From positions 1-38,587 of the forward strand of contig WBUO01000013.1 of the NCBI GenBank assembly GCA_008933675.1: a stretch of DNA of 38,587 bases, written 5' to 3'. Of this stretch, positions 1 to 38,587 are shown piece by piece. This DNA comes from Dechloromonas sp. GTDB lineage: Bacteria; Pseudomonadota; Gammaproteobacteria; Burkholderiales; Rhodocyclaceae. The notes under the pieces were generated by a model. That model was given only the letters and a program-made list of their open reading frames with translations. It did no database searches and had not been told where the DNA came from. Positions within the stretch are counted from its first letter, which is position 1; each line of letters opens with the position of its first letter. The position numbers were made by a program, and so were the translations under genes.

Positions 1-1
1 G

Positions 2-106
2 CTCGGCACCTTCTTCACGCTGTTCGTCGTGCCGACCGTGTATACGCTGCTCGCCGCACGCAAGCAGCCGACGGGAGGTGGGGTGCCGGCAGGACAGGGG
101 GTATAG
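2..106 (+). CDS. RND efflux pump inner-membrane subunit, C-terminal end only
   Basis: The window opens inside a gene. The frame starting at base 2 reads 34 residues, beginning LGTFFTLFVVPTVYTLLAAR, and stops at TAG 104-106. GTxFTLFVVPxxY followed by a short polar tail is the last transmembrane helix and C-terminus of AcrB/MexB-type resistance-nodulation-division transporters. These are proton-driven trimeric inner-membrane pumps that work with a periplasmic adaptor and an outer-membrane channel. Substrate cannot be judged from this fragment, and the partner genes would lie upstream, outside the window. An imperfect hairpin follows the stop (114-136). Confidence 0.8.
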   Translation, partial: LGTFFTLFVVPTVYTLLAARKQPTGGGVPAGQGV

Positions 107-113
107 TTTCCGT

Positions 114-136
114 ACGGACGTGTATCCGTCGTCCGT
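114..136 (+). repeat. Inverted repeat after the RND gene
   Basis: ACGGACG (114-120) and CGTCCGT (130-136) are perfect 7-base arms around a 9-base loop, just after the RND stop codon and 28 bases before the next ATG. No T-run follows, so this could be a weak terminator, an mRNA-end structure, or a site in the leader of the response-regulator gene. The arms are directly visible; the role is inferred. Confidence 0.35.
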
Positions 137-164
137 CCATACAACAAGAAGAAGGGACAAGAAA

Positions 165-1292
165 ATGGATTCCAGATTGCGCGTGTTCGTCGTCGACGAC
201 GATCCTGTCCTGCTCGAGATTCTCGACGACCTGCTGGCTGCCGAATTCGAGCGCGAACTGTTTGCTTCCGGGGAAGCATGCCTGGCTCGCGTTGCCGGAT
301 GTCGTCCGGACATCGTGGTGCTTGACCTGACACTGCCGGGTATCGATGGCTACGAGGTGTGCCGGCGCCTGAAGGATGACTGGGAAACGCACGACATTCC
401 CATCCTCTTCGTCTCTGCCAAGGACGATATCGAGACCCGGCTGCTCTGCTACGAAGCCGGTGGCGACGATTTCATCCAGAAACCGTTCGAGGTCGACGAG
501 CTGCTGCGCAAGGCCCGTGTTGCCGCCCGCATCATCACGGCCAAGCGCGCCTTGCACGAACAGGCCGGCTATGCCCAGCGCACCGCGATGTCGGCAATGG
601 TCAGCATGGGGGAACTGGGTGTCGTGCTGCAGTTCCTCAGCAAGTCGTTCGCCTGTGCCGATGCCGGGGAGCTGGCGGAAGCCCTGGTTGCCGCCATGGA
701 GCAGTACGAGCTGAACGTTGCCGTGCAGTTGCGGACGAGCGCAACGGTGCTGTCGTTCAGCCGCAACGGTCGCGATGTGCCGCTCGAGGCTTCCGTCCTC
801 AACCACGTCCGCCAGTCCGGCCGCATCTTCCAGTTCCGTTCGCGCTGTGTCTTCAACTACGGCGATGTCACGCTGCTGGTGAACAACATGCCGCTCGACG
901 ATGCCGAGCGTTGCGGGCGAATCCGCGACAACGGCGCCCTGCTTGCCGAAGGAGCGGCAGCGCGGATGCGCGCCATCGAGGCCGAGAGCCTGGCACGCTA
1001 CCGCCGGGCAGCGCTGGAGGAGGCCCTGCCGCGCGTACGCGAGACGCTCGATGCCGTGCAGAGCAACTACCGGCGCAATTCGCTCGAATTGACGCAGGTG
1101 ATGATCGAATTCCAGGAGGCCCTGGGCAAGTCCTTCATCAATCTCGGGCTGACCGAGACCCAGGAAGAGCAGATGACGGCGATGGCTTCGGCCTACATGC
1201 AGCGCATGGTCGGCTCGCAGGACGAGAGCCTGCAGACCATCGGCCAGTTGCAGGAACTGGCCGACGGCATCGAGAGGCTGCTCAGCCGTTGA
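165..1292 (+). CDS. Response regulator with a receiver domain and an uncharacterised C-terminal region
   Basis: The protein has 375 residues. Residues 5-125 form a CheY-like receiver: acidic pocket D11-D13, phospho-acceptor D54 in [10 protein letters not shown]84, and K106 in the QKPF motif. The remaining 250 residues match no output domain I recognise: no helix-turn-helix, GGDEF, EAL or HD-GYP signature. They contain a mixed segment (about 150-265) that could be GAF-like, and a charged, probably coiled-coil tail (about 285-375). The open frame extends upstream to base 78, but ATG 165 begins the receiver at the usual place and follows the purine-rich GAAGGGACAAG. No histidine kinase is adjacent, so this is an orphan regulator. 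Its 3' end overlaps the convergent miaA by 11 bases. It probably acts by protein-protein interaction or on a small ligand, which is inference. Confidence 0.85.
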
Positions 1293-2226
1293 GGAAGCGC
1301 TCTACCCGCTGAGCGATCTGCGTCGCCAGGTCGGGGGCCAGGCAGTCGTAAGCTTCGCTGCTGAAGGAATTGCCGATCCAGGTGATCTGTCGCTTGGCCA
1401 GCTGGCGCGTCGCATAGATGCCGCGGTCGCGCATTTCCGGCATGCTCATCAGGCCGTCCTGGGCTTCCCACATCTGGCGGTAGCCGACGCAGCGCATCGA
1501 TGGCAGGTTGAGGCTCAGCGTGTATTTCCGGCGTAGCCGGCGCACTTCGTCATCGAGGCCGGCCAGCAGCATCTCGTCGAAACGGCGGGCGATGCGGGCG
1601 TGCAGCACGGCGCGCTCGGCGGGCAGCAGGCCTAAGCTGAGGAAGGTGTAGGGTGGCTGCTGCTGCTGGCTCTCGGCCAGCAGTTCGGACATCGGTCGGC
1701 CGCTGAGGATGCAGATTTCCAGAGCCCGTTGCAGGCGCTGGCTGTCGCCGGGATGCAGGCGGGCGGCTGTAGCCGGGTCGAGCACGGCGAGGCGGGCATG
1801 CATGGCCGGCCAGCCGAGGCGGGCAGCCTCGGCATCGATCTCGCTACGCAGGGCGGCATCGGCCTGCGGCAATTCGGCGAGACCCTGCAGCAGGGAACGG
1901 AAATACAGCATGGTTCCGCCGACCAGCAGCGGTACCCTGCCGGCCGCCGTGATCTCCTGCATCGCCGCCAGCGCGTCGGCGCGGAAGCGCGCCGCCGAGT
2001 AGCTTTCTTCGGGGCTGATCAGATCGATCAGTCGGTGCGGATAGCGGGCCAGCGTCTGCCGGTCCGGCTTGGCGGTACCAATATCCATGTCGCGGAAGAC
2101 CTGCGCCGAGTCGACACTGATCAGTTCGACGGGGAAACGGTCGGCCAGCGCCATGGCGACGGCAGTCTTGCCCGAGGCGGTCGGACCCATCAGCAGGATG
2201 GCAGGGGGCAGGCGGGGGGAATTCAT
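1282..2226 (-). CDS. miaA: tRNA dimethylallyltransferase
   Basis: MiaA transfers a dimethylallyl group from DMAPP to N6 of A37 in tRNAs that read UNN codons, the first step towards ms2i6A. The 314-residue protein has the P-loop GPTASGKT close to its N-terminus, then [18 protein letters not shown] and the family segments [18 protein letters not shown] and [12 protein letters not shown]. Length and motif order are normal. The open frame reaches 2244, but ATG 2226 places the P-loop at the standard distance. The gene lies 27 bases downstream of the LysR gene on the same strand. It is not next to mutL, its common neighbour in other Proteobacteria, though mutL is 3.6 kb away on the same strand. It converges on the response-regulator gene and overlaps it by 11 bases. 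Confidence 0.95.
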
Positions 2227-2253
2227 GGCGGCGAATGCTAACACGGCCGCTGT

Positions 2254-3156
2254 TCAGGCTCCGGCCAGCCAGGGCGGTACGGCGAAGCGCTCGACCAGAT
2301 GGTCGATCAGGGCGCGGACGGCCGGTGCCAGATGGCGCCGTGAAGCATACAACGCGTAGATGGTCAGTTCGCGTGGCTTCCATTCGGGCAGGACCGGGCA
2401 CAGGGTGCCGGCTGCCAGTGCCGATGCCGCCAGATAGGCCGGGACCAGAGCGATGCCATGGCCGGCCAGTGCCGCCTGCAGCAGCACGGTCGCCTCGTTG
2501 GCGGTGAAGCGGCAGTCGACGGCGATCGTCCGCGTTTCTTCGCCACGCTGCAGGCGCCACTCGTGGCGGCCGAAGTGGCTGTGGCCGAGGCAGCGCTGGC
2601 CGGCCAGATCGCCCGGCTCGGCCAGCGGCCCGCGGCTGCTCAGGTAGCCCGGAGCGGCAACCAGTACCGAGGCACAGGCGGCCAGCGGCCGGGCGATCAG
2701 TGCCGGGTCGGGTTCGGCGCTGATGCGGATGGCGAGGTCGATGCGCGCTTCGACCAGATTGAGGGCCCGGTCACCGGCGTCGAGATCGATCTTCAGTTGC
2801 GGATGGCGGACGAGAAACTCGCCCAGTGCGGCGGCCAGATGGGTGTGGGCGAAGGACATGCTGCTGGTCAGCCGCAACTGGCCACGCAGCTGGCCGTCGG
2901 CCGGGGCGATCTCCTCTTCCAGGCTGGCGCGCAGCGCGAGCATGTCGTGGCTGCGCCGCAGGCACTGTTCGCCGGCGTCCGTCAGCGTCACCCGGCGTGT
3001 CGTCCGTTGCAGCAGGCGGGCGCCGAGCCATTGCTCCAGTTCGGCAACGGCACGGGTGACCATCGGGCGCGACAGCTCCAGGCGATCGGCGGTGGCCGTG
3101 AAACTGCCGCTTTCGGCAATGTCGGCAAAGATATGCAGAGCGGTCAGGCGGTCCAT
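2254..3156 (-). CDS. LysR-family transcriptional regulator
   Basis: The 300-residue protein has the standard LysR layout: an N-terminal winged helix-turn-helix (residues 1-60; GSFTATADRLELSRPMVTRA covers the recognition helix) and a periplasmic-binding-like effector domain (about 90-295). This looks like the large subgroup that starts MDRLTALxxF. ATG 3156 was chosen over an in-frame ATG at 3186 because the family normally begins at this point; neither has a clear ribosome-binding site. It is transcribed divergently from the exported metallo-beta-lactamase-fold gene at 3262 with a 105-bp shared promoter region, the usual arrangement for a LysR protein and its target. The effector cannot be told from sequence. 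Confidence 0.92.
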   Translation of the reverse strand: MDRLTALHIFADIAESGSFTATADRLELSRPMVTRAVAELEQWLGARLLQRTTRRVTLTDAGEQCLRRSHDMLALRASLEEEIAPADGQLRGQLRLTSSMSFAHTHLAAALGEFLVRHPQLKIDLDAGDRALNLVEARIDLAIRISAEPDPALIARPLAACASVLVAAPGYLSSRGPLAEPGDLAGQRCLGHSHFGRHEWRLQRGEETRTIAVDCRFTANEATVLLQAALAGHGIALVPAYLAASALAAGTLCPVLPEWKPRELTIYALYASRRHLAPAVRALIDHLVERFAVPPWLAGA

Positions 3157-3172
3157 TGTTTCAATTTGCGTA

Positions 3173-3191
3173 ATAAATAAGCGCATTTTAT
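3173..3191. promoter_or_regulatory. Candidate LysR operator in the divergent promoter region
   Basis: The AT-rich block between the LysR gene and the metallo-hydrolase gene (3157-3261) contains an interrupted palindrome, ATAAA-N9-TTTAT. It lies next to the LysR start, a common position for the recognition site of an autoregulating LysR protein. The palindrome is visible; its assignment is inferred from position. No convincing -35/-10 pair could be fixed for either gene. Confidence 0.35.
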
Positions 3192-3261
3192 TGGATTTAT
3201 CCGCTCGCTTTGTGAAATTAAAGTGGCAGCCGTCTACTCATCACCCCGCAAGGAGAAAACC

Positions 3262-4122
3262 ATGATCCGTTCCACCCTGATCGCTGCCACGCTCGCCCTG
3301 TCCTTTGGCGCGGAGGCAGCCCAACCCCTGCAAATCCAGGTCTACAACGCGCCGGCCGGCAGCTTTCACGTCAATTCGGTGCTGGTCAGCGGGGCCCGGG
3401 AAGCGCTGGTCATCGACGCCGGTTTCACCCGTGCCGACGCACTGCGCATTGCCGCCAACGTGCTCGACAGCGGCAAGCAGTTGAAAGCCATCTACGTCAG
3501 TCAGGCCGATCCCGATTACTACTTCGGCGTCGAGGTGCTCAAGGGGCTGTTCCCCCAGGCCGAGGTGCTGGCCAGTCCCGCCGTGCTGGAGCGGATCAGG
3601 GCCAGGCTGCCGGGGAAGATCGCCTTCTGGGGACCGAAGATGGGAGCGAACGCGCCGCAGCAGCCAATCCTGCCGCAGGCCTTGCCCGGTAACCGCCTCA
3701 CCGTCGACGGCGAAACGCTGGAGATTCGCGGTCTCGACGGCAGCCTGGCCCACCGTCCCTATGTGTGGATTCCCGCGCTGCGTGCCATCGTCGGCAACAT
3801 CGGCGTTTTCGGCAACCTGCATGTGTGGACCGCCGATACGCAGCAACGCGAAGAGCGCCAGGCATGGCTTGCCCAGCTCGACGAGATGGCCGCCCTCGGA
3901 CCGGCACTCGTCGTGCCCGGCCACATGCAGCCCGGCACGCCGCTCGACGCCGGCGGCATTGCCCATACCCGCGACTATCTGCGCCGCTTCGACAGCGAGG
4001 CTGCAACCAGCTCCAGTGCCGCCGAGCTGATCGGGCGCATGCAGGCCGCCTACCCGCAGGCCGGGCTGGGTATCGCGCTGGACATCGGGGCCAAGGTCAT
4101 CAAGGGCGAAATGCAGTGGTAG
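3262..4122 (+). CDS. Exported metallo-beta-lactamase-fold hydrolase with a degenerate metal motif
   Basis: The 286-residue protein starts at ATG 3262, 6 bases after AGGAG. Residues 1-20 form a signal peptide ending near AEA-AQ. The body matches the metallo-beta-lactamase fold: an early strand with VIDAGF, then the position of the metal motif, and later VVPGHM, which carries a conserved histidine. The usual HxHxDH signature is replaced by SQADPDYYFG, so both histidines of HxH and the last histidine are missing and only the aspartates remain. Zinc binding is therefore altered or lost. The protein should be periplasmic. The divergent LysR gene suggests an inducible role, perhaps on a lactone or other small ester, but the substrate is unknown. 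Confidence 0.8.
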   Translation: MIRSTLIAATLALSFGAEAAQPLQIQVYNAPAGSFHVNSVLVSGAREALVIDAGFTRADALRIAANVLDSGKQLKAIYVSQADPDYYFGVEVLKGLFPQAEVLASPAVLERIRARLPGKIAFWGPKMGANAPQQPILPQALPGNRLTVDGETLEIRGLDGSLAHRPYVWIPALRAIVGNIGVFGNLHVWTADTQQREERQAWLAQLDEMAALGPALVVPGHMQPGTPLDAGGIAHTRDYLRRFDSEAATSSSAAELIGRMQAAYPQAGLGIALDIGAKVIKGEMQW

Positions 4123-4236
4123 GCGAGGCATCGTCCGCCTGGCCCGCCTGCCGGTTCCGGCCGGCGGCAGCCGAAGCGCAGGGCGATGGGGCTCTTCTGT
4201 TATATTGACCCGCGATCCATCTCGACTTGCATAGAC

Positions 4237-4263
4237 AGCCAGCCCGGCGATTGCCGGCTGGCT
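4237..4263 (+). repeat. Strong hairpin in the leader of the Crp/Fnr-type gene
   Basis: AGCCAGCC-C-GGC (4237-4248) pairs with GCCGGCTGGCT (4253-4263) around the loop GATT: an 11-bp GC-rich stem with one bulged C. It ends 7 bases before the AGGAGG ribosome-binding site of the regulator gene at 4281. No T-run follows, so it is probably not a terminator. It may affect translation or mRNA stability of the regulator. Confidence 0.6.
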
Positions 4264-4280
4264 CATGGAAAGGAGGCGCC

Positions 4281-4979
4281 GTGCGGGACCATCAACCGAT
4301 CAACATCGAGACACATCTGGGCCATATTGCCTTGTTCAATGGACTGGGGGCCGATGAAATCGGCAAGATCGCCAAAGGAACGCGGGAAATCCGCTGCGAA
4401 AAGGGCGAGACACTGTTCCACCGCGGCGACCCGTGCAACGGGTTTCACATTGTGGTCTTCGGACAGGTCAAGCTCTCCTTCACTTCACCGCAGGGCACCG
4501 AAAAAATCGTCGAAGTGATCAGTCAGGGGCAGAGTTTCGGCGAAGCGCTGATGCTGTTGAACAAGCCCTACGTCGTCTCCGCCCAGGCGCTCAGCGACTG
4601 CCTGCTGCTGCACGTTGCGAAGAGCGTCATTTTCGACGAACTGGAGCGCGATCATGGCTTCGGGCGCCGCATGCTGGCCGGGCTGGCCATGCGGACACAC
4701 CAGTTGATGCTCGATGTCGAGGGTTATTCGCTGCTGTCCGGCAAGCAGCGCATCATCGGTTACCTGCTGCTCGAGATTCCGGAAGGTGGGCCGGCGAACG
4801 ACACCGTGGACATCGAGCTGCCGGTGACCAAAGGCGTGATCGCCTCACGCCTCAATCTGACGCAGGAGCATTTCTCGCGCATCCTGCATGAGCTGGTCGA
4901 TCTCGGCCTGATCGAGGTGGAAGGCCGGAAAATCCGCATTCCCAGCGTCAGCCGCCTGAGCAGCCACCAGTTGCGCTAG
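4281..4979 (+). CDS. Crp/Fnr-family transcriptional regulator without iron-sulfur ligands
   Basis: The 232-residue protein has an N-terminal cyclic-nucleotide-binding-type beta roll (about 15-130; GETLFHRGDPCNGFHIVVFG), a dimer helix, and a C-terminal winged helix (about 155-225). The recognition segment TQEHFSRILHELVDLG has the E-x-x-S-R pattern of Fnr-type proteins, which predicts sites like TTGAT-N4-ATCAA. The N-terminal cysteine cluster of a 4Fe-4S Fnr is absent, so it resembles the Dnr (haem/NO) or general Crp group. The start is GTG 4281 because AAGGAGG lies 4 bases upstream; an in-frame TTG at 4227 has no such support. The stop overlaps the stop of the convergent phosphatase gene in a shared CTAG. 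No target operon is visible nearby, so its signal is unknown. Confidence 0.88.
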   Translation: MRDHQPINIETHLGHIALFNGLGADEIGKIAKGTREIRCEKGETLFHRGDPCNGFHIVVFGQVKLSFTSPQGTEKIVEVISQGQSFGEALMLLNKPYVVSAQALSDCLLLHVAKSVIFDELERDHGFGRRMLAGLAMRTHQLMLDVEGYSLLSGKQRIIGYLLLEIPEGGPANDTVDIELPVTKGVIASRLNLTQEHFSRILHELVDLGLIEVEGRKIRIPSVSRLSSHQLR

Positions 4980-5680
4980 CCGGCAGGGCCCGGGCAGCGG
5001 ATGACCAGCCGCCCGCCGTCGCGGCGGGCGGGCATGGCGAAGGAATAGCGGTCCACGCGACAGGCCAGTTCGAGGTCGGCAACCGGTAGCCTGGGATGGG
5101 CCGCTGTGCCGAATCGCCGTCCGAAGTCGGAATCGCGGACGCGCCGGGCGAAGCTTTCCGGCGACGGCGTTTCGCCGCAGAGCAGCGCCTCGATGTAGTC
5201 GGCACAGGCGATGTCCTCATCGCCATCGCGATCGACCCATTCGCCGGTGATGACGAAGCACACCTCGTCGGCGCCGGCGGCGCGGATGGCGTCCGCGGTC
5301 GCCCGGGCGCAGAGCAGGCTGGCAGCGTACAGCGCGCGGGCGCGGCTGAAACGCTGCAGGCCGCGAACGCCGGTCGCCGTGCTCATCACGATGTTCTTGC
5401 CGCGCAGGTCGGCCTGCTCCATCGCGGCGGGCGAATTGCCGAAATCGAATCCGCTGACCGGGTCGCCGCCAGCCACGGCGCCGACCGAAAGGCTGTCCGG
5501 CAGGGTCGCCAGCAACTGCATCGCGACGCCGATGCCATCGACCGGATAGATGGCCCGCGCGCCGCGGGCGAGTGCTACTGCCGCCGTGGTGAACGAGCGC
5601 AGGACATCGATGACGACAACCGTGTCCTCATGCGCAGGCTGATTCTGCAGGCGGTTCAGGTAAAGGCGGGAGAAGCGCAT
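4976..5680 (-). CDS. ComB-like 2-phosphosulfolactate phosphatase family protein
   Basis: The 234-residue protein resembles the ComB family, Mg-dependent phosphatases first described in coenzyme M synthesis. Visible family blocks are VVVIDVLRSFTTAAVALARG near the N-terminus, GGDPVSGFDFGNSP, MSTATGVRGLQ (the usual block reads TTNGT), and an acidic DEDIACADYIEALL segment near 170-190. ATG 5680 fits the family, which starts 15-20 residues before the VIDVLR block; the frame stays open further upstream but with a composition unlike a protein. No other coenzyme M gene is present and the host is a bacterium, so the physiological substrate is probably different. It overlaps the convergent regulator gene by 4 bases. 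mutL lies 127 bases upstream on the same strand. Confidence 0.75.
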   Translation of the reverse strand: MRFSRLYLNRLQNQPAHEDTVVVIDVLRSFTTAAVALARGARAIYPVDGIGVAMQLLATLPDSLSVGAVAGGDPVSGFDFGNSPAAMEQADLRGKNIVMSTATGVRGLQRFSRARALYAASLLCARATADAIRAAGADEVCFVITGEWVDRDGDEDIACADYIEALLCGETPSPESFARRVRDSDFGRRFGTAAHPRLPVADLELACRVDRYSFAMPARRDGGRLVIRCPGPAG

Positions 5681-5807
5681 CAGCGTGCGCCGGAATGCGG
5701 CTTGTTGCCCGTGCATACCCGTCTGGCCGGGAGGGCGAAAAAGGGGCCGGCTGCGCTGCGCAGCACAAGGTGCAGCGTTCTTCTTTCGTACCGGCGGCAG
5801 ATGGTGC

Positions 5808-7631
5808 TCACTGGCCGCGCAGGAAGAGTTTGTCCAGCTGGTCGAGCGACAGCTCGGTCCACGTCGGCCGGCCGTGGTTGCACTGGCCGGCACGTTCGGT
5901 TTCTTCCATCTGGCGCAGCAGGGCATTCATTTCCGGCAGCGTCAGCTGGCGTCGGGCACGTACGGCGCCGTGGCAGGCCATGGTGGCCAGCAGCTCGTTG
6001 CGGCGGGCCGTGGCCAGCTGGCTGAGGCCATGTTCGCGCAAATCGGCGATCAACGAGCGCGCCAGCGCCGCTGGATCACCGCCCTGCAGCAGCGCCGGCA
6101 CGCTGCGTACACCCAGCTGGTTGGGGCCGAGCGGGGCGATCTGGAAGCCGAGTCCGGCCAGCGCCGCTTCATGTTCCTCGACGGCAGCGATGTCGAGCGG
6201 CTCTGCCGAAAAAACCGCAGGGATCAGCAGGTTCTGGGTCGCCACCTGGCGGCTGTCGAAGGCTGTCTTCAGCTTTTCGTAAAGGATGCGCTCGTGCGCT
6301 GCGTGCATGTCGATCAGCACCAGGCCGCGGGCGTTCTGGGCCAGGATATAGATGCCGTGCAACTGGGCCAGGGCGTAGCCGAGGGGCGGCGCCTCGCCGT
6401 TCGCCGGCATTTCTGCCGTCGGCCGTTCGCCGGTGGCGGCGTGGAATTGCGGTGCTGCAGCGCTATGGCCGCCTGCCGGCCGGTCGAGGCCGTGTGCCGC
6501 CTTGGCGAAGGCCAGGTAGGCGGCGGCCGCCGGCTCGGCGACGCCAAGCGAGCCCTGGTGACGCAGCGGCGGCGGATGGCTGGGCGCGGGCTCGCGGTGC
6601 GCCGTGCTCGGGTACTCGGCGGCCACCAGGGATGGCGCCGCCGAGACCTGTACCGGCGCCGCCAGCGTGCGCTGCAGCGCGTGAAAGACGAACTGGTGCA
6701 TGCCGCGCGAATCGCGGAAGCGGACTTCGGTCTTGGCCGGATGGACATTGACGTCGACCAGCGCCGGGTCGATGGTCACGAACAGGCAGACGGCCGGCTG
6801 GCGGCTGCCGTGCAGCACGTCGCGGTAGGCTTCGCGCAGCGCGTGGGCGATCACCTTGTCGCGCACGAAGCGCCCATTGACGAAGACGTACTGGCCATCC
6901 TTGGCCTCGCCGGCACGGGTCGGATCGATGGCGAAGCCGGCGAGAGCGAGCGGACCGGCGGCCGCGTCGACCGGGCGGGCAGCGGCGAGGAAGTCGTCGC
7001 CGAGGATGTCGGCGATGCGCCGGGCGCTGTCGGCCGGCGCCAGCTGGAACAGGCTGCGGCCGTTGTGGGTCAGGCTGAAGGCGACGTCCGGGCGGGTCAG
7101 CGCCAGGCGCTTGACGGCGTCGGCGCAGTGGGCGAACTCGGTGCCTTCGGCCTTGAGGAACTTGCGCCGGGCCGGGGTGTTGAAATAAAGGTCGCGCATC
7201 TCGACCACGGTGCCGGCCATCAGCGCCACCGGTTCCGGCTCGGCACCCGGCTCGCCGCGCAGCTTCCAGGCATGGGCGGCACCCCGCTCGCGGCTGCTGA
7301 TCGTCAGCCGGGCGACGGAGGCGACCGAAGCCAGTGCCTCGCCACGGAAGCCGAGGCTGGCGACGCGCTCGAGATCGTCGAGCGAGACGATCTTCGAGGT
7401 CGCATGGCGGGTCAGGGCCAGTGCCAGCTGCTCCCTGGCGATGCCGCAGCCGTCGTCGGTGACGCGAATCAGCTTGACGCCACCTTCCTCGAGATGCACC
7501 TGGATTGCCTTGCTGCCGGCATCGAGGCTGTTTTCCAGCAGTTCTTTCAGCACCGAGGCGGGTCTTTCGACCACCTCGCCGGCGGCAATCTGGCTGATCA
7601 GGAGGTCGGGGAGGCGGGCGATGGTCGGCAT
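5808..7631 (-). CDS. mutL: DNA mismatch repair protein MutL, endonuclease type
   Basis: MutL links mismatch recognition by MutS to strand cleavage and excision. The 607-residue protein has an N-terminal GHKL ATPase with ELLENSLDAG, DDGCGI, RHATSK and GFRGEALASVASV, then a low-complexity linker (about 330-410) and a C-terminal dimerisation domain. The C-terminal domain carries DMHAAHERILYE from D441, which fits the endonuclease consensus DQHA(X)2E(X)4E with Met for Gln, together with ACHGAVRA and CNHGRP near the end. This is therefore the nicking type used by bacteria without MutH. The start at 7631 is only 7 bases from a -10-like element shared with the divergent dedA, so the transcript may be nearly leaderless. 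Confidence 0.96.
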   Translation of the reverse strand: MPTIARLPDLLISQIAAGEVVERPASVLKELLENSLDAGSKAIQVHLEEGGVKLIRVTDDGCGIAREQLALALTRHATSKIVSLDDLERVASLGFRGEALASVASVARLTISSRERGAAHAWKLRGEPGAEPEPVALMAGTVVEMRDLYFNTPARRKFLKAEGTEFAHCADAVKRLALTRPDVAFSLTHNGRSLFQLAPADSARRIADILGDDFLAAARPVDAAAGPLALAGFAIDPTRAGEAKDGQYVFVNGRFVRDKVIAHALREAYRDVLHGSRQPAVCLFVTIDPALVDVNVHPAKTEVRFRDSRGMHQFVFHALQRTLAAPVQVSAAPSLVAAEYPSTAHREPAPSHPPPLRHQGSLGVAEPAAAAYLAFAKAAHGLDRPAGGHSAAAPQFHAATGERPTAEMPANGEAPPLGYALAQLHGIYILAQNARGLVLIDMHAAHERILYEKLKTAFDSRQVATQNLLIPAVFSAEPLDIAAVEEHEAALAGLGFQIAPLGPNQLGVRSVPALLQGGDPAALARSLIADLREHGLSQLATARRNELLATMACHGAVRARRQLTLPEMNALLRQMEETERAGQCNHGRPTWTELSLDQLDKLFLRGQ

Positions 7632-7637
7632 CCGCGG

Positions 7638-7645
7638 ATTATAAT
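7638..7645. promoter_or_regulatory. Palindromic -10 element shared by mutL and dedA
   Basis: ATTATAAT is its own reverse complement and contains a perfect TATAAT on each strand (plus 7640-7645; minus 7643-7638). It sits in the 43-bp gap between the divergent mutL and dedA starts. No good -35 box is found at 16-18 bases in either direction. Assignment as a two-way -10 element is inferred from consensus and position. Confidence 0.5.
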
Positions 7646-7674
7646 GCGGCCTCGATCAAAGCCCGGCCCGCCGC

Positions 7675-8316
7675 ATGGAACTCCTGACCCAGTTCATCGA
7701 CATCGTCCTCCATCTCGACAAGCATCTGGCATTGCTCGTCCAGCAGTACGGTCTGTGGATCTACGCCATCCTGTTCGTCATCATCTTTTCCGAGACCGGC
7801 TTCGTCGTCACCCCTTTCCTGCCCGGCGATTCGCTGCTTTTCGTCGCTGGCGCGCTGGCGGCGCTGGGCGAGGGCGGTATGGACATCGGTGTGCTGATCG
7901 GCGTGCTGCTGGTCGCCGCCGTGCTCGGCAACACGCTGAACTACCACATCGGCCGCTTCCTCGGGCCGAAGGTCTTCCACTGGGAGAATTCCCGCTTCTT
8001 CAACAAGGAGGCGCTGGTCAAGACGCATGCCTTCTATGAAAAGCACGGTGGCAAGACCCTGGTCATCTCGCGGTTCCTGCCCCTGTTCCGTACCTTCGCC
8101 CCGTTCGTCGCCGGTATCGGTGCGATGTCCTATGCCAAGTTCCAGTTCTTCAACCTGATCGGCGCTGCCGCCTGGATCGTCTCGCTGTGCCTGGCCGGTT
8201 ACTGGCTGGGCAACATGCCCTGGGTCAAGGCCAACCTGTCGGTCATCATCATCGGCATCATCGTCGTTTCCCTGGTGCCGGTCGGCATCGGCTACCTGAA
8301 GAGCCGGACGGCCTGA
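7675..8316 (+). CDS. DedA-family membrane protein
   Basis: The 213-residue protein is a DedA/SNARE-associated (VTT-domain) integral membrane protein. Such proteins are needed for membrane homeostasis, and some flip undecaprenyl phosphate or phosphatidylethanolamine. The sequence shows an amphipathic start, FSETGFVVTPFLPGDSLLF (re-entrant loop with the conserved acidic and proline residues), GNTLNYHIGRFLGP, RFLPLFRTFAPFVAGIG with conserved arginines, and two C-terminal helices. Length matches E. coli DedA/YqjA. It is the first gene of a plus-strand chain; its TGA shares one base with the next ATG. Confidence 0.9.
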   Translation: MELLTQFIDIVLHLDKHLALLVQQYGLWIYAILFVIIFSETGFVVTPFLPGDSLLFVAGALAALGEGGMDIGVLIGVLLVAAVLGNTLNYHIGRFLGPKVFHWENSRFFNKEALVKTHAFYEKHGGKTLVISRFLPLFRTFAPFVAGIGAMSYAKFQFFNLIGAAAWIVSLCLAGYWLGNMPWVKANLSVIIIGIIVVSLVPVGIGYLKSRTA

Positions 8317-9020
8317 TGTACCGACTGGCGTTCGCGATGGTTCTGCTGCTGGCCGGTTGCGCGACCGAGCTGAACCGTGCCGGACGAACCGAGTCCAGGG
8401 TGGACGTCAAGTATCTGGCCAAGACGGAAATCGACCGCGTCGCCGACGCCAATCGCAGCGAGCTTGTCGACGGCCTGCTGTTGATCGCCGACAAGCTGTA
8501 CAAGCGTAACCCCAAGGAGTGGCGGAAGGGCGGGCAGCCCAGCCGCGAGGCAGCGGTCGACAGGCTGCGCCGCCGGCATTTCCATTCCTGGCCGGAGCTT
8601 GGCGGCCGCCGTGAAGGCCAGGCGGCGGCGCTGGCCTTTACCGAGGTTTACGACGGCGACCGCGTGGCAGCGCTGGTCTTCGGTTTGCTGACCATGGTCG
8701 ATGCGGCTTTCGAACACAAGGAGGAGTTCTTCATCCTCGATGGTCTCAACGAGATGAAGCTGTACAACTGCGCCCGCAATATGGAAATCGCCATCTGGAA
8801 GCTGGGCAACGACCGCAATATGGCCGGTCAGCTGTTCCTGCTCTCCAATGAACTTGATCCGGCCAACCGCAATCTTTCCTTCGAGCGCGAATTCGGCCGC
8901 CAGACCGGCCTGCTCGACTTCATGGCCAGGATCGTTGCCGACCGCAACGGTCGTACCCTTTCCCGGCTGACCCAGTCAGTGGTCAGCAGCGTCTTTCTTC
9001 CGGTGAGTTTTTTGAAATGA
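8316..9020 (+). CDS. Predicted lipoprotein of unknown function
   Basis: The 234-residue protein starts at ATG 8316, overlapping the dedA stop by one base. Residues 1-14 form a lipoprotein signal with lipobox L-A-G-C, so C15 would be lipidated after signal peptidase II cleavage. The mature part is charged and mainly helical, with a moderately hydrophobic segment near 110-125 (VAALVFGLLTMVDAAF) and no catalytic motif I recognise. Position +2 after C15 is Ala, so it is not retained at the inner membrane by the Asp rule and is probably in the outer membrane facing the periplasm. The coupling with dedA and purN suggests co-translation. I do not recognise the family. Confidence 0.8.
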   Translation: MYRLAFAMVLLLAGCATELNRAGRTESRVDVKYLAKTEIDRVADANRSELVDGLLLIADKLYKRNPKEWRKGGQPSREAAVDRLRRRHFHSWPELGGRREGQAAALAFTEVYDGDRVAALVFGLLTMVDAAFEHKEEFFILDGLNEMKLYNCARNMEIAIWKLGNDRNMAGQLFLLSNELDPANRNLSFEREFGRQTGLLDFMARIVADRNGRTLSRLTQSVVSSVFLPVSFLK

Positions 9021-9664
9021 AGCGTATCGTCATCCTGATTTCCGGCCGCGGCAGCAACATGGAAGCCCTGATCGCCGCCCGCGATGCCGGCAGACTGCCG
9101 GTGGACATCGTTGCCGTGATCAGCAACCGGCCGGATGCCCGCGGTCTGGAAACGGCCGCCCGGGCCGGCATCGCCACGCATTTCATCGACCACAAGGGAT
9201 TTGCCGGACGGGAGGCCTTCGACGCCGCACTGGCCGGCTGCATCGATGACTTTGCGCCCGATCTGGTCGTTCTTGCCGGATTCATGCGCATCCTCAGCGA
9301 AGGTTTTGTGCGTCGCTACGAAGGGCGCTTGATCAATATCCACCCCTCGCTGCTGCCGGCCTTCCCGGGGCTGCACACCCACCAGCGGGCGCTCGAGGAG
9401 GGCGTGCGCATCCACGGCTGTACCGTGCATTTCGTTACGCCGGCACTCGACCACGGCCCGGTCATCATCCAGGCTGCTGTCCCGGTGTTCGACGATGACA
9501 GCGAGGCCAGTCTGGCTGCCCGTGTACTGACCCAGGAGCACAAGATCTATCCGCAAGCCGTGCGCTGGTTCGCCGAGGGCCGGCTGAGTCTGGTTGATGG
9601 CCGTGTCCGGTTGGCCGGTGATCATGGCAGTGCGGTAGCGCTGGTCGCGCCGGGGGGCGCCTGA
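9017..9664 (+). CDS. purN: Phosphoribosylglycinamide formyltransferase
   Basis: PurN transfers the formyl group of 10-formyltetrahydrofolate to GAR in step 3 of purine synthesis. The 215-residue cytoplasmic protein has the GAR-binding loop ISGRGSNMEAL (residues 8-18) and the catalytic triad N107 and H109 in INIHPSLLPAFPG, with D145 in LDHGPVI, equivalent to E. coli N106, H108 and D144. ATG 9017 overlaps the lipoprotein stop as ATGA, implying translational coupling. It is not paired with purM, its partner in E. coli. Confidence 0.96.
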   Translation: MKRIVILISGRGSNMEALIAARDAGRLPVDIVAVISNRPDARGLETAARAGIATHFIDHKGFAGREAFDAALAGCIDDFAPDLVVLAGFMRILSEGFVRRYEGRLINIHPSLLPAFPGLHTHQRALEEGVRIHGCTVHFVTPALDHGPVIIQAAVPVFDDDSEASLAARVLTQEHKIYPQAVRWFAEGRLSLVDGRVRLAGDHGSAVALVAPGGA

Positions 9665-9670
9665 GCGGCA

Positions 9671-10654
9671 ATGCCCGCGCTGCTGATCGTCGCGCTGGCG
9701 GGATCACTGCTGATACATGGGCTAGCCCTGTTCGGAACCGAATTTGCCATCCCCGGCGAGGAGCACGATCCACCGGCGCTGCAAGCTGAACTGGTCACAC
9801 CACCGGCGCCGCCCGCCCCATCTTCAACCCTCGTGCCGCCACCGGTGCGGCCCCCTGCAGCGGTGACGGCACGTTCGCCGGAAAAATCTCCCAAACCTCA
9901 GGCCATTCTGCCGTCGGCCCCGGTTTCGCTCGCCGGCGCTCCGTCGGTCGTTGCTGAAGAGACGGGCCTTCAGCCCCCGGATGTGATTGCCAGTGCGCCG
10001 GCGGCACCCGCCCCGGAACCGATCAAGCCGGCGTTGCCGGCAAGCGGTTTGGTCCGTTTCGCCATTTTCCGGGGATCGCGCGGTTTTCAGATCGGCCAGG
10101 CCGAGCATCGCTGGGAGTTCGCCGACGATGGTGCTTACCGCCTGACGGCAACGAGCGAGACGAACGGACTGGTGGCCCTGTTGCGGCCGGTGCGCATGGT
10201 GCAGGAAAGCCGGGGCCGCCTGCTCGCCAGCGGGCTGCAACCGGAAAGTTACCGCAGCCTTCGCGAAGGCAGGCCGCCCGAAGGCGCCGATTTCGACTGG
10301 TCGCTCCGCCAGTTGCGGCTGTTGCGCGATGGCAGCATGCATCCGCTCCCGTCGGGTGCTCAGGACCTGCTGTCGCTCAACTATCAGCTGGCCTACCTCG
10401 GCCGGCTGGCCGACGGGGTTGTGCTGGGTGTTGCCACTGCCCGCAAGTTCGAGCGCCATGCATTGGACTCGCTCGGTGAAGAGGAGATCGAAGTGCCGGC
10501 GGGGCGATTCCGTACTTTGCACCTGCGGGCGCTCAACGAAAGCACGACGGAAATCTGGATTGCCCTCGATCATGGCAGCTTGCCGGTTAAAATCCGCTTC
10601 ACCGACAAGAAGGGCGACCGCTACGAGCAAGTCGCCACCGAACTAGGAAACTGA
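9671..10654 (+). CDS. DUF3108 protein with a TonB-like proline-rich N-terminus
   Basis: The 327-residue protein has one hydrophobic N-terminal segment (residues 2-20). A proline/alanine-rich region (about 33-115; repeated PPAPPAP-like stretches) looks like a periplasm-spanning linker. The C-terminal domain begins near VRFAIFRGSRGFQIGQAEH and resembles DUF3108, a lipocalin-like periplasmic beta-sheet family. No function is established that I know of. It starts 6 bases after purN, and its TGA overlaps the ATG of the methyltransferase gene by one base. It is probably anchored in the inner membrane with the beta domain in the periplasm. The gene pair DUF3108-purN is a layout I associate with Betaproteobacteria, but I cannot check this. 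Confidence 0.8.
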   Translation: MPALLIVALAGSLLIHGLALFGTEFAIPGEEHDPPALQAELVTPPAPPAPSSTLVPPPVRPPAAVTARSPEKSPKPQAILPSAPVSLAGAPSVVAEETGLQPPDVIASAPAAPAPEPIKPALPASGLVRFAIFRGSRGFQIGQAEHRWEFADDGAYRLTATSETNGLVALLRPVRMVQESRGRLLASGLQPESYRSLREGRPPEGADFDWSLRQLRLLRDGSMHPLPSGAQDLLSLNYQLAYLGRLADGVVLGVATARKFERHALDSLGEEEIEVPAGRFRTLHLRALNESTTEIWIALDHGSLPVKIRFTDKKGDRYEQVATELGN

Positions 10655-11916
10655 TGAAAGCGCGTTTCACTCCCGCCCTCTTTGCCCATGCCGAAGCCGT
10701 GCTCGGCCAGTTGCTGGGTTTCGACCATCCGGCTGACGCCGTCGTCTCGCGCTATTTCCGCGAGCATCGCGAACTCGGTCATGCCGACCGCGCCTTCGTC
10801 GCCGAGACAGTGTTCGCCGTGCTGCGCCGCGGGCGCAGCCTGGAAGCGCGCTGCGCCGGCAAGCTGTCCGATCGTAACCGGCTGCTGGTGGCGCTGGCGG
10901 TGACGCGCGGCTGGAGCCAGCGTGAACTGGCGCCAGTACTGAAGGCCAGCGAGGAGGAGTGGCTGGCCGCGGCCAAGGCGCTGGCCGACAGCGAGCTGCC
11001 GCCGGCCGTGCGCTGCGATCTGCCGGACTGGCTGTACGCCCGCCTGGAAACGTTGTTCGGTGCCGAGGAAACGCTGGCCCTGGCGGCTGCGCTGAACCAG
11101 CCGGCACCGCTTGACCTGCGCGTCAATACGCTGAAGTCCGACCGCGATACGGTCCTGACCCGCTTCGCCGCCGATGGCATCGTCGCCCAGCCGGGGGCGC
11201 TGTCGCCGCTGGCCGTGCGCCTGCGCGACAAGCCGGCGCTGGCCAGGTACCCGCTGTTCCTCGAAGGCGCCTTCGAGGTGCAGGACGAGGGCAGCCAGCT
11301 GCTCGGTTTCCTGCTCGAACCCAAGCGCGGCGAGATGGTTGTCGATTTCTGCGCCGGTGCGGGCGGCAAGACGCTGCTGCTCGGCGCGCTGATGCGCAAC
11401 ACTGGCCGCCTCTATGCCTTCGACGTCTCCGACAAGCGTCTGGCCAACCTGAAGCCGCGCCTGGCCCGCTCCGGCCTGTCCAACGTGCATCCGGCGCGCA
11501 TCGAGCACGAGCGCGACCAGAAGATCAAGCGCCTGGCCGGCAAGGCCGACCGCGTGCTGGTCGATGCGCCGTGTTCCGGCCTCGGCACGCTGCGCCGCAA
11601 TCCCGACCTGAAATGGCGGCAGAGTGCCGAGTCGGTCGCCGAACTGACGGCCAAGCAGGCTGCCATTCTCGCTTCCGCCGCCCGCCTGGTGCGCCCCGGC
11701 GGCCGCGTCGTCTACGCCACCTGCAGCCTGCTGCGCGAGGAGAACGAGGCGATCGTCGAGGCCTTCCTCGCCACCCATCCCGATTTCGTGCTGACCCCGG
11801 CCAGCAGCGTGCTGGCCCGCGCCGGGATCGAACTGGACGGCGACATGTTGCGCCTGCTGCCGCATCGCCACCACACGGACGGTTTCTTCGCCGCCGTGCT
11901 CGACCGCAAATCATGA
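10654..11916 (+). CDS. RsmB/NOP2-family RNA cytosine-C5 methyltransferase
   Basis: The 420-residue protein is a SAM-dependent m5C RNA methyltransferase. An N-terminal all-alpha region (about 1-140) is followed by the Rossmann methyltransferase domain. SAM motif I is VVDFCAGAGGKTLLL (near 230). The two cysteines of this class are C307 in DAPCSG, the nucleophile-side motif IV, and C357 in ATCS, motif VI. The layout resembles RsmB (16S rRNA C967), but the N-terminal domain diverges, so the target base is not certain. Its stop overlaps the next ATG as ATGA. Confidence 0.9.
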   Translation: MKARFTPALFAHAEAVLGQLLGFDHPADAVVSRYFREHRELGHADRAFVAETVFAVLRRGRSLEARCAGKLSDRNRLLVALAVTRGWSQRELAPVLKASEEEWLAAAKALADSELPPAVRCDLPDWLYARLETLFGAEETLALAAALNQPAPLDLRVNTLKSDRDTVLTRFAADGIVAQPGALSPLAVRLRDKPALARYPLFLEGAFEVQDEGSQLLGFLLEPKRGEMVVDFCAGAGGKTLLLGALMRNTGRLYAFDVSDKRLANLKPRLARSGLSNVHPARIEHERDQKIKRLAGKADRVLVDAPCSGLGTLRRNPDLKWRQSAESVAELTAKQAAILASAARLVRPGGRVVYATCSLLREENEAIVEAFLATHPDFVLTPASSVLARAGIELDGDMLRLLPHRHHTDGFFAAVLDRKS

Positions 11917-13193
11917 GCCGCGACGACCAGGCTCTGCGCTTGCTCGGCGATCTCTGGGACGATATCCAGGGGCCGGATTTCGTCTGGCAGATTGCTGCCC
12001 TGGCGCTCTGCCTGGGGCTTGCCTGGCTGATCGCGCGCTGGTGGCTGGGACGCCATGCCGAGGGGGCGGGGCGCTTCGGCGAAGCCAGTTCCCGCCTGGC
12101 CTTCCCGCTCGCCGGGCTGTTGCTGGTCGGCCTGACGCTGCCCTTGCTGACCCCTTTCATCAAGGTCAACCTCCTGAAGATTGCCCTGCCCTTGCTTGCT
12201 TCCATGGCCCTGGTGCGGGGTGTTGTCTTCGTGCTCCGGCACGCCTTCCCCGCGGCGACCTGGCTGACCGCCTGGGAACGTATCATTGCCACCTTTGTCT
12301 GGGGCTGGCTGGCGCTCTACATCACCGATCTTGCACCTTACGTCGTTGAGGCGCTGGAGCAGGTGCAGTTTTCGGTAGGCAAGCAGAAGCTTGACCTGTG
12401 GACGATCCTGCATGGCATCGTCACTGTCTTCCTCACCGTCGTCTTCGCCCTGTGGATCGCCGGGCTGATCGAACGCCGCCTGCTGCGTCTGGAACATCTC
12501 GATTCCAGCCTGCGCATCGTCGGCATCCGCGTTGCCAAGGCCCTGCTGACGCTGCTGGCGATCATGGTCAGCCTGTCGCTGGTCGGTATCGACATGACGG
12601 CGCTGTCGGTATTCACCGGCGCGCTTGGCGTCGGTCTCGGCTTCGGGCTGCAGAAGATCGCCAGCAACTATGTCTCCGGCTTCATCATCCTGCTCGACCG
12701 CTCGATCCGCATCGGCAACATCGTCCAGGTGGGGGCGGAGGTCGGCGAGGTGCGCCAGATCACGACGCGCTACACGGTGCTGAAGCATCCGGGCGGTACG
12801 GAATTCATTGTGCCGAACGAAACGCTGATCAGCACCACGGTGCAGAACCAGACCTATTCGGATAGCCAGCTACGCTTGGCGACGACTATCGGGGTGGCCT
12901 ATGACAGCGATCTCGAACTGGTTTCGCGGCTGATGATCGAGGCAGCGACGGCGCAGGACCGCGTTCTCGCCGACCCGCCGCCACGGGTGTTCCTGACGCA
13001 GTTTGCCGACAGCAGCATCAACCTGGAACTGGGTTTCTGGATTGCCGATCCGGATGCCGGCAAGGGCAATATCGTCTCTGCCATCAACTTCGCCATCTGG
13101 CGCGCCTTCAAGGCACATGGCGTGCAGATTCCGTTTCCCCAGCGCGAAGTCCGCATCCTCAACGCGCCAACACCACATACCACGACGTGCTGA
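11913..13193 (+). CDS. MscS-family mechanosensitive channel
   Basis: The 426-residue membrane protein has about five hydrophobic helices in the first 260 residues. The pore-lining helix and gate follow as TGALGVGLGFGLQKIASNYV, then FIILLDRSIRIGNIVQV, the start of the MscS beta domain. The C-terminal alpha/beta domain ends near residue 415. It is longer than E. coli MscS (286 residues) and closer to YnaI/YbdG-type channels with extra N-terminal helices. Such channels open under membrane tension and release solutes on osmotic downshock. ATG 11913 overlaps the methyltransferase stop; this is the last gene of the dedA chain. Confidence 0.93.
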   Translation: MSRDDQALRLLGDLWDDIQGPDFVWQIAALALCLGLAWLIARWWLGRHAEGAGRFGEASSRLAFPLAGLLLVGLTLPLLTPFIKVNLLKIALPLLASMALVRGVVFVLRHAFPAATWLTAWERIIATFVWGWLALYITDLAPYVVEALEQVQFSVGKQKLDLWTILHGIVTVFLTVVFALWIAGLIERRLLRLEHLDSSLRIVGIRVAKALLTLLAIMVSLSLVGIDMTALSVFTGALGVGLGFGLQKIASNYVSGFIILLDRSIRIGNIVQVGAEVGEVRQITTRYTVLKHPGGTEFIVPNETLISTTVQNQTYSDSQLRLATTIGVAYDSDLELVSRLMIEAATAQDRVLADPPPRVFLTQFADSSINLELGFWIADPDAGKGNIVSAINFAIWRAFKAHGVQIPFPQREVRILNAPTPHTTTC

Positions 13194-13203
13194 GGTGCTA
13201 GTC

Positions 13204-13231
13204 GGCTGCTCTCAGATCGTCTGTAGCAGCC
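13204..13231. repeat. Inverted repeat between the MscS gene and the 48-residue gene
   Basis: GGCTGCT (13204-13210) and AGCAGCC (13225-13231) are perfect 7-base arms with a 14-base loop. The repeat lies after the MscS stop and includes the last codons of the convergent small gene. No T-run follows on either strand. It may be a weak two-way transcript end. Confidence 0.35.
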
Positions 13232-13358
13232 GTCTCTCGAAGTTTCGCTCCAGCCGCTCCCGGCGTCGTTTGGCCAGTGCCCGCGTGGCGTGGGCGATAC
13301 GCTGGCCGAGCTTGTCGAGCTTGAGAAATTTCTTCGCCTTGCTTTTCGTCTTTTCCAT
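13212..13358 (-). CDS. Small, highly basic protein (48 residues)
   Basis: On the minus strand ATG 13358 opens a 48-codon frame ending at TGA 13214-13212. AAGGAGA lies 6 bases before the ATG, a strong ribosome-binding site. The protein starts MEKTKSKAKKFLKLDKLGQR and continues with IAHATRALAKRRRERLERNF before ERRLLQTI. It has roughly 18 Lys/Arg against 5 acidic residues, no cysteine, and a predicted amphipathic helix. Such a protein could bind nucleic acid, ribosomes or membrane. It lies between the convergent MscS gene and the GGDEF-EAL gene, on the same strand as the latter, 113 bases after its stop. I do not recognise a family. The Shine-Dalgarno match and uninterrupted basic helix support a real gene. 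Confidence 0.7.
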   Translation of the reverse strand: MEKTKSKAKKFLKLDKLGQRIAHATRALAKRRRERLERNFERRLLQTI

Positions 13359-13440
13359 GATGTCTCCTTGGCTGGTCGAAGGAGATTCAACTGTAGCGAT
13401 GGCGAGCGCGCCCTGTCTGTTCGCCTTCCTCGCTGTCTTT

Positions 13441-13457
13441 GTGACAATTCCTGACAG
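13441..13457 (-). promoter_or_regulatory. TGTCA direct repeat resembling a Pho box, upstream of the 48-residue gene
   Basis: Read on the minus strand the site is CTGTCAG-GAA-TTGTCAC: two TGTCA cores 10 bases apart. The Pho box is two CTGTCAT-like heptamers with a 4-base spacer; here the spacer is 3, so the match is imperfect. It lies 83 bases before the start codon of the small gene and 15 bases from the GGDEF-EAL coding end. An OmpR/PhoB-family regulator is a possible binder. Confidence 0.3.
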
Positions 13458-13471
13458 CTGGCGGTGAAGCG

Positions 13472-15637
13472 TCAGCGGGCTTCGCCGAGGAAAGCTTCCA
13501 GCGCGGCAAAGGGGAGAGGCTGGCTGAAAAGGTAGCCCTGCATTTCTTCGCAGCCCAGACCGAGCAACGCCTCCCGCTGGTTTTCGGTTTCCACGCCTTC
13601 AGCCAGGACGTGCAGGCCGAAACTGCGGGCAATGCCGATGATGGCGTGCACGATGGCATTGGAACCATGACCAAAGCCGAGGTCGCGGACGAAGGACTGG
13701 TCGATCTTGACCGTGCTGACGGAGAAGCGGCGCAGGTAATTGAGCGACGAGTATCGTGTGCCGAAATCATCGATCGAGATGCCCATGCCCGTCCGGCGCA
13801 ATTGCCTGACCTTGGCGATGATGCTTTCGGCGTCCTTCATCAGCAGGCTCTCGGTAATTTCGATTTCGATGGCGGAGGGGGCGAGGCCGTGATGATCGAG
13901 CGGTGCGGCAATTCGTTCGAGAAGGTCGCTGCGTTCGAATTCGCGGGGAGACAGGTTGATGCCCATGCGGAGATCGTGAAAACCCTTTTGCCGCAGATCA
14001 GCCAAGCGTCGGCAGGCGGTGTCGAGCACCCAGTTGCTGACGGCGACAATCATGCCGGTTTCCTCGGCCAGCGGAATGAAGGCGTCGGGGGGAATCAGGC
14101 CCTGCTTGGGGTGATTCCAGCGGATCAGGGCCTCAACACCGGTAATCCGCCGTTCGCGCAGATTGAGCTGCGGCTGGAAGTGCAGTTCGAACTGATTGCC
14201 TTCCTTGATGGCGAGGCGCAAGTCGTTTTCCAGGGAAATGCGCTCGACATGCATGGTGTTCATGGCCGGGCGAAACTCGAGGAAGCCATCCTTGCCCTGG
14301 GCCTTGGTCTGGTACATCGCAATGTCGGCATTGCGGATCAGTTCGTCGGGTGTTTCTCCGTCTTCCGGGTAAACGGCAATGCCGATGCTGACAGTGGCCA
14401 CGAAGTCGCGTTCGGCAACGGTGAAGGGGCGTTTCAGTTCCGCCAGCATTTTTTTGGCGATGACGGCGACGTCGTCGACGCTGACGATGTCGGGCAGCAG
14501 GACGGTGAATTCGTCGCCACCCTGGCGGGCCAGCGTGTCGCCCGAGCGCAGGCAGTGGCGGACCCGGGTGGCGAATTCCTTGAGCAGACGGTCGCCCTCG
14601 GGGTGGCCGTAGGTGTCGTTGATCAGCTTGAAGCGATCAATGTCGAGGAACATCACGCCGAGCCGCTGGTTGCGCCGCTTGGCCTGGGTGATCGAGAGTT
14701 CCAGGCGGTCGAGGAAGAGGGTGCGGTTGGGCAGGCCGGTCAGCAGATCGTGAAAGGCCTGGAAGGCAATGGTTTCTTCTGCCCGTTTGCGTTCGGTGAT
14801 GTCGCGGGCGACACCGGATGTGCCGATGAAGTGCGGCCGCGTGGCATCGTTGTCGTTGGCGTAGATGCCCTGTGAACTGAGGATGGCGACGATCATCCTG
14901 TTGTCGAAATTGCGGACGCTGTTCTGCTTGTTGCGCAGGCGGACCTCGAAGTTGCTTGTTGCCCGTTCACCGATGCGTCGCTCGCCGAAGGCATAGCGTG
15001 CCTGTTCGATATCGTCTTCGTGCACGATGATCGAGAAATGCTGGCCGAGCAGTTCCTCCCGCGAATAGCCGAGCAGGGTTTCAACGCGGCCATTGACGAA
15101 GACGAAACGCCCTTGGTTGTCGAGCGTGTAGATCAGATCCGGCGACTGCTCGACAAGGAAACGGTGCAGGCGCTCCGACTGTTCGAGTCGGGCTGTCATC
15201 AGCGTGTGTTCCTGCTCCATGCGGCGTTGGCGCAGGGCACGATCGACGCTCTGGATCAGGTCGGCAGGGTCGCATTGCTTGCGGATGAACTCGAAGGCTC
15301 CCTGACGCATCGCCATGATTGCCGAGTCGATCGATTCGTCGGCACTGAAAACGATGACCGAGGTGGCAACGCGATTGCGGGTCAGCCAGTCCATGATCTC
15401 GATGCCGCTGATATCCGGCAGGCGTAGATCGAGGACGACCACGTCGATATCCCGGCGGTCCAGGCGGCGCAGTGCGTCCCGACCGCAACTGCTTTCCTCG
15501 ATGTTACGCCCCGGGGCCGCCAGCAGTTCGCGATAGGCGCTGCGGAAACGCGCCTCATCGTCGACGATCAGGATGTTCCGGCTTTCGGCAAGATCGGGAA
15601 TCGGGGTGACAGGGTCGATATCGGAAAGCGTACTCAT
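13472..15637 (-). CDS. Response regulator with PAS, GGDEF and EAL domains (c-di-GMP turnover)
   Basis: The 721-residue protein has, in order: a receiver (about 20-140, phospho-acceptor D70 in VVVLDLRLPD), a PAS domain (about 155-285, FLVEQSPDLIYTLDNQGRF), a GGDEF domain (about 295-455) and an EAL domain (about 470-715). The GGDEF motif is intact at 373-377. EAL is intact at 502-504, with DDFGTRYSSLNYL and KIDQSFV downstream, so both diguanylate cyclase and c-di-GMP phosphodiesterase activity are possible. The last residue of the receiver switch region reads RKQ rather than KP, so the usual lysine-proline is altered. ATG 15637 overlaps the stop of the HDOD-kinase gene as ATGA. This fusion is most simply the phosphorylation partner of that kinase. 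Confidence 0.95.
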   Translation of the reverse strand: MSTLSDIDPVTPIPDLAESRNILIVDDEARFRSAYRELLAAPGRNIEESSCGRDALRRLDRRDIDVVVLDLRLPDISGIEIMDWLTRNRVATSVIVFSADESIDSAIMAMRQGAFEFIRKQCDPADLIQSVDRALRQRRMEQEHTLMTARLEQSERLHRFLVEQSPDLIYTLDNQGRFVFVNGRVETLLGYSREELLGQHFSIIVHEDDIEQARYAFGERRIGERATSNFEVRLRNKQNSVRNFDNRMIVAILSSQGIYANDNDATRPHFIGTSGVARDITERKRAEETIAFQAFHDLLTGLPNRTLFLDRLELSITQAKRRNQRLGVMFLDIDRFKLINDTYGHPEGDRLLKEFATRVRHCLRSGDTLARQGGDEFTVLLPDIVSVDDVAVIAKKMLAELKRPFTVAERDFVATVSIGIAVYPEDGETPDELIRNADIAMYQTKAQGKDGFLEFRPAMNTMHVERISLENDLRLAIKEGNQFELHFQPQLNLRERRITGVEALIRWNHPKQGLIPPDAFIPLAEETGMIVAVSNWVLDTACRRLADLRQKGFHDLRMGINLSPREFERSDLLERIAAPLDHHGLAPSAIEIEITESLLMKDAESIIAKVRQLRRTGMGISIDDFGTRYSSLNYLRRFSVSTVKIDQSFVRDLGFGHGSNAIVHAIIGIARSFGLHVLAEGVETENQREALLGLGCEEMQGYLFSQPLPFAALEAFLGEAR

Positions 15638-17835
15638 TGGTCACTGGCTCCACATGCTTGCCCGGGGTGCGTATCACTCTCCTCACGTGCCTCTGGCGGC
15701 ATCTTTGTCGATTCGCTGCGCGGTATCAGTAGTGCGATGCTGGTTCCCTTGCCAGGCTGGCTGCGGCAAGTGATGGGAATGCCCTGGCGTGCCGCCAGGG
15801 TGCCGACAATCGCCAGCCCCATGCCACGCGTTGTCGAGCCTGCCGTTTCCACCGGGCGGTGGATCGACAGCATCGCTGTTTCCGACATGCCGGGGCCATT
15901 GTCATCCATGCGCAACTGGATATAGCTGCGGCCGTCGTGCACAACGCCGTCAGTCAGCGAGATGCGCAGTTGCTGTCCGCTTTCCAGGGCTTCGGAGGCA
16001 TTTTTCCAGAGGTTGAGCAGAATCTGCTTCAAGCTGTCACGATCGCAGTTGATCGGCAGGGAGCCTTCTGGCTTGGCTATTTCAACACGGATTCCGCGTC
16101 CCGGAAAAAGTGCGTCGCCATAAAGCAGCAGCAGTTCGTCGACCAACTGTCCGGCGTCCAGCTGCTTGCCGTGCGTCGTCTGCGCAGGCAGTTCGCTCAT
16201 CCGGCCAACAATACCGGCGACGCGGTCGATTTCCTCACGCAGGACTTCAAGTTCCTGGCGTACGCCAACCTCTTCCGGCAATTTGCGATCGAGGATCTTC
16301 AGGTAGCTCTTGATGATCCCCAAAGGGTTCCCTGCTTCGTGGATGATGCGTCTCGCCTGGCGGGTGAAATGCCCGGCCGCCTCCTGTTCCGCCTGTTCCC
16401 GGAAGGCTCGCGCCTCGCGCAGGGACTCGAGTGCGATCGCGGCGATCCTGCCGAAATTGAGCAACCATGGCAGGCGGCGGGACAAGCGGTTGTGTTGGGC
16501 CTGACTGAAGCCGCAGACCATGATGCCGGTCAGCCGCTGGCGCGACAGCATCGGCAGGCACAGCAGCCCGGGGCTGCCGAAGGCGCGGGCGAACTGGATG
16601 TCGATCAGCGAATCGGGCCGGGCAAGGTCATCGAACGAACTGCGGATCTGCCGCCCCAGCGCCGCCGTCGCCAGCAAGGAACGGCTCGCATCAAGCGGCA
16701 CGTCGACCTGGCGGAAGATGGCTGGCTGGTCGCCAATGCCGTTTCCTGACAAGACCTGCCGTTCCGGATCAAGGAACAGGAAGGCGATGCGGTTGAGGTC
16801 GAAGAGAATGCGGGCTGACTCCTTCAGTGACAGCAGCACCTCAGCATCGCTTTCCAGGGCGAAAAGGTCCTGCTGCAGTGGCTGCAGGAGCGCCATGCCG
16901 CCAATGGCCGCCGAAAGTTCGTCCGTCGCGCAGTCTTTTTCCGGAATGGCTTGAGTGATTTGGATATCCCTCCAGAGCCGCAATGTGCAATCCGTTTCCG
17001 GAATGGAAAGCCCCAGGGCCTGGGCGATTCGTAGCGTTTGTTCAAGGGTTTCCTGGCGAATCCTGATCAAGTCACCCTCGGTGCCCGTGAGTTCGCCAAA
17101 CAATGCGCTCATTTCCGGATCGGATTCGTTCTTTGCCGCCAATGCGTGAGCTAGCCAGACAGCCTGAGGCAAGATTGCTGCAGTGGCTATTTCACCTGGT
17201 TTGGCATGGTGAAAAAGAATTCCGTCGGCGAACGAGGAATCAAACTGCCAGCGATCGGTCAGCCAGGTACCGATTTCTCCGTGATGTGTACCGAAGCGGG
17301 CCAGTTCCTTTGCCTGAAGGGCATCGTCATCACCACTTTCGGCAAGCAGCTCGAGGTAAGGATTGCCGAGCGCCGAGATCAGGATCAGCTGCCCGATGTC
17401 ATGCAGAAGACCCGCCAGATAAGCTTCGTCAGGATGCGGGTAACCAGCTGCAAGCGCAACCCGGCGCGACAGTTCGGCAACTGTCAGGGAGTGTGCCCAG
17501 AAACGAGCCAGATCCGCGGGCGGGATGTTGCAGCCTTGGTCGAACAGATTTTGAATCGACAGGCAGGTGGCAATCGAGCGTACCAGGCGGGTACCGAGAC
17601 TGGTCAGGCAGCCCTCCAGGCTATGCAAGGGCGCCCCACGGCGTAGTGCTGGTGAATTGGCCACACTGAGCAGTCTCGAGACCAAGCCGGCATCCTGCTT
17701 CACCAGTGTCGCTAACGCCCCGATGCTGGCTTGTTCATCGTCCACCAGGTGCAGCAGGCGCAACAACAGCTGCGGAGGAGACGGAATGCGGCCCGACTCG
17801 ATCGCATGCAGAACGGGTTCGGGCAGTGATTGCAT
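15634..17835 (-). CDS. HDOD-domain histidine kinase
   Basis: The 733-residue protein has an N-terminal HDOD domain (about 15-215) with LVKQDAGLVSRLLSVANSP and AGLLHDIGQLILISALG. A central region (about 310-470) looks GAF-like. The C-terminal transmitter has dimerisation histidine H499 in RRIIHEAGNPLGIIKSYLK, N-box LKQILLNLWKNASEAL, DDNGPGM and MGLAIVGTLAARQG. No transmembrane helix is visible, so it is a cytoplasmic kinase. HDOD domains act as regulatory or docking modules in signalling. The gene is followed with a 4-base overlap by the REC-PAS-GGDEF-EAL gene, so phosphotransfer to D70 of that protein is the simplest model. ATG 17835 lacks a strong Shine-Dalgarno sequence, but the HDOD domain begins at once. 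Confidence 0.92.
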   Translation of the reverse strand: MQSLPEPVLHAIESGRIPSPPQLLLRLLHLVDDEQASIGALATLVKQDAGLVSRLLSVANSPALRRGAPLHSLEGCLTSLGTRLVRSIATCLSIQNLFDQGCNIPPADLARFWAHSLTVAELSRRVALAAGYPHPDEAYLAGLLHDIGQLILISALGNPYLELLAESGDDDALQAKELARFGTHHGEIGTWLTDRWQFDSSFADGILFHHAKPGEIATAAILPQAVWLAHALAAKNESDPEMSALFGELTGTEGDLIRIRQETLEQTLRIAQALGLSIPETDCTLRLWRDIQITQAIPEKDCATDELSAAIGGMALLQPLQQDLFALESDAEVLLSLKESARILFDLNRIAFLFLDPERQVLSGNGIGDQPAIFRQVDVPLDASRSLLATAALGRQIRSSFDDLARPDSLIDIQFARAFGSPGLLCLPMLSRQRLTGIMVCGFSQAQHNRLSRRLPWLLNFGRIAAIALESLREARAFREQAEQEAAGHFTRQARRIIHEAGNPLGIIKSYLKILDRKLPEEVGVRQELEVLREEIDRVAGIVGRMSELPAQTTHGKQLDAGQLVDELLLLYGDALFPGRGIRVEIAKPEGSLPINCDRDSLKQILLNLWKNASEALESGQQLRISLTDGVVHDGRSYIQLRMDDNGPGMSETAMLSIHRPVETAGSTTRGMGLAIVGTLAARQGIPITCRSQPGKGTSIALLIPRSESTKMPPEAREESDTHPGQACGASDQ

Positions 17836-18178
17836 CGGTGGTCAGCGGGAAAAAGGCCGCGCTTCCACAGCGCCGGGTTGCTGAGCAATGGACGCCGCAA
17901 GCAAGGGTAGGTGTGATCGCGCGACCAGCGGATGGTCGTTTTCCCAGATTGCCTTCGTGCGCAACTTGCCCCCCGAAATTACTGCGGAATGCACTGGCGT
18001 AATCAGCCGAGCCAGAAATATGACTAACAGAGAACCATACTACTATGCTCTATGTGATGCTTCAATGACAAAAGTAATAGGTTCCTGTCGTTCCCAAATT
18101 GTTGGAGAGCCAGCTAACGGCCTCGGCAAGTCCGGATGATAAGGGGATGTCCCTCTCTCAGCCGCTGTGCAGTCAGGC
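17836..18178. other. Gene-free stretch upstream of the HDOD-kinase gene, with an AT-rich core
   Basis: This 343-bp part of a 418-bp gap contains no coding frame that I can support. The middle (about 18010-18115) is clearly AT-richer than its surroundings. A minus-strand promoter-like pair lies at 18037-18065, about 200 bases before the HDOD-kinase ATG. The plus-strand 83-codon frame 17888-18139 has no ribosome-binding site and unlike codon use. The stretch could hold a long 5' leader or a small RNA. Confidence 0.5.
18037..18065 (-). promoter_or_regulatory. Candidate sigma-70 promoter upstream of the HDOD-kinase operon
   Basis: On the minus strand TTGAAG (18065-18060), a 17-base spacer and TAGTAT (18042-18037) match the sigma-70 pattern with 4/6 and 4/6 bases. 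Transcription would run toward the HDOD-kinase gene, leaving a leader near 195 nt. Found by eye; not tested. Confidence 0.4.
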
Positions 18179-18204
18179 AAAAAAAACCCGCCACGAAGGC
18201 GGGG
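18179..18204 (-). terminator. Rho-independent terminator of the small-protein operon
   Basis: On the minus strand CCCGCC (18203-18198), loop TTCGT and GGCGGG (18192-18187) form a perfect 6-bp GC stem, followed by eight T (18186-18179). It lies 50 bases after the stop of the 59-residue gene at 18254, so it most likely ends the rstA-rstB-small-gene transcript. Confidence 0.9.
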
Positions 18205-18253
18205 TAACAGGGAGGTTTCGAAACAGGGGGATGTTTCGATAGGAGGGTTCGAT

Positions 18254-18433
18254 TCAGTCTTTGCGGTGACTTTTTCGCCAGCGTCTGGCGGCCATGATCA
18301 CTACGCCGGCTGCAACGGCGACAATGACAGCCTTGATGGGCTCTGCCTGTCCGTCTGTCAGCCAGTCTATGCCGGCAACGCCGACGAATACGCCAATACT
18401 TTCGCTTACTGGCAGATTGTCGGCAAAGGACAT
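18254..18433 (-). CDS. Small membrane protein (59 residues), second gene of a micro-operon
   Basis: ATG 18433-18431 shares a base with the TGA of the 38-residue gene (TGATG), which implies translational coupling. The 59-residue product starts MSFADNLPVSESIGVFVGVA and has a clear hydrophobic helix near 34-49 (IKAVIVAVAAGVVIMA), then a basic tail ending RRWRKSHRKD. The positive-inside rule predicts the C-terminus in the cytoplasm. A weaker hydrophobic stretch near 11-22 could form a second membrane segment, giving a hairpin. A good terminator follows 50 bases later. Downstream of rstAB on the same strand, it may be part of the regulon. I do not recognise the family. Confidence 0.7.
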   Translation of the reverse strand: MSFADNLPVSESIGVFVGVAGIDWLTDGQAEPIKAVIVAVAAGVVIMAARRWRKSHRKD

Positions 18434-18549
18434 CAGTGACGGGCCTGCCGCAGAGGAATGGTGGCAAGCGCCGGCTGCTTGGCGGGAATCAGTCCCAGTA
18501 GATAGTAGCGGGCGGTTTCCAGAAAATTCTTTATGTCCATGTCGATCAT
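18433..18549 (-). CDS. Small protein (38 residues), first gene of a micro-operon
   Basis: The frame stays open further upstream, but ATG 18549 has GAGGA about 10 bases before it and gives a 38-residue protein: MIDMDIKNFLETARYYLLGL then IPAKQPALATIPLRQARH. ATG 18540 with AAGGA is the alternative. It has an amphipathic N-terminal helix with a short hydrophobic patch (ARYYLLGLIPA) and a basic C-terminus. The TGA overlaps the next ATG. It lies 146 bases after the rstB stop on the same strand, with repeated GTAAC motifs in between. The function is unknown; a membrane-linked small regulator or stress peptide is a reasonable guess. Confidence 0.6.
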   Translation of the reverse strand: MIDMDIKNFLETARYYLLGLIPAKQPALATIPLRQARH

Positions 18550-18628
18550 TTCCTTGTTTTCCTCTTGGCGGGATTGATGTTGATCCATGGGTTGCATTCT
18601 AGGGAGGGACAGTGCCAGGGTCTGTTGC

Positions 18629-18681
18629 GTAAACGTGCCACCGTCGTAACGGCCGATGATTCTTGATGACGTTTTGTAACG
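18629..18681 (-). promoter_or_regulatory. Candidate RstA-box cluster upstream of the micro-operon
   Basis: Minus-strand GTTAC cores lie at 18681-18676 (CGTTACA context) and 18651-18646 (CGTTACG), exactly 30 bases apart. A related GTTTAC lies at 18634-18629. The E. coli RstA box is TACATNTNGTTACA; the upstream copy reads GCCACGTCGTTACA and matches 9 of 12 defined bases. Three turns of the helix between repeats is suited to cooperative binding. The cluster lies 80-130 bases before the first small gene and is directly downstream of rstB. Confidence 0.45.
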
Positions 18682-18695
18682 ACGTGGCAAACGGC

Positions 18696-20126
18696 CTACT
18701 GGTGGGCTTTCCAGGCTAGCGTGAAACGTGCGCCGCCGAGTTCTGCGGCATCGGCAGTTGCGCTCCCGCCATGCAGTTCGAGTACCCTGCGGGCAATGGC
18801 CAGACCGAGGCCATAGCCACCCGTCGAGCGGTCGCGTGACCGGTCTAGGCGGGTGAACGCCGAGAAAATGTGTTCGCGATCTTCTGCAGGAATGCCGATC
18901 CCGTCATCGTCGATATGAATCAGGATGCGTTCGTTGATCAGTTCGGCGCTGACCTTGATTTGCCGTCCGGCGTACTTGAATGCATTGCGCAGTATGTTGC
19001 GCAGTGCATAGGGCATGGCCTTGCGATCCAGATCGACGTTCAGGTCGGCAGGCAGTCGGCTGGTGTCGACGGATACTTCGAGTTGGCGCCCAAGCAGGCG
19101 GACTGATTCGACTTCGTCCGTCAGCCAGTCGGCAAAGCGGACGCTGGAGAAGTGCGGTTCCGGTGTTTCCCGCTCGAAGCGGGCATAGGTGAGACTGGTA
19201 TCGATCAAATGGTCGAGCTCGTCGAGATCATCCTCCATCATCGTCCACAGGCGTTCCCGTTCAGCAGGCTCGTCGGTTTCGGCCAGCATTTCGAGTGCGA
19301 AACGCATGCGGGCAATCGGTGTGCGCAACTCGTGCGAGATGCCACAGGATAGCTCCCGGTGCGTGGCCAGCAGTTGCTGAACCCGTTCGGCCATGCTGTT
19401 CATCGTGTCGGCCAGTGTGGAGAAGAGCTGGCTGCGTGCCGGTGGTGAGCGGGCATCGAAATCGCCATCACCAAGGTCCCGGGCAGTCTGGCGGATCGCT
19501 TCCAGGTCGCGCCAGACAGGGCGTACCCAGAACCAGAGCGCAATGCCAAAAATCAGACCGGTCAGGCTCCAGGTCAGTAGGCGCAGGCGAACCTCGAGTG
19601 GCAGGCGGTCTTTGAGTTCCGGGTTGCGATTGGATGCCAGCGGTCCCACCACGAGTACCTGGCTGCTGTTGCCAAGCCGGTGATACATGATGTCGCCATC
19701 GTGATCGATGGCGATGTCTCCGGCATCGAGTTTGACGACTTGCTGTGGTTTAAGGGTTTCATCAAGGGTGATGCGTTCGACGATGTTCAGCCGATAGGAG
19801 AATTTCTCGTCCAGTTCCTTGATTTTCTTTTTCCAGGTGCTGCGAGGCTGGCGGAAAAGTTCGTCCTCGATCAAGGTGATGGTGCCGCGCATGAAGCGAC
19901 GCGCGTAATCGTCCGTGATGCCGCGTTGTGCTGTTGAAATGACGAAATCGGCGGTGAAGGCGATGGCGACGAAGGAGCCCATGGCCAACAGGTAGAAATT
20001 GAAGAAGAGCTTGGACAGGCTGTAGCGTCCCCCGCGCCAGCGTGGCAGGGAAACGCGGAACAGTGAGCGGGCAAGCCCCTGGCTGCGTTCCCGGGCCGTC
20101 GCTTCGCCGGGCTCAGTTCCAGTCAT
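18696..20126 (-). CDS. rstB: Sensor histidine kinase, RstB type
   Basis: The 476-residue inner-membrane kinase has two transmembrane helices (near 40-60 and 185-205) around a roughly 125-residue periplasmic domain. A HAMP linker, the H-box CGISHELRTPIARMRF with H265, the N-box and a C-terminal ATPase with GYGLGLAIA follow. The TRLDRSRDRSTGGYGLGLAI stretch and the AELGGARF ending are close to E. coli RstB. The open frame extends to 20249, but ATG 20126 gives a normal short cytoplasmic N-terminus and overlaps rstA by 14 bases. In enterobacteria RstAB responds to low Mg and acid via PhoPQ; here the trigger is unknown. Confidence 0.92.
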   Translation of the reverse strand: MTGTEPGEATARERSQGLARSLFRVSLPRWRGGRYSLSKLFFNFYLLAMGSFVAIAFTADFVISTAQRGITDDYARRFMRGTITLIEDELFRQPRSTWKKKIKELDEKFSYRLNIVERITLDETLKPQQVVKLDAGDIAIDHDGDIMYHRLGNSSQVLVVGPLASNRNPELKDRLPLEVRLRLLTWSLTGLIFGIALWFWVRPVWRDLEAIRQTARDLGDGDFDARSPPARSQLFSTLADTMNSMAERVQQLLATHRELSCGISHELRTPIARMRFALEMLAETDEPAERERLWTMMEDDLDELDHLIDTSLTYARFERETPEPHFSSVRFADWLTDEVESVRLLGRQLEVSVDTSRLPADLNVDLDRKAMPYALRNILRNAFKYAGRQIKVSAELINERILIHIDDDGIGIPAEDREHIFSAFTRLDRSRDRSTGGYGLGLAIARRVLELHGGSATADAAELGGARFTLAWKAHQ

Positions 20127-20814
20127 GTTTGCTGAACAGGTAGCCTTTGCCGCGTACCGTCTTGATTCGGGTCGGGTTCTCCGGATCGTCGTTGAGCTTC
20201 TTGCGCAAGCGTGAAATGCGCGCATCGATTGAGCGGTCGAGGCCGTCAAAGCCGATGCCGCGTAGTTCCTGAAGCAGGTCGTCGCGCGACAGGACGTTGC
20301 CGGCGTGTGAGGCGAGCAGCCAGAGCAGGTCGAATTCGGCGGTTGTCAGGTCTATGCTGGCAGTGTTCAACGTGGCGGTGCGCGTCGCCTGACTGATGCG
20401 AAACTGGCCGAAGACCAGTGATTCCGATTCGCCTGCTGCTTCGCCGGTGTTCGGCAGGCGACGCAGCAGGGCCTTGATTCTGGCGAGCAGTACACGCGGC
20501 TGGACTGGTTTGGCAATGTAGTCGTCGGCACCCATTTCAAGGCCGAGAATCTGGTCAAAGTCTTCGTCGCGGGCGGTCAGCATCAGGATAACACCGCGGT
20601 ACTGGGGGCGCACGGCTCGGCAAACCTCGAAGCCATCCTTGCCGGGGAGCATGACGTCGAGAATGACCAGGTCGGGCTGTTCTTCCAGAATCCGCGCTTC
20701 AGCAGTGTCGCCGCGAGGTTCGATGCTCACGGTCAGGTCATTCTTGGCCAGATATTCGGCGGTAAGTTCGGCCAGTCGAGCGTCGTCTTCGACGAGGAGT
20801 ATGCGAGTGTTCAT
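20113..20814 (-). CDS. rstA: OmpR-family response regulator, RstA type
   Basis: The 233-residue protein has a receiver (1-120; D53 in ILDVMLPGKDGFEVCR, K102 region YIAKPVQPRVLLARI) and a winged-helix output domain (about 130-230). FDGLDRSIDARISRLRKKL and RIKTVRGKGYLFSKHDW correspond closely to the E. coli RstA C-terminus, so orthology is likely. It binds DNA as a phosphorylated dimer at direct repeats; the GTTAC repeats at 18629-18681 are candidate sites. It is the first gene of the rstA-rstB transcript and overlaps rstB by 14 bases. Confidence 0.94.
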   Translation of the reverse strand: MNTRILLVEDDARLAELTAEYLAKNDLTVSIEPRGDTAEARILEEQPDLVILDVMLPGKDGFEVCRAVRPQYRGVILMLTARDEDFDQILGLEMGADDYIAKPVQPRVLLARIKALLRRLPNTGEAAGESESLVFGQFRISQATRTATLNTASIDLTTAEFDLLWLLASHAGNVLSRDDLLQELRGIGFDGLDRSIDARISRLRKKLNDDPENPTRIKTVRGKGYLFSKHDWN

Positions 20815-20851
20815 CTTGGCATCTTAACCAGCGCGAAGCGGGTGGTCCAGC

Positions 20852-20880
20852 CTGACGCAGTGTTGCCGATGCCTTAGAAT
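20852..20880 (+). promoter_or_regulatory. Candidate sigma-70 promoter of dsbB
   Basis: CTGACG (20852-20857), a 17-base spacer and TAGAAT (20875-20880) fit the consensus at 4/6 and 5/6 positions. The start codon of dsbB is 40 bases downstream. It lies in the 105-bp gap divergent from rstA. Confidence 0.5.
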
Positions 20881-20919
20881 GTCGCTGCTTTCCACTTCCG
20901 GTTGTCCGTCAGCTGCTCC

Positions 20920-21411
20920 ATGAATCTTTCTAATATTCCCCTGCGCGCCTGGTTTGCCACGTTGGCGCTTGGTTGTTTCGGCCTGGTTGCTTTCGGTCTG
21001 GCTCTGCAGGAGATGCTTCGTCTGTCACCGTGTCCGCTCTGCATCTTCCAGCGCCTGTTGTATCTTCTGATTGGTACTGTGGCGCTGGGCGGCTTCTTGC
21101 TGCCGACGGTGCGATGGCTATGGGTCGCCGCCATCGCCGTGCTGGCGCTGCTTGGGGTGGGGGTTGCCACTTACCAGAGCTGGATGCAATTGTTTCCCGA
21201 CCTGGCGAGCGAGTGCAGCTTTACCGACCCCAACCTGATCGAGCGCATGGTTGATTGGCTCGGCATGCAAGTGCCGTCTCTGTTCCTGGCCACCGGCTTC
21301 TGCAGTAGCAAGGAGTGGGTATTCCTTGGTCTGTCGATGGCCAACTGGTCAGTATTGGTATTTGCCGCCATTGCCGCTTATGCGGCGTTCTTGGCAGGTC
21401 GCAAGGCCTGA
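20920..21411 (+). CDS. dsbB: Disulfide bond formation protein B
   Basis: DsbB reoxidises DsbA in the periplasm and passes electrons to quinone. The 163-residue protein has four transmembrane helices, the CxxC pair C38 and C41 in SPCPLCIFQR, and the second periplasmic pair C99 (SECSF) and C128 (GFCSSKEW). Arg next to the first CxxC, needed for quinone binding, is present (FQR). ATG 20920 was chosen over the upstream TTG 20902. dsbA is not in the window. A two-way hairpin terminator follows. Confidence 0.95.
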   Translation: MNLSNIPLRAWFATLALGCFGLVAFGLALQEMLRLSPCPLCIFQRLLYLLIGTVALGGFLLPTVRWLWVAAIAVLALLGVGVATYQSWMQLFPDLASECSFTDPNLIERMVDWLGMQVPSLFLATGFCSSKEWVFLGLSMANWSVLVFAAIAAYAAFLAGRKA

Positions 21412-21420
21412 TCGGCACAC

Positions 21421-21450
21421 CAAAAAACAAAACCCGCCAAGTGGCGGGTT
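21421..21450 (-). terminator. Rho-independent terminator between dsbB and rpmG
   Basis: AACCCGCC (21431-21438), loop AAGT and GGCGGGTT (21443-21450) form a perfect 8-bp stem. On the minus strand it is followed by TTTTGTTTTTT, ideal for ending the rpmB-rpmG transcript. The plus-strand side has only TTTGT, so it may also end dsbB less efficiently. Confidence 0.9.
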
Positions 21451-21474
21451 TGTCGAAAGCTGGAGTAAGCTGAT

Positions 21475-21642
21475 TTACTTCAGCTTGACTTCCTTGTAAG
21501 CGACGTGCTTACGGGCCTTCGGGTCATACTTCATCATCTCCAGCTTCTCAGGCGTCGTGCGCTTGTTCTTGGAGGTGGTGTAGAAGTGACCGGTACCAGC
21601 TGTGGATTCCAGCTTGATTTTTTCGCGACCGCCTTTAGCCAT
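21475..21642 (-). CDS. rpmG: 50S ribosomal protein L33
   Basis: The 55-residue protein reads [20 protein letters not shown], then [20 protein letters not shown] and [15 protein letters not shown], which is the complete L33. It lacks the CxxC zinc pairs found in the C+ form of L33 and is the zinc-independent type. It is 19 bases downstream of rpmB, the standard order, and has its terminator at 21421-21450. Confidence 0.97.
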
Positions 21643-21661
21643 TTTCTTTATCCTTCCTTAA

Positions 21662-21895
21662 TCAGACTTCGCCGCGGGCACGCAGGTCGGCGAGGACGGT
21701 GTCGATACCGTTCTTGTCGATCAGGCGCAGACCGGCGTTGGAAACGCGGAGACGGACGAAGCGGTTTTCGCTTTCGACCCAGAAGCGGCGGTACTGCAGG
21801 TTCGGCAGGAAGCGGCGCTTCGTTTTGTTGTTGGCGTGGGAAACCTTGTTCCCAACCATCGGGGCTTTACCCGTGACTTGGCAGACTCGCGCCAT
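21662..21895 (-). CDS. rpmB: 50S ribosomal protein L28
   Basis: The 77-residue protein has the full L28 signature: [20 protein letters not shown], the [13 protein letters not shown] basic loop and [18 protein letters not shown]. Length matches E. coli L28 (78 residues). It is the first gene of the rpmB-rpmG pair and is preceded by a good sigma-70 promoter (21933-21962). radC lies 83 bases upstream on the same strand, the layout also found in E. coli (radC-rpmB-rpmG). Confidence 0.98.
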
Positions 21896-21932
21896 GATTG
21901 GTGCTCCAGAATTCGATAGAGGAAAGCCGGTA

Positions 21933-21962
21933 AGTATAAGTGAAACTCCCTAATGCTTTCAA
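21933..21962 (-). promoter_or_regulatory. Sigma-70 promoter of rpmB-rpmG
   Basis: On the minus strand TTGAAA (21962-21957), an 18-base spacer and TATACT (21938-21933) match the consensus at 5/6 and 5/6 positions. The leader to the rpmB start is about 30 nt. Confidence 0.75.
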
Positions 21963-21978
21963 GGGGTTTTCTCAGGTT

Positions 21979-22659
21979 TTATAACAAGCCGCGTTCGGCG
22001 AAGGAAAGTGGAGGGGCGTGGCCGGCGACGATGAAGTGGTCGAGCAGCCTGACATCGACCATGGCCAGGGCTTCCTTGAGGCTGCGTGTGAGCATTTCGT
22101 CGGCGCGTGAAGGCTCGGCAATGCCGGAAGGATGGTTGTGCGCCAGGATTACCGCGGCGGCATTGTGGGCGAGGGCGGTCTTGACGACTTCGCGGGGGTA
22201 GACCGAGGTCTGGGTCAAGGTGCCGGTAAACAGTTCATCGGCTTTCAACAGCCGGTTCTGGGCATCGAGCCAGAGCGCCATGAACACTTCATGCGGTCGT
22301 GCGGCGAGGCGCAGGCGTAGCCAGTCGCGGACCTTGCCTGGCGAGGACAGTGTGTCGCGGATTGCCAGCTCCTGGCTGAGCGCTCGGCGGGCCAGTTCGA
22401 AACTGGCCTTTAGCTGTGCCGCCTTGGCCTGGCCGATGCCGGAAACACTGGCCAACTCGGCGAGCGAGGCTTCAACCAGGGATCCGAGCTGACCGTCGAA
22501 GCGGCCGAGCAGGTCGCGAGCCAGGTCGACGGCGCTCTTGCCGCGTACGCCGACACGCAGATAGATGGCCAGTAGTTCGGCGTCCGACAGGGCGGCGGGC
22601 CCGTGGGCCAGCAGTCGTTCGCGGGGCCGCTCGCCGGCCGGCCAGTCGCTGATCGCCAT
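21979..22659 (-). CDS. radC: RadC/JAB1-domain protein
   Basis: The 226-residue protein has an N-terminal helix-hairpin-helix (about 20-95, [20 protein letters not shown]) and a C-terminal JAMM metalloprotease-like domain with HNHPSG and the following ...RADEML aspartate. Chromosomal RadC is not essential for repair in E. coli, and its biochemical role is unsettled. It is divergent from coaBC with a 41-bp gap and is followed by rpmB. Confidence 0.94.
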
Positions 22660-22700
22660 GACGTTTCCAGTAGAATGAAGAATTCCACATTTTAGTGAAA

Positions 22701-23897
22701 ATGACGATGGAATTGAATGGCAAGCGTGTCGTGCTTGGGATCACCGGCGGTATAGCGGCCTACAAGGCGGCCGAGCTGGTGCGTCTGCTGGTCAGGCAGG
22801 GAGCCGAAGTGCAGGTGGCGATGACCGAGGGTGCCGGCCATTTCGTCACGGCGACGACCTTCCAGGCGCTGTCCGGGCGCCCGGTTTTCACCGACCAGTG
22901 GGATGCGCGGATGCCCAACGCCATGGCCCATATCGACTTGTCGCGCCAGGCCGACCTGATCCTTGTCGCCCCGGCCTCGGCCGATTTCCTGGCGCGCGTG
23001 GCGCACGGCCTGGCCGACGATCTGCTGGCGACCATGGTGCTGGCCCGCGACTGTCCGCTGATGGTGGCGCCGGCGATGAACCGCCAGATGTGGGAAAACC
23101 CGGCGACCCGGCGCAACGTCGCGCAGCTGGCTGCCGACGGTGTCGGCATCCTCGGTCCGGCGTCCGGCGAGCAGGCCTGCGGTGAGATCGGCGCCGGGCG
23201 GATGCTGGAGCCGGAGGAGCTGCTCGAGGCGGTGCTGGCCTTCTTCACGCCCAAGCTGCTGGCCGGCAAAAATGTGTTGCTGACGGCCGGACCGACCTTT
23301 GAAGCCGTCGACCCGGTGCGCGGTATTACCAACCTTTCCTCCGGGCGTATGGGCTATGCGCTGGCCCGCGCCGCGCAGCAGGCTGGCGCCGAGGTGACGC
23401 TGGTCTCAGGGCCGGTCGCTCTGGCTACACCGGCCGGTGTCACGCGTGTCGACGTGCGCAGCGCCCTCGACATGCAGGCGGCGGTGATGGCCAAGGCTGG
23501 TGCCGCCGATATTTTCATCGCCGTTGCGGCGGTGGCCGACTATCGCGTGGCGAATGCCGCCGAACACAAGCTGAAAAAGGATCTGGGTGGCGTGCCGCCG
23601 ATCGAGCTGGTCGAGAATCCCGATATCCTGGCCGGCGTCGCAGCGCTGGAAAACGGACCGTTCTGCGTCGGTTTCGCGGCCGAAAGCCAGAATCTGGAGG
23701 CCTACGCCCAAGCCAAGCGGCAGAAGAAGCAGGTGCCGCTGATCGTCGGCAACCTGATTCAGGATGGTTTCGGTGGCGACGACAATCGACTGGTGCTGTT
23801 CGACGACAACGGGGTGCATCCGCTCCCCCCTGCAAGCAAGTCGGTGCTGGCGCGCCAGCTGATTGAACATATTGCAACCCTGACAGGAGCAAACTGA
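22701..23897 (+). CDS. coaBC: Phosphopantothenoylcysteine decarboxylase / phosphopantothenate-cysteine ligase
   Basis: The 398-residue bifunctional enzyme makes 4'-phosphopantetheine precursors for coenzyme A. Residues 1-190 are the FMN-dependent decarboxylase Coa[19 protein letters not shown] at the start, [17 protein letters not shown] and [10 protein letters not shown]. Residues 195-398 form the CTP-dependent ligase Coa[33 protein letters not shown] and the lysine-rich KLKK. There is no clear ribosome-binding site; ATG 22701, ATG 22707 and an upstream GTG 22695 are all possible. TAGAAT at 22671 is a likely -10. Its stop overlaps the dut ATG by one base. Confidence 0.95.
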
Positions 23898-24346
23898 TGC
23901 ACCGTATCGACGTCAAAATCCTCGACAACCGTTTGCGCGAATCACCGCCGCATTACGCCACGCCGGGTTCGGCCGGACTTGATCTGCGCGCCTGCATCGA
24001 AATTCCGTTACATCTGGCGCCGGGGCAGACGACGCTGGTTCCCACGGGCATGGCCATCCACCTTGCCGATCCGGGTCTGGCGGCAATGATCCTGCCGCGT
24101 TCCGGTCTGGGTCACAAGCATGGCATCGTGCTCGGCAATCTGGTCGGCCTGATCGACTCGGACTACCAGGGGGAATTGATGGTTTCCGTGTGGAACCGCG
24201 GTCATGAGAGCTTCACACTCAACCCGCTCGACCGTATTGCACAGCTGGTGGTGGTGCCGGTCCTGCAGGTCGGCTTCAACGTGGTCGACGAGTTTGCCGA
24301 CAGCGAGCGCGGCGAGGGAGGCTTCGGCAGTACCGGCAAGGCTTGA
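23897..24346 (+). CDS. dut: dUTP diphosphatase
   Basis: Dut hydrolyses dUTP to dUMP, keeping uracil out of DNA and supplying thymidylate synthesis. The 149-residue protein has all five motifs of the trimeric enzyme: [33 protein letters not shown], the RIAQLV strand and [13 protein letters not shown] at the C-terminus. The start overlaps the coaBC stop; CAGGAG lies 8 bases upstream. The coaBC-dut order is common in Proteobacteria. Confidence 0.97.
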
Positions 24347-24366
24347 GGGCCATCGTCGGCACAGCC

Positions 24367-25593
24367 TCAGAACAGCTCGATATCCCCCTCGCTGCTGTTG
24401 CTTGCCACTTTGGCCGGGCCGCTGCCCTTGATTGCATCGGCCTTGACCTGCGAGTTCACCAGCAGTTCGACGAGGCGCTGGCTGCGTGTGCGGAAGCGTT
24501 GCAGGCCGTCCGTCTGGCCGCGGTCGTCATGCAGGCGCAGGAAAGCGTGCAGGTATTCGCCGACGTTGTTGGTGCGCTGGCTGATGCGGGTGATCATCTG
24601 GGTCACGATGTCCTCGAACTGCATCGCCATGACGCCCTCCTGCGTCAGTTCGTGCATCTGTTCGGTGACTGCGGTGATGTGGTTCGAGTGTTCGCGAGCC
24701 TTGCCGGTCAGGTCCATCAGTTCGGCGGCCAGTTCCTGCAAGGTTGCCTGGGATTTCTCGGCAATGCTCATGTCGATGTTGGTGGCTTCGGCGATACGCT
24801 GACCGACGGTGTCGAGCGAACTGAGAATGTCGTTGAGCGCTGTGCGGATGTCGACGTTGAATTCACCGGTGCGGGCAGCCAGGTTACGTACTTCGTCGGC
24901 GACGACGGCAAAGCCGCGACCGGCTTCACCGGCCCGCGCCGCTTCGATTGCCGCGTTGAGTGCCAGCAGATCGGTCTGTTTGGTGATGCCGGCAACGTCG
25001 TTGAGGGTCGTGGTGATGCGTCCGACCTGCGATTTCATCTGTTCGAAGCTGCTGGCTGCACCCTGGCTGGTCGCCTGCAACTCACCCATCTTGTGAACGA
25101 ATTCGGCGATCAGCGCGTTGGTTTCGTCGAAGAAGCGCTGCAGGCCGGCCTGTTCCCTCGCCTGACTGTCGTCCGAGCCCGTCATCTGCAGCATCTCGTC
25201 GATCAGCGAGCGCAGCACCTGGCGCTGACTGGATGATTGCGACTCCAGTCCGGTCAGGCTCCCGGAGAGTTTGTCGACCGAAGTTCGGATGATTTCCTGT
25301 GCCTCCCGCATTTCGTTCTCCAGCGCCGTGAATTGCAGTTCGGCGTGCGCCATCGCTTCGCTGGAGAGCACCTGATACTCGTTCATGGCGTCGGTCAGTT
25401 CGCCAATGTAGGCTTTCTGCCTGGCTTTCCAGCGCTTGCGCTCACCGTAGGAGTAGATGATGGTGCCGGCCAGCAGGGCGGCGACGGGAAGGAACCATAG
25501 CGGGGAAATGCTGACGCCCGTTTGTGAAGCGAGCGCCAGTCCGACACAGATGGCTACGGCCAGCCAGATCAGCAGGTCGTCGATTCGTTTCAT
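24367..25593 (-). CDS. Chemoreceptor without a periplasmic sensor domain
   Basis: The 408-residue protein has two transmembrane segments near the N-terminus (about 8-25 and 31-48) with only a few residues between, so there is no periplasmic ligand domain. A coiled coil leads to the signalling tip [20 protein letters not shown] with [17 protein letters not shown], the CheA/CheW contact region. After the tip is a segment containing [14 protein letters not shown] with D328 and Q332. It resembles the CheZ catalytic helix DFQDLTGQVI in residue spacing. A loosely NWETF-like pentapeptide is absent. The gene lies between dut (convergent) and the pnt operon; no che gene is adjacent. ATG 25593 was chosen over an upstream TTG. 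Confidence 0.88.
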
Positions 25594-25653
25594 GTACAAC
25601 TCTCAGAAATGGCCAATACGGAATTGTACGGCCAGCGAGGAGCAACGTTGCAC

Positions 25654-25670
25654 CAAAACGGGGAGTTTTG
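25654..25670 (-). terminator. Weak hairpin after pntB
   Basis: CAAAAC and GTTTTG form a 6-bp stem around a 5-base GC loop, 10 bases after the pntB stop on the minus strand. There is no T-run after it beyond the stem itself. It may be a partial terminator between the pnt operon and the downstream chemoreceptor gene. Confidence 0.35.
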
Positions 25671-25679
25671 CCGGTTATA

Positions 25680-27050
25680 TCAACTCATCGCTTTCAGATG
25701 CTGGATGATCTCGCCGGCCATCGGCTGCGCATCGCCGTAAAGCATCCGGCAGTTGTCAGTGTAGAACAGCGCGTTCTCCACCCCCGAATAACCCGTGCCC
25801 TTGCCGCGCTTGATGACGATGACGTTCTGCGCCTGATCGGCGTTGAGGATCGGCATGCCGTAGATCGGGCTGGTCTTGTCGGTGCGCGCTGTCGGATTGA
25901 CCACATCGTTGGCGCCGATGACCAGCGCGACGTCGGCCTGAGCGAACTCGCCATTGATTTCCTCGAGGTCGAAAATCTTGTCGTAGGGCACGCCGGCCTC
26001 GGCCAGCAGCACGTTCATGTGCCCCGGCATGCGCCCGGCCACCGGGTGGATGGCGAACTTCACCTCGACGCCGGCTTCTTCCAGAATCGACGTCATTTCC
26101 CACACCTTGTGCTGGGCGTGGGCGACGGCCATGCCGTAACCGGGGACGATGACGACCTTCGACGCATAGCGCATCATCGCCGCCGCATCGATAGCGCCGA
26201 CTTCCTTCATCGTGCCGCTGATCGCTTCGCCCGGCCCGCTGGCCACCATCGGTGTGAACAGGATGTTGGAAAGCGGCCGGTTCATTGCCTTGGCCATCAA
26301 CTGGGTCAGCAGCGTGCCGGCGGCGCCGACGACGATGCCGGCGATGATCAGCGCCGGGTTGCCGAGCACATAGCCCTCGAAGCCGACAGCCAGGCCGGTG
26401 AAAGCGTTGAACAGCGAGATCACCACCGGCATGTCGGCGCCGCCGATGGGCAGGGTGACGATCAGGCCGAGGACCAGCGCGACGACGAAGAAGGCGATGA
26501 CCAGTTCAGGCTGTTGCGGAGCAAGGACGATCACGGTGACGCCGAGGCCGACGGCGACGATGGCGAGCAATACGTTGACCGCATTCTGTGCCGGCAACCG
26601 GTATGCTTTTTTCAGCACGCCCTGCAGTTTGGCCCAGGCGACGCAGGAGCCGGTGAAGGAGACCGCGCCGATCAGCGCGCCGAGCACCGCCAGCGTCGTC
26701 GCCACCAGGCCGTGCATCTCGCCCTTGGCGAACTCGACGGCGGCGATGGCCGCTGCCGCGCCGCCGCCCATGCCGTTGTAGATGGCGACCATCTGCGGCA
26801 TGTCGGTCATCTTGACCTTCTTCGCCGAGAACCAGGCGCCGCCACCGCCCAGAACCAGCGCCAGGGCCATCAGACCGAGATTCTGCAGGCCGGGGATGAC
26901 GAAGGTCGCGGCGATGGCCAGCAGCATGCCGTAGCCGGCGATGACGATGCCCTTGCGGGCGCTGGCCGGCGAACTCATGCCCTTCAAGCCGAAGATGAAG
27001 AGCAGGGCGCCGACGAACCAGGCGCCCTGGACGTAGAAGGGCGCGCTCAT
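25680..27050 (-). CDS. pntB: NAD(P) transhydrogenase subunit beta
   Basis: PntB carries the NADP(H) domain (dIII) and part of the membrane proton channel (dII). The 456-residue protein has about nine transmembrane helices (residues 5-260; VTLPIGGADMPVVISLFNAF), then dIII from about 275: VIVPGYGMAVAHAQHKVWEM, the conserved RMPGHMNVLLAEAGVPYD and GANDVVNPTAR. The enzyme uses the proton gradient to reduce NADP with NADH. It is the third gene of the operon; its ATG overlaps the pntAB stop as ATGA. Confidence 0.97.
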   Translation of the reverse strand: MSAPFYVQGAWFVGALLFIFGLKGMSSPASARKGIVIAGYGMLLAIAATFVIPGLQNLGLMALALVLGGGGAWFSAKKVKMTDMPQMVAIYNGMGGGAAAAIAAVEFAKGEMHGLVATTLAVLGALIGAVSFTGSCVAWAKLQGVLKKAYRLPAQNAVNVLLAIVAVGLGVTVIVLAPQQPELVIAFFVVALVLGLIVTLPIGGADMPVVISLFNAFTGLAVGFEGYVLGNPALIIAGIVVGAAGTLLTQLMAKAMNRPLSNILFTPMVASGPGEAISGTMKEVGAIDAAAMMRYASKVVIVPGYGMAVAHAQHKVWEMTSILEEAGVEVKFAIHPVAGRMPGHMNVLLAEAGVPYDKIFDLEEINGEFAQADVALVIGANDVVNPTARTDKTSPIYGMPILNADQAQNVIVIKRGKGTGYSGVENALFYTDNCRMLYGDAQPMAGEIIQHLKAMS

Positions 27051-27334
27051 TGTCCGCCCTCCTTCTTCTTGAACATGGCCAGCATACGCTCGGTGACGAC
27101 GTAGCCGCCGGCCGCGTTGGCCGCACCGAGGGCCACGGCGAAGAAGCCGATGGCCTGTTGCAGCGGCGTTTCGGCCATGCCGAGGACGAGCATGGCGCCG
27201 ACGACGACGACGCCATGGATGAAGTTGGAGCCGGACATCAGCGGCGTGTGCAGGATCACCGGCACCTTGGCGATGATCTCGTAACCGGTGAAGGCAGCGA
27301 GCATGAAGATGTACAACGCGAGCAGGCCGTCCAT
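27047..27334 (-). CDS. pntAB: NAD(P) transhydrogenase subunit alpha, membrane part
   Basis: The 95-residue protein has three or four transmembrane helices and the family segments YIFMLAAFTGYEIIAKVP, TPLMSGSNFIHGVVVVGAM and ANAAGGYVVTERML. It is the C-terminal membrane half of PntA, encoded separately, as in Rhodospirillum, rather than fused as in E. coli. Its ATG overlaps the pntAA stop by one base and its stop overlaps the pntB start by four. Confidence 0.95.
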   Translation of the reverse strand: MDGLLALYIFMLAAFTGYEIIAKVPVILHTPLMSGSNFIHGVVVVGAMLVLGMAETPLQQAIGFFAVALGAANAAGGYVVTERMLAMFKKKEGGQ

Positions 27335-28461
27335 CAGGCTTCTCCCAGAACTTGTTTGACGGTGTTGTGAACGGTGGCGCCGTCCTTGCACAGCAGCGTG
27401 CCGGCGACGATCTCGTCGCTCCAGTCGAAATTCAGCACGCCATCCTTGATCCACGGCGATAGGAAGTTGTAGATGTTCTTGGCGTACAGCTCGGAGGCAT
27501 GGGTCGGCATGCGCGATGGCAGGTTCAGCGGGCCGTGGATGTTCACGTCGTTGGCGATGACATGCTCGCCGGGCTGCGTCAGCTCGCAGTTGCCGCCCGA
27601 TTCGGCGGCCATGTCGACAATGATGGCGCCGTATTTCATGCGGGCGACCATGTCGCGGGTGATGATCACCGGCGCCTTCTTGCCGGGGATCGCCGCCGTG
27701 CTGATCACCACGTCGGCGGCTGCGACCGCCTTGGCCAGCTTCTCGGCCTGCGCGGCCTTTTCCTCGGCGGTCAGTTCGCGGGCGTAGCCGCCGGCACCGT
27801 CGGCCGAAACGCCGGTATCGACGAACTTGGCACCGAGCGACTCGATCTGTTCCTTGGCCGCGGCGCGCACGTCGTAGGCCTCGACCATGGCGCCGAGGCG
27901 CTTGCAGGTGGCGATCGCCTGCAGGCCGGCGACGCCGGCGCCGATGACGAGCACGCGGGCCGGACGGATGGTGCCGGCGGCGGTGGTCAGCATCGGGAAG
28001 AACTTGGTGCAGCGGGCGGCGGCGATCAGGCCGCACTGGTAGCCGGCGCAGGAGCCCTGCGACGACAGCGCATCCATGCTCTGGGCGCGCGAGATGCGCG
28101 GCAGCAGTTCGAGGGCGAAGGCGGTGATCTTCTTCGCATTCAGTGCAGCCAGGCGTTCGCGGCTCTCGTAGGGTTTCAACAGGCCGATCAGCACGGCGCC
28201 TTCCGGCAATGCGGCGATCTCCTCGGCCGATGGCGGTGTCACGCGCAGGATGACTTCCGCAGCGGCGTAGGCCTCGGGCAGACCGCTCACGAAATCGACG
28301 GCGCTGTAATCCGGGTCGAGGAAGTGACTGCTGATGCCGGCACTTTGCTCCATGCGCAGGCGCGCGCCGAGGGCGGCGAATTTCTTGGCTGTCTCGGGAA
28401 CGAGCGCCGTACGGTTTTCACCGTCGGCGCTTTCGCGAGCAACCGCCAGGGTCAGTGGCAT
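27334..28461 (-). CDS. pntAA: NAD(P) transhydrogenase subunit alpha, NAD(H)-binding part
   Basis: The 375-residue cytoplasmic subunit (dI) binds NAD(H). It resembles alanine dehydrogenase and shows GENRTALVPETAKKFAALGA, SRAQSMDALSSQ and the Rossmann motif VLVIGAGVAGLQAIATCKRL. It ends without membrane helices, which are encoded by pntAB. The frame extends to 28524, but ATG 28461 has AAGGAGAG 6 bases upstream. A candidate promoter lies about 180 bases upstream. Confidence 0.96.
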   Translation of the reverse strand: MPLTLAVARESADGENRTALVPETAKKFAALGARLRMEQSAGISSHFLDPDYSAVDFVSGLPEAYAAAEVILRVTPPSAEEIAALPEGAVLIGLLKPYESRERLAALNAKKITAFALELLPRISRAQSMDALSSQGSCAGYQCGLIAAARCTKFFPMLTTAAGTIRPARVLVIGAGVAGLQAIATCKRLGAMVEAYDVRAAAKEQIESLGAKFVDTGVSADGAGGYARELTAEEKAAQAEKLAKAVAAADVVISTAAIPGKKAPVIITRDMVARMKYGAIIVDMAAESGGNCELTQPGEHVIANDVNIHGPLNLPSRMPTHASELYAKNIYNFLSPWIKDGVLNFDWSDEIVAGTLLCKDGATVHNTVKQVLGEA

Positions 28462-28608
28462 TGCTTCTCTCCTTGAAATGATCGAATGCTTGATCCGCGA
28501 TTCCGGTTTTGCTGCCCGTGGCATCTACATCCGGAACGCTTTAATAGTTATTACTGCATTAAGTTTTCCCGGCAAAGATAAGGGACTTGTTATTCCACAA
28601 ACAGTCAG

Positions 28609-28635
28609 GATTTCTGATGCCAGTCATCAGGAATC
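28609..28635. repeat. Inverted repeat in the pntAA leader
   Basis: GATTTCTGATG (28609-28619) and CATCAGGAATC (28625-28635) are 11-base arms with a single mismatch and a 5-base centre. It lies 28 bases after the aceK stop and within the predicted pnt leader. No T-run follows on the minus strand. It could be a transcript-end structure of aceK, an operator, or an attenuator-like hairpin; a competing TTCTGAT/ATCAGAA pairing overlaps it. Confidence 0.5.
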
Positions 28636-28636
28636 G

Positions 28637-28666
28637 CTTATCAGAAGTCTCGCCGGGACTTGTCAA
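28637..28666 (-). promoter_or_regulatory. Candidate sigma-70 promoter of the pnt operon
   Basis: On the minus strand TTGACA (28666-28661) is a perfect -35 box and GATAAG (28642-28637) a 4/6 -10 box with an 18-base spacer. The -35 overlaps the aceK stop codon. Transcription would give a leader near 170 nt to pntAA. Confidence 0.5.
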
Positions 28667-30435
28667 TCGGCCGTCGGACGGCTGTTCGCGAAACGCAGTT
28701 CCTGCGGGTAGGGGAAGAAGTCCTCGACGTGGCCGGCCCGGATCTTGGCCTGCGCGTCCTGCCAGAAGGCCGGCGTCAGCAGGTCCTTGTGGTGCTTCAT
28801 GAACAGCTTGCGGACCTGCGGCGAGCCGAGCAGGAAGGTGGCGAATTCTTCGGGAAAGACGTCGCCGCGGGCGACCGGATACCACACCTCCCCTGACATC
28901 TCGGTCTCGAAATCCGGCGCCGGCGGGATCTTGCGGAAGTTGATGTCGGTCATGTATTCGATCTCGTCGTAATCGTAGAAGACAACGCGGCCGTAGCGGG
29001 TGATGCCGAAGTTCTTCCACAGCATGTCGCCGGGGAAGATGTTGGCCTGGGCCAGTTCGCGGATGGCGCTGCCGTATTCGCGGATGGCGTGCTCCAGGCC
29101 GTCGAGATTGTTCGATTTGTCCATGCGCTCGATATGGATGTTGAGCGGTTCCATGCGCCGCTCGATGTAGAGGTGCTTGATGATCAGCTGGTCGCCGTCG
29201 ATTTCGTAGCAGCTCGGCGCCAGGCGCTGCAGTTCCTCGAGCACTTCCTCGCTGAAGCGGGCGAGCGGCAGCATCACGTTCGAGAACTCCAGCGTGTCGG
29301 CCAGCCGTCCGACGCGGTCGACCTGCTTGACCATCATGAACTTCTTCTTGACCGTCGCCCGGTCCATCTCCTTGGAGCTGCCGAAGACGTCCTTGATCAG
29401 TTTGAAGACGTAGGGATAGGAGGGCAGCGTGAATACCAGCATGACAAGGCCGCGGATGCCGGGCGCCATGATGAACCTGTCTTCCGAATGGTGCAGGTGG
29501 TAGATCAGGTCGCGGAAGAACATCGTTTTGCCCTGCTTGCCGAGGCCGAGCATGATGTAGATCTCGGAGCGCGGCTTGTTGGGCATGATGGCGCGCAGGA
29601 ACTGCACGTAGCCGGACGGCACTTCCATATCCACCATGAAGTAGGCGCGCGACAGCGAGAACAGGAGGCCGATGCGCCAGGCGTCGAGCAGGATGGTGTC
29701 GAGGTAGAGCTTGCCGTCGGCGTCGTGCAGCACCGGGATGGCGAACGGGTACTCGGCCGGGCCGTTGATCGCCTTGCCGATGATGTAGGCGGCCTTGTTG
29801 CGGTAGAAGGGGGAACCGAGAACCTGGATCTGGAAATTGAACTCGCGGTTCGGCATGCCCTGCAGGTAGCGGCGGATGGCGTGATAGACGTAGCTGACGT
29901 CGCGCTCGAGATCGGCAAAGGGACGCTGCCACTTGAAGTCGCGGACGATGGTGCGGATCGCGCCGTGCAGGCCGCGGGCGTCGGCGTAGTAGCTGCGGTA
30001 GGTCGGGGCCTCGTCGGCCTCCAGGTTCTCGGTCGAGATGGTTGGGCGGACGAAGATGAAATCGTTCTGGAAATAGGTCCGGTGCAGGATCTTGGTTGTT
30101 ACCGAGTTGAAAAAGGTCTCGGCCAGTTCCGGTTGCTTGTGGTTGAGCAAGAGGCCGATGTACAGCAGCTTGACCTGTTGCCAGGTCGAGTCGTCCAGAT
30201 GCTGGGCATCGAAATCGTCGCGCAGACGCTCGACGCATTCGTCCACGCGGTCGTCGTAGAAGCGGATGCGCTCGCTGACGGCACGATGTACGCCCGGCCA
30301 GTCGCCATTTTCGAAACGGGTCCTGGCCTCGCGGCAGGTCTGGCGGAACAGCGTGTAGTGTTTGTTGAATCCCTGGATCAGGGCCAGGGCGATCTGATGG
30401 GCGCTCGTGCCGTAGAGTCCGACCGAAATCTTCAT
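28663..30435 (-). CDS. aceK: Isocitrate dehydrogenase kinase/phosphatase
   Basis: AceK phosphorylates and dephosphorylates dimeric NADP-isocitrate dehydrogenase, steering carbon between the TCA cycle and the glyoxylate shunt. The 590-residue protein matches E. coli AceK in length and shows GLGKQGKTMFFRDLIYHL (ATP loop), KKKFMMVKQVDRVGRLADTL, FSNVMLP and the catalytic region ANIFPGDMLWKNFGITRYG with VVFYDYDEIEYM. It is not with aceBA here. Its own target, icd, is in the same window 6 kb away. It is divergent from the monomeric idh gene (199-bp gap) and upstream of pntAA on the same strand. TAGAAT 28 bases before the ATG (30468-30463) is a likely -10. A CCCCGG-N5-CCGGGG hairpin (30445-30461) lies in its leader. 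Confidence 0.96.
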   Translation of the reverse strand: MKISVGLYGTSAHQIALALIQGFNKHYTLFRQTCREARTRFENGDWPGVHRAVSERIRFYDDRVDECVERLRDDFDAQHLDDSTWQQVKLLYIGLLLNHKQPELAETFFNSVTTKILHRTYFQNDFIFVRPTISTENLEADEAPTYRSYYADARGLHGAIRTIVRDFKWQRPFADLERDVSYVYHAIRRYLQGMPNREFNFQIQVLGSPFYRNKAAYIIGKAINGPAEYPFAIPVLHDADGKLYLDTILLDAWRIGLLFSLSRAYFMVDMEVPSGYVQFLRAIMPNKPRSEIYIMLGLGKQGKTMFFRDLIYHLHHSEDRFIMAPGIRGLVMLVFTLPSYPYVFKLIKDVFGSSKEMDRATVKKKFMMVKQVDRVGRLADTLEFSNVMLPLARFSEEVLEELQRLAPSCYEIDGDQLIIKHLYIERRMEPLNIHIERMDKSNNLDGLEHAIREYGSAIRELAQANIFPGDMLWKNFGITRYGRVVFYDYDEIEYMTDINFRKIPPAPDFETEMSGEVWYPVARGDVFPEEFATFLLGSPQVRKLFMKHHKDLLTPAFWQDAQAKIRAGHVEDFFPYPQELRFANSRPTAD

Positions 30436-30523
30436 TGTCCTGTCCCCCCGGATGTGCCGGGGATTCTAGCACCCGGGCATGGTCCGGCCTCGCCGCTTCG
30501 CAATGTGAAACTCCATTTCGCCG

Positions 30524-30552
30524 TTGACCGGAGAGGCATCGTTGCGGATACT
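30524..30552 (+). promoter_or_regulatory. Sigma-70 promoter of monomeric idh
   Basis: TTGACC (30524-30529), a 17-base spacer and GATACT (30547-30552) match 5/6 and 4/6 consensus bases. The leader to the ATG is about 76 nt. The region is shared with divergent aceK. Confidence 0.6.
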
Positions 30553-30634
30553 CCCGAGGCTTTTTGTAAGCACCGCGCAAGGGTGTCGGCGTATCGTCGG
30601 CTCGCATATCAAAAACCAACGAGAAGAGGTTTTC

Positions 30635-32872
30635 ATGTCCGCAGGCAAGTCCAAGATCATTTACACGCTCACCGACGAGGCGCCCCTGCTGGCGACTTGT
30701 GCCTTTCTGCCGATCATTCGCACCTTCACCGGGCCGGCCGGCATCGAAATCGAAAAGGCAGACATTTCGGTATCCGCGCGCGTCATCGCCGAATTTCCGG
30801 AGTTCCTCAGCGAGGAGCAGCGTCTCCCCAACACCCTCGGTGAGCTGGGCAAGAAGTGCCTGCTGCCGGACACCAACATCATCAAGCTGCCCAACATCTC
30901 GGCCTCCGTTGCCCAGCTGAAGGCCTGCATCAAGGAATTGCAGGAAAAGGGCTACGCCATTCCCGACTACCCGGAAAACCCGTCCACCGACGAAGAGAAG
31001 GCCCTCAAGGTGCGCTTCGGCAAGTGCCTGGGGTCCGCAGTGAACCCGGTGCTGCGCGAAGGCAACTCCGACCGCCGCGCGCCGGGCGCCGTCAAGAATT
31101 ACGCCAAGAAGCACCCGCACTCCATGGGCGAGTGGAAGCAGTGGTCGCAGACCCATGTTTCGCACATGGAGCATGGCGATTTCTACCATGGTGAAAAGTC
31201 GCTGACCCTCGACAAGCCGCGCGAAGTGCGCATGGAGCTGATCGCCAAGGGCGGCAAGACTACCGTGCTGAAGCCCAAGCTCTCGCTGCTCGAAGGCGAG
31301 ATCATCGATTCGATGTTCATGAGCAAGAAGGCGCTGTGCGACTTCTACGAGGCTCAACTGGAAGATTGCCGCCAGTCCGGCATCCTCTTCTCGCTGCACG
31401 TCAAGGCGACGATGATGAAGGTCTCGCATCCCATCGTCTTCGGCCACTGCGTCAAGATCTATTACAAGGAAGCCTTCGAGAAGCACGGCAAGACCTTCAA
31501 GGAACTCGGCATCAATGTGAATAACGGCATGGTCGACCTCTACGAGAAGATCAAGCAATTGCCGGAATCCAAGCGTGACGAGATCATCCGCGACCTGCAC
31601 GCCTGCCAGGAGCACCGTCCGCGTCTGGCCATGGTCGACTCGGCCAAGGGCATCACCAACTTCCATTCGCCGAACGACATCATCGTCGATGCGTCAATGC
31701 CGGCGATGATCCGCGCCGGCGGCAAGATGTGGGGCGCCGACGGCAAACAGTACGACTCCAAGTGCGTGATGCCGGAATCGACCTTCGCCCGCATCTATCA
31801 GGAGATGATCAACTTCTGCAAGTGGCATGGCAACTTCGATCCGAAGACCATGGGCACGGTACCGAACGTCGGCCTGATGGCCCAGCAGGCCGAGGAATAC
31901 GGCTCGCACGACAAGACCTTCGAAATCGCCGAAGACGGCATCGCCAACGTCGTCGATATCAACACCGGCGAAGTGTTGCTGACGCAGAACGTCGAAGCCG
32001 GCGACATCTGGCGCATGTGCCAGGTCAAGGATGCGCCGATCCGCGACTGGGTCAAGCTGGCCGTCACCCGTGCCCGCAACTCGAACACGCCGGCCGTCTT
32101 CTGGCTGGATCCGTACCGTCCGCACGAAGCCGAACTGATCAAGAAGGTCAACAAGTACCTCAAGGATCACGACACCAGCGGCCTGGAAATCCACGTCATG
32201 AGCCAGGTCCGCGCCATGCGTTTCACGCTCGAGCGCGTCGTCCGCGGTCTGGACACGATCTCGGTGACCGGAAACATCCTGCGCGACTACCTGACCGACC
32301 TGTTCCCGATCATGGAACTGGGCACCTCGGCCAAGATGCTGTCCATCGTGCCGCTGATGAACGGCGGCGGCATGTATGAAACCGGTGCCGGCGGTTCGGC
32401 CCCGAAGCACGTCCAGCAGCTGACGCAGGAAAACCACCTGCGCTGGGATTCACTGGGCGAGTTCCTGGCCCTGGCAGTGTCGCTGGAAGAGCTCGGCATC
32501 AAGGAGAACAACGCCCGCGCCAAGCTGCTGGCCAAGACGCTCGATGCCGCTACCGGCAAGCTGCTCGACAACAACAAGTCGCCGTCGCCGAAGACCGGTG
32601 AGCTCGACAACCGCGGTTCACAGTTCTACCTGGCCATGTACTGGGCGCAGGAACTGGCGGCGCAGAAGGACGATGCCGAACTGGCGGCCCACTTTGCCAA
32701 GCTGGCCAAGACGCTGACCGACAACGAGGCACAGATCGTTGCCGAGTTGAAGACGGTGCAGGGCAAGCCGGTGGATATCGGCGGTTACTACAAGGCCGAT
32801 TCGGACAAGTGCAAGGCGGTGATGCGCCCGAGCCCGACGCTGAATGCCGCGCTCAAGGCCTATCGCGCCTGA
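30635..32872 (+). CDS. idh: Isocitrate dehydrogenase (NADP), monomeric type
   Basis: The 745-residue protein is the monomeric NADP-IDH, unrelated in overall sequence to the dimeric enzyme. It oxidises isocitrate to 2-oxoglutarate. Visible blocks are [20 protein letters not shown] at the N-terminus, [19 protein letters not shown] (substrate loop), KYAKKHPHS-like [14 protein letters not shown], the DVSHP-type segment [20 protein letters not shown], and [20 protein letters not shown]. The length (about 740) is typical. ATG 30635 has GAGAAGAGG 5-6 bases upstream; the extended frame to 30524 has no support. A strong terminator follows. AceK is not known to phosphorylate this type. Confidence 0.97.
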
Positions 32873-32914
32873 TCGACTGGCCAGGCCCGGCCGTTGTGTC
32901 GGGCTGCAATGAAG

Positions 32915-32946
32915 AACGAAGACCGGTCCGGTCTTCGTTTTTTTTT
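32915..32946 (+). terminator. Rho-independent terminator of idh
   Basis: AACGAAGACC (32915-32924), loop GGTCC and GGTCTTCGTT (32930-32939) form a perfect 10-bp stem followed by seven more T. It lies 43 bases after the idh stop. Confidence 0.95.
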
Positions 32947-33020
32947 GCCCCGGTCGACGGTGCGCATTCGTTCGGCATCCGCCGTGACGCGATTGGGTGG
33001 AACGTCTCGCCAGGCCTTGC

Positions 33021-33049
33021 TTGACCAGGCTTCGGGCGGCATCGACAAT
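33021..33049 (+). promoter_or_regulatory. Candidate promoter of the binding-protein/hybrid-kinase operon
   Basis: TTGACC (33021-33026), a 17-base spacer and GACAAT (33044-33049) match 5/6 and 4/6 consensus bases. The leader to GTG 33106 is about 50 nt. Confidence 0.5.
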
Positions 33050-33105
33050 GCCGGAAAGGCGCAAGTCCTGAAAATAACAAGCTTTACCGAACGGGGGAGG
33101 TCGCT

Positions 33106-34215
33106 GTGAGCAAGATACTGAGCGTATTGGGCATCGTCGGCCTGTTGCTGGGTCTGGGTGCCTGTTCGCCGGTCGAACCCATCCGTGTCGGATTGCTGGC
33201 GGGTCTCTCCGACCGCGGTTCGGATTTCGGCGAGAGCGTGCGCAACGGTGTCATCCTGGCGGTCGAACAGCAGAACCGGGCCGGCGGCATCAACGGCCGG
33301 CGGATCGAACTGCTGGTTCGCGATGATGGCCAGGACAAGGCACAGGCCATCAAGGCGGCGGAAGAGCTCATCGCCTTGCGGCCGGATATCGTCATCGGGC
33401 CTGTCACCAGTTCCATGGCGGCAGTCGTCGTGCCGATGATGGAAAAGGCCGGCCAGCTGATCATCAGTCCGACCGTCGCGTCGACGGACTTCTTCGGCAA
33501 GGACGACATGTTCTTTCGCGTCAATTGCACGACGCGTGATGCTGCGACGCAACTCGCCCAGGTACTCCACAAGCGGGGGGTACGCCACGCCGGCATTGCC
33601 TTCGATGCCTCCAACCGGCCCTTCTCCGATACCTGGACGAAGGCATTCACGGCCGAGTTCGCCAGACTTGGCGGCAGTGTCAGCGGCACCCAGGGGTTCG
33701 AGTCGGCGGCCAGCACGAGTTTTTCTGCGGTGATCAGCCGTCTGCTGCGTAGCCGTCCGGATGCCCTGGTCTTTGTCGCCAGTACGCTGGATACGGCCCG
33801 CCTCGCCCAGCAGGCGCGCCGTCAGGCGCCGGGTCTGCCACTCAGTTCGTCGGAATGGGCGGCCTCGGCCGATGCGCTGGCCGAGATGGGCGGGCGTGCG
33901 GTAGATGGCATGCTGATCACCCATGCCTATGATCGTGATGACGCCGGCGCTGCCTATCAGGATTTCCGTGCGGCGTTCAAGCAGCGCTTCCAGCGCGAGT
34001 TCGGTTCCTTTTCGCTGCTTGCCTATGACACGGCCAATGTCGTCTTTACCGCCATGAAGCAGCGTACTGCCCATGAGGACCTGAAGACGGCGCTGCTCAG
34101 ATACGCTCCGTATCAGGGCGTGCAGCAGGAGATCCGCTTCGATGCCAATGGCGATGCGCCGCGCCGGGTGTTTTTCACCGAAATCCGCATCGACGACCTG
34201 TACCGGCAAAAATGA
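33106..34215 (+). CDS. Periplasmic-binding-protein-like lipoprotein (branched-chain amino-acid receptor fold)
   Basis: The 369-residue protein starts at GTG 33106 behind GGGGGAGG. Residues 1-19 form a lipoprotein signal with lipobox LGAC, so C20 would be lipidated. The rest is a type I periplasmic binding fold of the Leu/Ile/Val receptor class: [40 protein letters not shown] and [20 protein letters not shown] are the standard ligand-loop blocks. No permease or ATPase gene is near. Its stop overlaps the hybrid-kinase ATG as ATGA, so it is most likely the ligand sensor for that kinase. The ligand is unknown; an amino acid or amide fits the fold. Confidence 0.9.
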
Positions 34216-36518
34216 TGCTGCCCCTGTTCCGTGAATGGCGTTTGCACAGCTACCTCGGCGGGCTGCTTGCCCTGACCTCGGTGCTGACCTTCCTGATCGT
34301 GGCCTCGATCTTCCTCGTCATCCGCATTCCTCAGCTGGAAGCGGAAATCCGTACACGTGCCGAGGCCGACGCCCGCGAACTGGCCTTTCGCATCGAGTTG
34401 CAGATGCTGGCGCAGCAGGAGCAACTGGCCCTGGTGGCGCGAGCCCTGTCGGCCGGACCCTCGCCCGACCGCCTGATGGCCGATGCGCTGGCCGGCGGCA
34501 AGGTGTTCCGGGCGCTCTATCTGCTGTCGGCGGCAGGCGAGGTGGTCGGCGCCGGCCTGCCGAAGGAGTATGCACACCTCGAACGCGAGCTCCATGGCAG
34601 CGATCTCTCCGTGACGCCACTGTTCCGCGAGGTCAAGGAAAAAAAGGCCGCGGTCTGGAGCGACAAGTATCTTTCCTCGCTGAGCGGTCAGGTCACCGTC
34701 GGCCTCGCGGTGCCGGCTGCCGGGGGGCAGGTGCTGCTGGCAGAGATTCCGCTTGCGTATCTGTTGAGCATCCTCGACCACAATCCGGGGGAGAAGCAGC
34801 GGGCCATATGGGTCATCGACCAGCGCGGCGAGCTGCTTGCCGATACCGAATCGGCTCAGCGCGTCGGCGGCCTCAACCTCTACAACTCGCCAGTGCTCAA
34901 TGCCGTCCTCAGGGGCGAGCCCCTGCCGACCCAGTTCGCTTTCGACGGGCGCCAGCATTATGTTGGCGGTGCCCGCTCCGAAGCCCTCGGCTGGTCCTTC
35001 ATCGCCCGCCTGCCGGCCGGCCTGGATCATCCGGAAATCCGCACGACCGTGCTCATCGTGTTCGGCGGTTTCCTGGCCTCCTTGCTGATCGGCTCCCTGC
35101 TTGCCCTGTACGGCGCTGCGCGCCTGCTGCGCCCGCTTGGCCGCATCGTGCGCCAGGCGCACCAGGTGGCCCAGGGGCAGACCGCCGATCAATGGCCGCG
35201 CGGCCGAATCCGGGAATTCAACGAAATCTCCGCCGACATCGGCCGCATGGCCGGTACCATTCTCGAGCGCGAACACGCCTTGCGCGATCTCAACGCCAGC
35301 CTGGAGGCACGCGTCGCCGAGCGCACGCTGGCGCTGTCGCAGGCCAAGGAACAGGCCGAGGCCGCCAGTCGCTCGAAGAGCATCTTCCTGGCCAACATGA
35401 GCCACGAGATCCGGACGCCGCTCAACGCCATCAGCGGCATGGCCCTGCTCATGCGCCGGGCCGGCCTGCCGCCCGAGCAGGGGGAGCGCCTCGGCAAGCT
35501 GGAGGCTGCCGGCGAGCATCTGCTCGACGTCATCAACATGGTGCTCGACCTGTCGAAGATCGAGGCCGGGAAACTGGTGCTGGAAGACAGCGTCTTCCCG
35601 TTGGCTTCGTTGTTCGAGAACGTCGGCTCCATGGTCCACGAGCGGGCCTGCGAGAAACAGCTGCAGTTGCGCTGGGAGCTTCCCGAACGGTCGTTGCAGG
35701 TGGTTGGCGACCGCACCCGCCTGCACCAGTGCCTGCTCAACTACGCGGCCAACGCCGTGAAGTTCACCGAGCGCGGCAGTATCGTCATGCGGGCTTCGCT
35801 TGCCGAGGAGACGGAAGCGGATATGTTGCTGCGCTTCGAGGTCTGCGATACCGGCATCGGCATCGCGCCGGAGGTGCAGGGGCGCCTGTTCCGGGCCTTC
35901 GAGCAGGCCGATGGCTCGACCACGCGCAAATACGGCGGAACCGGTCTGGGCCTGGCGATCACCGCGAAGGTGGCGGCCGCCATGGGGGGCGAGGCCGGGG
36001 TGGTCAGCGAACCCGGAAAGGGCAGCACCTTCTGGTTCACGGCTCGGTTGAAGAAAGCTCCGGCGTTGCCGGAAAACAGCCCGACCGGCATGGAGGCCAT
36101 CGAGGCCGCCCTGCAGCAATCCTTCGCCGGCAGTCGCGTCCTGCTTGTCGAAGACGAACCGGTCAACCGCGAAATCGCCCTGATATTGCTGGAGGACATC
36201 GGCTTCGTGGTCGATGCGGTGGAGGACGGCGAGCAGGCAGTGGAGCAGGCCAGCCGCATGCATTACGACCTGATCCTGATGGACATGCAGATGCCGCGCA
36301 TGGATGGTCTGGAAGCCACCCGGCGCATCCGTGCCTTGCCCGGCGGCAGCGCGCTGCTGATCATTGCCATGACAGCCAATGCCTTTGCCGAGGACCGGGC
36401 GCGCTGTCTGGCTGCCGGCATGGATTACTTCGCCACCAAACCGATCGACCCCGACGCCTTTTTCGCGCTTCTCCTGTCTGCGCTGTCGGAGCGTCGGGCA
36501 GCGAATTTTGTTTCATAA
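34212..36518 (+). CDS. Hybrid sensor histidine kinase
   Basis: The 768-residue protein has a transmembrane helix near 17-38, a periplasmic sensor domain (about 45-275, probably double Cache-like), a second helix near 280-300, HAMP, and a coiled coil. The HisKA domain has H398 in [16 protein letters not shown]. Then come HATPase ([21 protein letters not shown]) and a C-terminal receiver with D691 in [13 protein letters not shown] and K in TKPID. No histidine-phosphotransfer domain follows, so an external Hpt protein or reverse signalling is needed. The ATG overlaps the binding-lipoprotein stop; the two probably form one sensing unit. Confidence 0.93.
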
Positions 36519-36608
36519 TGAAATGCCTGTCCGGCCGGCCGAGAAGCCGCCAGCCGGCAATCCGTGGTTTCCCGAAGCCGTTTTCCCAATAAAACATGGA
36601 GAGTGCGC

Positions 36609-37850
36609 ATGACATCCCACATCAAGGTACCGCAAGGCGGTTCGAAAATCGTGCCGGGTCAGCCGACCCCCGACAATCCGATCATTCCCTTCATCGAAGG
36701 TGACGGCATCGGCATCGACATCACGCCGGTCATGATCAAGGTGATCGATGCAGCCGTGGCCAAGGCCTATGGCGGCCAGCGCAAGATTCACTGGATGGAG
36801 GTCTATGCCGGCGAGAAATCGACCCGTCTGTACGGTCCGGACGAGTGGCTGCCCAGGGAAACCTTCGATGCGCTGAAGGAATACTCGGTGTCGATCAAGG
36901 GCCCGATGACGACGCCGGTCGGCGGCGGCATCCGCTCGCTGAACGTCGCCCTGCGCCAGGAGCTCGACCTCTATCAGTGCGTCCGTCCGGTGCAGTATTT
37001 CAAGGGCGTGCCGTCGCCGCTGAAGAACCCGGAACTGACCAACATGGTGATCTTCCGCGAGAACACCGAAGACATCTACGCCGGCGTCGAGTGGGCCGCC
37101 AACACCGAGCAGGTGAAGAAGGTCATCGACTTCCTGCAGAAGGAAATGGGTGTCAGGAAGATCCGCTTCCCGGAAAGCTCGGGCATCGGCATCAAGCCGG
37201 TCTCCATCGAGGGTACCCAGCGCCTGGTGCGGGCCGCCATCCAGTACGCCGTGGACAACGACCGCAAGTCGGTGACCATCGTGCACAAGGGCAACATCAT
37301 GAAGTTCACCGAGGGCCTGTTCCGCGATACCGCCTACAAGCTGGCGCAGGATGAGTTCGGCGCCGAGCTGATCGACGGTGGCCCGTGGTGCAAGTTCCAG
37401 AACCCGAAGAGCGGCCGCGAGATCATCATCAAGGATTCGATCGCCGACGCCTTCCTGCAGCAGATCCTGCTGCGTCCGGCCGAATACGACGTGATCGCCA
37501 CCACCAACCTGAACGGCGACTACATCTCCGACGCCCTGGCGGCGCAGGTCGGCGGCATCGGCATTGCGCCGGGGGCCAACATCTCCGACCAGTACGCCTG
37601 CTTCGAGGCAACACACGGAACGGCGCCGAAGTACGCCGGGCTGGACAAGGTCAATCCCGGTTCGCTGATCCTCTCCGCCGAGATGATGCTGCGCCACATC
37701 GGCTGGAAGGAGGCGGCCAATCTGGTGATCAAGGCCATGGAAGCGGCCATCGGCGACAAGAAGGTGACCTACGACTTCGCCCGCCTGATGGAAGGTGCAG
37801 ACGAGCTCTCCTGCTCGGCGTTCGGTGAGGCGATGATCGAGCGCATGTAG
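36609..37850 (+). CDS. icd: Isocitrate dehydrogenase (NADP), dimeric type
   Basis: The 413-residue protein is of the E. coli Icd type. The N-terminal [15 protein letters not shown], the substrate and phosphorylation loop [20 protein letters not shown] with S110 (the E. coli Ser113 equivalent modified by AceK), [29 protein letters not shown], and the NADP-contact stretch [19 protein letters not shown] are all present. GGAGAG lies 4 bases before ATG 36609. It is 90 bases downstream of the hybrid kinase on the same strand. An extended hairpin without a T-run follows (37872-37893). Confidence 0.97.
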
Positions 37851-37871
37851 AACGCTTCCGGCGGCGATGGG

Positions 37872-37893
37872 GGGTACTGGCGAGCCAGTACCC
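37872..37893. repeat. Near-perfect hairpin after icd
   Basis: GGGTACTGG and CCAGTACCC with a CGAG centre give a 9-bp stem closed by a tetraloop, 21 bases after the icd stop. The next bases are GGTTGTT, a poor T-run. It is probably a processed 3' end or a weak terminator rather than a strong one. The rest of 37894-38134 has no supported gene. Confidence 0.55.
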
Positions 37894-38134
37894 GGTTGTT
37901 GGCACGAAAGCTTTTGCGCAGAGGTTCCCGTGAAAGCGGAAGCCTTGGCCGGGCGGCCGCCCGGCCTGCCGCGTTCGTGGAAATGACGGCTGACCAGACA
38001 GCATCGATCATGGCGCGGGCCTTTTCCTTGTTCGGGCAAACCCGGCAGGGCGGCCTGGGCGGGTGGATGCGATAATTTGCCGCAGGCGCGCCGGCCGTCA
38101 CTGCCAATAACCCTCCGAGACATTCCCGCCATCC

Positions 38135-38587
38135 GTGGAAGCCAGTTTGAATCCCCATCCCGTTGCCGTCTTCGATTCCGGCCTGGGCGGCCTGACGGTG
38201 CTGCGCGCCCTGCAGGCCCGCCTGCCGCAGGAAGATTTTTTCTATTTTGCCGATACCCGTTTCCTGCCCTATGGCGACCGGCCGGAAGCCTTCATCCGCG
38301 AACGCGGCGTGCTGATAGCCGAAGCACTGGCCAGGCGCGGCGCCAAGGCGCTGGTCATCGCCTGCAACACGGCAACGGCGGCGGCCGCCGAATCGATCCG
38401 CGCTGCAACGTCCTTGCCGATCGTCGCGCTTGAACCCGGCGTCAAACCGGCGGCAGCGCTGACGCGCTCCGGCGTGATCGGCGTCATGGCGACGACGCGC
38501 ACCCTGCACAGCGAGCGTTTCCAGCGCCTGGTCGGTGAGCATGCCGGTCAGCATCGCGTGCTGGCGCAAACCTGTCCGGGCCTGGCC
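38135..38587 (+). CDS. murI: Glutamate racemase, N-terminal part (runs off the window)
   Basis: MurI converts L-glutamate to D-glutamate for peptidoglycan. The visible 151 residues show VAVFDSGLGGLTVLRAL, FYFADTRFLPYGDRP and the first catalytic cysteine in VIACNTATAAA, then GVIGVMATTRT. The start is uncertain: GTG 38135 (used here) or TTG 38147, which has GTGGAA about 8 bases before it; there is no in-frame ATG. The remaining C-terminal part with the second catalytic cysteine lies outside the window. Confidence 0.9.
   Translation, partial: MEASLNPHPVAVFDSGLGGLTVLRALQARLPQEDFFYFADTRFLPYGDRPEAFIRERGVLIAEALARRGAKALVIACNTATAAAAESIRAATSLPIVALEPGVKPAAALTRSGVIGVMATTRTLHSERFQRLVGEHAGQHRVLAQTCPGLA

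Follow-up and report, generated by a model that had tools for sequence, protein, structure and literature searches.

A putative RstA-driven mRNA for two microproteins with a conserved C-rich candidate sRNA at its 3' end, located behind an rstAB-like pair of Dechloromonas

In this study, we analysed a stretch of 38,587 nt from a Dechloromonas sp. genome (the whole of which is referred to as the window) and propose that the two tiny genes behind its rstAB-like pair, here called ORF1 and ORF2, are encoded on an RstA-driven mRNA whose 3' end is, or yields, a Shine–Dalgarno-blocking small RNA, with ORF2 as a possible feedback arm; we put the probability of this reading at roughly two in three. According to this proposal, phosphorylated RstA would activate a dedicated promoter just behind rstB, giving an mRNA of about 400 nt for the coupled ORF1 and ORF2, of which the first would be a small peptide of presumably helical structure and the second a two-helix membrane protein with its basic tail in the cytoplasm. 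The mRNA would terminate in a conserved RNA of about 70 nt, in which a C-rich unpaired linker separates two hairpins, and this RNA, either within the mRNA or after release by an RNase, would pair through CCUCC/CUCCCUGU with the Shine–Dalgarno regions of target mRNAs and repress them. The RNA pool would be enlarged by a stand-alone paralogue at another place in the genome, and ORF2 may tune RstB by feedback. The transcript and its processing, the use of Hfq, the targets, the binding of RstA and any contact with RstB are predictions made from sequence. Since the tiny genes appear to be switched on by the sensor and their message ends in a conserved RNA, control of other genes by the sensor probably involves RNA in addition to protein.

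RstAB is known mainly from enteric bacteria, and the host family groups environmental bacteria that take part in nitrogen and perchlorate reduction. If our proposal is correct, RstAB would act in this family through an RNA and through a membrane microprotein. Among the matches listed, the titles and abstract openings of the literature on RstAB, on Dechloromonas and on Rhodocyclaceae sRNAs contained no account of this system, which is weak evidence of absence.

Table 1. Features of the locus in the window
Feature	Position	Strand	Remarks
rstA-like OmpR-family response regulator	20113..20814	-	Pfam Response_reg and Trans_reg_C
rstB-like sensor kinase, longest frame	18696..20249	-	Pfam HAMP, HisKA and HATPase_c
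GTTACAAAACGTCAT, two RstA-box-like half-sites 10 nt apart	18666..18680	-	motif in 33/33 loci
Third half-site GTTAC, 20 nt on	18646..18650	-	33/33 loci; N15 in 30, N16 in 3
CAACAGAC block, in place of a consensus -35	18620..18627	-	N18 from third half-site in 32/33 loci
-10 hexamer TAGAAT	18596..18601	-	N18 after CAACAGAC in 31/33 loci
ORF1, 38 aa	18433..18549	-	N-terminal half conserved (NI..F[LIM]..AR.YL), tail variable
ORF2, 59 aa	18254..18433	-	predicted two-helix membrane hairpin, basic C-terminal tail
C-rich 3'UTR RNA, candidate sRNA	18179..18250	-	26/33 loci; 5' end placed from conservation
Hairpin 1, C5 loop (UCGAAACAUCCCCCUGUUUCGA)	18218..18239	-	fold
Unpaired linker AACCUCCCUGUUA, proposed seed (anti-Shine–Dalgarno)	18205..18217	-	UCCCUGUU invariant in 26/26 aligned
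Intrinsic terminator, T8 tail, RNA 3' end	18179..18203	-	fold

The rstAB-like pair and the promoter behind it

On the minus strand, the locus is made up of rstA, rstB, a promoter, ORF1, ORF2 and a C-rich RNA ending in a terminator, in this order (Table 1). The closest NCBIfam equivalogs are RstA for the response regulator (298 bits, cut-off 330) and RstB for the kinase (322 bits, cut-off 478), and because both scores lie below the cut-offs we refer to the pair as RstAB-like. The RstB match begins at residue 79, and the true start of rstB is probably further downstream than that of the longest frame. Control of rstAB itself by RstA was considered and discarded, as no box was seen by eye when the approximately 110 nt preceding rstA were inspected in the window and in 31 further loci (L165–L195). 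In the window (20814–20830, minus strand) and in own-genus loci among L165–L177, a TAAGAT/TAAACT-like -10 element lies only about 6–8 nt before the rstA ATG, and such a short distance suggests that the rstA mRNA may be leaderless.

Of 35 same-genus relatives, 32 have ORF2 at E <= 1e-10, as does the own genome, and rstB is located just upstream of it in all 33 of these loci. The three same-genus genomes without ORF2 are G021, G022 and G023. G021 and G023 are both 74% complete and contain no rstB match at E <= 1e-60; G022 is 99% complete and has rstB, and nothing recognisable was found in the stretch behind it. Among 50 named records, those whose titles state a genus read Azonexus or Dechloromonas, with the single exception of a record titled Desulfobulbus (L063, WQUQ01000264.1), which has this betaproteobacterial locus and is probably misnamed or derived from a mixed bin.

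Alignment of the gap between rstB and ORF1 across the loci revealed a conserved promoter that was absent from the preliminary description of this DNA. The order GTTAC-N5-GTCAC-N15/16-GTTAC-N18-CAACAGAC-N18-TAGAAT could be fitted in 33/33 genus loci, exactly in 11 and with at most two substitutions in 28, the worst fit being L015 with five, in a search that tolerated seven substitutions and spacers of 13–17, 18–26 and 14–18. Tandem TACA-type half-sites 10 nt apart, the arrangement looked for in a member of the RstA regulon, are present upstream of the promoter in all 33 loci, with the second half-site usually reading CAC or CAT instead of TAC. The E. coli RstA box is given as TACATNTNGTTACA in the available text of PMC4117788, and the 10-nt spacing of the half-sites is of the same form. 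These features suggest that RstA may bind at the putative promoter, from which transcription would start near position 18589.

In 50 shuffled windows, a looser version of the pattern (up to three substitutions) had 0.42 occurrences per strand; the two real strands together hold three, among them the promoter between rstB and ORF1, and given this background the loose pattern lacks specificity when used alone. The promoter motif is well enough defined for a beginning list of the remaining regulon. Elsewhere in the window, an RstA-type promoter pattern with two substitutions (approximately 13390–13455) precedes a very basic 48-aa frame (13212–13358, minus strand) that has AAGGAG before its ATG and lies behind a GGDEF-EAL gene; this frame is a possible further RstA target, it being understood that the loose pattern arises by chance too.

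The C-rich 3' RNA and its relatives

The preliminary description had noted a textbook terminator behind ORF2. The terminator is real, with a stem at 18187–18203 followed by T8, but as a full account it falls short, because it forms the end of a conserved C-rich RNA of about 70 nt. Behind ORF2, the blocks ACCCUCCU, a hairpin with a C-rich loop, the linker with the invariant UCCCUGUU and the terminator follow each other, so that in 26 of the 33 genus loci a conserved block stands behind the stop codon and ends in an intrinsic terminator, as looked for in an sRNA located in a 3'UTR. The intact RNA is missing from the other seven (L013, L015, L029 and L031–L034), which retain the promoter and the ORFs and in some cases the terminator only; these were left out of the RNA alignment. 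The mean pairwise identity among the 26 RNAs is 85% over about 68 columns, unpaired bases included, as compared with 51% at the third codon positions of ORF2 (28 sequences) and 27% in the 60 nt past the T run (25 sequences), conservation stopping abruptly after that run. Together with the invariant linker and the stand-alone copies described below, this identity led us to reject an ordinary terminator as the complete account. The z scores of the fold are -4.4 for the window copy and -4.3 for the stand-alone paralogue. Covariation is weak, since both sides have changed with pairing preserved in only three of the 14 pairs, and half of the pairs never vary.

A covariance model, R1, was built from the 26 genus RNAs, the window copy among them; its E-values are rough. 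Two strong places were found in the own genome, namely the window copy (79.6 bits, part of the training set) and a copy on contig C479 outside the training set (53.5 bits, E 4.5e-11), the next best match reaching 22 bits. The latter, L114 (G000:C479:16297-16366), is a stand-alone copy with no ORF1 or ORF2 before the RNA. By eye, the promoter-like elements GTTACA, CTACG, ACAGAC and TACACT stand just before it, in a form that departs from the motif. Its counterparts L127, L151, L152 and L153 (in G206, G121, G071 and G171) carry the promoter pattern with one or two substitutions, and in G206 the stand-alone copy scores 57.3 bits and a 3'UTR copy is not recognisable. Also by eye, a frame with a CxxCH motif (cytochrome c-like) was seen downstream of L114 and a frame with ferredoxin-like cysteine motifs alongside.

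An alignment of 25 ORF2 proteins was used as the query in 297 genomes of the family, some of them incomplete. ORF2 was found at E <= 1e-3 in 44 of these genomes, in 10 of 68 genera, and rstB at E <= 1e-90 in 61; both were present in 43 genomes, rstB only in 18, ORF2 only in one and neither in 235, which places ORF2 in 43/61 rstB-positive as against 1/236 rstB-negative genomes. In 40 of the 44 cases ORF2 lies 183–1376 nt behind rstB on the same strand. Of the other four, two carry ORF2 and rstB on separate contigs and one is without an rstB match; the last match, in G168 (E 7e-4), lies away from rstB, contains an internal stop and is probably false.

Behind ORF2, a CCTCCCT...T6 motif occurs within 700 nt in 16 of the 19 non-genus ORF2 loci, with 0/19 on the opposite strand and 0/19 in the rstB stretch, for a motif chosen after these loci had been seen. 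The RNA sits in the 3'UTR as in the window in L043, L045 and L047, and in 11 of the 19 loci an additional RstA-type promoter behind ORF2 is followed by a free-standing RNA, with tandem free-standing RNAs in L049, L050, L053 and L056. The free-standing RNAs of eight of the loci contain a CAGCG hairpin, whose loop is mostly C-rich, together with a GACCCUCCCUGA stretch. Behind the two tandem sRNA genes of L049 (from 2289) and L056 (reverse, from 2462), a third RstA-type promoter precedes a protein of 65–68 aa with a signal-like N-terminus, for which no Pfam match was obtained at E <= 1 in L049. A promoter–RNA unit was present in 11 of 16 further rstB loci (L180–L195) and absent from five; in L185, three tandem sRNA genes with RstA promoters are located at +123, +386 and +568 behind rstB, their bodies diverging and CCTCCCTGAT being common to them.

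With R1, matches at E <= 1e-3 were obtained in 36 of 150 family genomes, eight of which, including G170, scored above 45 bits. Among the 29 family loci derived from this search (L122–L150), 19 are without the promoter pattern and L133 has only a distant one; these are for the most part weak R1 matches, and no conclusion is based on them. In the order, 7/300 genomes gave a match at E <= 1e-5, three of them from the own genus (own genome included); the other four look by eye like ordinary terminators near C runs and were not counted.

It is unlikely, in our view, that the operon acts through protein only, with the RstA-induced ORF2, together with ORF1, binding RstB and damping or rerouting it and the 3' RNA serving as no more than a terminator whose hairpin stabilises. 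This would suit the small size and conservation of ORF2, its predicted membrane helix and its place behind an RstA-type promoter, and ORF2 is found without rstB in only one of the 44 ORF2-bearing family genomes. However, it accounts neither for the invariant linker of the RNA nor for stand-alone RNA genes without ORF1 and ORF2. Four of the 16 further rstB loci lack a linked ORF2; among these, G168 has three promoter–RNA units directly behind rstB and G118 has one, and no such unit was found in G235 and G084. G168 and G118 provide the strongest argument that RstAB has the RNA among its outputs and not the peptides alone. As an output, the RNA probably matters as much as the two peptides do.

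More tentatively, and at somewhat less than even odds, the RstAB system of the Rhodocyclaceae may act largely through a family of C-rich, Shine–Dalgarno-blocking sRNAs, the core target being a bifunctional two-microprotein mRNA that ends in the sRNA; in the course of evolution the sRNA would have moved between a 3'UTR form and stand-alone and tandem forms with promoters, RstA control being retained, and ORF2 would close a feedback loop on RstB. If so, these loci would offer a natural series in which to study the passage of an sRNA between 3'UTR and free-standing existence under a single regulator.

A diverged member of a described family, SorX or RF02278, is likewise an improbable identity for the RNA. 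Within Rfam, the window RNA scores highest with SorX (RF02784, 28.9 bits), as do four of six relatives scanned (L004, L008, L020 and L026, 31.3–36.9 bits), all of these scores being under the curated cut-off of 46.6; L043 and L045 gave no SorX match at E <= 0.1. The stand-alone paralogue reaches 31.8 bits with RF02278, under the cut-off of 50, a family with which the window RNA gave no match at E <= 5 and was not among the own-genome matches at E <= 1; matches below the cut-off occur in 11 of 14 control genomes. Against such an identity also stands a separate RF02278 'toxic' double-hairpin sRNA gene elsewhere in the same genome (L159, G000:C453:27211-27274), which at 64.4 bits exceeds the cut-off and is without the RstA-type promoter pattern. 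For anti-hemB (RF02837) the window scored 19.2 bits and the best relative, L055, 33.0 bits (cut-off 49.5), and membership of an Rfam family was discarded, as none reached its cut-off for the window RNA or the relatives scanned. C-rich families of other phyla (Scr3202, 6C and ar14) also gave scores below their cut-offs, of up to 38.1 bits on L056, which indicates that C-richness alone drives part of the Rfam similarity and that convergence may account for the resemblance. A match to Hrs1 fell on the strand opposite to the RNA.

We also consider it quite improbable that the 3' RNA acts only in cis, in termination and in protection of the mRNA 3' end, with no targets. Its location in a 3'UTR would be in agreement with such a role, and the target search gave action in trans no support. 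A long target pattern had four matches as compared with two in a backwards control; a short one had matches in 25/25 genomes and few in the control, an excess that says nothing because the backwards pattern destroys the Shine–Dalgarno sequence. G021 and G023, in which rstB was not matched at E <= 1e-60, gave three and seven target matches, like the other genomes, and as a Shine–Dalgarno-like sequence makes matches common the test is uninformative. What speaks against action in cis only is the high identity, unpaired bases included, set against the poorly conserved flank, and the stand-alone and tandem copies with promoters of their own. An Hfq gene is present in the genome (PF17209, 103 bits, C394), as would suit the proposed sRNA.

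The two microprotein genes

The frames of 38 and 59 codons overlapping as TGATG were placed correctly in the preliminary description with regard to coordinates, strand and lengths, and the Shine–Dalgarno-like GAGGA that it had noted before the ORF1 ATG was found again, an AAGGA being present closer to the ATG. A one-base overlap, TGATG or TAATG, is kept in 28 of the 33 genus loci, and the ORF1 frame is present in all 33, with the weakest match in L030 (E 0.017). Among the 20 loci L043–L062, in which L044 is from the own genus, an ORF1-like peptide F[LIMV]...[ATH][RH]..[LF] precedes ORF2 in ten and this pattern is absent from the other ten.

A dN/dS comparison, which had been suggested in the preliminary description, shows purifying selection in both frames that is absent in the other frames. 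For ORF2, pN was smaller than pS in 528/528 pairs, with a median dN/dS of 0.28 over 267 unsaturated pairs, and for ORF1 in 515/528 pairs, with a median of 0.45 over 268 pairs; as the pairs are not independent, these counts are to be taken as signs and not as tests. In the other two frames of ORF2 (28 sequences of equal length) the signal is lost, and stops occur in 25/28 and 14/28 sequences. The 18-codon core of ORF1 is free of stops in 33/33 loci; its +1 and +2 frames show no selection signal and contain stops in 14/33 and 8/33. In many loci the reading frame of ORF1 stays open further upstream; an earlier start was rejected, as the 36 nt before the core are without a clear coding signature (fraction of pairs with pN smaller than pS 0.71 in frame and 0.70 in frame +1); the -10 element falls inside this open stretch. 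Neither conservation near rstAB in the relatives nor the search for frame-breaking indels spoke against the two genes, and with both frames behind rstB in 33/33 same-genus loci the proposal of a real coupled micro-operon tied to rstAB is borne out. We conclude from the sequence comparison that ORF1 and ORF2 are real genes. That they are chance frames within a conserved regulatory region, for which their shortness could be cited, is hardly credible given a frame kept throughout the genus loci, the purifying selection confined to it and homologues in other genera, and for ORF2 it has already been refuted.

The ORF2 product contains a single, strongly hydrophobic segment and ends in a basic tail, in agreement with the membrane helix and basic C-terminus described before, and 32 of the 33 orthologues pass a hydropathy threshold that we set ourselves (17-residue mean > 1.6). 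The AlphaFold2 model is a two-helix hairpin (residues 9–29 and 32–57; mean pLDDT 82, pTM 0.50). Over 25 aligned proteins P8, V15, F16, G18, G21, W24, L25, G28 and R50 are invariant. No Pfam or NCBIfam family matched ORF1 or ORF2 at its cut-off (best E 0.03–0.09), and there was no PADLOC match at E <= 0.1. ORF2 may be a feedback arm on the RstB kinase, an idea favoured by its predicted membrane topology, by the promoter of RstA type and by its close linkage to rstB.

Comparison with known systems

MgrB binds PhoQ and damps it, and both CpxP and MgrB are small regulators of their own kinase that are induced by the same two-component system. The corresponding combination here, a small membrane protein under a promoter of the same system, would consist of the predicted ORF2 helix and a promoter recognised by its motif alone. 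We know of no sequence relation of this locus to CpxP/CpxQ or MgrB/PhoQ. According to the available text of PMC9438474, CpxQ is made from the cpxP mRNA, and a single mRNA that yields a kinase regulator as well as an sRNA is the likeness that we propose for ORF2 and the 3' RNA.

SorX of Rhodobacter sphaeroides is described, in the accessible parts of PMC6238624 and PMC9438474, as an sRNA derived from the 3'UTR of a gene for an OmpR-type protein. It is excised from this 3'UTR with RNase E acting in the last step, and in the alignment it resembles the window RNA in having a hairpin, an unpaired linker of the ACCUCCCUGU type and a terminator. In contrast to SorX, the parent mRNA proposed here encodes two microproteins rather than a regulator, has an RstA-type promoter of its own and is accompanied by stand-alone and tandem copies of the RNA.

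The betaproteobacterial RNAs of the RF02278 family (ncS27, bdhR1) form a double hairpin with CU-rich unpaired stretches that are predicted to lie over ribosome-binding sites (PMC5688073, available portion), and RNAs of the RF02278/S17 kind are about 57–92 nt long and present in three to five copies per Burkholderia genome (PMC5688073 and PMC11722255, in the same measure). In Bordetella, the S17 RNA has conserved sites and is processed by RNase E out of a longer transcript containing a small ORF, and its promoter is independent of BvgA in vitro, as far as stated in the available text of PMC11722255. The window RNA is similarly short, with two hairpins and a C-rich unpaired stretch; the difference is that it is unmatched by the RF02278 model at E <= 5, and a member over the cut-off sits elsewhere in the same genome.

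In Listeria, the LhrC1–5 sRNAs are several copies that all require the LisRK two-component system, and their UCCC motifs, in loops and single-stranded stretches, are assumed to block Shine–Dalgarno sequences (PMC4132741, available text). Multiple C-rich sRNAs under one two-component system are thus common to both cases, although the organism is unrelated and the available text of PMC4132741 contains no description of LhrC within a protein-coding mRNA. By analogy, and with scores that stay below the cut-offs for membership, the window RNA looks to work in the manner of SorX, RF02278 and LhrC.
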